Notes under the pieces: model-generated | Told to the model about the DNA's origin: nothing | The model's database searches: none | What the model saw: the letters and a program-made list of their open reading frames with translations, nothing else | Assembly (NCBI GenBank): GCA_022774645.1 | Contig: JALFKQ010000021.1 | Location: 1 to 64,000, forward strand | Direction of reading: 5' to 3' | Length of the DNA: 64,000 bases | Source: Mycoplasmatota bacterium | GTDB taxonomy: Bacteria > Bacillota_I > Bacilli_A > RF39 > UBA660 | Made by a program: the position numbers and the translations under genes | In this document: positions 1-64,000 of the stretch, piece by piece | How the letters are laid out: every line of letters begins with the position of its first letter | How positions within the stretch are numbered: the first letter of the stretch is position 1

Positions 1-105
1 ACAGATTTGCTCGGAAGTCTTTGTGATTTAACAAGCGGAAGCGGAGACAAAGGAACACCAGTAGTATTAATTCAAAGATACTTTACAAATTATAGTAATG
101 ATTAA
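1..105 (+). CDS. C-terminal end of an unidentified protein (partial)
   Basis: The window opens inside an open frame that reads 34 residues and stops with TAA, just before a strong terminator. The tail includes the stretch GDKGTPVVLIQRYF. I do not recognise the family from this fragment. It is the last gene of a leftward-cut transcription unit, and recX begins about 55 bases later behind its own possible -10 element. Confidence 0.55.
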   Translation, partial: TDLLGSLCDLTSGSGDKGTPVVLIQRYFTNYSND

Positions 106-106
106 G

Positions 107-128
107 AAACACTTAAAAAGTGTTTTTT
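107..128 (+). terminator. Rho-independent terminator
   Basis: An 8-bp perfect stem (107-114 with 118-125, 3-base loop) is followed by a T run. It ends the partial gene at the window edge and separates it from recX. Confidence 0.8.
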
Positions 129-159
129 ATTATGTTATAATTTTATGAAAGAGGTCATT

Positions 160-906
160 ATGAAAATAAATAAATTTAAAAAAGTAGGTAAAAACAAATA
201 TAAAATAATATTTGATAATACAGATTTAACATTATATGAAGATGTTATTCTTAAATATGATTTGCTAATTAAAAAAGATGTTGATTTAGATTTAATAGAT
301 AAAATAATAGAAGAAAATAAATATGAAGATGCATTTGAGTCATCAGTAAGTTATATAGAAATAAAAATGAGAAATAAAAAAGAAATAATAGATTATTTAA
401 GAAAAAAAGAATTTAATGAATCTCATATTAATTATGCTGTCGATAAATTAAATAAACTGAATTTACTTAATGAAAAAAGATATATAGAAGCATTTATAAA
501 TGATAAAGTTAATTTAACATTAGATGGACCATTTAAAATAAGAAAAGCTTTATTAGACTTTGATTTTAGTGAAAATGATATAGATAATTATTTAAATACT
601 TTTAATAGTGATATATGGGAATCTAAATTAAATAAAATAATAAATAAAAAGAAATCTCTTATGAAAAATAAAAGTTATACTATGTTTATTAATAAGCTAA
701 AATTAGATTTATATAATATGGGTTATGATAAATATATGATAGATAATTTACTTATGAATATAGAATATAGTTCTAATGCGATTGATAAAGAAATAGAAAA
801 AGCTAAAAAGAAGTTTAAAAATGATAAAAATAAAATAATATCTTCATTACTTAGAAAAGGATATAGTTACGAAGAAATTAATTCAAAATTAAAGGAATTA
901 CAATAA
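160..906 (+). CDS. recX: Regulatory protein RecX
   Basis: RecX binds RecA filaments and restrains or modulates their activity in recombination and SOS. The protein (248 aa) shows the repeated three-helix RecX modules, with typical wording such as RYIEAFINDKV and, near the end, ISSLLRKGYSYEEI. I chose the ATG at 160 because an AAGAGGT ribosome site sits 4-5 bases upstream; an in-frame ATG at 145 precedes that site and is less likely. Length fits the longer Gram-positive RecX forms. No recA is present nearby. Family assignment is firm; activity is inferred. Confidence 0.85.
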   Translation: MKINKFKKVGKNKYKIIFDNTDLTLYEDVILKYDLLIKKDVDLDLIDKIIEENKYEDAFESSVSYIEIKMRNKKEIIDYLRKKEFNESHINYAVDKLNKLNLLNEKRYIEAFINDKVNLTLDGPFKIRKALLDFDFSENDIDNYLNTFNSDIWESKLNKIINKKKSLMKNKSYTMFINKLKLDLYNMGYDKYMIDNLLMNIEYSSNAIDKEIEKAKKKFKNDKNKIISSLLRKGYSYEEINSKLKELQ

Positions 907-916
907 TGTAATTCCT
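893..916. terminator. Bidirectional hairpin between convergent genes
   Basis: A perfect 9-bp inverted repeat (893-901 with 908-916, 6-base loop) contains the recX stop codon in its loop and touches the stop codon of the convergent deacetylase gene. T runs are weak on both sides, so termination efficiency is uncertain. Confidence 0.6.
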
Positions 917-2363
917 ATTTTATACTGTTTATAAATTGATTAAGAGTAGTTCCTTTACTAACTCTAACTCTTGGAAGCTTATATTTATTTGCTCCTTTTT
1001 TAACTTTTCCAGAATTTATAGTAAATGCCATTTTAAATCCAGAATCTTTAAGTGCTTTAATAAAGTCATCACTATAATGCCCAAATGGATAAGCAAACAC
1101 AGTAGTGTTATTATTAAGTTTATTTTTAGATGTAACTAAATCATTATATATACTTTTATATGTTTCGCACATTGCTTTACCATCCCATTTTGATTTAGTA
1201 CAACTTCTAACATGCAAACTATCTGTATGAGATTCCATAAGTAGATAATCTTTATTCATATATTTTTTCCATGGTTCTTTATTAGTAATTACAAAAGATG
1301 TTATAGGTACTTTATATTTAAGAGTAATAGGGTAAGCTATTTCATAAAAAGAAACTTTTCCATCATCATCAGTAAGTATAATAGATTTTTCAGGTAAATC
1401 TATCTTTTTATCGATGTAATCATTTAGTTCTTTCCATGTTGCAAAATAATAATTATTATCAACTAAATATTTAATTTGTTTTTCAAAATTAGTTTTAGAA
1501 ATATAATTATGATTATTAGGTTTTTTAGATATATCTTCATTTTTAGTATCATCATAAAACCAGTGATACATCATAACAGGAATACCTTTAGTATTCTTTT
1601 TTTGTACATTAATAGTAGTTTCAAGAATAGTTTCATTATCACTACTATCTTTAACTTTATATGCTACTTTATATAAACCAACTTTTTTAGTATTAACAGT
1701 CCCTTCAACTGTAACTTTATCAGTAATATCACCATCATAATTATCATTAGCAGTAAAATCATATAAATTAATATTTTTATTAAGTATTACATAACTATTA
1801 ATATTTCTATTTAATTTTATAATAGGCTTTTCAGTATCCTTAACGATAACATTTCTTTTAATAGTAGTTTCATTATTACTACTATCTATAACTTTATAAA
1901 TCACTTCATAGTTACCAAGTTTAGTATTATCTATATTGTTTTGAATAGTAACTTTATCAGTAATATCACCATCATAATTATCAGTAGCAGTATAACCATC
2001 TTCTTTATATTCTTCTTTATAATTAATAATTATTTCCTTGTCACCTTTAAGAGTAATAATAGGTTTTTTATCATCAACAACATGAACTTTAACTTTCTTT
2101 TTAGAGTTAATTGCATATTTTTCATGACTTTCAAATGTCACTTCATAATCTCCAAGTTTGTTAAGATTGACATTTGAATTATTAGTAAGTTCTATATCTT
2201 TATTTCTTAATTTACCTTTTTTAGAATTAAAATCATAATTACTATTGATTTCAATTGTAATATCATCAATATTAATTCTAGTAATAAATAAATATTTAAT
2301 TCCTGAAGTCAAGATAACGATAGTAATAATAGATATAAAAATATATATAATTTTATTTTTCAT
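915..2363 (-). CDS. Membrane-anchored polysaccharide deacetylase with Ig-like (DUF5011-type) repeats
   Basis: Cell-surface enzyme (482 aa) of the NodB/polysaccharide deacetylase family, which removes acetyl groups from peptidoglycan or other amino-sugar polymers. An N-terminal membrane segment (about residues 5-24) is followed by two clear DUF5011-like Ig modules, each with TDNYDGDITDKV-type wording (xDNYDGDITDKV), and a more diverged one before them. The C-terminal NodB domain has the metal-site wording TDDDG, an HxxxxH motif (HTDSLH) and AYPFG. The start at 2363 is preceded by AAGGTGA; an in-frame upstream extension lacks a ribosome site. Substrate cannot be told from sequence. Confidence 0.85.
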   Translation of the reverse strand: MKNKIIYIFISIITIVILTSGIKYLFITRINIDDITIEINSNYDFNSKKGKLRNKDIELTNNSNVNLNKLGDYEVTFESHEKYAINSKKKVKVHVVDDKKPIITLKGDKEIIINYKEEYKEDGYTATDNYDGDITDKVTIQNNIDNTKLGNYEVIYKVIDSSNNETTIKRNVIVKDTEKPIIKLNRNINSYVILNKNINLYDFTANDNYDGDITDKVTVEGTVNTKKVGLYKVAYKVKDSSDNETILETTINVQKKNTKGIPVMMYHWFYDDTKNEDISKKPNNHNYISKTNFEKQIKYLVDNNYYFATWKELNDYIDKKIDLPEKSIILTDDDGKVSFYEIAYPITLKYKVPITSFVITNKEPWKKYMNKDYLLMESHTDSLHVRSCTKSKWDGKAMCETYKSIYNDLVTSKNKLNNNTTVFAYPFGHYSDDFIKALKDSGFKMAFTINSGKVKKGANKYKLPRVRVSKGTTLNQFINSIK

Positions 2364-2401
2364 ACTTTTCACCTTAATTAATTTTATCACAAAAAGCGTA
2401 T

Positions 2402-2433
2402 AAAAAAACATTGAATTTATTAAATTCAATGTT
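2402..2433 (-). terminator. Terminator of prsA
   Basis: A 12-bp perfect stem (2407-2418 with 2422-2433, 3-base loop) is followed on the minus strand by seven T residues. It lies just after the prsA stop codon and upstream of the deacetylase gene. Confidence 0.85.
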
Positions 2434-2440
2434 TAATTTA

Positions 2441-3421
2441 CTATTTACTTGAAGCACTTTGATTAGCTTGTCTATTTACTAATGTTTCAAAATCTTTGCT
2501 TAAGTCAGTATCTAATATCTTCATTTCATTTTTTTCTCTTAATGCTTTTAATGCTTTAATAGAGAATCCAGATTCTTTAGCAATTTCGCTACCAATAGTA
2601 GTTCTGATTTTTTTAGTAAGTTCATCATTTAATTCTGGCTTTTTATCCTGTGATTTTCTATATAAAATATGATAACCATCACTTGCCTTAACTGGTGAAG
2701 TAGAGTAGCTTCCATCTTTTAAACTAACAAGAGCACTAAATACTTCTTTTCCTACTGAATCAGTATTTACTTTTCCTAAACTACCACCATTAGAACTTGA
2801 ATTTTGATCTTTAGAATATTTTTTAGCTAATGTAGCAAAATCTTCACCTTTTTTAAGTTTATTAATAACTTCCTTAGCTGTATCATAAGCTTTTTGTTCA
2901 GCTTCCTTCTTTTCAGCATCAGTTGCATCTTTTTTAGTATCAACTGTAATTAATATTTGGCTAGCTTCGATATCACCATAAGTTTCATTTTCATAATATT
3001 CTTTAATTTGTTTATCACTTACAGTTTCTTTAGCATAATCTTCTATCCATAAGTTTCTTTTGTAAGTTAGAGAAAGATAATTTCTAAAAGCAGCTTCATT
3101 AGCCATACCATAATAATAATTTAAATATAAATCAAAATCAGCATTCATTTTTTTAGCAGTATTTTTAGTAGTTTTAACAGTTTGATTTACATAAGCTTTT
3201 TCATCATTATCAGTTTTATATAATTTTTCAAGTAAATGCATATCTATAAGATTCATTAACTTTTCAGCACCATATGTTTCCTTTAATTCTTGATATAACT
3301 CATCACTACTAATTCCGCCTTCCTTAAAAGTTACTAAGGCATTTTCTCCATTTGTAAGTTTTACATCTTTACATCCTGCAAGTAAAAATAAACTTAAAAG
3401 TAATAAAAATGTTTTTTTCAT
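2441..3421 (-). CDS. prsA: PrsA-like foldase lipoprotein (parvulin-type peptidyl-prolyl isomerase)
   Basis: Extracellular lipoprotein (326 aa) that helps secreted proteins fold after Sec export. The N-terminus is a lipoprotein signal with the lipobox LAGC. An alpha-helical SurA/PrsA-type N-region comes first. A parvulin domain follows (about residues 145-250), with ASQILI, the DFATLAKKYSKD segment, GGSLG and GYHILY. The start has an AGGAGG site on the minus strand. It is monocistronic, with its own promoter and terminator. Clients are unknown; the many predicted secreted proteins in this window are plausible ones. Confidence 0.9.
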   Translation of the reverse strand: MKKTFLLLLSLFLLAGCKDVKLTNGENALVTFKEGGISSDELYQELKETYGAEKLMNLIDMHLLEKLYKTDNDEKAYVNQTVKTTKNTAKKMNADFDLYLNYYYGMANEAAFRNYLSLTYKRNLWIEDYAKETVSDKQIKEYYENETYGDIEASQILITVDTKKDATDAEKKEAEQKAYDTAKEVINKLKKGEDFATLAKKYSKDQNSSSNGGSLGKVNTDSVGKEVFSALVSLKDGSYSTSPVKASDGYHILYRKSQDKKPELNDELTKKIRTTIGSEIAKESGFSIKALKALREKNEMKILDTDLSKDFETLVNRQANQSASSK

Positions 3422-3447
3422 TAACTTATAACCTCCTAACTCTTAAT

Positions 3448-3476
3448 ATAATAGCAAAAATACTAATAAAATACAA
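3448..3476 (-). promoter_or_regulatory. Promoter of prsA
   Basis: On the minus strand, TTGTAT (3476-3471) and TATTAT (3453-3448) are separated by 17 bases and lie about 27 bases upstream of the prsA start. Confidence 0.6.
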
Positions 3477-3548
3477 GTAATTATCATACACAAAAAAAGT
3501 GGAATAACATACTATAAAAGTGTAAAGATAAAAAGGAGGAATGTTTTT

Positions 3549-3659
3549 ATGAACACAGGTTGTGGATGTGGATGCGGTAAAGGAAACGGTATTTCAGGAG
3601 CAGCATTTGCCTTAGTTCTATTTATTTTACTAGTAATCATACTAGGTGCTTTTATCTAG
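3549..3659 (+). CDS. Cys/Gly-rich single-span mini-protein (YjcZ-like)
   Basis: A 36-residue frame starts after a perfect AAGGAGGA site. It reads as a short Cys-Gly head (CGCGCGKGNG) followed by one hydrophobic span rich in Leu, Ile and Val. This architecture resembles the YjcZ/YtzI-like sporulation mini-proteins of Bacilli, many of which are coat- or membrane-associated. Function here is unknown. The second mini-gene follows 18 bases later and shares the same layout, so the two probably form one transcription unit. Confidence 0.65.
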   Translation: MNTGCGCGCGKGNGISGAAFALVLFILLVIILGAFI

Positions 3660-3677
3660 TATAAGGAGGTGAATTGT

Positions 3678-3782
3678 ATGTTTTGTGGTAACCCATGTAA
3701 TCAAGGTTGCAATATATTCTTCATAATATTAATCTTATTTATACTTTTAGCAATAATCTTCGGTTCTTGCGGAAATTGGTAA
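3678..3782 (+). CDS. Second Cys-containing single-span mini-protein
   Basis: A 34-residue frame is preceded by a near-perfect AAGGAGGTGA site. The head has three Cys residues (MFCGNPCNQGC), the middle is a hydrophobic helix, and the tail has a fourth Cys (SCGNW). It looks like a diverged tandem copy of the mini-gene just upstream. It may be a membrane or spore-surface micro-protein; that is inference from composition only. Confidence 0.6.
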   Translation: MFCGNPCNQGCNIFFIILILFILLAIIFGSCGNW

Positions 3783-3802
3783 GATAAGAAATATTTTTAT
3801 AA

Positions 3803-3836
3803 AAAGAATATTGATTAAATTCAATATTCTTTTTTA
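3803..3836 (+). terminator. Terminator after the mini-protein pair
   Basis: A 12-bp perfect stem (3803-3814 with 3821-3832, 6-base loop) runs into a T tract. Confidence 0.85.
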
Positions 3837-3903
3837 ATATGAAAAAATTCTTTTTTTTTACATACAAAAATGGTATTATATTAGTTAAGAAGAAGGGATA
3901 TAT

Positions 3904-5178
3904 ATGATAGATATTAAACTTATAAGAGAAAATAAAGACTTAGTAAAAGAAAATATTAAGAAAAAATTTCAAGATGAAAAATTACCTCTTGTAGATGAAG
4001 TATATGAATTAGATAGTGAATATAGAGCTGCAAGAGTAAAAGCAGATACACTAAGAGGAGATAAAAATAAGATAAGTTCTGAAATAGGTGAACTTATGAG
4101 AAATAAACAAATTGATGAAGCAAATAAATTAAAAGAAAAAGTTTCATCAATGCAAAGTGAAATAGAAAGTTTAGAAGTAAAAGAAACAGAATTATCAGAA
4201 AAAATAAATAAAATTATGATGGTAATTCCTAATATTATAGATGAGTCTGTACCAATTGGAAAAGATGATAAGGAAAATGTTGAAATAGAAAAGTTTGGTG
4301 AACCAGTTATTCCTGAATATGAGATTCCATATCATGCTGATATTTTAGAATCTAAAAATGGGCTTGATAAAGAAGCATCTGGTAGAACTAGTGGAAATGG
4401 ATTCTATTATTTAATGGGAGATGCTGCTAGACTTAGTTCAGCAATGTTATCTTACGCAAGAGATTTTATGATAGATAAAGGATTTACATATTGTATACCA
4501 CCATTTATGATTAGAAGTAGTGTAGTAAATGGAGTTATGTCATTTTCTGAAATGGATGCTATGATGTACAAAATAGAGGGCGAAGATTTGTATTTAATCG
4601 GTACAAGTGAACACTCTATGATTGGTAAATTTAAAGGTGAAATGATTAAAGAAGATAGTTTACCAATTACAATGACATCATATAGTCCTTGCTTTAGAAA
4701 AGAAGTCGGTGCTCACGGTATAGAAGAAAGAGGAATATATAGAGTACATCAATTTGAAAAACAAGAAATGATAGTATTATGTCGTCCAGAAGAATCAATG
4801 GATTGGTACAATAAAATGTGGAGTTACACAGTCGAATTATTTAGAAGTTTAGATATACCAGTTAGAACATTAGAATGTTGTAGTGGAGACTTAGCTGACT
4901 TAAAAGTTAAATCATGTGATATTGAAGCATGGAGTCCAAGACAACAAAAATACTTTGAAGTAGGTAGTTGTTCAACACTTGGAGATGCACAAGCAAGAAG
5001 ACTTGGAATTAGAGTAAAAGGAGAAAATGGAAACTATTATCCTCATACTTTAAATAATACAGTTTTAGCATCTACAAGAGCCTTAATAGCATTACTAGAA
5101 AATAATTATAATGAAGATGGAACTGTAACTATACCAAAAGTTTTAAGACCATATATGGGTGGAAAAGAAAAAATATAA
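3904..5178 (+). CDS. serS: Seryl-tRNA synthetase
   Basis: Charges tRNA-Ser (and the tRNA-Sec precursor where present) with serine. The 424-residue protein has the long N-terminal antiparallel coiled-coil arm (about residues 25-110), then the class II catalytic core. The core carries TSEHSM, the motif 2 region (SPCFRKEVGAHG...RGIYRVHQFEKQEM) and motif 3 (NNTVLASTRALIALLEN). Length matches the bacterial family. The start has a GAAGGG site. No T-box precedes it, unlike valS and one of the proS genes here. Confidence 0.95.
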   Translation: MIDIKLIRENKDLVKENIKKKFQDEKLPLVDEVYELDSEYRAARVKADTLRGDKNKISSEIGELMRNKQIDEANKLKEKVSSMQSEIESLEVKETELSEKINKIMMVIPNIIDESVPIGKDDKENVEIEKFGEPVIPEYEIPYHADILESKNGLDKEASGRTSGNGFYYLMGDAARLSSAMLSYARDFMIDKGFTYCIPPFMIRSSVVNGVMSFSEMDAMMYKIEGEDLYLIGTSEHSMIGKFKGEMIKEDSLPITMTSYSPCFRKEVGAHGIEERGIYRVHQFEKQEMIVLCRPEESMDWYNKMWSYTVELFRSLDIPVRTLECCSGDLADLKVKSCDIEAWSPRQQKYFEVGSCSTLGDAQARRLGIRVKGENGNYYPHTLNNTVLASTRALIALLENNYNEDGTVTIPKVLRPYMGGKEKI

Positions 5179-5201
5179 TTTACTCATCAGGGAGTTTTAA
5201 A

Positions 5202-6329
5202 ATGCAATCAAATCAAGATAGATTAATTAGTGATTTAAAAAAATTAAAAGAGTATTATAAAAAACATCAAAAACAGTCAGATATAACATTTGATTATATT
5301 GGATTTTATGTACTTGATAAACTAGCTATCGATCTACTTGGTTTTTCTTTTGAACCATTTTCAGTATTTGAAGATCCAAATGAAATACAAAGCTTATTTG
5401 AAAAAATGTCTTGCCAAGAAATAAATAGTTTCAATACTTTTATGAGAGATAATTATGAAGATTTATTTGCATTATTTAATAAATTAAATAAATATTTAAT
5501 CAAAATAGATTATCCAACACTTCCATTTTATAAACTTATAAATGGATATAGTGAAAAAGATTTTACAGATATATTATTATCATTTTTTAGTAGATATGGA
5601 AACGATATGTATAAATTGGTAAAAAAATATATGGATGAGGATAGAATAGTGATGAGTTATAACCATAAAATAGGCGAAGAAAATTCTACTGCAATGCATA
5701 TAGGTAGTAAAAAACTTAAAAGTGGATATATAATAATGCAACATAGAAGGTATAATGATTTATCCCTTTCATCTTTAGTTCATGAACTAGGACATGCATA
5801 TGATAGAGAATCATTCATATATCCTCAACAAAAGAAATTAAGAGAATTTGAAGATTATTTTATAGAAGTGCCATCCTCATATTTTGAGCTAGAATTTTAT
5901 GATTATTTAATAGAACAAGGAATACATGTAGATGGAGCAAATATACTTAAAAATGATAGATATACATATATGGATGATGCTTTTCCAGCAGTATGCTCAA
6001 CAGATAAATCTTTTTTTGAACAAAGGGAACCATCAATAATATTGAATATTGAAAATTATGAAGCAAGAAGTAAAGTTAGAAAAGAAATAATATATGGTAT
6101 CGGAATCTATACGGCTTTACATTTACAATATTTAAGAGAAAATATGAGTTATAAAGAATTTATGAAATTGTTTTACGATTTTATTTCATTAAGAAAAGAA
6201 AGAACATTACAATCATCCATAGAAGGTTTAGGGATAAATTATGAAGACTTTATAAATGGTACGATAGCATATCCTAAGATAGAAGAATCATCATTATCAT
6301 TAAAAAGAAGATTCAAAATATATGAATAA
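5202..6329 (+). CDS. M3-family (oligoendopeptidase-like) zinc metallopeptidase, short form
   Basis: Likely cytoplasmic peptidase. It has the zinc motif HELGH (in SSLVHELGHAYD) and, about 30 residues later, EVPSSYFELEF, matching the third-ligand Glu region of M3/oligoendopeptidase F proteins. At 375 aa it is much shorter than the usual 560-600 aa, and much of the N-terminal domain is missing. It starts 23 bases after serS behind an AGGGAG-type site, so co-transcription is plausible. Substrate is unknown. Confidence 0.75.
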   Translation: MQSNQDRLISDLKKLKEYYKKHQKQSDITFDYIGFYVLDKLAIDLLGFSFEPFSVFEDPNEIQSLFEKMSCQEINSFNTFMRDNYEDLFALFNKLNKYLIKIDYPTLPFYKLINGYSEKDFTDILLSFFSRYGNDMYKLVKKYMDEDRIVMSYNHKIGEENSTAMHIGSKKLKSGYIIMQHRRYNDLSLSSLVHELGHAYDRESFIYPQQKKLREFEDYFIEVPSSYFELEFYDYLIEQGIHVDGANILKNDRYTYMDDAFPAVCSTDKSFFEQREPSIILNIENYEARSKVRKEIIYGIGIYTALHLQYLRENMSYKEFMKLFYDFISLRKERTLQSSIEGLGINYEDFINGTIAYPKIEESSLSLKRRFKIYE

Positions 6330-6357
6330 ATAATTAATAACCATTATATATTTTAAT

Positions 6358-7155
6358 ATGAAAAAATATTTAAAAAATATAATAGTTATTTTTTTTGTAT
6401 TATTTAGTTTTTATTATACAGATAAAGTAATAGAAATATCTAAGTATAATGACACAATTTTAGTATCAATAAATGATTATGCTAAAAAAACAGATTATGA
6501 ATGTAGAGAAGGAAATATTAATGAATTTGGTATAGTTCTTGGTCTTAGTGGAATAAAAGTTGATAAAAACAAAAGTTATTCAAATATGAAAGGAATAGGT
6601 TTTAAAAAAGAACTAATTGAATATAAAGAAAATAAATGCATATTGAATAAAGAAAATAATAAAGATAAATACATAATAAAAGGTAATGATTATAAAAAGA
6701 ATGTAAGTTTAGTTATAAATGTTGATAATATTAAATATTATAAAAGTATGATACAAGTAGCTCAAAATAAAGGTATTGAATTAAATTTATTATTTAATTA
6801 TAACAACTTAGTTAATGAAATAGATAATATAACAAATCACAGTAATATTTTATTTAAAGGTAATAATAAAGAAGAATTAAATAATTTTATTAAAATATTA
6901 CATAATGAATTTTATTGTGTTAAAACAGATAATTATGACATAAAAGATATATGTTATAAGAAAAATTTAAATAGTATAAATATGGTATTTGCAATAAAAG
7001 AAAATCTTCTTAATAATGTGAAAAGTAATATACAAAATGGTACAATATTTTTCATAAATGAAAATAATAAAAACTTAACAGAATTAAGTTCAACAATAAA
7101 TTATATAAAAAGTAAAGGATATAATATAGTATCTATAAATGAACTATTAAACTAA
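6358..7155 (+). CDS. Membrane-anchored NodB-fold protein lacking catalytic residues
   Basis: A 265-residue protein with an N-terminal signal-anchor (about residues 4-22). The C-terminal half ends like a polysaccharide deacetylase (ELSSTINYIKSKGYNIVSINELL). Where the family has its T(F)DDG metal motif, this protein reads SLVINVDN, and no HxxxxH pair is visible, so it is probably not an active deacetylase. The middle has several Cys residues. It follows the peptidase gene by 28 bases and precedes another apparently inactive enzyme. Family assignment rests on the C-terminal pattern only. Confidence 0.55.
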   Translation: MKKYLKNIIVIFFVLFSFYYTDKVIEISKYNDTILVSINDYAKKTDYECREGNINEFGIVLGLSGIKVDKNKSYSNMKGIGFKKELIEYKENKCILNKENNKDKYIIKGNDYKKNVSLVINVDNIKYYKSMIQVAQNKGIELNLLFNYNNLVNEIDNITNHSNILFKGNNKEELNNFIKILHNEFYCVKTDNYDIKDICYKKNLNSINMVFAIKENLLNNVKSNIQNGTIFFINENNKNLTELSSTINYIKSKGYNIVSINELLN

Positions 7156-7212
7156 TTATTGCTATTTAACATAAAAAACTATATAATAAGGTTGAAAAAA
7201 GGACGAAGTAGT

Positions 7213-8208
7213 ATGAAAAAAGCAGTAAAAAAATTCTTTGATAACCTAAAAAAAGATTTAAAAAATTTAGATAAAACTATTAGAAGAATTACAAAAAGAA
7301 GTAAGAAATCATATTTAAATATTTTAATCGATATTTATACTTGCTATATAAAATATAGTATTACTTTTGATGAGTATGAAAAACTAAAGTTTGAAACTGT
7401 TAAAAAAGATAAAAGAGATACATTTGTTGGTAAGATTAGAAAAGAATATATAAACAAACATTTAATAGATAAACATGCATTAAGTTTATTAAATAATAAA
7501 ACTAAATTTAACATTAAATTTGATAAATATTTAAATAGAGAAATTATAAATATAAAAGATATAAGCTACAAAGAATATGAAGATTTTGTAAAAGATAAAA
7601 AAGAAATTACATGTAGATGTGAATCACCAGATGAAGAAAGAACTATGATGTTTAATTTAAAGGATTATAGAAGTCCAGCATTCATATTAGATAAAATAAA
7701 TAGTAATAAACTTTATTATATGGAAGCAACTCATAAACAAAATAAAGTATTAGATAAAATAAATAAAAATAATTTAACTGTTATAAGTATAGTAACAGTA
7801 TATAGAAAAGATACGATTGATATATTATATGCAGAAATAAAGATGTTTCTAAAAGATAAAACTATAAGTAGCAAAATTGATATAAAAACAGGAAAAGCAA
7901 CATATGATTTCATAGATGAAAAAGAAAATGCATATGAGACACATCCAGAAACAAATGAAAAGTTAAATGGTATTGAAATACCATTATTTGATAAAATTAT
8001 TAATTCTGCTAAAACATGTGCATTAGCACTTGACGAAATAAAAGAAATACAATGGAATTTTACAATATCAAATACAATGGTATATTTAGTAAGCGCTAGT
8101 TTATGGAAAGATTATATAGATGCACAATTACCAAATTATTTAAAAAATGGTATAAGTTTTATGCCATATTATAGAAAAGTTATAAATGAAAAGAGAAAGA
8201 TTAAATAG
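7213..8208 (+). CDS. Degenerate sugar-transfer-associated ATP-grasp protein
   Basis: A 331-residue protein whose layout follows the ATPgrasp_ST family, often found in surface-polysaccharide loci. Matches are the basic N-terminal helices, a DIYTCYIKYSITFDEYEK region, NKTKFNIKFDKYLNR, and the C-terminal THPETNEKLNGIEIPLFD...IQWNFTIS. The usual glycine-rich ATP loop (KPxxGxxGkG) is replaced by TCRCESPDEERTM, and the final WDxxxT...EgN site is altered, so catalysis is doubtful. I start at 7213 (AAAAGGA upstream) rather than a TTG at 7159. It overlaps the convergent polymerase gene by 8 bases. Confidence 0.6.
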   Translation: MKKAVKKFFDNLKKDLKNLDKTIRRITKRSKKSYLNILIDIYTCYIKYSITFDEYEKLKFETVKKDKRDTFVGKIRKEYINKHLIDKHALSLLNNKTKFNIKFDKYLNREIINIKDISYKEYEDFVKDKKEITCRCESPDEERTMMFNLKDYRSPAFILDKINSNKLYYMEATHKQNKVLDKINKNNLTVISIVTVYRKDTIDILYAEIKMFLKDKTISSKIDIKTGKATYDFIDEKENAYETHPETNEKLNGIEIPLFDKIINSAKTCALALDEIKEIQWNFTISNTMVYLVSASLWKDYIDAQLPNYLKNGISFMPYYRKVINEKRKIK

Positions 8209-9442
8209 TGTTTTTATATCTTTCTCTATTTTTAATTGTAGATGATTTAAGAAGAGAAGAAGCTCTTAATATAGAAGTATTTCCATATTTAGAAGTGATT
8301 TTATCAATTATTTTATTATATTCATCAGTTGGTACTTCATTTTTATCAAATAAACTAAGCTGTGTAGCACCTTTATCAGTTAGTTTAGAGTAGGCAATAC
8401 CAACTTTTCTAATAGGTAAATCTTCAATGTTTTTATAATACATATATTTAAGAGTATCAAATATTTTTTCACCATTATCTTCTTCTGTATTTAATAAAGT
8501 AGTATCATTAAAACCTTTATATAAATCCCTTGAATACGAAACAGATAAATGAATAAGTCTAGTAGTTAGTTTTTTCTCTTTAAGTCGAACATTCAACATA
8601 TCATTCATTTCTTTAATAATAAGTATAGCTTCATCAATACTATAATCTCTATATAATATTTGACTCATACTCATAGATTTTTCTTTAACTCTTGAATTTA
8701 ATTCTTTAATAGTAGGAAAATATATACCATTAGCTTTATCAAAAATATCATTTCCCATAACAGTACCGAATCTTTTTATATAGAAACTTCTTGGATATTT
8801 ATTAATATCACCAACTTTATAAATGCCTAAATTGTTAAGTTTCTTTTCAGTATTTTTTCCGATTCCCCAAATCTTAGTAAGAGGAGTTATATTCCAAAGT
8901 TTAGATTCAACATCTTTATATGTCCATTTAGATAAACAGTTTTTATTGTGCTTTGCTTCAATATCCATAGCTATTTTAGCAAGTAATATATTTGGGCCAA
9001 TACCAGCAGTAGTAGTAAGTCCAGTTTTTTCATACACAGTTTTCATTATTAATAATGCAAGTTCAACATCTGTTTTTTTATAATATTTTAAATAATCGGT
9101 AACATCCATAAATACTTCATCAATAGAATAGAAATGAATATCTTCATCACTTATAAAACTTCTATATATATCAAATACTTTTTTACTATATTCTTGATAT
9201 AGTTTAATTCTTGGCTTAACAAACATTATATTAAGATTTTTAGGTATTTCAAAAACTCTGCATCTAGATTTAACTCCACGATTTCTAAGATAGGGTGAAA
9301 CAGCAAGTGACATAGCTTTATCACCTCTATCAGTATCCGCAACAACAAGTGAAGTTTTATAAGGATCAAGTCCTCTTTCAACACATTCACATGATGCAAA
9401 AAAACTTTTTAAGTCAATACTTATAATATTTCTTTCATTCAT
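8201..9442 (-). CDS. Y-family DNA polymerase (DinB/UvrX type)
   Basis: Error-prone translesion polymerase (413 aa). The catalytic region has the first metal-site Asp in ISIDLKSFFASCE and the SIDEVFMD motif (about residue 104). The thumb has helix-hairpin-helix wording (WGIGKNTEKKLNNLGI), followed by a little-finger domain. The CECVERGLDPYKTSL wording resembles the UvrX/ImuB-like Gram-positive branch more than classic DinB. A strong promoter lies so close to the ATG that the transcript appears leaderless, and an inverted repeat overlaps the -35 (separate entry). Confidence 0.88.
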   Translation of the reverse strand: MNERNIISIDLKSFFASCECVERGLDPYKTSLVVADTDRGDKAMSLAVSPYLRNRGVKSRCRVFEIPKNLNIMFVKPRIKLYQEYSKKVFDIYRSFISDEDIHFYSIDEVFMDVTDYLKYYKKTDVELALLIMKTVYEKTGLTTTAGIGPNILLAKIAMDIEAKHNKNCLSKWTYKDVESKLWNITPLTKIWGIGKNTEKKLNNLGIYKVGDINKYPRSFYIKRFGTVMGNDIFDKANGIYFPTIKELNSRVKEKSMSMSQILYRDYSIDEAILIIKEMNDMLNVRLKEKKLTTRLIHLSVSYSRDLYKGFNDTTLLNTEEDNGEKIFDTLKYMYYKNIEDLPIRKVGIAYSKLTDKGATQLSLFDKNEVPTDEYNKIIDKITSKYGNTSILRASSLLKSSTIKNRERYKNTI

Positions 9443-9450
9443 ATATCTAT

Positions 9451-9479
9451 ATAATAAATAACAAACAACCGTTTGTCAA
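9451..9479 (-). promoter_or_regulatory. Promoter and possible SOS-type operator of the Y-family polymerase
   Basis: On the minus strand, consensus TTGACA (9479-9474) and TATTAT (9456-9451) are 17 bases apart. An inverted repeat CAAAC-N4-GTTTG (9462-9475) overlaps the -35 and spacer. It has the same geometry as the Gram-positive LexA box (GAAC-N4-GTTC) but not its exact sequence. The ATG at 9442 is only 8 bases past the -10, with no ribosome site between. Confidence 0.65.
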
Positions 9480-9482
9480 TAT

Positions 9483-9506
9483 AAAAAACAACTATAAAAG
9501 TTGTTT
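9483..9506 (-). terminator. Terminator of the AAA+ gene
   Basis: An 8-bp stem (9486-9493 with 9499-9506, 5-base loop) begins at the stop codon of the AAA+ gene and is followed by a T run on the minus strand. Confidence 0.75.
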
Positions 9507-11367
9507 AATATTTTTTAGGCTTAAATTCAAGAACAATACCTTTTGGTTTTTGAGTTTCTCTACCATAAATAGTAGAATATCTATCTCTAGCAGATTTATA
9601 AATTCTTTCCTCATCACTAATAGCAAGTTTAATATCATCCATTGTAACTTCATCTCTATCATTAATAGCTGCAATAGCATAAGCTTCTTTAAGAATGTCT
9701 ATAACAAGTCTTGGATTGTTAGCTGGATCTTTATAATCTCTACAAGATTTTTTAGTAACATCAAGTAATGATTTAATAATATTAGCTCTATTAGTATAAT
9801 CAGGATCAAGAACTATACCACTAACTTCATTATATGTATCAATTAAATTATCAAGAATAGTATACATAGTATCATTAGTAGGTTCTTTTATATCAATTCT
9901 CTTAAATCTAGTTTTAAAAGCAGGGTTACTACTTACAGTTTCCATATAATCTTCGGTAGTAGTAGCACCAATAACTCTAACTTTACCAACATCTAAATAT
10001 GGTTTTAATATTTCAGCAACAGAATTATTACTATTTTCAGTAGCTCCACCAGATATTATTTGATGTATTTCATCAATAAATAATATTATATCTTTATCAC
10101 CACTTGCTTCATCAAGAATGTTCTTCATTTTTTCTTCAAGCATACCTACATATTTAGTACCAGCAACCATAGTTGCATTATCAATACTATATATTCTTAA
10201 ATCTTTAAGTTTAGAAGGTACATTTCCATTTTTAATTCTATAAGCAAGACCTCTTACAAGAGCAGTTTTACCAACCCCAGATTCTCCAGTTATAATAATA
10301 CTTTTATCTCTCTCTGGATATAATAAAACCTGTTCAATTCTTCTTATATCATCATCTCTACCAATACTAGGATCACTAAGATAATTAAGCTTAGTTAAAT
10401 CTTCACCATATTTATCTAAATTAGTTGTTTTTTTAGTTTCTTTTTTATCTTCCACTTTTTCAAACAATTCTCCTTTTTTAGTAGCAAAAATTCTTTCATT
10501 GTCCTCATTATCAAGTATAGTAAGTTCAATAACATCATTATCATTTAAAGAAAGAATACTATTAAAATAATCAAAATCTATACTTTTACCATTTATTCTT
10601 AATATTTCAACATTATTAATATCAATAGTATCATCATCTTCTCCTAAAACTTTAACTTTAGCATCACTCTTATCAGGAGTAAATAAATAAGTATAACCAT
10701 TATCATGTATTAATTTAAATCTTTCAAAATCAAATTCCCAAATAATTTCATCTCTTGTTTTAAATATATCAACATCATATCTTTCCTTAGCCATATTGGC
10801 ATAAATTCCTTCTCTAGTAGTTTGATAATCATCAAATAATTCACTCTTAAAAAAATCATCAATACCAAACATTTCATACATTAAATCTTCAACTATATCA
10901 GTGTAAAATATCATAGAGTAGTCAAATATTTGGTAACCCTCAATATCATTAATAGAAAAATCTTTATCAGCAAGATAATAATCATCTTTTATTTGAGTAG
11001 AAATAGTACCTAAATAACTACCTAAATTAATAAGGCCAAAAGCTTCATTATTGAATAAATCATCCCCAATTAATTTAAATTCAGTATTATTATCACTATT
11101 AATATAGTTAAAACAGTTTTCAAAAGTAATATCTCTAGAATTAAAAAATTCTTTTGTAGGCCCATCTACATATAATCCAGCTAAGAAAAAAGCAAGACCA
11201 TTTATATAATTTCCATCAGTAATTGCAACATAAATAGTTTCTCCGTCACTATTAGTTACAGGAATACTAGGATTACAATTATTTAAATAATCCATTATAG
11301 AATATACAACAGATAGATACTCTTTAGTTTCATTATTTAAGCTCTTAAAAACAAGTTCGTTTTTCAT
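9505..11367 (-). CDS. Clp-like AAA+ ATPase with one ATPase module and a lineage-specific N-terminal half
   Basis: A 620-residue protein. The C-terminal half is a ClpA/ClpB D1-type AAA+ module: Walker A GESGVGKT (361-368), Walker B IILFIDEIHQII, sensor-type GATTTEDY and arginine-finger region FKTRFKRIDI. The N-terminal ~340 residues do not look like Clp-N; they contain acidic segments and a small beta-rich part (about 250-300). There is no D2 and no ClpP-binding loop that I can see, so a stand-alone remodelling or regulatory ATPase is more likely than a full disaggregase. It has its own promoter and terminator. Confidence 0.75.
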   Translation of the reverse strand: MKNELVFKSLNNETKEYLSVVYSIMDYLNNCNPSIPVTNSDGETIYVAITDGNYINGLAFFLAGLYVDGPTKEFFNSRDITFENCFNYINSDNNTEFKLIGDDLFNNEAFGLINLGSYLGTISTQIKDDYYLADKDFSINDIEGYQIFDYSMIFYTDIVEDLMYEMFGIDDFFKSELFDDYQTTREGIYANMAKERYDVDIFKTRDEIIWEFDFERFKLIHDNGYTYLFTPDKSDAKVKVLGEDDDTIDINNVEILRINGKSIDFDYFNSILSLNDNDVIELTILDNEDNERIFATKKGELFEKVEDKKETKKTTNLDKYGEDLTKLNYLSDPSIGRDDDIRRIEQVLLYPERDKSIIITGESGVGKTALVRGLAYRIKNGNVPSKLKDLRIYSIDNATMVAGTKYVGMLEEKMKNILDEASGDKDIILFIDEIHQIISGGATENSNNSVAEILKPYLDVGKVRVIGATTTEDYMETVSSNPAFKTRFKRIDIKEPTNDTMYTILDNLIDTYNEVSGIVLDPDYTNRANIIKSLLDVTKKSCRDYKDPANNPRLVIDILKEAYAIAAINDRDEVTMDDIKLAISDEERIYKSARDRYSTIYGRETQKPKGIVLEFKPKKY

Positions 11368-11388
11368 ATCATTACCTCTTAACTCACT

Positions 11389-11417
11389 ATACTAACAAAT
11401 ATCAAAATATATTTCAA
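11389..11417 (-). promoter_or_regulatory. Promoter of the AAA+ gene
   Basis: On the minus strand, TTGAAA (11417-11412), a 17-base spacer and TAGTAT (11394-11389) lie just upstream of the gene start at 11367. Confidence 0.55.
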
Positions 11418-11466
11418 TTAAAAATTCATAAAAAATAACACAATATACCAAGTAATAAAGTTTTTC

Positions 11467-11495
11467 TTGTAACATATAATTAATTATGTTATAAT
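11467..11495 (+). promoter_or_regulatory. Promoter of the rimP-nusA-infB operon
   Basis: TTGTAA (11467-11472), a 17-base spacer and a perfect TATAAT (11490-11495) place transcription start shortly before the leader hairpin. Confidence 0.65.
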
Positions 11496-11510
11496 ACAGG
11501 TGACAAACGG

Positions 11511-11538
11511 AGAGTGGACACAATAGTCCACTCTTTAT
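11511..11538 (+). promoter_or_regulatory. Leader hairpin of the rimP operon, possible attenuator
   Basis: A perfect 9-bp stem (AGAGTGGAC at 11511-11519 with 11526-11534, loop ACAATA) is followed by a short T-rich stretch and then the rimP ribosome site. It sits between promoter and first gene, where an intrinsic terminator would make NusA level control possible. The weak T tract leaves this uncertain. Confidence 0.5.
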
Positions 11539-11558
11539 TTACGAAAGGAGGCATTTTA

Positions 11559-11816
11559 ATGATAGATAAAATCAAAGATGCGATTAAAGAACCATTAGAG
11601 AAAGAAAATATAACATTATTAGATGTTTATTTAGGTGAAGATGATGGTGAAAAAACATTATTTGTAACTATTGATAGTGAATCAGGAGTTGATATGGACT
11701 TATGTGTTAAAGCAACTCATATAGTAGATCCAATAATCGATTCATTAGATTTAGATTTAGAAGAATATGTTTTAGATGTTGGAAGTAAAGGAGTGAGTGA
11801 TGATGAAGAAAACTAA
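11559..11816 (+). CDS. rimP: Ribosome maturation factor RimP, N-terminal domain only
   Basis: RimP assists 30S subunit maturation. This copy is 85 residues, about half the usual ~150. It covers the N-terminal alpha/beta domain (LDVYLGEDDGEKTLFVTID, VDMDLCVKATHIVDPIID, EYVLDVGSKG) and stops where other RimP proteins continue from the VSSPG motif into the SH3-like C-terminal domain. The start at 11559 follows a perfect AAAGGAGG site. It leads the nusA operon and its end overlaps nusA, as in other Bacillota. The truncation looks genuine, because nusA's own ribosome site replaces the missing part. Confidence 0.8.
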   Translation: MIDKIKDAIKEPLEKENITLLDVYLGEDDGEKTLFVTIDSESGVDMDLCVKATHIVDPIIDSLDLDLEEYVLDVGSKGVSDDEEN

Positions 11817-12942
11817 AGCAGAAGATGAATCATTAGCAAAAGCAAAAGAATTTAAAAAAGCATTAGACTTTATCGTAAAAGAAAAAGGAATTGATGAAGA
11901 TGTTGTTATTGAAGCAATGCAAACAGCATTATCAACTGCTTTTAAAAAGAATGAAAAAGCAGATTATGCATCAAGAGTATTAATTGATAGAAATACTGGA
12001 GAAATAAAAGTGTTTAAAGTAACTACTATTGTTGATGATTATAAAGATGATGATGATGATATTGATCCAGAAACAGGAGAAGTTAAAGTAAGTCATGATT
12101 ATCTAAATGAAATGACAATAAGTGAAGCAAAAGAAATTAATAGTGATTATCAAATCGGAGATGAAATATTAGAAGAAGTAACTCCACATGATTTTGGTAG
12201 AGTAGCTATTTCAGTTGCTAAACAAGTTGTACTTCAAAAGATAAGAGAAGCAGAAAGAGAAAAAATTATGAGTGAATTCGAAGATAAAGAAGATGAACTT
12301 ATGATAGGTTTTCTTGCTATGGAAGATGCTAAAAATTACTATGTTGATTTAGGAAAAGCAAGAGGAATACTTCCAAAAACAGAATTAATTCCAGGAGAAA
12401 AATTAACTATGGGAGATTCTATAAAAGTTTATATTACTAAAATAGAATCAACTACTAAAGGACCATTAATTTTAGTATCAAGAAAAAATTATGGATTTGT
12501 TAAAAGATTATTTGAGCATGAAATACCAGAATTTAGTGATGGAACACTAGAACTTAGAGGTGTTGCAAGAGAAGCTGGCGTTAGATCAAAAGTAGCAGTA
12601 GCATCAACTAATCCAAAAGTAGATCCAATCGGAAGTTGTATTGGTGAAAAAGGAAGAAGAATTGCTAATATAATTAATGAACTTGGAGGAGAAAAAGTAG
12701 ATTTAATTGCTTATAGTTCAGATCCAGAAGAATTTATTGCTAATGCATTAAGCCCAGCTAAAAATTTAAATGTAAGTATAACAGATGAAAAGAAAAAAGA
12801 AGCATTAGTTATAGCTGATGATGAAAATTTAAGTTTAGCAATAGGTAAAAAAGGAATTAATATTAAATTAGCTAGTAAACTTACAAAATATACAATAAAT
12901 ATTAAAACACTAGCAGATATAAATAAAGAAATTAACTCATAA
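11800..12942 (+). CDS. nusA: Transcription termination/antitermination factor NusA
   Basis: Binds RNA polymerase and nascent RNA to control pausing, termination and antitermination. The ~380-residue protein shows the N-terminal RNAP-binding domain (EAMQTALSTAFKK), an S1 domain (NYYVDLGKARGILPKTELIPGE) and two KH domains (GSCIGEKGRRIANIINELGGEK and SLAIGKKGINIKLASKL). It lacks the acidic C-terminal repeats of E. coli, as is usual in this group. Adjacent ATGs at 11800 and 11803 both fit the AAAGGAG site. It overlaps rimP by about 17 bases. Confidence 0.95.
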   Translation: MMKKTKAEDESLAKAKEFKKALDFIVKEKGIDEDVVIEAMQTALSTAFKKNEKADYASRVLIDRNTGEIKVFKVTTIVDDYKDDDDDIDPETGEVKVSHDYLNEMTISEAKEINSDYQIGDEILEEVTPHDFGRVAISVAKQVVLQKIREAEREKIMSEFEDKEDELMIGFLAMEDAKNYYVDLGKARGILPKTELIPGEKLTMGDSIKVYITKIESTTKGPLILVSRKNYGFVKRLFEHEIPEFSDGTLELRGVAREAGVRSKVAVASTNPKVDPIGSCIGEKGRRIANIINELGGEKVDLIAYSSDPEEFIANALSPAKNLNVSITDEKKKEALVIADDENLSLAIGKKGINIKLASKLTKYTINIKTLADINKEINS

Positions 12943-12953
12943 GGAGAATTTAT

Positions 12954-13211
12954 ATGAAAGTAAGAAAAGTACCTATGAGAACATGTGTAGTAACACATGA
13001 AAAATTAGAGAAAAAAGATCTTCTAAGAGTTGTTAGAAATAACGAAGGAATAGTATTTGTAGATGAAACTGGTAAAGCTAATGGAAGAGGAGCTTACATA
13101 AAAAAAGATAAAGAAACAATAGAAAAAGCTAGAAAATCTAAAATATTAGACCGTCACTTAGAAGTTGCAATTAAAGATGAAATATATGATGAATTATTAA
13201 CTAAAATATAA
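12954..13211 (+). CDS. ylxR: YlxR/RnpM family RNA-binding protein
   Basis: An 85-residue member of the YlxR family, always found between nusA and infB; the B. subtilis protein has been linked to RNase P regulation. Recognisable parts are PMRTCVVTHEKLEKKDLLRVV, then GRGAYIKKD and ILDRHL. The usual CVxC/CVGC pair is reduced to CVVT, so only one Cys of that site remains. A ribosome site AAGGAG precedes the ATG. The ylxQ (L7Ae-like) gene that commonly follows ylxR is absent here. Confidence 0.88.
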   Translation: MKVRKVPMRTCVVTHEKLEKKDLLRVVRNNEGIVFVDETGKANGRGAYIKKDKETIEKARKSKILDRHLEVAIKDEIYDELLTKI

Positions 13212-13232
13212 AATAAAAAAAGGAGGGATTTT

Positions 13233-15350
13233 ATGAGTATAGAAGATTATGCTTTGGAATTAGGTATAACAAGTGAGGAAGTAATAACTGCACTTAAAAA
13301 GATGGGATATAGTTATTCTAATAAAACAGATATATTAGATGACGAAGCCATTATTATGTTAGATAATGAATTATCAAAGGAAGAAGAAAATAATTTAACA
13401 GAAGAATTAGCTGATAAATTTGAATTAGAAGACAGAGCAGAAGAAGCAGCACTTGCATATAATATTGAATTAGATGAACAAGTTAAGGTAAAAGAAAAAT
13501 TCAAGAAAAAAGATAATAAACAAGCACAAGAAGATTTATCACTAAAAAAGAAAAATATTTATAAAAACAAGCAAAAACTTCAAAGCAACAAAGAAGAAAT
13601 AGAAAGTAATGTTGTTTTATATAAAGAAGGTATGAGTGTTTCAGATTTAGCAAATGAACTTAAAGTACCAGTTTCAGATGTTGTTAAAAAACTAATTGGT
13701 ATGGGACTTATGATATCTTCAAATCAAGCAATTTCTTATGAAGATGCAGAAGTATTAGTACTTGAATATAATAAAGAACTTGTAAAAGAAGAAACAACTG
13801 ATATAACTAATTTTGAAGAATATGTAATTAAAGATAATGAAAGTGATTTAGAAGGAAGACCAGCAGTTGTAACAATTATGGGACATGTTGATCACGGAAA
13901 AACTACATTATTAGATTATATTCGTAATTCTCATGTTGCAGCAGGAGAAGCAGGTGGTATAACACAAGCAATAGGTGCATATCAAGTAGAAAAAGATGGT
14001 AAAAAAATAACATTTATTGATACACCTGGTCATGCAGCATTTACAGAAATGAGAGCAAGAGGGGCAGCTGTAACTGATATTGTTATTATTATAGTAGCAG
14101 CAGATGATGGAGTTATGCCTCAAACAAGAGAAGCAATAGATCATGCTAAAGCAGCAGGAGTACCAATTATTGTTGCTATTAATAAAATAGATAAACCAAA
14201 TATAAATGTTGATAAAATAATGAGTGAACTTAGTGAACTAGGTTTAACACCAGAAGAATGGGGCGGAGATACAATATTTGTTCGTATAAGTGCTCAAACT
14301 GGTGAAGGAGTAGATTTATTACTTGATAATATTACTGCTCTTAGTGAAGTATTAGATTTAAAAGCTAATCCAAATAGATATGCAAGTGGATCAGTTATTG
14401 AAGCAAGACTTGATAAAAATATAGGACCAGTTGTAACATTATTAATTCAAAATGGAACACTAAGACTTGGAGATCCAATCGTAGTTGGAACAAATTATGG
14501 AAAAGTAAGAACACTTAAAGATGATACAGGAAAAGAAATAGTATCAGCAGAACCATCTAAACCAGTAGAAGTAACTGGACTTGATGATGTACCAGTAGCT
14601 GGTGATAAATTTATGGCATTTGAAAGTGAAAAAGAAGCAAGAAGTGTTGCTATGAAGAGAAAAGAACACGAAAAAAGTAAGAAATTTGCTAAAAAGGCCT
14701 TAAGTTTAGATGAACTATTTGATTCAATTAAAGAAGGAAGAAAAGAAATAAATATTATTTTAAAAACTGATGTTAAAGGTAGTGAAGAAGCTGTTAAAAA
14801 TGCTTTGTTAAAAATAACAGTTGAAGGAGTTAAAATAAATGTTATTAGAAGTGGTGTTGGAACTATAACAGAAAGTGATGTAGTTTTAGCAAATGCATCT
14901 AATGCAATTATTATTGGATTTAATGTAAGTCCAAGCAAACAAACAAAAGAAACCGCTAAAAGTTATGGAATTGAAATAAGACTTTATAATATCATTTATA
15001 AATTAGTAGAAGAAATAGAAAGTGCTATGAAAGGTATGCTTGATCCAGAATTTGAAGAAGTTGTAATCGGAGAAGCAGAAGTAAGACAATTATTCCATTT
15101 TTCTAAAGTTGGTAATATTGCTGGTTCACATGTAACAAGTGGAATAGTAAAAGTTAATACACCTTGTAGAGTTATAAGAGATGGAATTGTTGTAACAACA
15201 TCAAAAGTAGCAACACTACAAAGAGAAAAGGATCAAGTTAAAGAAGTTAAAGCAGGTTATGATTGCGGTATGACAATTGAATCATTCCCAGATATTAAAG
15301 AAAGAGATATTATTGAAGTGTATGAAGTTAAGGAAGTGAAAAGATCATGA
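13233..15350 (+). CDS. infB: Translation initiation factor IF-2
   Basis: GTPase that delivers initiator tRNA to the 30S subunit (705 aa). It has a short N-terminal IF2-N helical module (repeated once, near residues 1-50 and about 130-185) around a Lys-rich linker. The G domain carries GHVDHGKTT (G1), DTPGHAAF (G3) and NKIDKP (G4). Domains II-IV follow and end in EVYEVKEVKRS. The start has a perfect AAGGAGGG site. It overlaps rbfA by the ATGA tetranucleotide, indicating translational coupling. Confidence 0.96.
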   Translation: MSIEDYALELGITSEEVITALKKMGYSYSNKTDILDDEAIIMLDNELSKEEENNLTEELADKFELEDRAEEAALAYNIELDEQVKVKEKFKKKDNKQAQEDLSLKKKNIYKNKQKLQSNKEEIESNVVLYKEGMSVSDLANELKVPVSDVVKKLIGMGLMISSNQAISYEDAEVLVLEYNKELVKEETTDITNFEEYVIKDNESDLEGRPAVVTIMGHVDHGKTTLLDYIRNSHVAAGEAGGITQAIGAYQVEKDGKKITFIDTPGHAAFTEMRARGAAVTDIVIIIVAADDGVMPQTREAIDHAKAAGVPIIVAINKIDKPNINVDKIMSELSELGLTPEEWGGDTIFVRISAQTGEGVDLLLDNITALSEVLDLKANPNRYASGSVIEARLDKNIGPVVTLLIQNGTLRLGDPIVVGTNYGKVRTLKDDTGKEIVSAEPSKPVEVTGLDDVPVAGDKFMAFESEKEARSVAMKRKEHEKSKKFAKKALSLDELFDSIKEGRKEINIILKTDVKGSEEAVKNALLKITVEGVKINVIRSGVGTITESDVVLANASNAIIIGFNVSPSKQTKETAKSYGIEIRLYNIIYKLVEEIESAMKGMLDPEFEEVVIGEAEVRQLFHFSKVGNIAGSHVTSGIVKVNTPCRVIRDGIVVTTSKVATLQREKDQVKEVKAGYDCGMTIESFPDIKERDIIEVYEVKEVKRS

Positions 15351-15682
15351 GTTTAAAAGGTGAAAGAGTAGCTTCTGATATGCAAAAAGAACTTGGAAAC
15401 ATATTACTTCTAGAAGCAAAAGATGAGGACTTTAAACATGTCACAATAACTGCATGTGAAGTAACAAATGATCTAAGTTTTGCAAAAATATACTTTACTA
15501 CAACAGATGATAGAGTAAAAGTAGAAAAAGATCTTAATAATGCAAGTGGCTTTTTTAGAAGCCTTCTTGCAGAAAGATTACAAATTAGACATACACCAGA
15601 ATTAAAATTCATATTTGATGAATCTATAGAATATGGTGAAAAAATAGAAAAAATAATTGAAGAACTTCATAAAGAAGATTAA
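15347..15682 (+). CDS. rbfA: 30S ribosome-binding factor RbfA
   Basis: A 111-residue KH-type factor that helps 16S rRNA 5'-end maturation and cold adaptation. Family wording includes RVASDMQKELGNIL, VTITACEVTNDLSFAKIYFT and RLQIRHTPELKFIFDESIEYGEKI. Its start is embedded in the infB stop. The truB and ribF genes that often follow are not present; the next genes are unidentified. Confidence 0.93.
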   Translation: MSLKGERVASDMQKELGNILLLEAKDEDFKHVTITACEVTNDLSFAKIYFTTTDDRVKVEKDLNNASGFFRSLLAERLQIRHTPELKFIFDESIEYGEKIEKIIEELHKED

Positions 15683-15706
15683 TAATATATTTTTGGGGGA
15701 AATAAA

Positions 15707-16174
15707 ATGGAAGATATAAATTATCCAACAGCATATGCACTTCATGGAATAACAAAATTTACTGGGCATAGTATGTGTGGATTACCAATAATAGGTACAG
15801 AGTGTTTTGTAGTTATGCCTTGTTATATTACAAAACATATAATAAAATACGATTATGATGGAAAAACACATCAAGAATATGAAGTAATATTTATGAAAAA
15901 ACAAATCGGCAATGATTTTATAGAAACAGAAGATGTGTTATTTGAAGAGCCACAATTAGTAAATTTTATTACTGATAGCTATGAAGAAGCAAAAAAAGTA
16001 TGTGAACTAGAAAATAAAAAGATATTAGTAGGTTCATATCATAAAGTAGCAATTAAAGATATACCAGAATTTAAAAATGAATTTTATAAAAAACAAGAAC
16101 AATTACAAGATAAAGTAAATGGTTGTGATATATTATTAAAAAAATCAAGGAAAGATTATAATGAACAAATATAA
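15707..16174 (+). CDS. Unknown cytoplasmic protein
   Basis: A 155-residue protein I do not recognise. It is mixed alpha/beta with no signal or membrane segment and a Cys/Gly-containing N-terminal region (HSMCGLPIIGTECFVVMPCY). The tail is charged and helical. The ATG follows a GGGGGA ribosome site 25 bases after rbfA, so it may be a late member of the translation operon. It overlaps the next small gene by 14 bases, which suggests the two work together. Confidence 0.6.
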   Translation: MEDINYPTAYALHGITKFTGHSMCGLPIIGTECFVVMPCYITKHIIKYDYDGKTHQEYEVIFMKKQIGNDFIETEDVLFEEPQLVNFITDSYEEAKKVCELENKKILVGSYHKVAIKDIPEFKNEFYKKQEQLQDKVNGCDILLKKSRKDYNEQI

Positions 16175-16460
16175 AATATCAAACCCTTGTGATTGTATAC
16201 TTAAAATGTCTATAACTGGACAAGTAGATGAATATAAAGACAGTTATGATAATGAATTATCTGTTTATAGTGACTCAGTGTTTTATGGCCAAATTTGTAT
16301 TGTAAATGAAATAGTAAGAGCAGAAATCAATTATGATGATGAAGATGGCATAAAAGAAGATTTTAGAATAATGAGAGTATTATTTCCAATAGAATATTGC
16401 CCAATTTGTGGCAAAAAATTAGAATATAAAATTATTAAAGAATTAAAATTAAATAGATAA
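16161..16460 (+). CDS. Small unknown protein with a C-terminal zinc-knuckle half
   Basis: A 99-residue protein with a CPICGKKLEYK motif near its end and a Cys pair near its start (NPCDC), which together could bind one zinc ion. No family is recognised. Its start lies inside the preceding unknown gene, with an AAGGAAAG ribosome site there. Right after it comes a new consensus promoter for the T-box transcript, so it ends the upstream transcription unit. Confidence 0.6.
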   Translation: MNKYKISNPCDCILKMSITGQVDEYKDSYDNELSVYSDSVFYGQICIVNEIVRAEINYDDEDGIKEDFRIMRVLFPIEYCPICGKKLEYKIIKELKLNR

Positions 16461-16489
16461 TTGACAGATAAAAATTAAAGTTGTATAAT
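16461..16489 (+). promoter_or_regulatory. Promoter of the T-box/HD/valS operon
   Basis: Perfect TTGACA (16461-16466), 17-base spacer and perfect TATAAT (16484-16489). The -35 abuts the stop codon of the preceding gene. Confidence 0.85.
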
Positions 16490-16495
16490 CTAGTC

Positions 16496-16712
16496 ATACA
16501 AAAACAAAGACCAAGAGGAGTAATATATACTAACTACTAGAGATGAAAAGTTACTAGCTGAAAGCTTTTCTTAGAATAGGTATATGAAGGTAGCTTGTGA
16601 GTTTGACTTCTGAATAAAGTAAGAAGTTGCGTAATTATGCGTTAAATAAATAGAGTATTAAATAAGGTGGTACCACGGAAAAATTCGTCCTTTGGTTCTG
16701 CCTTTTTCTTTT
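16496..16712 (+). promoter_or_regulatory. T-box leader (valine type)
   Basis: tRNA-sensing riboswitch that prevents termination when uncharged tRNA binds. Landmarks are a Stem I start (AGACCAAGAGGAGTAA) and an AGATGAA loop. The conserved antiterminator is AAGGTGGTACCACGG near 16664-16679, whose TGGT bulge would pair with an ACCA tRNA end. A terminator arm and T run precede the ribosome site. A GTA triplet in the likely specifier region (about 16579-16581) reads as valine, agreeing with valS downstream. The specifier position is my inference. Confidence 0.88.
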
Positions 16713-16725
16713 GGAGGAAAAAAGT

Positions 16726-17463
16726 ATGAAAAATGAAATGAATGATAATTTAGATGAATTTGATAAGTATGTAATGTCTTATGACTTAAATGAAAAAATG
16801 ATTGAATTTAAGTATAAACATTCTTATCGAGTCATGCATGAAAGTGACGAAATATCATATACAATAAATTTAGATGAAGATGATAACTATCTTGCATGTT
16901 TAATTGGTTTATTACATGATTATGGAAGATTTCCACAATGGAAAGAATATAAAACATTTAATGATAGAAAATCAATTGATCATGCTGATTTTGGAGTAAA
17001 AATATTATTTGATGATGGAGAAATAAAAAAATATAGATTAGCAACTGAAGATTATGATATAGTCAAAAAAGCAATTAAAAATCATAATAAATATGAGATA
17101 GAAGATGGGTTAACAGTAAAAGAAAAATTACATTGTAAAATAATAAGAGATGCTGATAAACTTGATATATTATATTCATTTTCTAATCCAAGAATATTTG
17201 AAATAAAAATAGATGATAGTGATATTTCTGATATAGTTAAAGAAGAATTTAGAAAACATAAATTAATAAAAAAAGAAGATGTTAAAACAGCAAGTGATAA
17301 GATAATATTATATTTATCATTTGTATTTGATTTAAATTATGATTATAGTAAACAAACAATATTAGAAAAAGGTTACTATGATAAAATATTAGAACATATA
17401 AAAGACAAAGATAAGTTTAGACCTTATTTTGATGAAGCAAAAAAATATTTAAAAGGAGAATAA
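16726..17463 (+). CDS. HD-domain phosphohydrolase-like protein
   Basis: A 245-residue protein with HD-superfamily signs: KHSYRVMHESDEIS at the front, the metal motif LLHDYGRFPQ (HD pair), SIDHADFGVKIL and a later IRDADKLDIL (second Asp cluster). Such proteins hydrolyse phosphate esters of nucleotides; the substrate here is unknown. The start at 16726 follows TTGGAGG; an upstream in-frame ATG would sit before that site. It lies between the valine T-box and valS (3-base gap), so its expression should rise when tRNA-Val is uncharged. Confidence 0.8.
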   Translation: MKNEMNDNLDEFDKYVMSYDLNEKMIEFKYKHSYRVMHESDEISYTINLDEDDNYLACLIGLLHDYGRFPQWKEYKTFNDRKSIDHADFGVKILFDDGEIKKYRLATEDYDIVKKAIKNHNKYEIEDGLTVKEKLHCKIIRDADKLDILYSFSNPRIFEIKIDDSDISDIVKEEFRKHKLIKKEDVKTASDKIILYLSFVFDLNYDYSKQTILEKGYYDKILEHIKDKDKFRPYFDEAKKYLKGE

Positions 17464-17466
17464 ATT

Positions 17467-19992
17467 ATGTTAGAAAAAAAATATAACCATAAAGAAGTAG
17501 AAAATGGTAAATATGATGCTTGGATGAAGAGTCACCTTTTTGAAGCAGGTGATAAAAGTAAAGAACCATTTACAATAGTAATTCCACCACCTAATGTTAC
17601 AGGTAATCTTCATTTAGGACATGCTCTTAATACAAGTATTCAAGATACAATTATAAGATATAAAAAAATGAAGGGATTTGATACATTATGGCTTCCAGGT
17701 ATGGACCATGCCGCAATCGCAACAGAAGCAAAGGTTGTTAATAGATTAAAAGAGCAAGGAATAAATAAGTATGAACTTGGAAGAGAAGGATTCTTAAAAG
17801 AATGTTGGAAATGGACAGATGAACATAGAAGTAACATTCATAAACAATGGGAAACAATGGGACTTTGTGTTGATTATACAAGAGAAAGATTTACATTAGA
17901 CTCAGGATTAAATGATGCAGTTAATGCGGTATTTATAAAATTATATAACGAAGGACTTATTTATAGAGGAGAAAAAATAATAAATTGGGATCCAGTTGCA
18001 AAAACAGCTCTTTCTAATGAAGAAGTTATTTATGAAGAAGATGCAGGAGCATTTTATCATATAAAATATTTTATTGAAGGAACAAAAGATTATTTAGATG
18101 TAGCAACAACTAGACCAGAAACACTTTTTGGTGATACGGCAGTAGCAGTTAACCCAGAAGATAAAAGATATAAAGATTTAATAGGCAAAAATGTTATACT
18201 TCCAATTGTTAATAAATTAATACCAATTATCGGAGATGAACATGCTGATCCAGAATTCGGAACAGGTTGTGTTAAAATAACACCAGCTCATGATCCTAAT
18301 GATTTTGAAGTAGGTAATAGACATAATTTAGAAAGAATCATCATTATGAATGAAGATGCAACAATGAACGAACTTACTGGTAAATATAATGGTATGACAA
18401 GAGAAGAATGTAGAAGTGAGTTACTAAAAGATTTAGAAAAAGAAGATTTACTTATTAATGTAGAAAAGATGACACATAGTGTAGGTCACTCTGAAAGAAC
18501 TCATTCAGTAGTTGAACCATACCTTTCTAAACAATGGTTTGTTAATATGAAAAGTATGAGTGAAGACTTATTAAATGCTCAAAAATCAAAGGATAAAAAA
18601 ATACATTTTATACCAAAAAGATTTGAAAAGATATTAAATCATTGGATGGAAGATTGTCATGATTGGTGTATAAGTAGACAATTATGGTGGGGACATAGAA
18701 TTCCTGCTTGGTATAAAGATGAAGAAGTAAAAGTACAAGTAGAGTGTCCAGGAGAAGGTTGGATACAAGATAATGATGTTCTTGATACATGGTTTAGTAG
18801 TGCATTATGGCCATTTAGTACACTTGGTTGGCCAAATAAAACAGAAGATTTAGAAAGATACTTCCCAACAGATGTATTAGTAACAGCATACGATATCATA
18901 TTCTTTTGGGTAGCTAGAATGGCATTCACATCATTAAAACAAATGAATGATAGACCATTTAAAGATTGCATAATTCATGGATTAATTAGAGATAAACAAG
19001 GAAGAAAAATGTCTAAATCATTAGGTAATGGTATAGATCCAATGGACATGATTGATGAGTATGGATGCGATGCTTTAAGATTCTACTTAACTACAACATC
19101 GGCAATGGGAATGGATATTAGATTCGATACTGAAAAAGTTGCATCAACTTGGAATTTCATAAATAAATTATGGAATGCATCAAGATTCGTACTTATGAAA
19201 CTTGAAAATTTCAGAAAAGAAGATTATAGTTTAGAAAACTTAAATAATGCTGATAAATGGATACTTACTAAATTAAATGAAACTATTGCTTCTGTAACAA
19301 AATCAATGGATAAATATGAATTTAATAATGCTGGTAGTTGCCTATATTCATTTATATGGGATAATTTCTGTGATAAATATATAGAAATGTCAAAATTCAG
19401 TGAAACAAACTCAACTAAGAGTACACTTCTTTATACAATAACTTGCATTATAAAAATGTTACATCCATTTATGCCATTTGTTACTGAAGAAATATATAGT
19501 AATTTTGAAATAAAAGACACTGAATTACTATTACAAAGTGAATATCCAACTTGTAATAAAAAACAAATATTTAAACAAGAAGCAAAAGAAATAGGTGAAA
19601 TGTTAGAATATGTAACACTATTTAGAAATAAAAAACTAGAAAATAAAATATCAAATGAAATAGAAGTAATTGATTATAACAAAAATACATTATTAAATAA
19701 AATGTTAAAATTAGAAGACAAAATAGTTGAAAAACCAACATATAAAGATTTATTAACTATCGAACTTTATAATTATAAATTTGATTTATATTTTGATAAT
19801 TCTAAAAATAATGAAGAAGAAAAGCAAAAAATAGAAGAAGAAATAATAAAATTAACAGCTTCTATTGAAAGAAGAAAAAAACTTCTATCTAATGAAAACT
19901 ATGTTAATAAAGCACCAGAAGCTATTGTTAATAAAGAAAGAGAAGATTTAGCAAAAGAAGAACATAAACTTGAAATATTAAAGAAGAATTAA
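17467..19992 (+). CDS. valS: Valyl-tRNA synthetase
   Basis: Class I synthetase (841 aa) that charges tRNA-Val and edits mis-charged threonine. It shows the HIGH-type motif GNLHLGHAL, the CP1 editing domain (TTRPETLFGDTAVAVNP, GTGCVKITPAHDPNDF), KMSKSLGNG and a C-terminal coiled-coil arm (ERRKKLLSNENYVNKAPE). Length fits compact bacterial ValRS. Expression is set by the upstream T-box through the HD gene. Confidence 0.96.
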   Translation: MLEKKYNHKEVENGKYDAWMKSHLFEAGDKSKEPFTIVIPPPNVTGNLHLGHALNTSIQDTIIRYKKMKGFDTLWLPGMDHAAIATEAKVVNRLKEQGINKYELGREGFLKECWKWTDEHRSNIHKQWETMGLCVDYTRERFTLDSGLNDAVNAVFIKLYNEGLIYRGEKIINWDPVAKTALSNEEVIYEEDAGAFYHIKYFIEGTKDYLDVATTRPETLFGDTAVAVNPEDKRYKDLIGKNVILPIVNKLIPIIGDEHADPEFGTGCVKITPAHDPNDFEVGNRHNLERIIIMNEDATMNELTGKYNGMTREECRSELLKDLEKEDLLINVEKMTHSVGHSERTHSVVEPYLSKQWFVNMKSMSEDLLNAQKSKDKKIHFIPKRFEKILNHWMEDCHDWCISRQLWWGHRIPAWYKDEEVKVQVECPGEGWIQDNDVLDTWFSSALWPFSTLGWPNKTEDLERYFPTDVLVTAYDIIFFWVARMAFTSLKQMNDRPFKDCIIHGLIRDKQGRKMSKSLGNGIDPMDMIDEYGCDALRFYLTTTSAMGMDIRFDTEKVASTWNFINKLWNASRFVLMKLENFRKEDYSLENLNNADKWILTKLNETIASVTKSMDKYEFNNAGSCLYSFIWDNFCDKYIEMSKFSETNSTKSTLLYTITCIIKMLHPFMPFVTEEIYSNFEIKDTELLLQSEYPTCNKKQIFKQEAKEIGEMLEYVTLFRNKKLENKISNEIEVIDYNKNTLLNKMLKLEDKIVEKPTYKDLLTIELYNYKFDLYFDNSKNNEEEKQKIEEEIIKLTASIERRKKLLSNENYVNKAPEAIVNKEREDLAKEEHKLEILKKN

Positions 19993-20016
19993 TGAGAGAT
20001 TTTCTCTCATTTTTCT
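19991..20016 (+). terminator. Terminator of the valS operon
   Basis: A 9-bp perfect stem (19991-19999 with 20003-20011) with a 3-base loop, then a T-rich tract. Confidence 0.85.
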
Positions 20017-20052
20017 TTTAATTATGTTATAATTAAATGACTAGGAGAATAT

Positions 20053-20625
20053 ATGAAGATAATTGCCAAAAAAGAAAAATATATGCCTACAATAATATTC
20101 TATACAATATTAGAAATATTCTTTTTAATCACTACAATAATATTATTTTGTTTAGCAATAGATGTTAAAATGAATATATTAGGATTAATAATATCAATAT
20201 TTATTCTTTCTGTTCCAAATGTTTTTCTAATCGGAAATATAAAGACAGGTATAAATTACTATAAAAGTATAAATATTATTTTAAAAGATGATATATTATA
20301 TTTAAATCAATTATTACCAAGTAAAGTAGTATCTAAAAAAGAAAAAACATATAATCCATATAAATTCTCAAAAATAGGGGCATACATGCCTAAAAAATAT
20401 AAAATAGATTTAAAAGATATAGAAGAATATGGGTATAAAAATGACTTAAATACAAATAATAGCTTATATCAAGATAGAGATATAGTTTTAATATCAAATG
20501 ATAAGAAATATTACATAAAAACAGATGATTTTAATTATAAAGATATAATAGAATTAATAAATGAAATATATAAAATAACTAAAATAAAACCAACAGGTGA
20601 ACTAAAAAAATTAATGGTTAAATAA
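20053..20625 (+). CDS. Two-helix membrane protein of unknown function
   Basis: A 190-residue protein with two N-terminal membrane spans (about residues 12-37 and 42-65). A cytoplasmic beta-rich tail follows that could be a PH-like fold (ILKDDILYLNQLL, then KYKIDLKDIEEYGYK, then DIVLISNDKKYYIKTDDF). The layout resembles bacterial PH-domain membrane proteins, but sequence alone does not prove it. It is monocistronic, between two terminators, with a GGAG site before the ATG. Confidence 0.6.
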   Translation: MKIIAKKEKYMPTIIFYTILEIFFLITTIILFCLAIDVKMNILGLIISIFILSVPNVFLIGNIKTGINYYKSINIILKDDILYLNQLLPSKVVSKKEKTYNPYKFSKIGAYMPKKYKIDLKDIEEYGYKNDLNTNNSLYQDRDIVLISNDKKYYIKTDDFNYKDIIELINEIYKITKIKPTGELKKLMVK

Positions 20626-20628
20626 TTG

Positions 20629-20650
20629 GTACTAGCAATAGTACTTTTTT
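20629..20650 (+). terminator. Terminator
   Basis: A 6-bp stem (20629-20634 with 20639-20644) closed by a GCAA tetraloop and followed by six T residues. Confidence 0.75.
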
Positions 20651-20686
20651 AGTGATATAATTTTTATAGAATAAGAGGGTGTATAT

Positions 20687-22540
20687 ATGTTTGGAAAAAT
20701 TATATCTATATTTGAACAAAATATTATATTAGAAAATTTATCAAAAAGAGTTGAAACAACACTAGTAGGTGTACATATAGTATTTGAAGATAAACATAAA
20801 GTAGTAGCTGAAATTACTTCAATAACAAGAGATGAGATTTCTTGTATTTTAGTTGGAGAATTTATAAATAATACATTCTATAGTGGAGTATTAAATAAAC
20901 CAACAGCTGATGCTAAGGCAAGAATTGTTAACAAAGAAGAAGTTGTTGAACTAGTAGGTAATCAACAAATAGATACACCAACAAATCTTTATATAGGTAA
21001 AAGCTTAATATATGATGGATTTAATGTATCAGCAAATATAGATAATTTCTTTTCAAATCATTTTGCTATTATAGGTAATACTGGTAGTGGTAAAAGTTGT
21101 AGTGTTACAAGAATATTTCAAAATTTATTTTATAGAAAAAATTATATACCAACTAATGCTAATATAGTATTGTTTGATGTTTATGGTGAATATCATCATG
21201 CACTTGATAGAATAAATCAAACTAAATTTTGTAGATGTAAAACATTAACAACAGATCCAGGATTTACTAAGAGTGAAATTGTAAAAATACCACCTTATTA
21301 TTTAGAAGTAGATGATATAGCACTACTTTTAAATGTAGATTCACCATCTCAACTTCCAATAATAGAAAAAGCATTAAAATATGTTTATCTATTTACAGAA
21401 GAAGAAGAAAAAGTAAAAGATATTAAAAATAATATAATTGCAAAAGCAATATTAGATATATTAACTAGTGGTAAAGGACCAGCTCAAATAAGAGATCAAG
21501 TAGTTGCTGTACTTTCTACATTTTATACAAAAGAAATAAATTTAGAAAGTAAAATAGTTCAACCAGGATATGTAAGAACATTAAGACAATGCTTAAACAT
21601 AGATCAAACTGGTAAAATAAATACTATGCAACTAGTAACGGAATTCTTGGAAACATTTGTACAAGAAGAATTAAAATTAAATAGAAATATGAAACCAAAA
21701 TTCTATACATTAAAAGATTTATATAATGCATTCGAATTTGCTCTTATTAGTGAAGGTGTACTTAAAAGTGATAAAGTTTATGATGTAAACAATATTCTAA
21801 AAGTAAGATTAGATACTATTATTAATGGAGACTACGGATTATATTTTGATGTAGAAGAGTACATACCAAAATCAGATTATGTTAAAAATATATTTACCGC
21901 ACCAACTGGTGAAAAGGCTCAAATAGTTAACTTCAATTTAAATTATGTAGATGAAAGATTTGCTAAGGTTTTAACTAAAGTATTTTCAAAATTATTCTTC
22001 GATTATGCAATTAGTTTAGAAAATAGAGGCGGATTTCCAATGCAGATAATACTAGAGGAGGCACACCGTTATGTTCAAAATGATAATGACATTAATACAA
22101 TCGGATATAATATATTTGATAGAATAACAAAAGAAGGACGAAAATACGGAGTGGTGCTAGGACTTATAACTCAAAGACCAAGTGAACTTTCTAATACAGC
22201 TCTAAGTCAGTGCTCAAACTATATAGTTTTAAGAATGTTTCATCCAGCTGATTTAGAAATAATTAAGCATATAACTCATAGTATAAGTGATATGGATGTA
22301 GAAAAACTAAAAACATTAAGACCTGGTGTTGCTTTATGCTTTGGAAATGCATTTAATATTCCTATATTTACTAAAATAGATAAACCAGATCCAACACCAA
22401 ATTCAAGTAATGCTCATATAGGAACAGAATGGTTTAGAAAATCAGAAGAAATATTAGCTGAACAACAACAAGCAGCAATAATAAAAAATCAACAACTAAG
22501 TCAAAATATTGAAGCAAATCAAAACCCTATTATTCAATAG
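20687..22540 (+). CDS. HerA-like ATPase (DUF87/HAS-barrel family)
   Basis: Hexameric DNA-translocase-type ATPase (617 aa). An N-terminal HAS-barrel-like domain (about residues 1-110) precedes Walker A GNTGSGKS (130-137). Walker B-type VLFDVYGEYHHA and LEEAHRYVQ follow, and the C-terminal core ends GLITQRPSELS...SQCSNYIVLRM. The tail is Gln/Asn-rich and disordered. Relatives pair with NurA nuclease in archaea or with nuclease/Sir2 partners in bacterial defence; no partner gene is next to it here. It is a single-gene unit with its own terminator. Confidence 0.82.
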   Translation: MFGKIISIFEQNIILENLSKRVETTLVGVHIVFEDKHKVVAEITSITRDEISCILVGEFINNTFYSGVLNKPTADAKARIVNKEEVVELVGNQQIDTPTNLYIGKSLIYDGFNVSANIDNFFSNHFAIIGNTGSGKSCSVTRIFQNLFYRKNYIPTNANIVLFDVYGEYHHALDRINQTKFCRCKTLTTDPGFTKSEIVKIPPYYLEVDDIALLLNVDSPSQLPIIEKALKYVYLFTEEEEKVKDIKNNIIAKAILDILTSGKGPAQIRDQVVAVLSTFYTKEINLESKIVQPGYVRTLRQCLNIDQTGKINTMQLVTEFLETFVQEELKLNRNMKPKFYTLKDLYNAFEFALISEGVLKSDKVYDVNNILKVRLDTIINGDYGLYFDVEEYIPKSDYVKNIFTAPTGEKAQIVNFNLNYVDERFAKVLTKVFSKLFFDYAISLENRGGFPMQIILEEAHRYVQNDNDINTIGYNIFDRITKEGRKYGVVLGLITQRPSELSNTALSQCSNYIVLRMFHPADLEIIKHITHSISDMDVEKLKTLRPGVALCFGNAFNIPIFTKIDKPDPTPNSSNAHIGTEWFRKSEEILAEQQQAAIIKNQQLSQNIEANQNPIIQ

Positions 22541-22547
22541 GGTTTTT
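22522..22547 (+). terminator. Terminator overlapping the HerA stop codon
   Basis: A 9-bp stem (22522-22530 with 22537-22545), 6-base loop and T run. The TAG stop of the HerA-like gene is inside the 3' arm. Confidence 0.85.
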
Positions 22548-22558
22548 AAATTCATTAA

Positions 22559-23695
22559 TTATCTTATAATATAAGGATCATCAACAGTACCATTACCTGA
22601 TTTAAATAATGCTCTAGCATTAATATAAGTTGTAACATAATATCTTCTTTGAATACTAGCTCTTCCTGTTTCAAAAACAGTACCATCAAAATAATAAACA
22701 CTATAATTATTATCACTAGTATCCTCTGCAGTTAATGACCAACTAACAACATCTTTATTATACATATAATTGTAATTAGAACAAGAATCATTAGCAGGAA
22801 CTTTACAATTATCATCTAAACTAATTCTCATATATTCGTATGGAGTTATAAGACCAAACATATATTTATCTTCAGACATAACTGAACATTCAGCACTACC
22901 ATCTTTTGTTGTATCACTTATCTTTCTTTTACCTATACATAAGTTTTTAGCAACAATTGCATTTTTCATAGATTCATTAGTTATATTATCATTAGATTCA
23001 AAACTTTTTAATGTTTCTTTAGCTCTACTTATTTCAAAATCATTATATCCAAAGTTAGATTGTTTTCCTTCATTAAATCTATCATCCCATGCATATCTTT
23101 CTCTCTCAGTAATATCTGTCATAATCTTAATAGTATTATCACTTTCGATACTCAATATTTTCCATAAATAAGGTTTTGGTTTATCATTAATACTGATTTC
23201 TCCAAAACTAATATAGTTGTTTTTAACTTCACCTCTAAAATAATATCCACCATTTGTATTCTCATACAAACCAGTACCATAAGTAACAACAGGGTTATTT
23301 TCTTTAACAACTTTGTATAATTCTTTTGTTTCATAACTACCAGGGCAAGTTAAGTATGGTAGATAAGCAATATTATCTCCAGATTTAGTAACTACAATAT
23401 TAACTGTACAATTATCTCCATCTTTAAGTATTTCATTAAGAGGTTTAATAAATTCACCTTCAACTAATGTACTATATTGAACACTATACTCACCATCTTG
23501 AGTAGGTATCATAGTAGGATTAGTTTCATAATAGCTTTTAACTGCTGCAGTAATCTTAGTTTCAACTTCTTCATAAGTATAATAATGAGGTTTAACAATA
23601 CTTATAATCCATGATGCTAAAAGGATAACAACAATAAAACCAACTAATGATGAACCTAATATAATTAATTTCTTTTTATCCATTGATTCAAACAT
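22559..23695 (-). CDS. Membrane-anchored pilin-like surface protein with a DUF6273-like C-terminal domain
   Basis: A 378-residue protein. A cytoplasmic Lys-rich start and one membrane span (about residues 10-32) are followed by a region worded like pseudopilin head domains of gut Bacillota (AVKSYYETNPTM... then FIKPLNEILKDGDNCTVNIVVTK). A C-terminal domain ends VYYFDGTVFETG...INARALFKSGNGT, like DUF6273-type surface domains. Ten or so Cys residues are outside the cell. I start at ATG 23695; a GTG at 23704 overlaps the GGAG site. Function is unknown; adhesion or a surface display role is possible. Confidence 0.6.
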   Translation of the reverse strand: MFESMDKKKLIILGSSLVGFIVVILLASWIISIVKPHYYTYEEVETKITAAVKSYYETNPTMIPTQDGEYSVQYSTLVEGEFIKPLNEILKDGDNCTVNIVVTKSGDNIAYLPYLTCPGSYETKELYKVVKENNPVVTYGTGLYENTNGGYYFRGEVKNNYISFGEISINDKPKPYLWKILSIESDNTIKIMTDITERERYAWDDRFNEGKQSNFGYNDFEISRAKETLKSFESNDNITNESMKNAIVAKNLCIGKRKISDTTKDGSAECSVMSEDKYMFGLITPYEYMRISLDDNCKVPANDSCSNYNYMYNKDVVSWSLTAEDTSDNNYSVYYFDGTVFETGRASIQRRYYVTTYINARALFKSGNGTVDDPYIIR

Positions 23696-23722
23696 TTCTT
23701 TCACTCCTTTTTATATAAATTA

Positions 23723-23751
23723 ATTATACAATAAAACAAATAAATAAACAA
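23723..23751 (-). promoter_or_regulatory. Promoter of the pilin-like surface gene
   Basis: On the minus strand, TTGTTT (23751-23746), a 17-base spacer and a perfect TATAAT (23728-23723). The -35 abuts the end of the HIT gene. Confidence 0.6.
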
Positions 23752-24111
23752 TTATTTAATCATATTATAAACTTCACTTACATCTTTATTAATTTTCTTA
23801 TTATAATTAGGAATAACATGTAAATGATAATGTTTTACTTCTTGTAATATTCCATTATTTTGAACTAACTTATAACCATTAGGTTTAAGTTTAGAATCTA
23901 AAATATTAATAACTTCTTTACTAGCTTTATGTATTTCATTTAAATATTCTAAATCTATATCATAAATATCTTTAAAATGTTTTTTAGGTACAATTAAAGT
24001 ATGTCCCATAGAATTAGGATTAACATCTAAAAAACACTTTACATATTCATTTTCATATATAGTATATGATGGAATATCTCCATTAATAATCTTACAAAAT
24101 AAACAATCCAT
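23752..24111 (-). CDS. HIT-family nucleotide hydrolase
   Basis: A 119-residue HIT protein (Hint branch), hydrolysing AMP-lysine/adenylated or dinucleoside polyphosphate substrates. It has CLFCKIINGDIPSYTIYE at the N-terminus, GHTLIVPKKHF, and the His triad HYHLHVIP near the end. The two Cys residues of CLFC fit the zinc half-site seen in many bacterial HIT proteins. I prefer ATG 24111 (GGGTGA 6 bases upstream) over GTG 24120. Confidence 0.9.
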   Translation of the reverse strand: MDCLFCKIINGDIPSYTIYENEYVKCFLDVNPNSMGHTLIVPKKHFKDIYDIDLEYLNEIHKASKEVINILDSKLKPNGYKLVQNNGILQEVKHYHLHVIPNYNKKINKDVSEVYNMIK

Positions 24112-24220
24112 TTTCTTCACCCAAATATATTATATATTAAATATTAAAGTACTTCAATTATTATATTTGCTATAAAACAAATTTATTTATAAGTATATAT
24201 TATAATAGGTGAGGTATAAG

Positions 24221-25405
24221 GTGAATAATAAAAATGAATTTCCAATGAAAGAAAAAAGTCTTATATATTTTGATAATGCTGCTACTACATTTAAACCTTA
24301 TAGAGTAATAGATAAAATGAATGAGTATTATTATGATTACAATGCCAATTCACATAGAGGAGATTATGATATAAGTTTTAAAGTCGATGATGAAATAGAT
24401 TACACAAGAGACTTAGTAAAAATGTTTATAAATGCTAAAAAAACAGATGAAATAATATTTACTAAAAACACAACTGATTCACTAAATATGATATGTTTCG
24501 GATATTTCTTAAATTATTTAAAAGAAAATGATGAAATAATATTATCTAGCAGTGAACATGCATCTAATATACTTCCATGGTTGATATTATCTATCAAAAA
24601 AAACATAAAAATAGTATTTGTAGATTCAGTAAATGAAAAATTAAATATAAATGACCTTGTAAATAAAATAACTAAAAAAACAAAAGTAATATCACTAGCT
24701 CATATAACTAATGTTAGTGGGGACAGAAGAGATATTAAAACAATATGTAAAATAGCTCACAAAAACAATATACTAGTAGTTGTTGATGGAGCACAAAGTG
24801 TTCCTCATATTAAAACAGATGTTCAAGATTTAGATGTAGATTTTCTAGCATTCTCTGCTCATAAAATGTGTGGACCAACAGGGGTAGGAGTGCTTTACGG
24901 AAAATATGATTTATTAAAGAAAATGGTGCCATTTGAATATGGAGGTGGAATGAATTTATTATATGATAATAATTCATTAAGACTTGCAGAACTACCATAT
25001 AGATTTGAAGCAGGAACACCAAATTTAAGTGGAATAATAGGCTTTAGTGAATCAATAAAATATCTAAATGAAATAGGTATGGATAATATAGAAAAACATG
25101 AAAAATATTTAAGAAAATATTTAATAAAAGAACTTGAAACTATACCATACATAAAAATATATAATAAAAATTGTGAAGGAAGTACAGTAATAATTAATAT
25201 TGATGGAGTACTATCAGGAGACTTAGGACTATATTTAAATACAAAAGGCATTTGTGTAAGAAGTGGTAAACATTGTGCTAAAATGGGTGATAACACTGAA
25301 GATACAGTTAGAATAAGTTTATATTTTTATAATACATTTGAAGAAATTGATTACTTAATAAAAGTATTAAAAAATAAAAAAGAAATCTTTGAGTTTGCAA
25401 ATTAA
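24221..25405 (+). CDS. SufS/CsdA-like cysteine desulfurase
   Basis: PLP enzyme (394 aa) taking sulfur from cysteine. It shows YFDNAATT, the PLP-phosphate and Asp region VVDGAQSVPH, the Schiff-base Lys in FSAHKMCGPTGVGVLYG, and the active Cys in VRSGKHCAKM. This is the SufS/group II signature rather than the NifS/IscS loop. I chose GTG 24221, six bases after AGGTGAGG. No sufU, sufB, sufC or sufD lies next to it, so it may serve tRNA thiolation or a distant suf cluster. Confidence 0.88.
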   Translation: MNNKNEFPMKEKSLIYFDNAATTFKPYRVIDKMNEYYYDYNANSHRGDYDISFKVDDEIDYTRDLVKMFINAKKTDEIIFTKNTTDSLNMICFGYFLNYLKENDEIILSSSEHASNILPWLILSIKKNIKIVFVDSVNEKLNINDLVNKITKKTKVISLAHITNVSGDRRDIKTICKIAHKNNILVVVDGAQSVPHIKTDVQDLDVDFLAFSAHKMCGPTGVGVLYGKYDLLKKMVPFEYGGGMNLLYDNNSLRLAELPYRFEAGTPNLSGIIGFSESIKYLNEIGMDNIEKHEKYLRKYLIKELETIPYIKIYNKNCEGSTVIINIDGVLSGDLGLYLNTKGICVRSGKHCAKMGDNTEDTVRISLYFYNTFEEIDYLIKVLKNKKEIFEFAN

Positions 25406-25406
25406 G

Positions 25407-25431
25407 AAAATTACATTTTTGTAATTTTTTT
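25407..25431 (+). terminator. Terminator after the cysteine desulfurase
   Basis: An 8-bp stem (25407-25414 with 25421-25428) followed by T residues. The remaining AT-rich 165 bases before ssb hold no gene that I can see. Confidence 0.75.
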
Positions 25432-25597
25432 AATTTTGTCTAAAATTAATTTTTCAGTATAAAACTATTCAGAATAATATAATTTTTCACTAGAAGAAAA
25501 ACAATTTTTCTCTATAAAAAGTATTAGTAAAATTAAATTATATCAATTTGAATGCTATTTTAGTATGTGTTATATTTCAACATTGAAAGGAGGAAAA

Positions 25598-25930
25598 ATG
25601 TTAAATCAAGTAATAATAACAGGAAGAATAGCTAATGATCCAGAAGTAATAGTAGGTGAAAATAATAAAAAAAGAACTTATATAACATTAGCAGTACCAA
25701 GAGCTTTCAAGAATATGGATGGGCAATATGACACTGACTTTATAAGATGTACACTTTGGAACGGAATAGCTGAAACAACTTGTGAGTATTGTAAGAAAAG
25801 TGATTTAGTTGGAGTAAAAGGAAGACTACAAACTTCACAATATGAAAAAGATGGAGAAACAAAATATACAATGGATGTAATTGCAGAAAAAGTATCATTT
25901 TTATCAAGTACCAGAAAAGCAGATGAATAA
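25598..25930 (+). CDS. ssb: Single-stranded DNA-binding protein (short)
   Basis: OB-fold protein, 110 residues: LNQVIITGRIANDPEV, ITLAVPRAF, DFIRCTLWNGIAETTCEYCKKSDLVGVKGRLQT. It lacks the Gly/Gln linker and acidic DDDxPF-type tip of housekeeping SSB, ending shortly after the OB domain. It therefore looks like an accessory ssb, as found in competence or mobile settings. The ATG at 25598 has a perfect AAAGGAGG site. A YhcG-type nuclease gene follows after 21 bases. Confidence 0.88.
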   Translation: MLNQVIITGRIANDPEVIVGENNKKRTYITLAVPRAFKNMDGQYDTDFIRCTLWNGIAETTCEYCKKSDLVGVKGRLQTSQYEKDGETKYTMDVIAEKVSFLSSTRKADE

Positions 25931-25951
25931 TCTGCTTTTAAAAGGAGAAGA

Positions 25952-26842
25952 ATGAATTATTATAATGAAATAAAAGATAAATTAATAGAAAACGAGATAT
26001 ATGCAAAAGTAAAAGATTATTCAAAAGAAAAACATAGAGTAATAACTTATTTCGAAATAGGAAAACTTTTATACGAAGCAGGAAGTAAATATGGTGATAA
26101 CATAATTGGAAAATATGCTGAAAAGTTAACTATTGAAATAGGCAAGAAATATAATACAAGAACATTAAGAAGTATGAGACAACTTTATTTTTCTTTTAAA
26201 GATGACATTTGGAAACCATTGGTTTCCAAATTATCATGGACAAATCTTTTACTAATAATGCCATTAAAAGACAAAAATAAAATGAATTATTATATTAATC
26301 AGTGTTTAATTTATAATTTAAGTAAAAGACAATTACAAGAAAAAATAAAAAACAATGAATATGATAGACTAAATAAAAAAACAAAAGATAAATTAATATT
26401 AAACAATAATCTAGATATAGTAGAATATATTCCTAATCCTATAATAATAAAAAATAAAGAAAATGTAGAAATAATAACAGAAAAAGTATTACATAATTTA
26501 ATAATAGAAAATTTACCGTCATTTATGAAAGAATTGGGCACTGGATATTCTTTTATTGATAATGAATACAAAATAAAAATAGGACAGAGGTATAATTATA
26601 TAGACTTATTGTTATTTAACTACGAATTTAATTGTTTTGTGGTAATAGAATTAAAAGTAACAGAGTTAAAAAAACAGTATATAGGTCAAATACAAATATA
26701 TATGGATTATATAGATAAAAACATAAGAAAGTCCTATCACGATAAAACTATAGGTATTATAATTTGCAAAAGAAATAATGAATATATCATAGAATATTGT
26801 AGTAATAAAAAAATAATATCAAGGGAATATAAAATAATATAA
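25952..26842 (+). CDS. YhcG/DUF1016-type PD-(D/E)XK nuclease family protein
   Basis: A 296-residue protein. The N-terminal helical DUF1016 region (EIGKLLYEAGSKYGDNIIGKYAEKL, TRTLRSMRQLY, LSWTNLLLIM) is followed by a nuclease-like domain with YNYIDLLLF and VVIELKVTELKK, which supply the Asp and Glu-x-Lys of a PD-(D/E)XK site. Relatives occur in restriction/defence and mobile regions. It is immediately downstream of a short ssb behind AAAGGAGAAG, suggesting a two-gene DNA-metabolism unit. Confidence 0.85.
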   Translation: MNYYNEIKDKLIENEIYAKVKDYSKEKHRVITYFEIGKLLYEAGSKYGDNIIGKYAEKLTIEIGKKYNTRTLRSMRQLYFSFKDDIWKPLVSKLSWTNLLLIMPLKDKNKMNYYINQCLIYNLSKRQLQEKIKNNEYDRLNKKTKDKLILNNNLDIVEYIPNPIIIKNKENVEIITEKVLHNLIIENLPSFMKELGTGYSFIDNEYKIKIGQRYNYIDLLLFNYEFNCFVVIELKVTELKKQYIGQIQIYMDYIDKNIRKSYHDKTIGIIICKRNNEYIIEYCSNKKIISREYKII

Positions 26843-26845
26843 AAA

Positions 26846-26874
26846 TTGACTAAATAAAACAATTATACTAAAAT
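26846..26874 (+). promoter_or_regulatory. Promoter of the 75-residue unknown gene
   Basis: TTGACT (26846-26851), 17-base spacer and TAAAAT (26869-26874), just downstream of the nuclease gene. Confidence 0.65.
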
Positions 26875-26890
26875 TAGTGTAGGTGATAAT

Positions 26891-27118
26891 ATGTATAATG
26901 GATATGAGCTTGGCTGTCCAGATTTAGCTGATGAAATAGCTGTTAAAAACTTATTAGAAATAATAGAAAAACCAGAACTTAGAAAAAGAATAGGCATAGA
27001 TGATGAAGAATTATTATTTATATGCAAAGCAGTTAAAAAACAATTATTAGATAATGCAAATAGAATAATACAAGATGATAGATTAGAAGAGATAAAATTA
27101 GAAAAGAGAATTGATTAA
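26891..27118 (+). CDS. Small acidic helical protein, unknown
   Basis: A 75-residue, probably all-helical cytoplasmic protein (MYNGYELGCPDLADEIAV..., ending in mixed charged residues). No family is recognised. The start has an AGGTGAT site and its own promoter lies 17 bases upstream. It precedes the DUF285 surface gene by 38 bases and could be co-transcribed with it; no terminator is seen between them. Confidence 0.6.
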   Translation: MYNGYELGCPDLADEIAVKNLLEIIEKPELRKRIGIDDEELLFICKAVKKQLLDNANRIIQDDRLEEIKLEKRID

Positions 27119-27156
27119 CAAATTAGAAAATGATAGAATAAAATTGGAGAATAGAT

Positions 27157-29523
27157 ATGAATAAGGTAGTAAATTTTTTACATAAATATCTAGTAATGAT
27201 ATCTTTACTTATTGGCATAAGTATTCTTTTAGGCTTGTCTTATTCAAGCTTTTTCGTATCTTCTGATAATCATAAAGCAGCAGAAATGTATATTGGAGAA
27301 CTAAAGTATTCAATGACAATTGATAATGAATCAAAAAATACTTTAACAGTACCACCTGGTGAAACAATAATAGATTTAACAGTAAATAGTTTAGATCCAG
27401 TAGATACATATTATAAATTATTATATTTAAAAAATTCTAACATTGAAATAAAATATTATGAATCAACAAAAGATACAGATGAAATAGTAACAACATATAG
27501 TAAACCAAATGATTCAATAGTAGCAAATAATTCAAACAATATAAAACTTTTAATAATAAATAATAGTGAAACAGATCAAACAATAGAACTGGTTTTAAAA
27601 GGCGGATATATCACAAATACCTTATCTGATATATCACTACCCACTAATTATAGTGAAATAACAGTTGCAGAAAATACTGAAAACACTTATTTTTGTAAAA
27701 CAACGGATACACTTACAGAAGGACTAAAATATGTTAATAAACAATATACATATTCATATAAGCAAAGTGGTATTAACTCAAATTCCGAACTTGCTTGGAA
27801 TAGTATGAATAATGGATGGGGAGTACAATTAACTGATAAAACAAGCACAGATGCAATAACAAGTAAAGTATGTACATATATAAATAATATACCTATAACA
27901 TCAATGGCTTATATGTTTTATAATAGCAAAGCAACAGTATTAGACGTTAGTAAATTAGATACCCATAATATAGTGAATATGGCAGGAATGTTTCGAGCAA
28001 GTGAAGCAACTGAAATAAATGTAAGTAGTTTTAATACATCAAAAGTTACAGATATGAGTGAGATGTTTTATTACAGCAAAACAACAGTTACAGATGTTAG
28101 TAAATTTGATACAAGTAAAGTTACAAATATGTCTGGAATGTTCTACTATAGTAAGGCAACAGTACTAGATATCAGTAAATTTGATACTAAAAATGTAACT
28201 GATATGAGTTATATGTTTTCAGCGAGTATGGCTACAACATTAGATGTAAGCAATTTTAATACAAGTAAAGTTACAAACATGGGATATATGTTTACTTGGA
28301 GCAATTCAAATATACTTGATGTAAGCAGTTTTGATACAAGCAATGTAACCAATATGGAAAGTATGTTTATGAGTGCATCAGTTACAACACTAGATGTAAA
28401 CAACTTTAATACTAGCAAAGTAACGAGCATGTATAGCATGTTTGAAAATAGTGAGATTACGAATATCAATTTAAGTAGTTTTGATACAAGTAAAGTCACA
28501 AACATGGGACTAATGTTTAGGAAAAGTAAAAGTATAACAATCGACTTAAGTAGTTTTGATACTAGTAATGTTACTAATATGTCAGCAATGTTTTGGGGAA
28601 GTGAAAGTTTAAAAACTATTTATGCAAGCGATAACTTTGTAGTAACTAATGTTGAAGATGACACAAATATGTTTTGGAGATGCTATAGTTTGATAGGCGG
28701 TGCAGGAAGTGCTTATGATAGTACAAAGAAAAGTAAGTTATATGCTCATATAGATGGTGGCACTGCTGATCCTGGATATTTTACTGAAAAAATTTTTGAA
28801 CCAAATTCATTTGCTACAGATAGTTGGAAAACAATAATTAAAGCAGTTAAAGAAAATAATACAAGCAAATATAATTTAGGGGATACTAAAACTATTAATA
28901 TGGGAACCTATGGAACACATACAGTAAGAATAGCAAATACAACAACACCGAGTGAGTGTAGCACAACTGGATTTTCACAAACAGCATGTGGATTTGTACT
29001 TGAGTTTGCAGATATTATAACAAACCATATTATGAATCCATCTGGCACACACAATGGCAAGACATATAGTTTGGGATGGAATGAAGGTGGGTGGCCAGAA
29101 ACTCAAATGAGAACTTTTATAAATAATGATATATATAATAGTTTTCCAACAGAACTACAAAAGGGGATAATTTCAACTACTGTTTTATCTAGCCATGGTG
29201 TAAATGATGCAAACAACTTTACATCAACTGATAAGCTTTATTTGTTATCTGGAAAAGAAATATATGCAGGATTCTCAGATGACTTAGAAACAATAGGAAA
29301 TCTAACACGCCAATTAGATTATTACAAAAAAATAGGGGTAACTGTATCAGATTACTCATCAGCAATAAAGAAAAATGGAGAAACTATTAGCATATGGTGG
29401 CTCCGTTCAGCTGATTCGACATATGGATTTGACTTTACTGCAGTTAATACACAAGGCATTTGGCTTTCATCCCAGGCCGCATACAGCAGTAGTGGAGTAT
29501 CACCAGCATTTAGAATAGGCTAA
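27157..29523 (+). CDS. Large surface protein with nine DUF285 (BspA-type) repeats
   Basis: A 788-residue exported protein. An N-terminal signal-anchor (about residues 12-35) precedes a beta-rich region with prealbumin-like wording (NTLTVPPGETIIDLTV). Then come nine exact-length 25-residue repeats of the form M-x-x-MF...LDVSxFDTSKVTN (residues about 250-475). The C-terminal DUF6273-like domain contains WWLRS and ends SGVSPAFRIG. DUF285 proteins are known adhesin or surface proteins in gut and Mollicute-related bacteria. No LPxTG motif is present, so anchoring is by the N-terminal helix. It is preceded by TTGGAG. Confidence 0.85.
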   Translation: MNKVVNFLHKYLVMISLLIGISILLGLSYSSFFVSSDNHKAAEMYIGELKYSMTIDNESKNTLTVPPGETIIDLTVNSLDPVDTYYKLLYLKNSNIEIKYYESTKDTDEIVTTYSKPNDSIVANNSNNIKLLIINNSETDQTIELVLKGGYITNTLSDISLPTNYSEITVAENTENTYFCKTTDTLTEGLKYVNKQYTYSYKQSGINSNSELAWNSMNNGWGVQLTDKTSTDAITSKVCTYINNIPITSMAYMFYNSKATVLDVSKLDTHNIVNMAGMFRASEATEINVSSFNTSKVTDMSEMFYYSKTTVTDVSKFDTSKVTNMSGMFYYSKATVLDISKFDTKNVTDMSYMFSASMATTLDVSNFNTSKVTNMGYMFTWSNSNILDVSSFDTSNVTNMESMFMSASVTTLDVNNFNTSKVTSMYSMFENSEITNINLSSFDTSKVTNMGLMFRKSKSITIDLSSFDTSNVTNMSAMFWGSESLKTIYASDNFVVTNVEDDTNMFWRCYSLIGGAGSAYDSTKKSKLYAHIDGGTADPGYFTEKIFEPNSFATDSWKTIIKAVKENNTSKYNLGDTKTINMGTYGTHTVRIANTTTPSECSTTGFSQTACGFVLEFADIITNHIMNPSGTHNGKTYSLGWNEGGWPETQMRTFINNDIYNSFPTELQKGIISTTVLSSHGVNDANNFTSTDKLYLLSGKEIYAGFSDDLETIGNLTRQLDYYKKIGVTVSDYSSAIKKNGETISIWWLRSADSTYGFDFTAVNTQGIWLSSQAAYSSSGVSPAFRIG
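27904..28578 (+). repeat. Nine in-frame 75-bp tandem repeats (DUF285)
   Basis: The interval is exactly 9 x 75 bases. Each unit codes for a 25-residue DUF285 module starting at the Met of MxxMF, and a partial tenth unit follows. Units have diverged in their variable positions but keep exact length, so array change by unequal crossing-over would keep the frame. Confidence 0.85.
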
Positions 29524-29530
29524 TAAATTA

Positions 29531-29561
29531 AATAGGTTTCTTAAATGAAATCTATTTTTTT
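29531..29561 (+). terminator. Terminator of the DUF285 gene
   Basis: A 10-bp stem with one G-T pair (29531-29540 with 29547-29556), followed by T residues. Confidence 0.8.
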
Positions 29562-29600
29562 AATTAAAAATATTGTATAATATATAATAGGTGAGAGAAT

Positions 29601-30878
29601 TTGAAGGCTGTAGAAATAATTGAAAAGAAAAATAATAAAGAAGAACTAACTTATAAAGAAATAGAATATATGGTTAATTCTTACGTTAAAGGTAAAATAA
29701 ATGATAATACAATGTCAGATTTTGTATGGAGTATATATAATAATACTTTATCAATGGAAGAAACTTATTATCTAACTGATATAATGATTAAAAGTGGTGA
29801 AACAATAGATTTAAGTTCTATTGATAAACCAGTATGTGATAAACATTCAACTGGTGGTGTTGGAGATAAAATTACTCTTATAGTTTCTCCAATAGTAGCA
29901 GCAGCAGGTGTAGCAGTACCTAAAATGAGCGGTAGAGGTCTTGGACTTACGGGAGGAACTGTTGATAAACTTGAAAGCATCCCAGGATATAAATTAAATG
30001 TATCTAAAAAGGAGTTTTTAAGACTTTTAAATACAGTTGGATGTGCAGTTATAAGTCAAAGTGAAAAAATAGCAGTTGCAGATAAGAAAATATATGCTCT
30101 TAGAAACGAAATAGGTGCAGTAGATTCAATACCTTTAATTGCAAGTTCAATTATGTCTAAAAAAATAGCAAGTGGAAGTGATACTATTGTTATAGACCTA
30201 AAAGTAGGTAAAGGTGCTTTTATGACAAATATAAAAGATGCCACTAAACTTGCTAAAACAATGGTTCAAATCGGTAAATATTATGGTAAGAAAGTAATAT
30301 GTACTCTCAGTGATATGAATATACCACTTGGACTTAACATCGGTAATGCATTAGAAGTTAAAGAAGCAATTAATTTCTTTAATGGTAAATATGATAAAAG
30401 ATTATACGAACTTTCAGTATACATTTCTAGTTTAATGATTTCAGTATCAAAAAATATAAGTTTTAATTCAGCAAAAAAATTAGTAATTAATTTACTTGAA
30501 TGTGGACATGCTAAAAATAAATTTTATGAATGGATCAAAGAACAAGGTGGAGACATTAAAAAATTAAAAATAACGGCTTATAAAAAATATATTTATAGTG
30601 ATGAAACAGGTTATATTAATAATATAGATTCACATAAACTATCTAAATTGGTATTTGATTTAGGTGCAGGAAGAGTTAAGAAGACGGATAAAATTGATTA
30701 TAGCGTAGGCGTAGTATTAAATAAAACAATTGGCTCTAAGGTCACAAAAGGAGAATTACTCGGAACAATATATTACAATAAGAAATTAGAAGATATGAAT
30801 ACTACTTTAAAAGAATGTTTCAAAATTGAAAAAAGAAAAAGAAAAAATAAAAAAATAATTATTAAAACAATAAAATAA
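29601..30878 (+). CDS. deoA: Thymidine/pyrimidine-nucleoside phosphorylase
   Basis: Cleaves thymidine or uridine with phosphate to base plus (deoxy)ribose-1-phosphate in nucleoside salvage (425 aa). It has the phosphate-loop signature KHSTGGVGDKITL, KMSGRGLGLTGGTVDKLESI, the IASSIMSKKIASG stretch and a C-terminal GxxVxKGxLLGTIY-like domain. The start is a TTG at 29601 behind AGGTGAGAG. Whether it is DeoA or the broader Pdp cannot be decided by eye. Confidence 0.93.
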   Translation: MKAVEIIEKKNNKEELTYKEIEYMVNSYVKGKINDNTMSDFVWSIYNNTLSMEETYYLTDIMIKSGETIDLSSIDKPVCDKHSTGGVGDKITLIVSPIVAAAGVAVPKMSGRGLGLTGGTVDKLESIPGYKLNVSKKEFLRLLNTVGCAVISQSEKIAVADKKIYALRNEIGAVDSIPLIASSIMSKKIASGSDTIVIDLKVGKGAFMTNIKDATKLAKTMVQIGKYYGKKVICTLSDMNIPLGLNIGNALEVKEAINFFNGKYDKRLYELSVYISSLMISVSKNISFNSAKKLVINLLECGHAKNKFYEWIKEQGGDIKKLKITAYKKYIYSDETGYINNIDSHKLSKLVFDLGAGRVKKTDKIDYSVGVVLNKTIGSKVTKGELLGTIYYNKKLEDMNTTLKECFKIEKRKRKNKKIIIKTIK

Positions 30879-30900
30879 ATTCTTTATGAATTTATTTTTT
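30873..30900 (+). terminator. Terminator of deoA
   Basis: An inverted repeat of about 10 bp (AAATAAATTC with GAATTTATTT) overlaps the deoA stop codon and ends in a T run. Confidence 0.75.
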
Positions 30901-30921
30901 TTATTAGTAAATAATATTAAT

Positions 30922-31587
30922 ATGAAAAAGATAACCATATTTATATTATTATTTTGTTTGATTAAAGTTGAAGCAATTAGTAACATTAAAATAAATAATG
31001 AAGAACTAATTCCTTATTTTGATAAAAATACTAAAATATATAACTATTATACAGAAAGTAGTAATATTAACATCAAAATTAAAAACGAAAAAAATGAAAT
31101 AGTAAATGGAGAAGGATTCTATACAGTTGATGAAGAATATAAAAAAATAATAGTTAATTCAAGCAAATATGGAGACTATATTATCAATATATTTAAAAAT
31201 TATGATAAAAATAATTATAAAGATACAGGCCTATTATCATTAAATATTGAAGGATATAATATTGATTTTAACAAAGATGTTTATAATTATGATATTACTT
31301 TAAATGATGAAGAAAACCTAAAGATAAATTACGAAGTGAATGATAATACAACAGTAATAATTAATGGAAATGGCAATTTTAATAAACCTAATAATTTAAT
31401 CGAAATTAAAGTAGGAGAAAAAACCTATAATATTAATGCTCATAAAACTATCAAGGTATCTTATACAAAAAATAATGAAAAGCCAAAAGAAATGAGTGAA
31501 ACAAAAAAAGAAATAGTTAAAGTACTAATAATAACTATTTCATCTTATTTAATATTTTTATTTTACAAATTTATTTTAAAAATTTAA
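30922..31587 (+). CDS. Membrane protein with cadherin-like beta-sandwich domains
   Basis: A 221-residue surface protein. A signal peptide (MKKITIFILLFCLIKVEA) is followed by two short beta-sandwich-like units (SNIKINNEELIPYFDKNTKIYNYY and LLSLNIEGYNIDFNKDVYNYDI), the pattern of cadherin-like Pfam families in Bacillota. A C-terminal membrane span (about residues 198-218) follows. The start at 30922 has only a weak ribosome site. The gene overlaps the convergent vanY gene by 17 bases. Confidence 0.65.
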   Translation: MKKITIFILLFCLIKVEAISNIKINNEELIPYFDKNTKIYNYYTESSNINIKIKNEKNEIVNGEGFYTVDEEYKKIIVNSSKYGDYIINIFKNYDKNNYKDTGLLSLNIEGYNIDFNKDVYNYDITLNDEENLKINYEVNDNTTVIINGNGNFNKPNNLIEIKVGEKTYNINAHKTIKVSYTKNNEKPKEMSETKKEIVKVLIITISSYLIFLFYKFILKI

Positions 31588-32533
31588 CTACATACTCCTC
31601 GTAAGTAATATTTTCAGTAAAAATTCTAGTAGTAATATCAACTCCAAGATATCTATAATGCCAAGGCTCATATCCAAATCCAGTTATATATTCTTTGTTT
31701 TCTGGATATCTTTCAATAAATCCATATTTATATGAATTATTTTTTAACCATTTATATTCATTAGTATTTTTAAAATTTTCTTCAACAGAATTAATATCAA
31801 TTGCTAAACCTAATTGATGTTCAGAATAACCTGGTTTAGCTGAATATATTAAAGCATGATCGATTCCATTTTTCTTAATAGAATTATTAAATAAAGTATC
31901 TTGCTTTTCATAAGTTCTAAAACCCGAAATAACATTTAAATTAATGTTATCTTTTTTAGCATCATCAAACATTTTCTTTAAATCGTTATAAATAACTTTT
32001 CTAACTTTTTCTCCCTTGTTACTATATTCATTATCTAAAACAACCAAGTCATCAATTTCATAATTATCTGGTAATTTATTATATTTATTTACAAGGGTAG
32101 TTATATCTAAATAATTATGAAGTGTATTAACATTAGTATAAAAATCATAATCTAAATTCATATTTACATTTAAAACTGTATTATCATAAGTCATATTTTG
32201 ATTTCTATTATGATAAGCAACATATCTGCTTATGTTTTTAGGTATAAAATTTAAAGCATTAATATATGAAGAGATATTATCATATTTTTCCTTTAAAAAG
32301 TATTCTTTAACATCTACATTACTTATTTTGTTTTGAATAACTTCAATATCATTTAAATTATATCCTAAATGTAACAAATCTTCTTTATAAATATATTCAT
32401 CACTTGACATTTCTTTTCCTTTAACCTCACTTTCACTTCCGATAGTATTTATATTTTTAACACATACATAAGAACAATATAGTACAAAACCACTTGCTAA
32501 TACTAAAATAAAAGTTAAAATAATCTTTCTCAC
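31571..32533 (-). CDS. D-alanyl-D-alanine carboxypeptidase, VanY/M15B type
   Basis: Cell-wall enzyme (320 aa) trimming terminal D-Ala from peptidoglycan stem peptides. One N-terminal membrane anchor precedes a linker and a catalytic domain with VISGFRTYEKQ, SEHQLGLAIDI (zinc His and Asp) and FGYEPWHYRYLG (zinc His). I choose the GTG at 32533, with AGGATGTGAT upstream; a GTG at 32542 is too close to that site. This is the VanY family without any vancomycin-resistance neighbours, so a housekeeping role is likely. Confidence 0.88.
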   Translation of the reverse strand: MRKIILTFILVLASGFVLYCSYVCVKNINTIGSESEVKGKEMSSDEYIYKEDLLHLGYNLNDIEVIQNKISNVDVKEYFLKEKYDNISSYINALNFIPKNISRYVAYHNRNQNMTYDNTVLNVNMNLDYDFYTNVNTLHNYLDITTLVNKYNKLPDNYEIDDLVVLDNEYSNKGEKVRKVIYNDLKKMFDDAKKDNINLNVISGFRTYEKQDTLFNNSIKKNGIDHALIYSAKPGYSEHQLGLAIDINSVEENFKNTNEYKWLKNNSYKYGFIERYPENKEYITGFGYEPWHYRYLGVDITTRIFTENITYEEYVVKFLK

Positions 32534-32635
32534 TACTATCACATCCTAAAATTATTATACTATATTTAATAGTAAAATATTATAAAAATATCGAACATTT
32601 ACAATAATATTTTTATAAAATAAAAAAGTAAAAAA

Positions 32636-33268
32636 TTAATCATTATTTTTTTTACTTTTTCTTAATAATTCATCTCTTTTAGAATAAACACAACCACAAT
32701 AATCTTGTCTATATAAACCATATTTATGAGATAATTCAATAGAATGTTTATATCCATTTTCTTTTTTAAAATCAGAATGCAACCATTTTACATTATATTT
32801 TTTTTCTAATTGTTCTCCAATTTCATTAATTAATTCTGCATTTTTATATGGACTTACTGTTAATGTAGAACAAAAGTAATCATAATTATTTTCTTTAGCT
32901 TTTTTAGCAGTCTCTTCTAATCTTAAATTGAAACATATTGTACATCTTTCCCCTTTTTCAGGGCACATTTCATATCCTTTAACAAGTTCATTATATTTAT
33001 CATTATCATAATCACAATCAATATAATTGATTTTATTAGGAGAAGTAAGCATATTAATTAATTTAATTTGCTCATTTTTCCTTTTTAAATATTCATCTTG
33101 TGGAGCAATGTTAGGATTATAATATAAAATTGTTATATCAAAGTATGTTGATAAATAAGTAATTACATGGGAACTACAAGGAGCACAACAACTATGTAAT
33201 AATATTCTTTTAACACCATCTAAATTTTTTAATTCTTCTTTACACTTATTTTCTAGAATTTTACTCAT
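32636..33268 (-). CDS. queH: Epoxyqueuosine reductase QueH
   Basis: Catalyses the last step of queuosine synthesis, reducing epoxyqueuosine in tRNA (210 aa). It carries LLHSCCAPCSSHV, CPEKGERCTICFNLRL, the SPYKNAELINEIG stretch and QDYCGCVYS, i.e. the CC, CxxC-like and CGC cysteines that hold the iron-sulfur and metal sites. It replaces the cobalamin-dependent QueG. The start has an AGGAAG site. No other que genes are nearby. Confidence 0.92.
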   Translation of the reverse strand: MSKILENKCKEELKNLDGVKRILLHSCCAPCSSHVITYLSTYFDITILYYNPNIAPQDEYLKRKNEQIKLINMLTSPNKINYIDCDYDNDKYNELVKGYEMCPEKGERCTICFNLRLEETAKKAKENNYDYFCSTLTVSPYKNAELINEIGEQLEKKYNVKWLHSDFKKENGYKHSIELSHKYGLYRQDYCGCVYSKRDELLRKSKKNND

Positions 33269-33419
33269 AAATTCACTTCCTAGGCTAGATTATAACACAT
33301 TTATTTTATTGATAAAACTTATATAGTTAAAAATTTTAAAAATTAATAATGTAAAAAAAACATAAAAAGTATAAATATAGCTTTTATATTTGTTATAATT
33401 ATTATGAGGTGAAGGTAAT

Positions 33420-34649
33420 ATGGACAAAGAATTACAAAAGGAGTTAAATCTAGAGAAAAAAAGACAACAAAATAATATAGAATTAATTGCTAGTGAAAAT
33501 TATGTATCAAAAGCAATATTAAAATTACAAGGAAGTATTTTAACTAATAAATATGCCGAAGGATATCCTGGAAAAAGATATTATGGTGGATGTGAGCACA
33601 TTGATAAAATAGAAAATATGGCAATAGAATATGCATGTAAATTATTTGGAAGCAAGTATGCAAATGTACAACCACATAGTGGGAGTTCTGCAAATATGGC
33701 AGTTTATAGAGCACTATTAAATCATGGTGATAAAGTTCTTGGAATGTCACTTTCTCAAGGTGGACACTTAACACACGGAAGTAAAGTAAGTTTTAGTGGA
33801 ATAGACTATGAAATAGTTTCTTATGAACTAGATTCTAAAACAGAAACATTAGATTATAACGAAATAGAAAAACTAGCATTAAATGAAAAGCCAAAAATGA
33901 TTATTGCAGGATGCAGTGCCTATAGTAGAAAAATAGATTTTAAAAAATTTAGAGAAATAGCAGATAAATGTGGAGCATATTTGATGGTGGATATGGCTCA
34001 TATTGCAGGGTTAGTTGCAGCTGATCTTCATATGAATCCAGTCCCTTATGCAGATGTAGTTACATCTACAACTCATAAAACATTAAGAGGTCCAAGAGGT
34101 GGATTAATACTAACAAATAATGAAGAAATTATAAAGAAAATAAACAAGGTTGTGTTCCCAGGAATACAAGGTGGACCTTTAATGCATGTAATTGCAGCTA
34201 AAGCACAATGCTTTTATGAGGCACTTCAACCTGAATTTAAAGAATATGCTAAAAATATAATTAAAAACGCATATGCAATGTCAGAAGAATTTAAGAAAAA
34301 TGATATAAAAGTAATTTCAAATACAACTGATAATCATTTAATGCTAATTGATGTTAAATCAAGTTTTGGACTAACAGGAAAAGAAGCAGAAGAAACACTT
34401 GATAAAATCAATATAACAGTTAATAAAAATTCAATACCATTTGATACAGAAAAACCTGGAGTAACAAGTGGTTTAAGACTTGGAAGTGCAGCAATGACAA
34501 CAAGAGGTTTAAATAGTGAAGACTTTGTTATGATTACAGATATAATTATTAAAGCACTTAGAAATCATAATGATAAAAAAGTACTCCTTGAATGCAAAAA
34601 AGAAGTACATGAAATTACAAGTAAATATCCTACTAGTAAAATTAAATAG
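33420..34649 (+). CDS. glyA: Serine hydroxymethyltransferase
   Basis: PLP enzyme (409 aa) interconverting serine and glycine with tetrahydrofolate and supplying one-carbon units. It shows [40 protein letters not shown] and the PLP lysine in [14 protein letters not shown]. Length matches the bacterial family. The start follows GAGGTGAAGG. It is single-gene, with a strong shared terminator. Confidence 0.95.
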
Positions 34650-34653
34650 TCAT

Positions 34654-34684
34654 AAGAGTTAGATATTGTTTTCTAACTCTTTTA
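34654..34684 (+). terminator. Terminator of glyA (shared with the convergent PBP gene)
   Basis: A 10-bp perfect stem (34654-34663 with 34672-34681) followed by T residues. It abuts the stop codon of the convergent penicillin-binding protein gene. Confidence 0.85.
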
Positions 34685-36571
34685 ATTTAAGAGTACTTTT
34701 ATAGTCGAACCTTCTTTAACTCTTGTATTAACATTAGGACTAGTATCAATTACACTATCTCCATCACCAGTAAATTCTACTTTAAAACCTTGAAGCAATT
34801 TTTTAGCTTCTTTTTTATTTTTGCCAATAACATCAGGTATCATTTTATAAACAACATCATCCCACCTATAAGATTTTGGAATACCATTTGAGTCTTCTTT
34901 TATATCATAAATTGATATTATATCTTTTAAAACATTTCTTGCTATTGGAGCACTAACAACACCACCATATTGAGTAACACCTTTTGCATGATCTATTGCT
35001 ATATACATAACAAATTCTGGATCATTGGCAGGCATAAAACCTATAAAAGAAAGTACATAGTTTCCTTGCATATATCTTCCATCACTACCAACTTTTTGTG
35101 CTGTACCAGTTTTACCACCAATTCTATAATTTTCAATATAAGCATTTCTACCACTTCCATTAGCTACCACACTTTCAAGAGCATATCTAACAACATCACT
35201 TGTTTCTTTTGTTACAATATTTTCTTTTTTTATAACAGGACTTTTTTGTTCGTTTCCAATAGAAGAAACAATATATGGAGTATAAAGAGTTCCACCATTT
35301 ACAATCGCACTAACAGCAGTAACTTGTTGTAAAGCTGTAACACTAATTCCCTGACCAAATGCAGTTGTAGCTAGTTCAACAGGGCCAACTTTATCTAAAT
35401 TAAATAATATTCCAGTAGCTTCACCATTTAAATCTATACCAGTCTTCTTACCAAAACCAAGTTCAGTAATATATTTAAATAGAGTTTCTTTTCCAAGTCT
35501 TTGACCTAAATTAACAAAACCCGGGTTACATGAGTTTTCAACTACTTGTATAAATGTCTGATCTCCGTGTCCTTTTCTTTTCCAACAGTGAAGAGTAGAG
35601 TTAGCAACTTTAACACTACCTTTATCATAATAATGTTCTTTAAATATATCGACTTTTCCTTCGTTTATTGCTGAAGCTAATGTCACGATTTTAAAAGTAC
35701 TACCAGGTTCAAAGTTAGCCCATATAGCTAAATTTCTATTGATAACCTCAGTACTATAATTTTTATAATTAGCAGGTTCAAAGGAAGGAATACTACTTAT
35801 CGCAAGAACTTCACCTGTTTTCGGATTCATAACAATACCAATTGCTCCATCTGCATTATATTTTTTATAAGCATTTAAAAGTTCATTTTCAAGTGACAAT
35901 TGAATATCCAAATCAACTGTAAGTTTAACATCAGTACCAGAAGTAGGGGAAACATAAGTTTCGGGCAAAGCTAATCTTTTTCCTTTACCATCACTATAAT
36001 ATTTAATATTTCCATTTTTACCAGTAAGTATCTTATCATATTTAAGTTCAATACCACTAAGTCCTTGATTATCAATTCCTGTGTAACCTATAACATGAGA
36101 TAATATGTTTCCATATTTATAATCCCTTTTACTTTCTTTTAAAAGATAAACCCCTTCATAATTATAAGAATTAATTAAATCAGCTTTCTCATGACTAATA
36201 TTTCTGCCTTCGGGATGTACTCTTTCAATAGAAGTCTTCTTACTAACATGCTTATACATCTCATCATAACTAACATCAAGTATAGAAGCTAATGTTTTAC
36301 TTACTTCTTCTTTATTATTAATTTGATTTGGTACTAAGTATAATCCAACAGTAGTGACATTATCAACTATTACTTTACCATTTCTATCAAGTATTTTTCC
36401 TCTATCAGCTTGTACAGTTAAGTCACGACTCCATAATTCATTAGCAAGAGTATTTAATTTCTTATACTCTATAACTTGTATATAAAATACTTTAATAATA
36501 ACAAATAAAAATATTAAACCACATATTAAAAACATATATTTAATTCTAGTATTTTGTTTATTTTGAAACAT
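34682..36571 (-). CDS. Class B penicillin-binding protein (FtsI/SpoVD-like transpeptidase) with a PASTA domain
   Basis: Membrane-anchored peptidoglycan transpeptidase (629 aa) for division or sporulation cortex. One N-terminal span is followed by a dimerisation domain (residues ~50-200). The transpeptidase has Ser291 in EPGSTFKIV (SxxK), an SxN motif (VENSCNPGF) and KTGTAQ. One C-terminal PASTA module starts at MIPDVIGKNKKEAKKLL. PASTA suggests the SpoVD/PBP2x branch. The start follows AGGTGAAA. Confidence 0.9.
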   Translation of the reverse strand: MFQNKQNTRIKYMFLICGLIFLFVIIKVFYIQVIEYKKLNTLANELWSRDLTVQADRGKILDRNGKVIVDNVTTVGLYLVPNQINNKEEVSKTLASILDVSYDEMYKHVSKKTSIERVHPEGRNISHEKADLINSYNYEGVYLLKESKRDYKYGNILSHVIGYTGIDNQGLSGIELKYDKILTGKNGNIKYYSDGKGKRLALPETYVSPTSGTDVKLTVDLDIQLSLENELLNAYKKYNADGAIGIVMNPKTGEVLAISSIPSFEPANYKNYSTEVINRNLAIWANFEPGSTFKIVTLASAINEGKVDIFKEHYYDKGSVKVANSTLHCWKRKGHGDQTFIQVVENSCNPGFVNLGQRLGKETLFKYITELGFGKKTGIDLNGEATGILFNLDKVGPVELATTAFGQGISVTALQQVTAVSAIVNGGTLYTPYIVSSIGNEQKSPVIKKENIVTKETSDVVRYALESVVANGSGRNAYIENYRIGGKTGTAQKVGSDGRYMQGNYVLSFIGFMPANDPEFVMYIAIDHAKGVTQYGGVVSAPIARNVLKDIISIYDIKEDSNGIPKSYRWDDVVYKMIPDVIGKNKKEAKKLLQGFKVEFTGDGDSVIDTSPNVNTRVKEGSTIKVLLN

Positions 36572-36595
36572 AATTTCACCTATAAAATTATATTC

Positions 36596-36623
36596 AAAAA
36601 AAAGAAACTTATTTAAAGTTTCT
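36596..36623 (-). terminator. Terminator of the PilB-like gene
   Basis: On the minus strand, an 8-bp stem (36623-36616 with 36610-36603) begins at the stop codon and is followed by eight T residues. Confidence 0.75.
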
Positions 36624-38079
36624 AAAAGTTAAAGTATTCAACCTCACCAGGTTTAACTGTATCATGAGGTATCTCATTATTATGATTTTCTTTATCAGTT
36701 GGAATAAGTGCTGAATAATCAATTATTTCATTATTATTAGTAGTAACTGGTTCAAGAGATACATAATGATCATTGGCTGGGTTAAAATCATCTATTTCTT
36801 GTATATCAGCTTTATTATAATTATGATTTACTTCTTGATTCTCTATATCTTTTATACCAGTTTCTAAATTATCATCTTCATAGTTAGATAAATCATTATC
36901 AAGATCAACAACTTTAAGTATTTCTGAGAATGATGTTTCACCTTCAACAACTTTAGTAAGTCCATCTTGAAGTAGAGTAATAACATCACTTTTATATACT
37001 AACTTTCTAAGTTCATCTTTATGCATATTATTAGTTATAGCATCTCTGATTTCATCATTCATAAGAAGTACTTCTAATATGGCAATTCTGGATGTAAAGC
37101 CTCTAAAACAATGTTCACAACCATCAGGATTAGCATCATACATTTGATCAACATCTTTATGTAAAACTTTCTTAAATACATTTTTTTCATAATCAGAAGT
37201 ATTTCTAAGAACTTTACAATGAGGACATAATTTTCTTGCTAATTTTTGTGAAATAATACCAGTAAGAGCAGAACCAAGCAAATATCTCTCTACATCCATA
37301 TCGGTAAGTCTTTCAATAGTATTTAATGAGTTATTGGTGTGTATTGTAGATAAAACTTTGTGTCCAGTAATTGAAGCTCTAACGGCAATTCTAGCAGTTT
37401 CATCATCACGAATTTCTCCAATCATTATAACATCTGGGTCTTGTCTTAAGATACTTCTTAAAACATTAGCAAATGTAAGACCAATTTCACTTTGAGCTTG
37501 TACTTGATTAATACCAGCTATATCCATTTCTATTGGGTCTTCAACTGTTATAATATTAACAGCTTCAGTATTCATCTTTTGAAGAATAGAGTAAACAGTA
37601 GTTGATTTACCAGAACCAGTAGCTCCAGTAACAAGTATAATACCATTTGGAACACTAATCATTTTATGTATTTTATTTAAACTATCTTCTGAGAAACCTA
37701 AAGTTTCAAGCCCTTGTAAACTCTTTGAATAATCAAGAACACGAATAACGACTTTTTCACCATTATTAGTTGGAAGAGAAGAAACACGAAGATCTAACAT
37801 CTTATCTCCAATTTTAGTTTTAATAGCACCATCTTGTGGAAGTCTTGTTTCCATAATATTCATTTGAGCCATCATTTTTATACGAGATATTAAATTTCTT
37901 TTATATTGACCAGGAATAATAGAGTAATCTGATAAAATACCATCAATACGAATACGAATTCTAATAGCATCTTTTGTTGGATCCATATGGATATCACTAA
38001 CATTTTTTCTAACAGCATCCATTATGATTTCGTTAGCTATTTCAACAATAGGCATTTTTTCAAAATCAAATTCCCTCAT
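36622..38079 (-). CDS. PilB/GspE/ComGA-type assembly ATPase
   Basis: Hexameric secretion ATPase that powers pilus or pseudopilus assembly (485 aa). It has a central N2-type domain (VSDIHMDPTKDAIRIRIRIDG), Walker A GATGSGKST, an Asp box (IMIGEIRDDETARIAVRASITGH) and a CPHC...CEHC zinc loop. The usual N-terminal T2SSE_N domain is missing, so it starts near the N2 domain as in ComGA. A ~90-residue acidic, disordered tail follows the ATPase. It is divergent from the prepilin gene at 38196. No PilC/ComGB-type inner-membrane gene is in this window. Confidence 0.9.
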   Translation of the reverse strand: MREFDFEKMPIVEIANEIIMDAVRKNVSDIHMDPTKDAIRIRIRIDGILSDYSIIPGQYKRNLISRIKMMAQMNIMETRLPQDGAIKTKIGDKMLDLRVSSLPTNNGEKVVIRVLDYSKSLQGLETLGFSEDSLNKIHKMISVPNGIILVTGATGSGKSTTVYSILQKMNTEAVNIITVEDPIEMDIAGINQVQAQSEIGLTFANVLRSILRQDPDVIMIGEIRDDETARIAVRASITGHKVLSTIHTNNSLNTIERLTDMDVERYLLGSALTGIISQKLARKLCPHCKVLRNTSDYEKNVFKKVLHKDVDQMYDANPDGCEHCFRGFTSRIAILEVLLMNDEIRDAITNNMHKDELRKLVYKSDVITLLQDGLTKVVEGETSFSEILKVVDLDNDLSNYEDDNLETGIKDIENQEVNHNYNKADIQEIDDFNPANDHYVSLEPVTTNNNEIIDYSALIPTDKENHNNEIPHDTVKPGEVEYFNF

Positions 38080-38140
38080 AATTCCCTCTCTATTCTAAAT
38101 AATATTATATAATACTAAAAAAAATATTTCAACATAAATA

Positions 38141-38169
38141 TTGTTATTAAATAAAAAATTTGTTATACT
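38141..38169 (+). promoter_or_regulatory. Promoter of the prepilin operon
   Basis: TTGTTA (38141-38146), 17-base spacer and TATACT (38164-38169), 27 bases before the prepilin start. Confidence 0.65.
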
Positions 38170-38195
38170 TTAATAGAAAATAGAGGTAGTGAAAA

Positions 38196-38636
38196 ATGGA
38201 TAAAAAAGGATTTACCTTAGTAGAATTAATGGTTTCAATATCTATAATGATGTTACTTGCTGTAATGTTAATTCCAGCAATAAACACAGTTAGAAATAAA
38301 GTATTACAACAGTTATATGATGCAAAAATAGAACAAATCCTATCCTCAAGTAAAGCCTGGGGAAGAGATAACTTAATTAGAATACCTCAGTATGTAAATA
38401 GTATATATTATGAAAATGATCAATATAGATATTGTGATTCAGATTGTGCATGTGTATTAGTAAAAGAATTAATAAATCAAGGCTATATAGCAGGAGATTC
38501 TAAAAATAAAACTGAACTTAAAAATCCTCTTGATAAAAAGAGTATGAATAATACCCTTGTTTGTGTAAGATACGATACAAATGATGCTATGACTAGAAAA
38601 ATAGTATCTTATATAGCAGAAGAAGGTATGCATTAA
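38196..38636 (+). CDS. Type IV prepilin-like (pseudopilin) protein
   Basis: A 146-residue class III signal protein. MDKKGFTLVELMVSISI carries the prepilin peptidase site after Gly5 with Phe and Glu at +1 and +5, followed by the hydrophobic polymerisation helix. The head domain has four to five Cys residues (CDSDCACV, LVCVRY) that could form disulfides. It is the first gene after the promoter, upstream of a prolyl-tRNA synthetase, and divergent from the PilB-type ATPase. It probably forms a pseudopilus or competence-type filament. Confidence 0.85.
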   Translation: MDKKGFTLVELMVSISIMMLLAVMLIPAINTVRNKVLQQLYDAKIEQILSSSKAWGRDNLIRIPQYVNSIYYENDQYRYCDSDCACVLVKELINQGYIAGDSKNKTELKNPLDKKSMNNTLVCVRYDTNDAMTRKIVSYIAEEGMH

Positions 38637-38663
38637 TTATATGCAAAATAAGGAGAAATACTT

Positions 38664-40364
38664 ATGAGAATGTCTAATAGTTTTTTTATAACAAGAAAAG
38701 AATTTCCAAAAGATGAAAATACTATATCTGCTAAACTATTAATAAAAAGTGGTATGGTATTTAAAAATGAAAACGGCATATATAGTTATCTACCGCTAGG
38801 ACTAAAAGTAGTAAATAATATAAAAAAAATAATAAGAAATGAGATGAAAAAAATAAATGCAGAAGAAGTATTAATGCCATCTCTAGTAAATTATTCATAT
38901 TTTGAAAATAGCGGAAGAAATGTAATTTTTGATAAAGAAATGTTTACATTAAAGGATAGAAATAATAAAGAATATGCATTGTGTCCGACACATGAAGAAT
39001 TATTTACATATTTAGTAAGAAATAAAATACAAAGTTATAAAGATTTACATTTTACTTTATTTCAAATGAGTAACAAGTTTAGAGATGAATTTCATCCTGA
39101 ATATGGTCTTATAAGAAAAAAAGAGTTTTTAATGGCTGATGCATATAGTTTTGATGCTGATATGAGTGGCCTTGATGTAAGCTATGATAAAATGTATCAA
39201 ACATTTAAAAACATATTTAAAAGATGTAACCTAGATACAATAACTGTTAAAAGTGATCCAGAAAGTATGAAAGGAACAACTAGTGAAGAATTTCAAGTTG
39301 AATGTGATTTTGGAGATAATAAGATAGTTAAATGTACAAGTTGTTCATATAGTTCAAATATTGAAGAAGCTGCTTGTTTAACAAAAATAAGCAAAGAAAA
39401 CAATTTTGATATAAAAATGATAAGAAAAGTTCATACACCTAATATAAAAACAGTAAAAGAATTAAAAGAATTTTTTAATGTAGATGATGATAAAATATTA
39501 AAATCATTAATAATAAAAGCAGATTCAAAATATATAATGATACTTTTAAAAGGTAATGATGAATTAAATACAAATAAATTAGAAACTGTATTAAAAACAA
39601 AAAATATAGAAATACCATCTTCTTACGAATTAGAAAAAATCGGAACAGAAGTAGGATTTATTGGCCCTATAAAATCAACGATGACAGTAATTGCAGATAT
39701 GGAAGTAAAAAATATGCATAATGTCATTTGCGGAGCTAATATAAAAGATTATCATTATAAAAATGTTAATCCTAAAATAGATTTTAAAATAGATAGATTT
39801 GCTGATTTAAAAATGTTTGATGAAAATTCATATTGTCCAAAATGTGGAAGTAAATGTGAAATTATAAATGGAATAGAAGTAGGCCATATATTTAAATTAG
39901 AAACTAATTATAGTAAAGTATATGACTTAAAATATTTAGATGAAACAAATACATTTAATTATGTACATATGGGATCTTATGGGATAGGAATAGACAGATT
40001 AATATCTGCAATAATAGAAAAAAATCATGATGAAAAAGGTATTATATGGCCAATGCTTGTAGCACCTTACAAAGTAGCAATAGTTGTTATTAATGTTAAC
40101 GATAAAGAAAGTTATAAATATTCTAAAATGTTATATGAAAGATTAACTCAAAATGGAATAGATACAATATTAGATGATAGAAAAGAAACAGTAGGCACAA
40201 AATTCAATGATATGGACTTGTTTGGAATACCAATAAGAATAACAGTAGGAAAAAAACTTGAAGAAGGATTCGTTGAAATGAAACTTAGAAGTGAAGAAAT
40301 GAGTAACGATATAAAAATAGAAAATGTATTAAAAACAATAGAAAAAATGTTAGAAACCAAATAA
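38664..40364 (+). CDS. proS: Prolyl-tRNA synthetase, bacterial type with editing domain (divergent copy)
   Basis: Charges tRNA-Pro (566 aa). The layout is the bacterial ProS form: N-terminal class II core, inserted editing-like domain (about residues 225-380, from CLTKISKENNF to VNPKIDFKIDRF), motif 3 (MGSYGIGIDRL) and anticodon-binding domain. Motif 2 reads FRDEFHPEYGLIRKKEFLM instead of the usual RxRxGxxRxREF, so the core is diverged. It stands 27 bases after a prepilin gene and directly before a secreted protein, an unusual place. A second, archaeal-type ProS lies at 50671. Confidence 0.9.
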   Translation: MRMSNSFFITRKEFPKDENTISAKLLIKSGMVFKNENGIYSYLPLGLKVVNNIKKIIRNEMKKINAEEVLMPSLVNYSYFENSGRNVIFDKEMFTLKDRNNKEYALCPTHEELFTYLVRNKIQSYKDLHFTLFQMSNKFRDEFHPEYGLIRKKEFLMADAYSFDADMSGLDVSYDKMYQTFKNIFKRCNLDTITVKSDPESMKGTTSEEFQVECDFGDNKIVKCTSCSYSSNIEEAACLTKISKENNFDIKMIRKVHTPNIKTVKELKEFFNVDDDKILKSLIIKADSKYIMILLKGNDELNTNKLETVLKTKNIEIPSSYELEKIGTEVGFIGPIKSTMTVIADMEVKNMHNVICGANIKDYHYKNVNPKIDFKIDRFADLKMFDENSYCPKCGSKCEIINGIEVGHIFKLETNYSKVYDLKYLDETNTFNYVHMGSYGIGIDRLISAIIEKNHDEKGIIWPMLVAPYKVAIVVINVNDKESYKYSKMLYERLTQNGIDTILDDRKETVGTKFNDMDLFGIPIRITVGKKLEEGFVEMKLRSEEMSNDIKIENVLKTIEKMLETK

Positions 40365-40377
40365 GAAAGGATTAGAT

Positions 40378-42456
40378 ATGAAAAAGATAGTAACAATAAT
40401 TATATGTATGTTCTTATCAATAGTTAGTGTTAATGCAATAGTTAGAAACAACTATGCTACTTCAGTAAATAAAACAAATTCATATATAACTAAATTTAAA
40501 GATTATAAAATATTTATTGATCAAGAAGAAACATTACCATATATTTATAATAAAAAAGGCTTATCAAAAAGTGATACTTTTAAAAAATCTGGATTTATTA
40601 GTGTATATGAGTTAATGGCAACACTAGATAAAAATAATCGAACATATTTATTTAATGGTTCTAAATATTGGACTAACACTGAAGAAAATGACAAAATTCA
40701 TATAATAAATGTAAGAACTGATAATGTTAGTGAATTAGTTTCAAAACTTAATGAACAAGAAATGAAACCAACTCAATACATTCTACCTCAAACATTGATA
40801 GTTGGTTCAGGTACACATGAAGATCCTTGGACATTTGTAAAACCAGAATTCAAAATTACTGTAAAAGCATATAATGGAAAAGTTAACGGAAGTGTTAAAA
40901 TTGAAGAAACAATTAATGATTTTGAAAGTGAATATACAATTGCTGCAGATGATCATTATGAATTAAAAAGTGATAATGATATTACATGTAATAATAAAGC
41001 CACAATAATAAATAACAATGGAAAATTACAGTTAAAAAATATAAGAAGTGATTTAACTTGTGAAATAAGATATACTAAAAAAGTATATAATATAACTGTA
41101 AAAGTAAATAATGGAACAGTAAATGGTAAAGAAAGTGAAATATATAATATAGATGCTTTAACTGACAAATCAATACAAATAGAACCACTTCCTGGTTATG
41201 GACTTGTAAAAAGTGATTGTAGTAGCATATATGTTTATGATAATGATATTTTAACTTTTAAAGAAATAAAAGGAAATATAACTTGTGAATTATTCTTTGA
41301 TATAACAAAGAAAGAGTATAAATTTACTGGTAAAGAAGAAGAATATCCAGTACCTGCTGATGGAACTTACACTATAAGTGTTTATGGAGCACAAGGTGGA
41401 GGAGAAAACGGAGGCAAAGGTGGCTTCGTTAAAACTGAAATTAAATTAAATAAAGGCGAAAAATTAAAAATCAATGTTGGTGGTCAAAATGGATATAATG
41501 GTGGAGGAGGTTTTAATAATACGACTTACACACCAGGAGGAGGAGCATCAACAGTAGAATATAATGGAACAAAAATTATAATTGCCGCTGGTGGAGGAGC
41601 TATGGCTCCAGATAAAACTGCTGGTGGAGCTGGTGGTTCTGGAACAGGAGCTGGTGGAGCAAATGCTGGATCAGGTGCTGGACTTGCCGGAACAAACGGT
41701 GGAGGCGGAACTAACAGTATAGATTATAATTATAAATGTAATTGTCAAACATGTGGAGGACAATGTACAGAATACTATCCAACATATGATTGTAATTGCT
41801 CAACTTGTGGTGGAAATTGTACTTCATACTATCCAACATATGATTGTAGATGTTCAACATGTGGAGGCGGATGTAAATCTTATGCTTCAACATATAAATG
41901 CAATTGTTCAACATGCGGAGGACAATGTACTGCATATTATTCAACTTATAGTTGTAACTGTAAAACTTGTAAGGGAAGCTGCAAATCATATAGATGTACA
42001 AAATATTCTTATCAAGGAAATGCAAACTGCTACTGCGGTGGTTTAAGTGCAAACTGTTGTGGATGTACTTGTAGTAGTTACAGTACATATAGTTGTAATT
42101 GTCAAACATGCGGTGGAGGTTGCAAATCTTATGCCGCAACATACGATTGTAATTGTTCAACATGTGGAGGAGGATGCACATCATATTATCCAGAATATGA
42201 ATGTAATTGTTCAACATGTGGAGGAGGATGTAAATCTTATTCAGCAGAATACGAATGTAACTGTAAAACATGTGGAGGAGGTTGCAAAACTTATGCTGCA
42301 ACATATGAATGTAATTGTAAGAGATGTACTACAAATGGAAAACCAGGACAAGGTGGTAAAAATAGCACATCCGGGACACAAACAGTGTTAAGCAATGTAT
42401 CTGGAAATAGAAGTGGAAACGGATACATATTAATAGAATTTAAGGAGGCAAGTTAA
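40378..42456 (+). CDS. Secreted Gly-rich protein with nine CxCxxCxxxC repeats
   Basis: A 692-residue exported protein I do not recognise as a known family. A signal peptide (about residues 1-21) precedes a region with two FxITVKAYNGKVNGS / YNITVKVNNGTVNG modules (Listeria-Bacteroides/Bacterial repeat-like). A glycine-rich domain of the type found with receptor-kinase ALK proteins follows (YTISVYGAQGGGENGGKGGF...). Inside the glycine-rich part lies an array of 18-residue Cys units (residues ~452-650), each C-x-C-x-x-C-G-G-x-C plus SY. The protein closes with GNGYILIEF, the usual end of the glycine-rich domain. The unit spacing suggests disulfide or metal binding. Confidence 0.75.
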   Translation: MKKIVTIIICMFLSIVSVNAIVRNNYATSVNKTNSYITKFKDYKIFIDQEETLPYIYNKKGLSKSDTFKKSGFISVYELMATLDKNNRTYLFNGSKYWTNTEENDKIHIINVRTDNVSELVSKLNEQEMKPTQYILPQTLIVGSGTHEDPWTFVKPEFKITVKAYNGKVNGSVKIEETINDFESEYTIAADDHYELKSDNDITCNNKATIINNNGKLQLKNIRSDLTCEIRYTKKVYNITVKVNNGTVNGKESEIYNIDALTDKSIQIEPLPGYGLVKSDCSSIYVYDNDILTFKEIKGNITCELFFDITKKEYKFTGKEEEYPVPADGTYTISVYGAQGGGENGGKGGFVKTEIKLNKGEKLKINVGGQNGYNGGGGFNNTTYTPGGGASTVEYNGTKIIIAAGGGAMAPDKTAGGAGGSGTGAGGANAGSGAGLAGTNGGGGTNSIDYNYKCNCQTCGGQCTEYYPTYDCNCSTCGGNCTSYYPTYDCRCSTCGGGCKSYASTYKCNCSTCGGQCTAYYSTYSCNCKTCKGSCKSYRCTKYSYQGNANCYCGGLSANCCGCTCSSYSTYSCNCQTCGGGCKSYAATYDCNCSTCGGGCTSYYPEYECNCSTCGGGCKSYSAEYECNCKTCGGGCKTYAATYECNCKRCTTNGKPGQGGKNSTSGTQTVLSNVSGNRSGNGYILIEFKEAS
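41731..42327 (+). repeat. Array of 54-bp (18-residue) Cys-rich repeats
   Basis: Four units run from 41731 with exact 54-base spacing, a diverged middle stretch with extra Cys residues follows, then four more canonical units and a partial last one (ends at CKRC). Typical unit: Y-x-CNCSTCGGGC-x-SY. Each adds four Cys residues. Confidence 0.8.
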
Positions 42457-42863
42457 TGAAAAAAGGATTATTAATTTCACTAGTATGCATCTTATTAATA
42501 ACAGGATGTAATGAAAAAACAAATAATAATGGAGATAAAGATAAGAATAAAACACCAGTTGTAAAAAAGCTTACACAAGAAGAAATTAATTTAAAATATG
42601 ATGAAATGAAATCTAAATTAATTGAATATGGAAAATTAATTTATGAAAATGATACATGGACTAAAGGAAATGTACAAGTAATGACATATCACATGAGTTT
42701 AAAAGAAATGCAAGACATAAATAAATATGATATTTCAATGTTTATTAATCCAGAAACTGGAAAACAATGTGATTTAGAAAAAACAAAAATTGAATTTGTT
42801 GTTAAAAGTTCAACATCAACAAAAACAGAATATTCATTTAATCCAGTTGTAGTATGTGAGTAA
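42456..42863 (+). CDS. Lipoprotein, unknown (paralogue A)
   Basis: A 135-residue protein with a lipoprotein signal (LLITGC lipobox) and a small mixed domain (YGKLIYENDTWTKGN, then YHMSLKEMQDIN, then KTEYSFNPVVVCE). It starts on the last base of the Cys-repeat gene's stop codon, indicating tight coupling. It resembles the next gene in order of motifs, so the two are tandem paralogues. Role unknown; perhaps it assists display of the secreted repeat protein. Confidence 0.75.
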   Translation: MKKGLLISLVCILLITGCNEKTNNNGDKDKNKTPVVKKLTQEEINLKYDEMKSKLIEYGKLIYENDTWTKGNVQVMTYHMSLKEMQDINKYDISMFINPETGKQCDLEKTKIEFVVKSSTSTKTEYSFNPVVVCE

Positions 42864-42865
42864 AT

Positions 42866-43240
42866 ATGAAAAAAGTTTTACTAATACTTATAACAATATT
42901 ATTGTTAACTGGTTGCTCATCAAAAAATGAAACTACAGAAGAAATAATAACAACTAAACCAGTAGTTGATAAAAAAGAAAAGTTAACTGAAGCTGAAAAT
43001 ATATTACTTAATTATGGAAAATTAATATATGAAACAGAAGAGTGGCAAAATATTAATTTAGAAATCAAAACATATGAAACTACTCTTAAAGAAATGAATG
43101 AGGTTAATGGTTTTGATATATCAGCATTTAATAACTATATTAAATGTGATGTTGATACAACTAAAATACAATATATTGTAGAAGGAAAAGAAGAAGGAAA
43201 ACTAATAACTAGATTAAATCCAGTATTAGATTGCAAATAA
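42866..43240 (+). CDS. Lipoprotein, unknown (paralogue B)
   Basis: A 124-residue lipoprotein (LLLTGC lipobox). It shares with the preceding lipoprotein the layout LxxYGKLIYExxxW, a YxxxLKEMxxxN segment, then CDxxxTKI and a C-terminal NPVxxC. It starts 2 bases after paralogue A stops. It ends the prepilin-proS-Cys-repeat-lipoprotein run; a weak hairpin with a GAAA loop and T run follows. Confidence 0.75.
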   Translation: MKKVLLILITILLLTGCSSKNETTEEIITTKPVVDKKEKLTEAENILLNYGKLIYETEEWQNINLEIKTYETTLKEMNEVNGFDISAFNNYIKCDVDTTKIQYIVEGKEEGKLITRLNPVLDCK

Positions 43241-43266
43241 ATCTCGAAAGAGACTTTTTTTCTTTT
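43236..43266 (+). terminator. Terminator after the lipoprotein pair
   Basis: A short imperfect stem (about 43239-43258) with a GAAA loop is followed by seven T residues and more T-rich sequence. Confidence 0.6.
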
Positions 43267-43273
43267 TCTTTTA

Positions 43274-43302
43274 TTTACAAAAAAATATAGATTTGTTATA
43301 AT
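43274..43302 (+). promoter_or_regulatory. Promoter of the arc operon
   Basis: TTTACA (43274-43279), 17-base spacer and perfect TATAAT (43297-43302), 28 bases before the arcA TTG start. Confidence 0.75.
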
Positions 43303-43330
43303 TTATATAGGATAGAAGGGAGGGTTAAAA

Positions 43331-44566
43331 TTGAACCCAATAAATGTTAAAAGTGAAATTGGAACATTAAAAAAAGTTCTTGTACATAGACCAGGTCGTG
43401 AATTATTAAATCTTACACCTGATAGCTTAGAAAGACTTTTATTTGATGATATTCCATATTTACCAGTTGCTCAAGAAGAGCATGATGAATTCGTAAGGAT
43501 TTTAAGAGATAATGGAGTAGAAGTTGTATATTTAGAAGACTTAATGACTGAGGTTTTAGATACTAATCCAGAAATAAGAGAAAGATTTATTACTCAATTT
43601 ATTTATGAAGCTGGAATTAGAACACCTAAATATCGTAGTTTAGTTTATGAATATTTAAGTTCTATCGAAAATAATAGATTATTAGTTTTAAAAACAATGG
43701 AAGGTATTGTTAATAATGAAGTAATCAAATCAAAAGCTAAAAAAGGAAAAAGCTTAGTTGATTTTATTGAAGATGATACTGCATTTGTAGTAGATCCAAT
43801 GCCAAACTTATATTTTACAAGAGATCCATTTGCTTCAATCGGAAATGGTGTTTCATTAAATAGAATGTATTCTGTAACTAGAAACAGAGAAACTATTTAT
43901 GCTGAATATATATTTGAATATCATCCAGAATATAAAGGACTTGTTGATAAATATTTTGACAGATATAGTGCATATCATATTGAAGGTGGAGATGTACTTA
44001 ACTTAAATGAACACATTTTAGCAGTAGGTATTTCTCAAAGAACAAGTGCTGATGCAATAGAAGAACTTGCTCATAAAATATTTGAAGACAAAGATGCTAA
44101 AATAAATACAATATTGGCATTTGATATACCAGTATGCCGTGCATTTATGCATTTAGATACAGTATTCACTCAAATAGATAAGGATAAATTTACTTATCAC
44201 CCAGGTATAATGGGGACACTTAGAGTTTATGAAATAACTAGCGATGGTGAAGACGGACTTAATGTAAAGGAAAAGAATGCTTCACTTGAAAGAATATTAG
44301 AAGAATATTTAGAAAGAAAAATAACTTTAATTCCTTGTGCTGGTGGAGACAAAATCGGAGCTGAAAGAGAACAATGGAATGATGGAAGTAATACATTATG
44401 TATAGCACCAGGAGTAGTAATTGTTTATGATAGAAATAATATTACAAATGAATTATTAAGAGATAATGGAATTAAAGTACTAGAAATGCATAGTGCAGAG
44501 TTATCAAGAGGAAGAGGTGGACCTAGATGTATGTCAATGCCACTACAAAGAAGCGATAAGATATGA
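43331..44566 (+). CDS. arcA: Arginine deiminase
   Basis: Hydrolyses arginine to citrulline and ammonia, the first step of the deiminase pathway (411 aa). Motifs: VLVHRPGRELLNLTPD, FTRDPFASIGNGVSLN, HIEGGDVLNL and the catalytic-Cys C-terminus RGRGGPRCMSMPL. The start is TTG 43331 behind GGGAGGG. It overlaps the carbamate kinase start by the ATGA tetranucleotide. The middle enzyme of the pathway, ornithine carbamoyltransferase, is not between arcA and arcC and is not in this window. Confidence 0.95.
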   Translation: MNPINVKSEIGTLKKVLVHRPGRELLNLTPDSLERLLFDDIPYLPVAQEEHDEFVRILRDNGVEVVYLEDLMTEVLDTNPEIRERFITQFIYEAGIRTPKYRSLVYEYLSSIENNRLLVLKTMEGIVNNEVIKSKAKKGKSLVDFIEDDTAFVVDPMPNLYFTRDPFASIGNGVSLNRMYSVTRNRETIYAEYIFEYHPEYKGLVDKYFDRYSAYHIEGGDVLNLNEHILAVGISQRTSADAIEELAHKIFEDKDAKINTILAFDIPVCRAFMHLDTVFTQIDKDKFTYHPGIMGTLRVYEITSDGEDGLNVKEKNASLERILEEYLERKITLIPCAGGDKIGAEREQWNDGSNTLCIAPGVVIVYDRNNITNELLRDNGIKVLEMHSAELSRGRGGPRCMSMPLQRSDKI

Positions 44567-46956
44567 AAACAATTGTAGTAGCACTTGGTGGAAATGCTCT
44601 TGGCAATACACCAGAAGAACAATTAAAATTAGTTAAAAACACAGCTAAATCAATAGTTGATTTAGTAAGTGAAGGTTATAATGTAGTAGTAAGCCATGGT
44701 AATGGACCTCAAGTTGGAATGATAAATCTAGCTTTTGAAGTTTCGCATGAAAGTAAAAGTGGTACTCCTGAAATACCATTTCCAGAATGTGGAGCAATGA
44801 GTCAAGGCTACATAGGTTATCATTTACAACAAGCAATTCAATGTGAATTGAAAGCAAGAAATATCAATAGAAATTGTGCATCAGTAGTGACACAAGTTCT
44901 TGTTGATAAAAAAGATCCTGCTTTTAATAAACCAGAAAAACCAGTAGGAATGTTTTATACCGAATCTGAAGCTAAGAAAATAGAAAAAGAAAAAGGTTAT
45001 ACATTCGTCGAAGATTCTGGAAGAGGTTATAGGAGAGTTGTACCTTCTCCTAAACCTATTGAAATAATAGAACTTGATTTAATTAAAGACCTGTTAAGTC
45101 AAGGTAATATTGTTATAGCATCTGGTGGTGGTGGAATCCCAGTTGTGCGTGAAAAAAACACCTATGTAGGAGTAGATGCAGTAATTGATAAAGATAGATC
45201 TAGTAGCTTACTAGCAAGAGAATTAAATGCTGATGTTTTACTTATATTAACTACGGTGGAAACAGTTTCACTTAAATATAACACAATTGATCAAGTAAGT
45301 TTACGAGACTTAGATATAAGTGATGCAAAAAAATATATCAAGGCTGGTGAATTTGCAAAAGGAAGTATGCTTCCAAAAGTAGAATCATGTGTAGATTTTT
45401 GTGAATTTAATAAAGAAGGAAAAGGTATTATCACTTCTCTTGAATGTGCAAGAGAAGCACTTCTAAATGAAACAGGTACAATAATAACAAATAGTCAAAA
45501 AGGAGGCAAAAAGATGGCTAAAACAAAGAAAAAAAGAGAGAGAATGTCCGCATTCACTATCATCATTTTACTTACTATTATAGTAGCCTTAGTAACATTA
45601 ATATTACCTTCAGCAAAATTTGATGCAGCAGGTAACATCATTAATGGTTCAGGAGTAGTTGCAGCAAAATTATCTGATGTACTACTAGCTCCAATAAAAG
45701 GCTTTGAAAATGCTGTTGATGTTTGTGTGTTCGTTCTAGTTCTTGGTGGCTTTTTACAAATTGTCACAAAGACAGGGGCTTTGGAAAATGGTATTAAGGT
45801 CTTAGTTAAAAAATTAAAAGGAAATGAATTAGTATTAATTCCAATACTAATGATTATCTTCTCAATAGGTGGAACAACTTATGGAATGATGGAAGAAACA
45901 GTTGGTTTCTATGCACTTCTAGCATTTACTATGGTAGCTGCTGGTATGGATACAATTGTTGCATCAGCAACAGTATTGTTAGGTGCAGGATGTGGTGTTT
46001 TAGGTTCAACTATTAACCCATTCGCAACAGGAGCTGCAGTAGCTGCACTTCCAAAAGGATTAACTGTTAATCAAGGAATTTTAATTGCACTTGGTGCAGT
46101 ATTATGGTTAGTATCACTTGGAATTTCAATTTTCTATGTAATGAGATATGCAAAAAAAGTTAAAGATGATAAAGGTTCAACTTTCTTATCATTACAAGAA
46201 CAAAAGAAAATGGAAAAATTCAATGAGAAAGATTCTTCAAAAGAAGCTGTTCTTACAGGAATGCAAAAAACAACATTATGGATTTTTGGTATTACATTCC
46301 TTGTAATGATCGTAGGATTTATTCCTTGGGGCGAATTCAATATTACATTCTTCGATTCATGGACTGGATGGTTAACTGGTTCACCTTTAGGTAAGTGGTA
46401 TTTCTATGAATCAGCTGCTTGGTTCTTAATTGTTGGTATCTTAATTGGATACATTAATAAATTTACAACAAATCAAATTATAGATGAATTCATTGCAGGA
46501 GCAAGAGATATCTTATCTGTTGTACTTATTATTGCAGTAGCTCGTGGTGTTAAAGTATTAATGGAAACAACAATGTTAGATAATTATATTATTTACAATG
46601 TTGCAGATGCATTAAAAGGAACACCTGTAGCATTATTTACACCATGTAACTATATTCTACATATATTATTATCAGTACTTGTACCATCTAGTTCAGGTTT
46701 AGCAACAATATCTACACCAATTATGGCTCCACTTGCACATCAACTTGGTTATAGTGTTGAAACAACAATTATGACATTTGTTGCTGCAAATGGACTTGTT
46801 AACTTATTTACCCCAACATGTGGTGCAATAATGGGTGGTTTAGCATTAGCTAAAGTTAACTACACTACATGGTTAAAATGGGCTATGAAGTTATTAGTTC
46901 TTATTGGTTTATCATCAATGGTAATACTTACATTTGCATCAGTAATATTATCATAG
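44563..46956 (+). CDS. Carbamate kinase fused in frame to a YfcC-type arginine/ornithine transporter
   Basis: One continuous 797-residue frame. Residues 1-~311 are ArcC carbamate kinase (VALGGNALG, VVSHGNGPQVG, SGGGGIPV, ALLNETGTIIT), making ATP from carbamoyl phosphate. Residues ~318-797 are a YfcC/DcuC-type carrier with ten or more membrane spans (IIILLTIIVALVTLILPSA..., GAGCGVLGSTINPFATGAA, VPSSSGLATISTPIMAPL). The join reads ITNSQKGGKKMAKTKKK, and a full AGGAGG site with ATG 45514 is retained at it. So either a fusion protein, an independent transporter, or both are made. The transporter would exchange arginine for ornithine. Confidence 0.88.
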   Translation: MKTIVVALGGNALGNTPEEQLKLVKNTAKSIVDLVSEGYNVVVSHGNGPQVGMINLAFEVSHESKSGTPEIPFPECGAMSQGYIGYHLQQAIQCELKARNINRNCASVVTQVLVDKKDPAFNKPEKPVGMFYTESEAKKIEKEKGYTFVEDSGRGYRRVVPSPKPIEIIELDLIKDLLSQGNIVIASGGGGIPVVREKNTYVGVDAVIDKDRSSSLLARELNADVLLILTTVETVSLKYNTIDQVSLRDLDISDAKKYIKAGEFAKGSMLPKVESCVDFCEFNKEGKGIITSLECAREALLNETGTIITNSQKGGKKMAKTKKKRERMSAFTIIILLTIIVALVTLILPSAKFDAAGNIINGSGVVAAKLSDVLLAPIKGFENAVDVCVFVLVLGGFLQIVTKTGALENGIKVLVKKLKGNELVLIPILMIIFSIGGTTYGMMEETVGFYALLAFTMVAAGMDTIVASATVLLGAGCGVLGSTINPFATGAAVAALPKGLTVNQGILIALGAVLWLVSLGISIFYVMRYAKKVKDDKGSTFLSLQEQKKMEKFNEKDSSKEAVLTGMQKTTLWIFGITFLVMIVGFIPWGEFNITFFDSWTGWLTGSPLGKWYFYESAAWFLIVGILIGYINKFTTNQIIDEFIAGARDILSVVLIIAVARGVKVLMETTMLDNYIIYNVADALKGTPVALFTPCNYILHILLSVLVPSSSGLATISTPIMAPLAHQLGYSVETTIMTFVAANGLVNLFTPTCGAIMGGLALAKVNYTTWLKWAMKLLVLIGLSSMVILTFASVILS
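45499..45516 (+). promoter_or_regulatory. Internal ribosome-binding site and ATG within the arcC-arcD fusion
   Basis: AAAGGAGG (to 45506), 7-base gap and ATG at 45514, at the exact boundary between kinase and transporter. In an ordinary arcC-arcD pair this would be the start of the transporter gene. The only thing missing is a stop codon for arcC in the same frame. Confidence 0.75.
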
Positions 46957-46966
46957 TGAAAAGATT

Positions 46967-46996
46967 AAAGACACTTTTTGAAAGTGTCTTTTTTAT
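46967..46996 (+). terminator. Terminator of the arc operon
   Basis: A 10-bp stem (46967-46976 with 46982-46991) followed by a T run. Confidence 0.85.
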
Positions 46997-47007
46997 TGAT
47001 TAAATTA

Positions 47008-47292
47008 CTAAATCATATAAATATTATCATTAATTTCATTAGAAGCAGATTCCAATTTTTGAATTTTTGAATCTAATGTTTTTATTTGCCTTTCTAATCT
47101 ACTAACTCTATCTTCTAAATCATTATTTATATTATTGTTATTATTTATCTGATTATTATAGTTTGGTGGAATAACATTTGGCCCATATGCTTGATATTCT
47201 TGATTTAAATTATAACCACTAGGGGGATATATCATACCAGGAGCTTGATAACCTTGATTTAGATTTTGATAGAACATATCTCTATTATTCAT
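47008..47292 (-). CDS. Small low-complexity/coiled-coil protein
   Basis: A 94-residue protein. The N-terminal half is rich in Asn, Gln, Tyr, Pro and Gly (NQGYQAPGMIYPPSGYN...NNQINNNNN), and the C-terminal ~40 residues form a heptad coiled coil (DLEDRVSRLERQIKTLDSKIQKLE). The layout recalls spore-coat or surface-layer small proteins of Bacillota. The start follows AGGTGATG. No family is recognised. Confidence 0.65.
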   Translation of the reverse strand: MNNRDMFYQNLNQGYQAPGMIYPPSGYNLNQEYQAYGPNVIPPNYNNQINNNNNINNDLEDRVSRLERQIKTLDSKIQKLESASNEINDNIYMI

Positions 47293-47377
47293 AACATCAC
47301 CTAGTATAATATATGATGATTATTTGTTTTTGAACCTATTTTGTATTATAATATATTCATAAAGAAAGGGAAGCATT

Positions 47378-47995
47378 ATGAGACTTAAACATATAAAAGA
47401 TGCGGATAAAATAATAAATAAAAGCAATTACATAATTACTAAACCAGAAAAATATAAAGGTAAATGGAATAAATTATTTAATAATGATAATAATATAGAA
47501 ATAGAAATAGGTACAGGAAAAGGAAAATTCATAATAGAAACAGCACTTCAAAATTCAAATACAAATTATATAGGAATAGAGAAGTATGATAGTCCACTTG
47601 TTTCAGCAGTAAAAAAGCTGGAAGAGTTAGAAATAAATAATTTAAAACTTATCTGTTATGATGCATTTGAAATAGAAAATATATTTGATAAAGAAATATA
47701 TAAAATATATTTAAACTTTTCTGATCCATGGCCTAAAAAAAGACATACAAAAAGAAGATTAACATCAGATAGATTCTTACAAAAATATGATTTAGTATTC
47801 AAAGATAAAAAAAGAATAGAAATGAAAACTGATAATGATGATTTATTTCTTTATTCTTGTGAGTCCTTAGTCGATTACGGATATAAAGTAATAAAAAAAG
47901 ACACTAATCATATAAGTGATATAACAACAGAATATGAAGATAAATTTATGAGTATTGGAAAAAACATAAATTATATAAGTGTTGTTAAAGAATAA
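47378..47995 (+). CDS. trmB: tRNA (guanine-N7)-methyltransferase
   Basis: Methylates G46 of tRNAs with S-adenosylmethionine (205 aa). It has the SAM motif EIGTGKGKFI, IGIEKYDSPLVSAVKKLEE, and NFSDPWPKKRHTKRRL, the signature of TrmB. The start has an AAAGGGAAG site. A lipoprotein gene follows after 36 bases, perhaps in the same transcript. Confidence 0.93.
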   Translation: MRLKHIKDADKIINKSNYIITKPEKYKGKWNKLFNNDNNIEIEIGTGKGKFIIETALQNSNTNYIGIEKYDSPLVSAVKKLEELEINNLKLICYDAFEIENIFDKEIYKIYLNFSDPWPKKRHTKRRLTSDRFLQKYDLVFKDKKRIEMKTDNDDLFLYSCESLVDYGYKVIKKDTNHISDITTEYEDKFMSIGKNINYISVVKE

Positions 47996-48031
47996 ATAAT
48001 TTGCTATAATCTTAAAGTAGGAGAAATAAAA

Positions 48032-48646
48032 ATGTATAAAAAGATTGTTACAATAATGTGTGTATTGTTACTAACAGCATGTACTAACCAGACATATTAT
48101 TTAAATAATTTAACATATGAAGATATAATAAATATATCAATTAATGAAACTGAAAAAACAACCAATATAAACAATAAAGGGTATAAATATTATTTACCAA
48201 CTGGTTTTATAGTTTCAAAAGACAATGGCTATAATCAAGAATTATTAAGTGATGATAATACAAAATACTATTTAAACGTAGACATAGTAAGCTATTATTA
48301 TAAAAATAAAATGCAATCAACACATAATATAAAAGATTATAAATATTATGAATTTGAATATAAAGACAAGACTGGTTATTTAAAAATAACAGAAAATAAT
48401 GATAATTTTTTTGTTGAGTTGTGCTATAATTATGCTATAATAGAGGTAGAGGTAAAGGGTAGCAACCTAAGATATGCAATATCAAGAGGAATTATTATAT
48501 TAAATTCTATACAATATAATGATTTAGTAATAGAAAAAAATATTGGTAATAATGATATTGATAATGCAGAAACAGTTTATAAAATACCTGAACCAAAAGA
48601 CAAAGATAGTTCTAAAAATATTTTAGAATATATGGAAGAGGAATAG
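48032..48646 (+). CDS. Lipoprotein, unknown
   Basis: A 204-residue lipoprotein (LLLTAC lipobox, residues ~12-17), with alternating beta wording (YKYYLPTGFIVSKDN, TKYYLNVDIVSYYY, YKYYEFEYKDKTGYLKI). Tyr and Asn are abundant and the C-terminus is charged and probably disordered. No family is recognised. It lies 12 bases upstream of the next gene, so operon membership is likely. Confidence 0.7.
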   Translation: MYKKIVTIMCVLLLTACTNQTYYLNNLTYEDIINISINETEKTTNINNKGYKYYLPTGFIVSKDNGYNQELLSDDNTKYYLNVDIVSYYYKNKMQSTHNIKDYKYYEFEYKDKTGYLKITENNDNFFVELCYNYAIIEVEVKGSNLRYAISRGIIILNSIQYNDLVIEKNIGNNDIDNAETVYKIPEPKDKDSSKNILEYMEEE

Positions 48647-48660
48647 GAGAGTGTAAAAAT

Positions 48661-49518
48661 ATGGGTGTTTTTAGTAAACTAAAAAACATATTTTATGATG
48701 AAGAAGTAATTGAAGAGCCAAGTACAGAAATTAAAATAGATAAACCAGCAAAAAAAGAAATTGTTGAAAAACCTAGAGTTGAAGAAATAAAAGTGGTTAG
48801 ACAAGAAGAAAGAAGAGAACCTGAAATCAAAGAAGAGCCTAAATCTGAACCATCATTTAATAGTGAGAGAGATTTGTTTAGAAGTGAAAGAACATTTAAT
48901 TTTACTCAATTTGATGATGATGAAGAGGAAGAATTACCACCAAGAAGAAATGTTTTAGATAGAGAAAGAGACAGAAGAACTAATAAAGTTGAAACAAAAG
49001 AACCAGTGGTAGTTGAACAACCAAAGGTATTTAAACCAAGCCCAGTTATTTCTCCAATATATGGTATTTTAGATAAAGATTATAAAAAAGAAGAAATAAC
49101 TACTAAAAAAGTAGAAATAAAAGAAACACCACTTAGCACAAGTGCTGCAACATATGATAGTGTTAGAAGAAAAGCTTATGGTACTCTTGAAGATGATTTA
49201 GAAGACACATTAAATAAAATGAATAAATTAACTCCTGATGATATAAAAGATGAAGTACAAAAAATAGATAATGATGTGAATAAACTAGAAGAAAGATCAA
49301 ATAAAATAGAAGATTTAATTAGTAAGATTGAATTCTCTCCTGAAACAAATAACAATAACAATAGTAATATTTCAGTAGGAGAGCTTGAAGATAAAGTTAA
49401 ATTAGAAAACTTTGATGATACAGCAGAATTATCTACAGACAAAACTATGACAGATAGTACATTAGAGCATGACTTATTTAACCTAATTGATTCAATGTAT
49501 GATGATAAGGAGGATTAA
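48661..49518 (+). CDS. Charged, largely disordered cytoplasmic protein with coiled-coil C-terminus
   Basis: A 285-residue protein, Lys/Glu-rich. A short hydrophobic/amphipathic start (MGVFSKLKNIFYDEEVIEEP) resembles membrane-targeting helices. A disordered middle with RRNVLDRERDRR follows, then a ~60-residue coiled coil (DDIKDEVQKIDNDVNKLEE). No family is recognised; the layout resembles cytoplasmic division or cortex scaffold proteins. It ends 2 bases before a small membrane gene. Confidence 0.6.
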   Translation: MGVFSKLKNIFYDEEVIEEPSTEIKIDKPAKKEIVEKPRVEEIKVVRQEERREPEIKEEPKSEPSFNSERDLFRSERTFNFTQFDDDEEEELPPRRNVLDRERDRRTNKVETKEPVVVEQPKVFKPSPVISPIYGILDKDYKKEEITTKKVEIKETPLSTSAATYDSVRRKAYGTLEDDLEDTLNKMNKLTPDDIKDEVQKIDNDVNKLEERSNKIEDLISKIEFSPETNNNNNSNISVGELEDKVKLENFDDTAELSTDKTMTDSTLEHDLFNLIDSMYDDKED

Positions 49519-49520
49519 TA

Positions 49521-49820
49521 ATGGAAGCACTAAATGAAGCACTACCTGTAGTAATTTATTTATTACTAATTGTATTATTAGTTGTAGGAATAGTTATTGG
49601 TATAAAATTAATATTTACAATGAGTAAAATTGACGAACTGTTGGATGATATTACTAAAAAAGTTAAAACACTTGATAGAGTATTCAATATAATAGACTAT
49701 ACTACAGATAAAGTATCGATGATTAGTGATACAGTAGTAAATTTTGTTACAAGCAAATTAAAAAAGATAATTAGATTTAAGAAATCTAATGATGATGAGG
49801 AGGATGAAATTGATGAGTAA
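49521..49820 (+). CDS. Small single-span protein (DUF948-like)
   Basis: A 99-residue protein. One N-terminal membrane helix (about residues 8-31) is followed by a helical region of the DUF948 type (MSKIDELLDDITKKVKTLDRVFNIIDYTTDKVS) and an acidic end. In Bacillota this type commonly accompanies YtxH. It starts 2 bases after the upstream gene's stop and overlaps ytxH by 8 bases. Confidence 0.7.
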   Translation: MEALNEALPVVIYLLLIVLLVVGIVIGIKLIFTMSKIDELLDDITKKVKTLDRVFNIIDYTTDKVSMISDTVVNFVTSKLKKIIRFKKSNDDEEDEIDE

Positions 49821-50232
49821 TAAAAAAGGTGGATTTGGAAAATTTCTTGGAGGTTTAGCATTAGGCGCTGGTATTGGAATCTTACTTGCTCCAGATAAAG
49901 GAGAAAATACTAGAAAAGTATTAAAGAAAAAGTTAGACGAATTATTAAAAAAACTAAGAGAAATCGATGTAGATGAAGTAAAAGATGAATTACTATTTAA
50001 GGCAGAAGAGTTACAAGCTGAACTTGCTGACTTAGATAAGGAAAAAGCAAAAGAAATTGCATTAAAACAAGCAAACATTATTAAAGGAAAAGCAGAAGAA
50101 TTATATAAATATGCAATCGAAAAGAGTACACCAGTAGTGGAAAAAGCTGCTGATGAAGTAAGAAAACAAGCTCTTAAAGTAGTTAAAGAAATCGAAAAGA
50201 AATTAGCTGACGAAAAGAAAAGTAAAAAGTAA
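49813..50232 (+). CDS. YtxH-like general stress protein
   Basis: A 139-residue protein with the YtxH signature GGFGKFLGGLALGAGIGILLAPDKGENTR, a Gly-rich membrane helix followed by a long Lys/Glu-rich helical tail. The start at 49813 is 9 bases after AGGAGG; the run of ATGs further upstream lies before that site. It ends the lipoprotein/scaffold/DUF948/YtxH run at a strong terminator. YtxH proteins are linked to stress and envelope roles. Confidence 0.82.
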   Translation: MSNKKGGFGKFLGGLALGAGIGILLAPDKGENTRKVLKKKLDELLKKLREIDVDEVKDELLFKAEELQAELADLDKEKAKEIALKQANIIKGKAEELYKYAIEKSTPVVEKAADEVRKQALKVVKEIEKKLADEKKSKK

Positions 50233-50235
50233 TAT

Positions 50236-50262
50236 AAGCACTAAAAAATAGTGCTTTTTCTT
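50236..50262 (+). terminator. Terminator of the ytxH operon
   Basis: An 8-bp stem (50236-50243 with 50249-50256), 5-base loop and a T run. Confidence 0.85.
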
Positions 50263-50275
50263 TTTACAAAGAACA

Positions 50276-50305
50276 TTTACAATTTATAACTTAATATGAT
50301 AAAAT
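50276..50305 (+). promoter_or_regulatory. Promoter of the candidate small RNA
   Basis: TTTACA (50276-50281), 18-base spacer and TAAAAT (50300-50305), upstream of a short structured stretch that ends in its own terminator. Confidence 0.5.
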
Positions 50306-50311
50306 ATCATT

Positions 50312-50390
50312 AGTGAAGCAACTAAACCCCTGCTGTTGGGCATTACTTGTTGTGTGGCTTAACTGTAAAAGTAAGTTAGGCATTTTTATT
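50312..50390 (+). ncRNA. Candidate small RNA of about 75-80 nt
   Basis: This stretch has its own promoter and ends in a terminator hairpin, GCTTAACT at 50357-50364 with AGTTAGGC at 50374-50381, followed by ATTTTTATT. Upstream a GCAAC...GTTGT pairing encloses a CCC...GGG helix (ACCCCTGCTGTTGGGC region). No open frame with a ribosome site is inside. I cannot assign it to a known class; SRP RNA, 6S and preQ1 motifs are not visible. It lies just before the proline T-box, whose own promoter starts 32 bases later. Confidence 0.5.
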
Positions 50391-50421
50391 AATTGAAAAT
50401 AATTAATAAAAATATATATAA

Positions 50422-50450
50422 TTGACAATCTAATTTAATCGTGTTAAAAT
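50422..50450 (+). promoter_or_regulatory. Promoter of the proline T-box and proS
   Basis: Perfect TTGACA (50422-50427), 17-base spacer and TAAAAT (50445-50450). Confidence 0.75.
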
Positions 50451-50456
50451 TTACTT

Positions 50457-50650
50457 AAATCTTGAAGAAATATTAATAAATTCCTTATTACAGTGAATCT
50501 AGGATAGTGGAAACTAGAAAATAATATTTATTAATTCCTATCTTCTTAAAAAGGATACTAATCATATCTCGGATAATTCCGTTAAAAATAATTAAGATAA
50601 TTAAAGGATGGTACCGTCATTTATGACTCCTTATGTACCATTCTTTTTTA
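50457..50650 (+). promoter_or_regulatory. T-box leader (proline type)
   Basis: tRNA-sensing leader. Stem I arms are GAAGAAATATTAATAAATT and the matching AATATTTATTAATTCC... side. A CCT triplet in the 3' arm (about 50536-50538) is the likely proline specifier. The T-box consensus lies at AAAGGATGGTACCGTC (about 50605-50620). The terminator alternative pairs ATGGTAC with GTACCAT and ends in TTCTTTTTT before the proS ribosome site. The specifier assignment is inferred from position and the gene downstream. Confidence 0.85.
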
Positions 50651-50670
50651 TTTATAAAAAGGAGGAAAAT

Positions 50671-52092
50671 ATGAAAAACGAAAAAATAATATCAAGAAGT
50701 GAAGATTTTGCATCTTGGTATACAAATGTAGTTAAAGCAGCTCACTTAGCAGACTATTCAAATGTTAAAGGGTTTATTATATTTGAGCCTAATGGTTATG
50801 CTATATGGGAGAAAATACAATCTGTGATGGATGGTATGTTTAAAGAACTAGGACACCAAAATGTTTATTTACCAGTTATGATACCAGAAAACTTATTAAA
50901 AAAAGAAGGAGAACTTGTTGAAGGTTTTGCTCCTGAAGTTGCTTGGATAACACAAGGTGGAAGTAATAAATTAGAAGAAAGATTAGCATTTAGACCAACG
51001 AGTGAATCATTATTTTGTGATTACTACAAGAATATAGTTAAAACATATAAAGACTTACCAAAATTATATAATCAATGGTGTAATGTAATAAGATGGGAGA
51101 AAGAAACAAGACCCTTTTTAAGAAGTCGTGAATTTTTATGGCAAGAAGGACACACAGTTCATGCAACAGCAAAAGAAGCAGAAGAAGAAACATTAAGAAT
51201 GCTAAATGTATATAAGAGATTTTTTGAAGAATATTTAGCAATACCAGTAGTTGTAGGTAAAAAAACAGAAAAAGAAAAGTTTGCAGGTGCTGAATATACT
51301 TTAACTGTTGAAGCATTAATGCAAAATGGAGTTTGTCTTCAATCAGCAACAAGTCACTATTTCGGTCAAAAGTTTGCAAAAGCTTATGATGTTAAATTTG
51401 TAACAAAAGATAATACATTTGATTATTGCTATCAAACATCTTGGGGATCAACAACAAGAATGATTGGAGCACTAATTATGGTTCATGGAGACGATAAAGG
51501 ATTAGTGTTACCACCAAAGATTGCTCCAAGACAAGTATGCATTGTGCCTATCAAAATGGAAGATAATGTATTGGAAGTGGCAAATAAAATAAATGATAAT
51601 TTAAAAACAAATAATGTTATATCATATATAGATTTAAGTGATAAGAGTGCTGGATTCAAATTTGCAGAAGCAGAAGTAAATGGAATACCAGTAAGAATAG
51701 AAATTGGTCCAAGAGATCTAGCAAATAACGAAGTTACAATAGTTAGAAGAGATACTAGTGAAAAAGTAAATGTAAAACTAGAAGAAGTTAATGAAAAAGT
51801 AAATGAATTACTTAATGATATTCAAAAGTCTTTATACAATAAGGCATTAAAGAGTAAAGAAGAAAAAACTTATACAGCTAAAACATTAAAAGAAGTAGAA
51901 GATATAATGAATAAACAACCAGGATTTGTACATGCACATTGGTGTGGTGAAACTGAATGTGAACTTAAAATGAAAGAAATAAAAGGTACTAAATCTAGAT
52001 GTATAGTTGAATCAAAAGATTATGCAGACGAAAAGTGTGTGGTATGTGGAAAACCTGCTAAACATGAAGTTGTATGGGGAATACAATATTAA
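50671..52092 (+). CDS. proS: Prolyl-tRNA synthetase, archaeal/eukaryal type
   Basis: Second ProRS of the window (473 aa), of the short type without the inserted editing domain. It starts SRSEDFASWYTNVVKAAHLADYS and has RPTSESLFCDYYKN, the motif 2 region NVIRWEKETRPFLRSREFLWQEGH, and SWGSTTRMIGALIMVHGD. A C-terminal zinc-binding domain with four Cys residues (CGETECE, CVVCGKP) ends VVWGIQY. The ATG 50671 has AAAAGGAGG. It is T-box controlled, whereas the bacterial-type copy at 38664 is not. Confidence 0.93.
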   Translation: MKNEKIISRSEDFASWYTNVVKAAHLADYSNVKGFIIFEPNGYAIWEKIQSVMDGMFKELGHQNVYLPVMIPENLLKKEGELVEGFAPEVAWITQGGSNKLEERLAFRPTSESLFCDYYKNIVKTYKDLPKLYNQWCNVIRWEKETRPFLRSREFLWQEGHTVHATAKEAEEETLRMLNVYKRFFEEYLAIPVVVGKKTEKEKFAGAEYTLTVEALMQNGVCLQSATSHYFGQKFAKAYDVKFVTKDNTFDYCYQTSWGSTTRMIGALIMVHGDDKGLVLPPKIAPRQVCIVPIKMEDNVLEVANKINDNLKTNNVISYIDLSDKSAGFKFAEAEVNGIPVRIEIGPRDLANNEVTIVRRDTSEKVNVKLEEVNEKVNELLNDIQKSLYNKALKSKEEKTYTAKTLKEVEDIMNKQPGFVHAHWCGETECELKMKEIKGTKSRCIVESKDYADEKCVVCGKPAKHEVVWGIQY

Positions 52093-52229
52093 TGTAAACT
52101 AACATACTTTTAATATATCTATCACAAAGTTTTCACAATTATAAAATATAATGAATACATAAGGTAGGTGAAGCTTATAGATATAAAAAAGTAACGAAAA
52201 GTAAAAATTTAACGAATGATAATGTTAAC

Positions 52230-52257
52230 AAAGCACCATTTTTGGTGCTTTTTTAAG
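52230..52257 (+). terminator. Terminator downstream of proS
   Basis: An 8-bp stem (52230-52237 with 52244-52251, 6-base loop) with a T run. The 137 bases between the proS stop and this hairpin are AT-rich with no credible gene; they are probably a 3' untranslated region, though a small RNA cannot be excluded. Confidence 0.8.
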
Positions 52258-52276
52258 TATTATAGGCATAAAATAG

Positions 52277-52305
52277 TTGACAAATACATATAATTACTAT
52301 ATAAT
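52277..52305 (+). promoter_or_regulatory. Promoter of the infC-rpmI-rplT operon
   Basis: Perfect TTGACA (52277-52282), 17-base spacer, perfect TATAAT (52300-52305). Confidence 0.85.
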
Positions 52306-52311
52306 CATACT

Positions 52312-52438
52312 TGTTGAAAAAGAAAGAAAGAGATCCACTCTTCACCAGATGTAAAGATACATTGGTACAAAAGCTTATTTATTTAAATTATAAATATCTT
52401 TTAAAGTGGACTTCTCAGGTTCACTTTTTTAAATGTAA
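52312..52438 (+). promoter_or_regulatory. L20-type leader of infC operon (attenuator)
   Basis: The leader ends in a terminator-like hairpin, AGTGGAC (52405-52411) with GTTCACT (52419-52425) and a T run. A TCCACT segment at 52334-52339 can pair with AGTGGA of the same hairpin, giving the long-range antiterminator seen in Gram-positive L20 leaders. There, ribosomal protein L20 binding favours termination and represses the operon. Assignment is by position and pairing. Confidence 0.7.
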
Positions 52439-52454
52439 TATGGAGGTGTTAGCA

Positions 52455-52979
52455 ATAGCTAAGCAGAATAATGAAGTTCAAATTAATGAACAAATAACTT
52501 TTCAAAATGTTATGGTAATCGGACCAAACGGAGAAAAAATGGGTGTTAAAAATATCAATGATGCGTTAACATTATCAAAATATGCAGGACTTGATTTGGT
52601 ACTTTTAAATAATGACCCTAAGAATCCAGTTTGTAAAATTATTGATTACAATAAGTTTCGTTATGAGAAACAAAAAAGAGAAAAAGAGGCCAAAAAAAGA
52701 CAAAGAGAACAAAATCTTGAAACTAAAGAATATAGACTTAGTGTTTCAATTGATGTTGGTGATTTTGAAACTAAACTTAGAAATGCTAAAGCTTATATTG
52801 AAAAAGGTCATAAAATTAAAGTATCTGTTAGATTTAAAGGAAGACAAATTGCTCATCCTGAATTAGGTCGTGATGTAATAATGAAATTTGCAACAAGACT
52901 TGAAGATGTAGCAGATATTGAACAAATGCCAAAATTAGAAGGAAGAAGTATGCAACTATTCCTAGCACCAAAGAAATAG
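52455..52979 (+). CDS. infC: Translation initiation factor IF-3 (apparent AUA start)
   Basis: IF-3 keeps 30S and 50S apart and checks start codons (174 aa from 52455). It has QINEQITFQNVMVIGPNGEKMG, KIIDYNKFRYEKQKREKEAKKRQ, KEYRLSVSIDVGDFETKLRNA and the C-terminal RFKGRQIAHPELGRDVI. A perfect GGAGGTGTTAGC site (GGAGG at 52442-52446) lies 8 bases before an ATA codon. This is the layout of the AUU start of B. subtilis infC. The in-frame ATG at 52440 overlaps that ribosome site and would have no site of its own. Length agrees with the family only from about 52455. Confidence 0.9.
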   Translation: MAKQNNEVQINEQITFQNVMVIGPNGEKMGVKNINDALTLSKYAGLDLVLLNNDPKNPVCKIIDYNKFRYEKQKREKEAKKRQREQNLETKEYRLSVSIDVGDFETKLRNAKAYIEKGHKIKVSVRFKGRQIAHPELGRDVIMKFATRLEDVADIEQMPKLEGRSMQLFLAPKK

Positions 52980-52996
52980 AAAGGAAGATGTAAATT

Positions 52997-53188
52997 ATGC
53001 CAAAGATGAAATCACACGGTGGAATTAGTAAAAAAATTATAGTAAGAAATTCAGGTTCAGCTAAAATTGGACATGTTGGAGCTAATCATAACAGTGGTAA
53101 GAAAAACACTGACTTCAATAGAAAAGCAAGAAAGGGATCTATACTTAGTAGCGGAGATGCAAAAAGATATAGAGGACTAGTAAAGTAA
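52997..53188 (+). CDS. rpmI: 50S ribosomal protein L35
   Basis: A 63-residue basic ribosomal protein: PKMKSHGGISKKIIV, then GSAKIGHVGANHNSGKK, ending KRYRGLVK. Standard place between infC and rplT, with an AAGGAAG site. Length is typical. Confidence 0.95.
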   Translation: MPKMKSHGGISKKIIVRNSGSAKIGHVGANHNSGKKNTDFNRKARKGSILSSGDAKRYRGLVK

Positions 53189-53201
53189 GGAGGACTAACA
53201 G

Positions 53202-53741
53202 ATGACAAGAGTTAAAGGTGGAATCGTTTCTAAAAATAGAAGAAGAAAAGTATTAAAAAGAGCTAAAGGTTATTTTGGAAGCAAACATAGATTATATAAG
53301 ACTGCTCAAGAACAATTATTCCATAGTGGAGCTTATAGTTATAATGATAGAAAGAAAAGAGCTAACGACTTTAGAAAATTATGGATTACAAGAATTAATG
53401 CTGCTTGTAGAGCAAATGATATAGTTTATTCTAAATTCATTAATGGTCTTAAGAAAGCTAATATCGAAATCAATAGAAAAATGCTTAGTGAACTTGCTAT
53501 TTTTGCACCAGAAGAATTTTCAAAATTAGTTAAATTATCTAAAGATGCTTTAGAAGGAAAAGTAACTAAAGAAAGCAAAGAAGTTAAAGAAGTAGCTGCT
53601 AAAGTTGAAAAGAAAGTAAATGAAGCAGTAGATTATACTAAATTAACTGTTGCTGAATTAAAATCTTTATGCAAAGATAAAGGTATTGAAGTATTATCAA
53701 CTATGAAAAAATCTGATTTAGTTGAAGCTTTAAATAAATAA
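53202..53741 (+). CDS. rplT: 50S ribosomal protein L20 with a C-terminal Rho_N/SAP-like extension
   Basis: Residues 1-~118 are ordinary L20 ([52 protein letters not shown]), needed for 50S assembly and autoregulation through the leader. Residues ~119-144 are a charged linker. Residues ~145-179 read [20 protein letters not shown] then [12 protein letters not shown], the pattern of Rho_N/SAP-type small nucleic-acid-binding helical domains. L20 is usually ~118 aa, so 61 residues are extra. AAGGAGG precedes the ATG. Confidence 0.93.
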
Positions 53742-53761
53742 ATTAAATAAGCAATATAATT

Positions 53762-53784
53762 AAGTATCCAAATGGATACTTTTT
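53762..53784 (+). terminator. Terminator of the infC operon
   Basis: An 8-bp stem (53762-53769 with 53774-53781, 4-base loop) followed by T residues. Confidence 0.85.
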
Positions 53785-53840
53785 AATTGATAAATTAATA
53801 TTTATACCTTATAATATAAGTGAAAAAAGAAGGAATTAAG

Positions 53841-54104
53841 ATGTATAAAAGGATTGATCCATTTCTATATAATACACCATCAATAGATATACATGGTTAT
53901 GATAGATATGGTGGAGTAGCATTGGTTAAAAATTTTATTGATAATTCACTTAGAATAGATTGTAAAAAGATTAGAATTGTTCACGGTCATGGAGAAGGCA
54001 TTTTAAAAGCCGCTACACATGAATATTTAAAAAGTGATAAAAGAGTACTTGAATATAAATTAAACATATATAATGATGGTGAAACAATTGTAATACTTAA
54101 ATAA
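53841..54104 (+). CDS. Stand-alone Smr-domain protein
   Basis: An 87-residue Smr domain, a nuclease/DNA- or RNA-handling module otherwise found at the C-terminus of MutS2. Motifs are SIDIHGYDRYGG (DxHG) and IRIVHGHGEGILKAATHEYL (HGxGxGxL). It has no MutS2 part. The start at 53841 follows GAAGGAAT; an earlier in-frame ATG precedes that site. It leads the smr-rsmE-membrane-mtaB run with 1-10 base gaps. Proteins of this size have been linked to ribosome rescue nucleases, an inference only. Confidence 0.85.
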   Translation: MYKRIDPFLYNTPSIDIHGYDRYGGVALVKNFIDNSLRIDCKKIRIVHGHGEGILKAATHEYLKSDKRVLEYKLNIYNDGETIVILK

Positions 54105-54113
54105 GGAGGATAT

Positions 54114-54818
54114 ATGCAACAATATTTTGGAGTATCTAAAAAAGATAATACTTTATTATTAAATCAAAATGATTTAAATCATATTAAAACAGTTATGAGA
54201 ATGAAAGAAAATGATGAAATAATTGTTGTATATGAAAATAAAAGTTATATATGTTCTCTTAATAAAGATTTAATGAGTGCAAACATCAAAGAAATATTTA
54301 AAGAATATAAAGAAAAAAATAATTTTAAAGTGTATGTTCCATTACTAAGTGAAGAAAAAATGAGCTTTATACTTCAACATGGAACGGAACTTGGTATAAT
54401 GGAGTTCGTAGTAGTGATGTATAGTCATTGTAAATACAAATTACCAAAGAAAGACTTTGATAAAAAGCTTATTAGATGGAACAAAATCCTTAAAGAAGCG
54501 GCAGAACAAAGCTATAGACTTGAAAAACCAAAGCTTGAAAAGATAATAGAAATCAAAGACATAGAAAGTGATGCAAATGTAAACATATTGTGTTCACTTG
54601 ACAAAAATAATGTAAAACAGTTAACAGATGTATTAACACTTGACAATTGCAGTGATACAATGAATATAGTATTTGGACCGGAAGGTGGTTTATCAAATAT
54701 TGAAGAAGATATTTTAGTGGAAAAAGGTTACACTAAAACATCACTTGGAGATGATGTTTTAAGAACAGAAACTGTTCCATTAATGATAGCTTCAATAAAA
54801 AAATACTTAGAAGGATAG
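54114..54818 (+). CDS. rsmE: 16S rRNA (uracil1498-N3)-methyltransferase
   Basis: Methylates U1498 of 16S rRNA (234 aa). The PUA-like N-terminal domain (QQYFGVSKKDNTLLLNQNDLNHIKTVMRMKENDEIIV) is followed by the SPOUT knot domain with SRLEKPKLEK-type wording, FGPEGGLSNIEEDIL and LGDDVLRTETVPLMIAS. A GGAGGA site precedes the ATG. Length is typical. Confidence 0.92.
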   Translation: MQQYFGVSKKDNTLLLNQNDLNHIKTVMRMKENDEIIVVYENKSYICSLNKDLMSANIKEIFKEYKEKNNFKVYVPLLSEEKMSFILQHGTELGIMEFVVVMYSHCKYKLPKKDFDKKLIRWNKILKEAAEQSYRLEKPKLEKIIEIKDIESDANVNILCSLDKNNVKQLTDVLTLDNCSDTMNIVFGPEGGLSNIEEDILVEKGYTKTSLGDDVLRTETVPLMIASIKKYLEG

Positions 54819-54826
54819 TGGTAATA

Positions 54827-55549
54827 ATGGAACAATTTGATAGTTTTTTAGAAGCATTTATGACTGGAGATTATTTTTTAATATTTTTAGTATTAATGTT
54901 AATTATATTAGTAGTATTAGTTTTAGCACTTGTTAAAACTCGTAATGATTATATGGAAGTAATAATGAGAGAAGAAAGAAAACTTGATTCTCCAGATTTC
55001 TTAGAAGATTTAACTTCATTGAAAAATGATATTAAAGAAGAAAACAAAAAGGAAGATATATTTGAAAGTTTAAAAAGTGATTCACCTAGTGAAACAAATG
55101 ATTTATTTGAAAGTCTAAAAGCAGATACAAAAGAAGATGTAATAGATGAAAATAAACCATTAATTAAACAAATTGATATACCAAATGTAATGACATATGA
55201 TAAAGTGATTGATGAATATGAAGATAGTGAAGAATCTAATGCAGTAATCTCTACTGAAGAACTTGAAAAAGTAACAAAGGATAGAATGCAGTCATTAGGC
55301 CTTAATGATAATCAAGCAGCAATTGCTAAATACGAAGAAGAACAAGAAAAGAAAGCAATAATTAGTTATGAACAACTTTTAAAAAATGCATCAAATATTA
55401 CATTATCATATAAGAAAGAAAATAATGAAAAGGGTTGTCCAAAAATAAATAAAATAGAAGTACAGGAGAAAGAGGTAACTCAAGCAATAAGTTATTTAGA
55501 AGAAGAAGAGTTCTTAAAGATACTTAAAGAGTTCAGATTATCGTTATAA
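54827..55549 (+). CDS. Single-span membrane protein with acidic cytoplasmic tail
   Basis: A 240-residue protein: one N-terminal membrane span (about residues 17-38), then a Lys/Glu/Asp-rich, mostly disordered tail with FESLKSD/FESLKAD repeats and a short conserved-looking C-terminal piece (AIISYEQLLKN...EEEFLKILKEFR). No family is recognised. A GTG at 54818 overlaps the rsmE stop; I prefer the ATG at 54827. It overlaps mtaB by one base. It sits between two RNA-modification genes. Confidence 0.6.
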   Translation: MEQFDSFLEAFMTGDYFLIFLVLMLIILVVLVLALVKTRNDYMEVIMREERKLDSPDFLEDLTSLKNDIKEENKKEDIFESLKSDSPSETNDLFESLKADTKEDVIDENKPLIKQIDIPNVMTYDKVIDEYEDSEESNAVISTEELEKVTKDRMQSLGLNDNQAAIAKYEEEQEKKAIISYEQLLKNASNITLSYKKENNEKGCPKINKIEVQEKEVTQAISYLEEEEFLKILKEFRLSL

Positions 55550-56817
55550 TGAAAACATTTTTAATAAAAACATTAGGTTGTAAAGTTAATTCTTATGAAA
55601 GTGAATTTATAAGAACAATAATGCAAAATGATGGATACAAAGAAGTAGAAGAAAAAGCTGATATTTGTATAGTAAATACATGTACTGTTACAAATACAGC
55701 AGATAATAAAAGTAAACAAGTAATCAATAATATAAGAAAAAATAATCCAGGAGCTATTGTGGTGGCTTGTGGATGTTTTTGTGAGTTTAGACAAGATAAT
55801 ATTGATAACTTGATAAATGCAGAAATAATAATCGGAAATAAGAATAAAAGTAAAATAACGAAATACATAAAAGAATATGCAAAAACTCATAAAAGAATAA
55901 TAGAATTTTATGATATGGCAAGTGTAGATTTTGAAGATATGGAAATTAAGAAATATGAACATCATCATAGAGCTTTTATTAAAATAGAAGATGGATGTAA
56001 TAATTTCTGTAGTTATTGTATTATTCCATATGTAAGAGGTAGAGTAAGAAGCAAAGAATTTAATAAATGCATTATAGAAGCTCAAGATTTAGCTATATCA
56101 GGGCATAAAGAGATTGTATTATCTGGAATTCATACTGGTCAATATAATGATGAGGGCAAAAAACTTTCTGATTTAATAAACGAGTTAAGTAAAATAGAAG
56201 AATTAAAAAGAATAAGACTTTCATCAGTAGAGATAGTAGAACTAGATGAAAAAATGATGGATATAATTAAAAATAATAACAAATTTGTTTCACATTTACA
56301 TATTCCATTACAAGCTGGCTCAGATCATATATTGAAGTTAATGAACAGAAGATATGATAAAGAATATTTTAAAAATAAAGTTAATGAAATAAGAAGTTTA
56401 AGAAAAGATATATCTTTATCAACAGATGTTATAGTAGGTTTTCCAGGAGAAACTGATGAAGATTTTAATGAAACAATGGAATTTTGTAAAGAAATAGGAT
56501 TTTCTAAAATACATGTATTTCCTTATTCAGACAGAAATGGCACAGTAGCATCTAAAATGAAAGATCATATAGAAAGAAGTATCATTAAAGAAAGAGCTAG
56601 AAAATTAATAGCTTTATCTAATGAATTAGAAAAAGAATACTTTAATAAATTTATTGATAAAGAAGAGGATGTATTAATAGAAGAATATAAGGGTGGATAT
56701 TTTCATGGATTTACAAGTAATTATATACCAGTTAAACTTAATGGAAACTATGAAATTAATAGTCTAATTCCTATAAAATTAACAAAAGAAAATATAAATT
56801 TTGAATTAAATTCGTAG
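55549..56817 (+). CDS. mtaB: tRNA t6A37 methylthiotransferase MtaB
   Basis: Radical-SAM enzyme that adds a methylthio group to t6A37 of tRNAs (422 aa). The UPF0004 N-terminal domain carries the cluster Cys residues (LGCKVNSYES, IVNTCTVTNTAD, ACGCF). The radical-SAM motif is CNNFCSYCIIPYVRG, followed by ELSKI...IRLSSVE and a TRAM C-terminal domain. CKVN wording separates it from MiaB (CQMN). It is the last gene of the smr-rsmE run. Confidence 0.93.
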   Translation: MKTFLIKTLGCKVNSYESEFIRTIMQNDGYKEVEEKADICIVNTCTVTNTADNKSKQVINNIRKNNPGAIVVACGCFCEFRQDNIDNLINAEIIIGNKNKSKITKYIKEYAKTHKRIIEFYDMASVDFEDMEIKKYEHHHRAFIKIEDGCNNFCSYCIIPYVRGRVRSKEFNKCIIEAQDLAISGHKEIVLSGIHTGQYNDEGKKLSDLINELSKIEELKRIRLSSVEIVELDEKMMDIIKNNNKFVSHLHIPLQAGSDHILKLMNRRYDKEYFKNKVNEIRSLRKDISLSTDVIVGFPGETDEDFNETMEFCKEIGFSKIHVFPYSDRNGTVASKMKDHIERSIIKERARKLIALSNELEKEYFNKFIDKEEDVLIEEYKGGYFHGFTSNYIPVKLNGNYEINSLIPIKLTKENINFELNS

Positions 56818-56852
56818 AGTTTACATAAAATAAATTCTACGAATTGTTTTTT
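56809..56852 (+). terminator. Terminator of mtaB
   Basis: A 10-bp perfect stem (56809-56818 with 56836-56845) with a 17-base loop and a T run. The mtaB stop codon is in the 5' arm. The T run also contains the -35 of the next gene. Confidence 0.7.
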
Positions 56853-56873
56853 TAATATTTAATATTGTATTAT
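56844..56873 (+). promoter_or_regulatory. Promoter of the zinc-ribbon membrane gene
   Basis: TTGTTT (56844-56849), 18-base spacer and TATTAT (56868-56873). Transcription would begin close to 56880. Confidence 0.5.
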
Positions 56874-56901
56874 TAAAATTGATGAAGAAAGTATAAAAAA
56901 A

Positions 56902-57873
56902 ATAAGTTTAAAATGTGAGAGTTGTGGAGGTACAATGCAAGTCTCACCAGATAAGACAGAAGCTACATGTCCTTATTGTAAACATAAATTTTTAATTCAA
57001 AAAGATCAAACAATAGAAGAATTAAAAGAAAAAGAGGAAAAGCTTAGTTATGCTCGTGAAAAAGGAATTAGAGATGCTATAAGTGAAGACAAGAAAAAGA
57101 ACAGAAAAAATACAATTTCAACAATAATTTTAGTATTCATTGGAATTATAGTAGTATCAGTAATAAGCGAATTTATAGGATATTATGCAAAAGAATATAT
57201 GGAAAATCCATTTAAATGTATAGATGTTAGCTTTGCTGGTCTTGAAGGAAAAGGAAAACTAATAATAACTGATAATAATTCATGTCAAAATTATTCAGAT
57301 TTAAAATTTATGCCAACAAAAGACAACAATCTTAATCAAAATGAAAAAATAAAAATAGTTGTAACAAGTGACAAATATAGATTTGATGAAATAGAAAAAG
57401 AATATACAGTAACTGGATTATCAGAATATCTAAAAGATTTAAATAATTTAACATCAGAAATGATTACTAAAATACACAAATCAACTAAAGCAGAATTACA
57501 AGATATGGGAATAGTATTTCGTGGAAAATTAGTAAGTTTAGAACCATATAAATTTTATTTATATACAAATAATGATAAAAATAATATTTTATATGATGTA
57601 TATAAAGCAAAAATAAAAACTGATTCAGGAAAAGTATTTGTAAAATATAAAGTAGTATATTATGAAGACTTTGCAATACTAAATACAGAAGAATTATTTA
57701 CATATACTAGATCAAGTCAAGTAATTAATTCAGTTTTAGCAGGTGACCCAAAAACAACTTATGCTGGTTCTGCTGACTATGCTGGATATACTCCTGGATT
57801 TTTAAGTATAGATGATTTCAAAATAAAAATTAATAAAGAAAACGATGGAACATTTGTAATAAAAGAAAAATAA
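56902..57873 (+). CDS. Zinc-ribbon single-span membrane protein (non-AUG start likely)
   Basis: A ~323-residue protein. The N-terminus is a four-Cys zinc ribbon, CESCGG...CPYC, whose first CxxC lies upstream of the first in-frame ATG (56935). The frame is open back to about 56863 and offers only ATA or ATT starts; ATA at 56902 follows GAAGAAAG. A helical segment, a membrane span (about residues 70-90) and an extracellular domain of mixed beta wording follow. No family is recognised, though the ribbon-TM-ectodomain layout is common in Bacillota. It ends at a strong terminator. Confidence 0.65.
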   Translation: MSLKCESCGGTMQVSPDKTEATCPYCKHKFLIQKDQTIEELKEKEEKLSYAREKGIRDAISEDKKKNRKNTISTIILVFIGIIVVSVISEFIGYYAKEYMENPFKCIDVSFAGLEGKGKLIITDNNSCQNYSDLKFMPTKDNNLNQNEKIKIVVTSDKYRFDEIEKEYTVTGLSEYLKDLNNLTSEMITKIHKSTKAELQDMGIVFRGKLVSLEPYKFYLYTNNDKNNILYDVYKAKIKTDSGKVFVKYKVVYYEDFAILNTEELFTYTRSSQVINSVLAGDPKTTYAGSADYAGYTPGFLSIDDFKIKINKENDGTFVIKEK

Positions 57874-57895
57874 ATTTACTAATAATAAAAGAATT

Positions 57896-57924
57896 AAGAA
57901 GTTAAAAAACAACTTCTTTTTTTA
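57896..57924 (+). terminator. Terminator
   Basis: An 8-bp stem (57896-57903 with 57911-57918) followed by a T run. Confidence 0.8.
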
Positions 57925-57970
57925 TATAGGCTTAATGAAAAAAATGCTATTAGAATATGGAGGATTAAAA

Positions 57971-58276
57971 ATGGCAAAGATATCATTATCACTAGAACAA
58001 ATAAACACAATAATTACAAAAATTAATTCAGCAAGTGAACAAATATCAACAAGTTGGAATTCGATTAAGACAGACGATTTAACAAAGATAAGAAGTTCAT
58101 GGGCTGAGAAAGATTGTGAATCATATATTGCAAAAGCAGAAGAAATGGATAACGATATGCAAAAAGCAATACAAGCATTAAAGTTATTATCAGCAACATA
58201 TCTAAAAGCACAACAAAATATAGTAGCAATACAAGAAAGAATTACAGCAACCGTATCAGGTTTATGGGAGAAATAA
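57971..58276 (+). CDS. WXG100-family protein (EsxA-like)
   Basis: A small secreted helical-hairpin protein of T7SS, here 101 residues. Two amphipathic helices are joined by the WXG-type turn, seen here as SSWAEKDCES, i.e. Trp-Ala-Glu rather than Trp-X-Gly. The start at 57971 follows TGGAGG; an in-frame ATG further upstream lies before it. It lies in the same locus as the YukD-like and EssC proteins, on the far side of a tRNA gene. Likely substrate or chaperone-like partner of the export ATPase. Confidence 0.8.
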   Translation: MAKISLSLEQINTIITKINSASEQISTSWNSIKTDDLTKIRSSWAEKDCESYIAKAEEMDNDMQKAIQALKLLSATYLKAQQNIVAIQERITATVSGLWEK

Positions 58277-58279
58277 GAA

Positions 58280-58547
58280 ATGTCAGATGTATATGTTAAC
58301 AGTGAAGAACTAAAACAAATAGCACAAAATATGAAAATGAAATCCAAATTTAACATGTAAAGGAACAAATCAAAATACTTCTTCAAGTATTGCAGACAGT
58401 GGAATACAAAATACCAACCTAGTAAGCAATGGCACTCAAAACAGTGGCCTAACAAGCAGAACACAAAGCGGTATAGGAAATGGTGGAGGAAGACCAACAT
58501 TCTCAAATGGTGGAGTGCTAGGAAAAAATTCGTTTTCAACAAAATAA
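58280..58547 (+). pseudogene. Frameshifted T7SS-associated protein gene
   Basis: The first frame begins 4 bases after the esx gene and reads MSDVYVNSEELKQIAQNMK, the usual start of a small T7SS partner protein, but stops after 26 residues. A different frame then stays open from 58341 and reads ...CKGTNQNTSSSIADSGIQN, low-complexity Ser/Asn/Gly wording, ending SFSTK at 58547. One frameshift near 58331-58340 would join them into an ~88-residue protein. It may be a degraded gene, an internal deletion, or a read error. Confidence 0.6.
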
Positions 58548-58571
58548 ATATACAAAAAAATAAATTTGCAC

Positions 58572-58600
58572 TTGAACTAAATTAATATTTATGATATATT
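58572..58600 (+). promoter_or_regulatory. Promoter of the tRNA-Met gene
   Basis: TTGAAC (58572-58577), 17-base spacer and TATATT (58595-58600), 20 bases before the tRNA. Confidence 0.65.
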
Positions 58601-58619
58601 AATATCGTCGGTGCAAAAT

Positions 58620-58696
58620 GGCGATGTAGCTCAGTTGGCTAGAGCATCTGGTTCATACCCAGAGGGTCGAGGGTTCGAGTCCCCCCGTCGCTACCA
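58620..58696 (+). tRNA. tRNA-Met (CAT), elongator type
   Basis: A 77-base cloverleaf with encoded CCA end. Acceptor stem is 58620-58626 with 58686-58692, D-arm GCTC/GAGC, anticodon loop TTCATAC with CAT at 58654-58656, variable loop and T-arm GGGTTCGAGTCCC. It lacks the three G-C pairs of initiator tRNA and closely follows the Gram-positive elongator Met pattern (GGCG...GTAGCTCAG...GAGC). A tRNA-Ile(CAU) would also read CAT, but body and acceptor look like Met. Confidence 0.92.
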
Positions 58697-58708
58697 TAAT
58701 TAAAAATT

Positions 58709-58734
58709 AAGCTCAGAAATTCTGAGCTTTTTTG
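58709..58734 (+). terminator. Terminator of the tRNA-Met transcript
   Basis: A 9-bp perfect stem (58709-58717 with 58721-58729) and a T run. Confidence 0.85.
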
Positions 58735-58798
58735 TTTAAATTAAAATTGATATTTACTTTTTTATATGATAAAATTTTATATAGAATAGGTGAAGAAT

Positions 58799-59053
58799 AT
58801 GAATAAGTTTTTAATAACAATAATAGTACCAAATATAGAATACGAGTGTGATTTATTTATTCCAAATAATAAAAAGGTTGGAACAATAAAATCATCGATA
58901 TTAGAATCACTAAAAACACTTACAAACGGTGTATTTAATAAAACAATAAACGATGTTAAATTTATTGATAAAGATTTAAAAGAAGAATATGACAACGATA
59001 AATTAATAAAAGATACTAAAATTAAAAATGGTACTAAATTAATTATTCTATAA
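58799..59053 (+). CDS. YukD/EsaB-like ubiquitin-fold T7SS component
   Basis: An 84-residue beta-grasp protein: ITIIVPNIEYECDLFIPNNKKVG at the start, a helix SSILESLKTLTNG, and the end TKIKNGTKLIIL, all in keeping with YukD/EsaB, cytoplasmic partners of the T7SS. The ATG 58799 follows AGGTGAAG (a GTG at 58790 overlaps that site). It lies 10 bases upstream of the EssC gene, so coupled expression is certain. Confidence 0.82.
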   Translation: MNKFLITIIVPNIEYECDLFIPNNKKVGTIKSSILESLKTLTNGVFNKTINDVKFIDKDLKEEYDNDKLIKDTKIKNGTKLIIL

Positions 59054-59063
59054 GGAGGTAAAA

Positions 59064-62000
59064 ATGAGAATATCAATAATAAGAAGTAGAATTATAGAAG
59101 ATTTATTATTACCTCAAGTTATAGAAGGAACTTATTGGATAAAAGATTTTGATATAAATGGTAATAAATCAAATTTCATATCATTAGAAGCAGTAGAAGG
59201 TAAATGGAAAATAATTAATAATAATGAAAGTTACTGTATAGATGATATAGAAAATAAAATAGAAGATGTTTATCTTGAAACAAATAAATTTTATACAATT
59301 TATAATACAACAACAAAAAGTAAACTAAAATTTTATACAAGCGACATAGAATTTAAAAATGATTCATATATGATTAATAATTATTTAAAAGATAAAATAA
59401 CTATAGGATCATTGGATTCAAATAAAATAATATATAAACATTTAGATGATGTGACAGCTACAATTGAACAAATTGAAAATAGTGTAGTATTAGTACTTAA
59501 TACAACGGCAAAAACTTCAGTCTATATTAACAAATCAAGAGTGAATGATACTACTTTACTTTCAAATGGAGATATTATTTTCATAAATGGACTTAAAATA
59601 GTTTATTATGAAGAAATGGATAATGAAGTATTAAAATATTTATTTGTAGATAAAACTGCAATAGTGAATATGGAACAAAGAAATATCAAAACTGCTATAA
59701 ATAAAGAATATGTTGAAGATGAGGAAGAAGTAGAATATCCTTTATTTGAAGAAAAAGACTATTTCAATAAAAAGCCAAGATTTGTAAGTGATATTAAACC
59801 ACTTGATATTTCTATTGATAATCCACCATCTAAAATACAAGAAAATAAAATGCCATTATTACTTACAATTGGGCCAATGATAACAATGTCATTAACATCA
59901 CTTTTAGTTGGATATACAGCACTAGATAATGTATTAAAAAAAGATACTACTTGGGCACAAGCAATGCCATCATTAATAATATGTTTTACAATGCTTGCTG
60001 GTGTAATAATTTGGCCAGTACTAACAAGAATGTATACTAAAAAAATGACAAAAAAACAAGAAGCAGAAAAAGCAGAAAAATATACTAAATATTTAGAAGA
60101 AAAAAGAAAAACAATAAATGATGCTAAAAGTGAACAAGAAAAAATATTATGTAATAAATATTTGAGTACCAAAGAATGTAGCGAAGTTATACTTAGAAAT
60201 TACACTACATTATGGGAAAGAAGACCAGAAGATGAAGACTTTTTATCAGTTAACTTAGGTAGTGGAACTTACAAAATGTTTATAAATATGCCAATACCAG
60301 AAAAACATTTTCAAATGGAAGAAGATGATTTAGAAAAGAAAGTTACTGAACTATATGATGAAAAAAGAATGCTAGAAAATGTTCCAGTTGTATATTCATT
60401 CATCAAAAACTATGTAAGTGGATTTATTGGTGAAGATATAATAACTCACGAATATATAAAACAAATATTAATTCAATTATTAGCATTTCATAGTTACGAC
60501 AATTTAAAAATAGTAGTCTTAACTGATGAAGAAAATGAACATTATTTTGAATTTTTAAAATGTTTACCACATTGTTTTTCAAATGATAAAAAAATGAGAT
60601 TCTTTGCTACTAATAATAATGAATATAAAGAAGTATGTTATTTTTTAGATAGAATATATAATGAAAAACAAGAAAAAGTACAAGAAACTAAAAAAATAAC
60701 AATAGATAAAACATATTTAATAATAACCAATAATTTCAAAAAGATCAGAGATTACTCTGTAATTAAAAAAATATTAGAAAATAAAGAATATTTTGGATTT
60801 AGTTTAATAATTGCTGATAATAAAATAACTAATTTGCCAAGTGAATGTAATTCATTTATAAAGTTATCTGTTGAAAAGGGTTCACTACAATATGCTAAAA
60901 CAAGTGAACAAGATATGATAAGTTTTAATGTCAATCTAAAAGAAAAAATAGATTATGAAACTTGTTCTAAGATACTTGCTAATATGCCTATTGATATAGA
61001 AAATGAAGTAGATGGAAAAATACCAAATAAAATAGGTTTCTTAGAAATGTATGATGTTGGTAAAGTAGAACAATTAAACTCATCTATGAGATGGGAACAA
61101 AATAATCCTACTATTAATTTACAAGCACCAATAGGTATTGGAAAAAATGGGGAACAAATAATATTAGATGCTCATGAGAACTTTCATGGACCTCACGGAT
61201 TAATTGCTGGTTCTACCGGTAGTGGTAAGTCAGAACTTATAATAACATTTATACTATCACTTGCCGTTAATTACAGTCCAGAAGAAGTACAATTTATACT
61301 TATAGATTATAAAGGTGGAGGACTAGCTGGAGCATTTGATAATAACAATATGAAGCTTCCACATATAGTAGGTACAATAACTAACTTAGACACAAATGAT
61401 ATGAATAGAAGTTTTGCATCAATACAAAGTGAACTTAAAAGAAGACAAGAGATATTTAATAAAACAAGAGAATTAACTGGTGAAAGCACTGTGGATATTT
61501 ATAAATATCAAAGAATGTATAGAGAAAAAATAGTAACAGAACCAGTTTCACACTTATTCATTATTTGTGATGAGTTTGCAGAACTAAAAATGCAAAAATA
61601 TGAATTTATGGAACAACTTATAAGTACAGCTAGAATCGGTAGAGGTCTTGGTATACACCTAATTTTAGCAACACAAAAGCCAAGTGGAATAGTTGACCCA
61701 CAAATATGGAGTAATACAAGATTTAGAATTTGTATGAAAGTACAAGACAAAGTAGACTCAAATGAAATAATTAAATGTTCAGATGCAGCATTTTTAAGTA
61801 CAGTAGGTAGATTCTATTTTCAAGTTGGTTATAATGAAATATTTGTACTTGGACAAGCAGCATGGGCAGGCACTAGATACTTACCATCTGACAAAGTTAA
61901 AAAAACAATTGATACAAATATAGAGTTTATTGATAATATTGGTAATATAATAAAAACATCAAATACAAAAACACAAAAATTCGTTGTATATGAACAATTA

Positions 62001-63668
62001 GGCGAAGAACTTACTAATATAATAAAATATTTAGACAAAACAGCTAAAGAAAAAAATATAGCTGCTAAACCATTATGGCTAGAAAGATTATCAAATAATA
62101 TATTGGTAGATAACTTAATTAAAAAATATAACTATAATAAAGCAGGAAATATAATAAACTTAGTGATAGGTGAATATGATATACCAAGTAATCAAGAACA
62201 AAGATTACTTTCATTAAATCTATCAGAAAGTGGAAATACTGTTATATATGGTGTTACTGGTAGCGGTAAAGAAAACTTCTTAACAACATTACTATATTCT
62301 TCAATGTTATATTATAGTCCAAAAGAAATTAACTATTATATTATTGATTTCGGTTCAGCATCACTTAGAATATTTGAAGAGTGTAATATGATTGGTGACA
62401 TTGTTAATAATGAAGATGCAGATAAAATAGAAAATCTATTTAAATTATTAGAATCATCAATAGAACAAAGAAAGAAATTATTTTATCAATACAATGGAGA
62501 TTATTTAACATACATAAAAAATACTAATAATTTAATACCTGCAATTGTTGTAATAATAAATAATTTTGAGTTATATGATGAATCATATGAAAAATATAAT
62601 GAAAGATTAATAATGTTAACAAGAGAATGTAATAAGTATGGAATTTACTTTATTGTTACTTCTAACACACCAAACGGATTGAAAAGTAAATTAAAACAAA
62701 ACTTTGGACAAATATATTCCCTACAACAGAATAAAGAAGAAGATTATAACACAATATTTAGTACAAATAAAAAAGTTTATCCAACAAACATATTTGGTAG
62801 AGGAATAATAAAAGAAGATAACATTTATGAATTCCAAACAGCTTTTGCATCTGATATAGATAATATTAATAACTTTATAAAAGAAAAAATATCAGTATAC
62901 AATACACAATATCCAGAAACAGCTTCAAAAATTCCAGTATTACCAGATGTAATAAATTACAAAGATTTAGATTTAAGTTCATTAAAACAAACTGAATATC
63001 CAATAGGTCTAAATAAAGATACATTAAGAATCAGTAAAATAGATTTCAATAAAAACTATATTACATTAATAACTGGTCAAGATATTACAATATATACAAA
63101 ATTCATAAATAATTTAATATATCAATTCTTGAAAAATAATTTATATACAATAACTATTAATTCAGAAAATATAGATATAGATGAAAATATAATTAATAGT
63201 AGTGATTATAATGATAAAAGATTTGATGATATATATTTAAAAATTAAAAATTATATAAATGAATGTGTAGAAACATATGAAAATAATAATTATGATAGAA
63301 ACATATTTGATAAATCAAAAAGACTAGTTTGTGTTATATTAGGTTTCTCAAATTTTAAATCAAAATTAAGTGATGAGAATAGTAAAGAACTTGATAAACT
63401 AATTATCAAAGCAAAAGAATTAGAAGTAATAGACTTCATTTTAATAGACTCATCAAGCAATTTAAAACAATTAGAATTTGAAAGTTGGTTTAAAAAATCA
63501 GTTAACACAAATAATGGAATTTGGCTAGGAAATGGTATAGCTACACAATATAACTTTAGAATTAATAATAAATTAGATGAATTTACAAAAGAAATACCAA
63601 TAAATTATTGTTATGTTATTAGAAATGGACAAGCTGAATTTGTAAAATACATTGATAATATCGATTAA
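59064..63668 (+). CDS. essC: EssC/YukBA-type T7SS ATPase
   Basis: Membrane motor of type VII secretion (1534 aa). Two FHA-like domains lie at the N-terminus (about residues 1-200). A pair of membrane spans (~263-286 and ~300-325) and a helical linker follow. D1 carries Walker A GSTGSGKS (716-723) and the Walker B line IICDEFAE. D2 has GVTGSGKE (1063-1070), where Glu stands for the usual Ser/Thr. A third, degenerate domain has LITGQDITIYTKF instead of a P-loop. Only D1 looks fully competent. Length matches EssC (~1480). Confidence 0.93.
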   Translation: MRISIIRSRIIEDLLLPQVIEGTYWIKDFDINGNKSNFISLEAVEGKWKIINNNESYCIDDIENKIEDVYLETNKFYTIYNTTTKSKLKFYTSDIEFKNDSYMINNYLKDKITIGSLDSNKIIYKHLDDVTATIEQIENSVVLVLNTTAKTSVYINKSRVNDTTLLSNGDIIFINGLKIVYYEEMDNEVLKYLFVDKTAIVNMEQRNIKTAINKEYVEDEEEVEYPLFEEKDYFNKKPRFVSDIKPLDISIDNPPSKIQENKMPLLLTIGPMITMSLTSLLVGYTALDNVLKKDTTWAQAMPSLIICFTMLAGVIIWPVLTRMYTKKMTKKQEAEKAEKYTKYLEEKRKTINDAKSEQEKILCNKYLSTKECSEVILRNYTTLWERRPEDEDFLSVNLGSGTYKMFINMPIPEKHFQMEEDDLEKKVTELYDEKRMLENVPVVYSFIKNYVSGFIGEDIITHEYIKQILIQLLAFHSYDNLKIVVLTDEENEHYFEFLKCLPHCFSNDKKMRFFATNNNEYKEVCYFLDRIYNEKQEKVQETKKITIDKTYLIITNNFKKIRDYSVIKKILENKEYFGFSLIIADNKITNLPSECNSFIKLSVEKGSLQYAKTSEQDMISFNVNLKEKIDYETCSKILANMPIDIENEVDGKIPNKIGFLEMYDVGKVEQLNSSMRWEQNNPTINLQAPIGIGKNGEQIILDAHENFHGPHGLIAGSTGSGKSELIITFILSLAVNYSPEEVQFILIDYKGGGLAGAFDNNNMKLPHIVGTITNLDTNDMNRSFASIQSELKRRQEIFNKTRELTGESTVDIYKYQRMYREKIVTEPVSHLFIICDEFAELKMQKYEFMEQLISTARIGRGLGIHLILATQKPSGIVDPQIWSNTRFRICMKVQDKVDSNEIIKCSDAAFLSTVGRFYFQVGYNEIFVLGQAAWAGTRYLPSDKVKKTIDTNIEFIDNIGNIIKTSNTKTQKFVVYEQLGEELTNIIKYLDKTAKEKNIAAKPLWLERLSNNILVDNLIKKYNYNKAGNIINLVIGEYDIPSNQEQRLLSLNLSESGNTVIYGVTGSGKENFLTTLLYSSMLYYSPKEINYYIIDFGSASLRIFEECNMIGDIVNNEDADKIENLFKLLESSIEQRKKLFYQYNGDYLTYIKNTNNLIPAIVVIINNFELYDESYEKYNERLIMLTRECNKYGIYFIVTSNTPNGLKSKLKQNFGQIYSLQQNKEEDYNTIFSTNKKVYPTNIFGRGIIKEDNIYEFQTAFASDIDNINNFIKEKISVYNTQYPETASKIPVLPDVINYKDLDLSSLKQTEYPIGLNKDTLRISKIDFNKNYITLITGQDITIYTKFINNLIYQFLKNNLYTITINSENIDIDENIINSSDYNDKRFDDIYLKIKNYINECVETYENNNYDRNIFDKSKRLVCVILGFSNFKSKLSDENSKELDKLIIKAKELEVIDFILIDSSSNLKQLEFESWFKKSVNTNNGIWLGNGIATQYNFRINNKLDEFTKEIPINYCYVIRNGQAEFVKYIDNID

Positions 63669-63690
63669 GAACTTCATTAGAAGTTCTTTT
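63668..63690 (+). terminator. Terminator of the essC gene
   Basis: An 8-bp perfect stem (63668-63675 with 63680-63687) beginning at the last base of the stop codon, then T residues. Confidence 0.8.
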
Positions 63691-63753
63691 AATATAGACT
63701 AAAAATAAAAAATATTGTAAAATTAATTATAGAGTATAGAAAGGAATATCATT

Positions 63754-64000
63754 ATGAAGATAGATACAGAAACATTAACAGTAGCAGTATCTCTTTTAGA
63801 AAGTCATACACATACAATAAATTTAGCTAACATTGATATTAATGATGCATGTAATAATTTTATAGGAATGGGTGAATATATAGAAGAGTTGCAAAGACAT
63901 TATAAAGAATATGAAGCAATCATTTTAAAAACAATAAATAGATTAAAACAAATGTCATATTTTATTAATAATGAAGTAATAAAACAATATCAAAATGTAG
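63754..64000 (+). CDS. Incomplete unknown gene at the window edge, T7SS-linked by position
   Basis: An ATG at 63754 with AAAGGAAT upstream opens a frame of 82 residues that runs off the window. The piece is helical (ETLTVAVSLLESHTHTIN, then YIEELQRHYKEYEAIILKTINRLK), which fits a small WXG100/LXG-like or Ess accessory protein. The family cannot be named. It lies after the essC terminator and so has its own transcript. Confidence 0.55.
   Translation, partial: MKIDTETLTVAVSLLESHTHTINLANIDINDACNNFIGMGEYIEELQRHYKEYEAIILKTINRLKQMSYFINNEVIKQYQNV

Follow-up and report, generated by a model that had tools for sequence, protein, structure and literature searches.

A variable cysteine-rich cassette interrupts the predicted ALK-type glycine-rich domain of a secreted protein from an uncultured lineage of Bacilli

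The stretch of DNA analysed here, in the following referred to as the window, comprises 64,000 nucleotides from a Mycoplasmatota bacterium whose genome (1.4 Mb in 36 contigs) falls within a group of small uncultured Bacilli. The gene under study is an intact open reading frame with an ATG start, and its borders at 40378-42456 proved to be correct. The encoded protein, its parts and the neighbouring genes are listed in Table 1. The protein contains 51 Cys residues, of which 46 are located in the segment of residues 450-655 and one (C10) in the signal peptide. Unlike the pilin-like neighbour encoded at 38196-38636, it gave no match to the prepilin N-terminal methylation motif (N_methyl) in Pfam. 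Two further genes of the window were recorded: a single ORF of 797 aa directly after the arginine deiminase gene (44563-46956), which is apparently a fusion of a carbamate kinase and an arginine/ornithine-type membrane transporter, and a gene for a surface-type protein in which four DUF285 stretches are combined with a DUF6273 domain (27157-29523).

Table 1. Features of the Cys protein gene and its neighbourhood (positions in the window).
Feature	Position	Strand	Remarks
Type II/IV secretion (pilus assembly) ATPase	36622..38079	-	PF00437
Type IV pilin-like protein	38196..38636	+	PF07963; same gene string, upstream
Cys protein ORF, 692 aa	40378..42456	+	Signal peptide, N-terminal domain, two beta repeats, ALK-type TG fold with Cys cassette; secreted
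Signal peptide, ~residues 1-23	40378..40446	+	Read from sequence; without lipobox and prepilin motif
N-terminal domain, ends in GSGTxxDPWxF	40447..40842	+	Common to many surface proteins of the genus with different C-termini
Two beta repeats	40843..41307	+	pLDDT ~85; one Cys pair each (204/228, 281/303)
ALK/LTK-type glycine-rich (TG) domain, proximal part	41308..41724	+	PF12810; Z 12.8 to 7nx1
Cys cassette, 46 Cys	41725..42330	+	Nine CxCxxCxxxC units, Cys-dense centre, terminal CNCKRC
Cassette units 1-5, 54 bp each	41737..42006	+	Motif and unit comparison; unit 5 diverged
Diverged Cys-dense centre, residues ~541-572	42007..42093	+	After unit 5
Cassette units 6-9	42094..42309	+	Motif and unit comparison
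TG domain, distal part (GKPGQGG ... SGNGYILIEF)	42331..42453	+	Last sandwich strand; structure alignment
Companion lipoprotein 1, family A6	42456..42863	+	One-base overlap between its start and the stop of the upstream Cys protein gene
Companion lipoprotein 2, family A6	42866..43240	+	Tandem paralogue of lipoprotein 1
Arginine deiminase gene	43331..44566	+	Named from sequence; synteny marker also at L009/L035

A first-pass annotation, made from the sequence alone, had described a run of nine 18-residue CxCxxCxxxC repeats with four Cys in a fixed pattern and a diverged, Cys-dense central stretch. This description was borne out: nine in-register motifs were counted, with unit starts at residues 454, 472, 490, 508, 526, 573, 591, 609 and 627, so that five units are followed by the Cys-dense centre, four further units and a closing half unit (CNCKRC). 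All 36 Cys of the units are invariant, as are T5, G8 and Y13, and the 206 residues of the segment 450-655 include 46 Cys and 28 Tyr but no His. The period of 54 bp was detected in both half-arrays with Tandem Repeats Finder. In contrast to the earlier claim of near-exact 54-bp units, the pairwise DNA identity of the units is only 52-87% (mean 71%). The differences fall on third codon positions in 259 of 563 cases, and in 50 of 144 comparisons of unit Cys codons TGT and TGC are switched, with Cys kept every time. Divergence at the DNA level together with synonymous drift of the Cys codons indicates that the array is old and under selection for Cys. Units diverged to this extent are at odds with a recent expansion and with an assembly collapse, and the suspicion of an assembly artefact was dispelled by the diverged units and by the occurrence of the same architecture in independent assemblies.

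The array had not been recognised as part of a described family, and searches of Pfam, NCBIfam and the PDB sequences likewise yielded no family describing it. The pattern of the 18-residue unit and a profile of the unit matched only the genome of the window among 385 order-level and 395 class-level genomes, which shows that the unit is not a widespread domain. No match was obtained by a scan of genome contigs with a single protein or by tblastn against phages and plasmids, the latter being a weak negative because the low-complexity filter was active.

The placement of the array in an ALK-type glycine-rich domain, proposed initially, held as well. The protein matches PF12810 (ALK_LTK_GRD) with 25.7 bits against a Pfam cut-off of 24.5. 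Residues 310-692 of an AlphaFold model, which is of low confidence in the glycine-rich core, aligned with 7nx1 over 150 residues at Z 12.8 and 3.2 Å. The LTK/ALK TG structures 7nx1, 7nx3 and 7lrz reached Z values of about 12-13, whereas unrelated entries remained below 7; the glycine-rich, TG-like head of the cyanophage Pam3 fibre (7ypx) aligned with Z 9.1, a lower similarity than that of ALK/LTK. Due to the fact that the alignment spans both sides of the array and includes the last strand after it, the array is regarded as an insertion within the TG fold. The model was built from four sequences, and good confidence is confined to residues 156-322 and to portions of the TG fold. The array had no confident fold in it (pLDDT ~40), and no separate match was listed for the array by VIA-align with this low-quality model. 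A model of the array alone, built from two half-arrays, reached a pLDDT of 42 and was rejected as evidence of a fold. The window protein thus shares the profile match and the predicted fold of the ALK/LTK TG supradomain but is bacterial and secreted, and its glycine-rich part is interrupted by a Cys cassette of about 200 residues. The transmembrane segment and the kinase domain of the ALK/LTK receptors are absent, the 692-aa ORF ending at the glycine-rich domain.

Among 18 genomes of the same genus, 15 match the window protein, mostly via the N-terminal domain alone. This domain is joined to other Cys-rich C-termini resembling EGF or TNFR-type CxxC sequences at five loci (L010, L013, L018, L027, L033), and a paralogue of it in the same genome (L004, G000 contig C16) carries stretches rich in Thr and Pro as well as short CxSIxxSxxCxxxxGCIWRxxxCY repeats. 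Full-length homologues were found in genome G002, where two lie in tandem, in G001, and in the window genome itself, which has a paralogue on contig C22. Of the two named relatives, one derives from goat caecum and the other is a Tenericutes MAG taken to be from an anaerobic digester. Additionally, the glycine-rich subtype of the window protein, together with a Cys insert, occurs on a type IV pilin of another genus (G073). When the window protein was aligned with five other carriers, namely the paralogue in its own genome, three congeneric proteins and the type IV pilin of the other genus, unlike Cys inserts were located between the same conserved glycine-rich blocks in all six. The inserts vary from 66 to 206 aa and from 12 to 46 Cys and have different motifs. 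Few genomes encode the glycine-rich subtype: 3 of 385 at the order level and 2 of 392 at the phylum level. The type IV pilins L039, L044, L051, L052 and L055, encoded within the same bacterial family, have the same glycine-rich domain as the window protein but a prepilin N-terminus in place of its signal peptide; L039 carries a Cys insert at the slot of the window protein, whereas most of the pilin-borne domains are without one. Searches of the open-access literature yielded no account of Cys inserts in bacterial PF12810 proteins. The ALK-type scaffold is known, and the cassette system represents a new variation on it.

The cassettes and the remaining parts of these proteins have diverged to different degrees. 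Between the members of the G002 tandem pair, identity falls from 81% at the N-terminus through 61% in the glycine-rich part to 39% in the cassette; at identical residues of the N-terminus the third-position identity is 0.87, and divergence is saturated from about residue 310 onward. The comparison of G001 with the second protein of this pair (G002b) gave 36% for the N-terminus, 56% for the glycine-rich part (76% in its distal part) and 68% for the cassette. The third positions are saturated in this comparison, which points to an old age of both cassette types. The locus in G001 shares the gene order of the window (lipoprotein gene, then the arginine deiminase gene arcA) yet carries the other cassette type. 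Judged from these sequences, either module recombination or gene conversion with differential loss among old tandem copies may have produced the pattern, and under both routes head and cassette would behave as one unit separable from the N-terminus.

A companion lipoprotein of family A6 adjoins every resolved cassette gene. Homologues of A6 are adjacent to the C22 paralogue (in two copies), to the G002 pair and to the G073 pilin. An A6 profile applied to 18 genomes of the genus and 193 of the family gave full-length matches only at the loci just named, in G001 (adjacent) and in G042, where the contig (L176) begins 307 bp upstream of the lipoprotein gene and cuts off its neighbour. In G205 a double copy matches the C-terminal two thirds of the profile. 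The associations in G001 and G205 are independent of the building of the model. The operon in G205, a different species (L177, 3647-8469), encodes a type IV pilin whose tail is dense in Cys and which lacks a glycine-rich domain, followed by the double lipoprotein-like protein, and therefore the partner seems to track the Cys segment and not the glycine-rich domain. The same gene string includes two membrane proteins that are thioredoxin-like (motifs CAYC and CTYC) and whose Pfam scores are below the cut-off. No Pfam family is common to the A6 members, and a match of lipoprotein 1 to T9SS_plug was discarded since it was merely at the cut-off and absent from the rest of the family. A6 is a previously unnamed family of small lipoproteins.

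A search with the pattern of one unit also matched contigs of uncultivated phages. The phage carriers (L085-L092, L192, L188, L197, L227, L179, L074) keep their scaffold constant and carry a Cys cassette that varies and is flanked by CNCxTC at both ends, although the search pattern demanded just one of these ends. On the single contig that was examined, the carrier gene adjoins a tail-fibre gene. No match to PF12810, to another Pfam family or to PHROG was obtained for the carriers tested. The window cassette opens with CNCQTC and closes with CNCKRC, whereas the phage bracket is CNCxTC at both ends. The L085 insert resembles the window array with z 6.2 over the full length and z 5.3 at the end outside the pattern, and neither value was reached in 2000 shuffles which preserved Cys positions and composition. 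The grammar of the phage cassettes (L085, L192, L188, L197, L227, L179), which are variable and even in Cys number, is similar to that of the window, but the scaffold is unrelated and the sources differ. The likeness may reflect convergence or a shared module. Giardia variant surface proteins likewise have diverse surface ectodomains rich in Cys motifs; they are eukaryotic, CxxC-based and without a glycine-rich scaffold, and their likeness to the window protein serves as a lead only.

The number of Cys per cassette bears on the initial suggestion that the array forms disulfide rungs or binds metal. Seven bacterial cassettes contain 46, 14, 26, 32, 18, 12 and 12 Cys, an even number in each case, and the phage inserts likewise have even counts. 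Random parity would give seven even counts with a chance of 1/128 if the cassettes were independent. Their independence is only partial, the sequences being partly related, and the cassette borders were set by eye. The whole mature protein G002a has an odd number of Cys (37), one additional Cys lying outside its cassette. Since the counts are even and several of them (46, 14, 26, 18) are not divisible by four, pairing of the cassette Cys as disulfides is favoured over Zn(Cys)4 sites, and the suggestion is thereby weighted towards its disulfide half. A metal-binding array, in which the four thiolates of each CxCxxCxxxC unit would hold a Zn, Cu or Fe ion, serving to store metal at the surface or forming a metal-folded stalk, is considered unlikely. 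It would account for the four Cys of each unit and their CxC and CxxC spacing, it is consistent with a weak match of a phage cassette to the RING-type zinc domain of plant cellulose synthase (1weo, E 0.0034), and neither DsbA nor VKOR was found in the window genome, which encodes two CPHC thioredoxin-fold proteins of uncertain topology. The habitat is probably anaerobic, and extracellular disulfides are less certain there. Apart from the Cys counts, the absence of His from the window cassette, the thioredoxin-like genes in the related operon and the secretion of the protein argue against metal, and no family match of metallothionein type was obtained for the window protein in Pfam or NCBIfam.

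It appears still less probable that the array is a structural cross-linker that connects adjacent molecules covalently, as a layer on the surface or a pilus-associated matrix, with no specific ligand. The richness in Tyr and Cys and the existence of pilin fusions and of a lipoprotein partner would suit such a role, but even Cys counts suggest self-contained pairing, and the high diversity of the cassette on a constant scaffold would be unusual for a structural part. A relaxed, drifting low-complexity insert, functionless in itself and accommodated by a flexible loop within the glycine-rich domain, would explain the fast sequence change between relatives, the easy expansion of repeats and a unit type private to the window genome among those searched, but is very improbable given the retention of the unit Cys through synonymous codon drift, the 68% identity of the G001 and G002b cassettes at saturated third positions and the even Cys counts throughout.

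The reading preferred here, to which a probability of about 50% is assigned, is that of a variable tip for adhesion or recognition, exchangeable and crosslinked by disulfides, on an ALK-type head with a lipoprotein partner. The protein would be exported and fold into the N-terminal domain, the two beta repeats and an ALK-type, TNF-like/glycine-rich head, one loop of which would be replaced by the Cys cassette. Outside the cell the Cys would pair as disulfides, and in the window species the nine 18-residue rungs would form a rigid, repetitive knob or ribbon. Head and cassette would constitute an exchangeable module, related genes retaining the scaffold and swapping the cassette. Because the scaffold is retained while the cassettes are swapped, the cassette is most likely a variable surface contacting something external, for which host mucus or glycan, another cell or a phage are candidates. 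The probable role of the small lipoprotein encoded alongside is to anchor the secreted protein at the membrane or to assist it there. Only tentatively, and at less than even odds, this reading may be widened to include the phage proteins: CNCxTC-bracketed, even-Cys, Tyr-rich cassettes with variable interiors would then be general plug-in, disulfide-stiffened recognition modules on unrelated beta scaffolds, both at the bacterial surface or pilus and in association with phage tails, the bacterial ones having a dedicated lipoprotein partner.

If the preferred reading is true, these genes would provide an uncultured lineage of gut and digester with a concrete set of variable proteins for surface recognition that can be tested, and the ALK-type head would be a bacterial scaffold for swappable cassettes. 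It would moreover raise the question of whether the same type of disulfide-stiffened variable loop is used in phage tails and in bacteria. The lipoprotein family provides a handle for locating further such systems.
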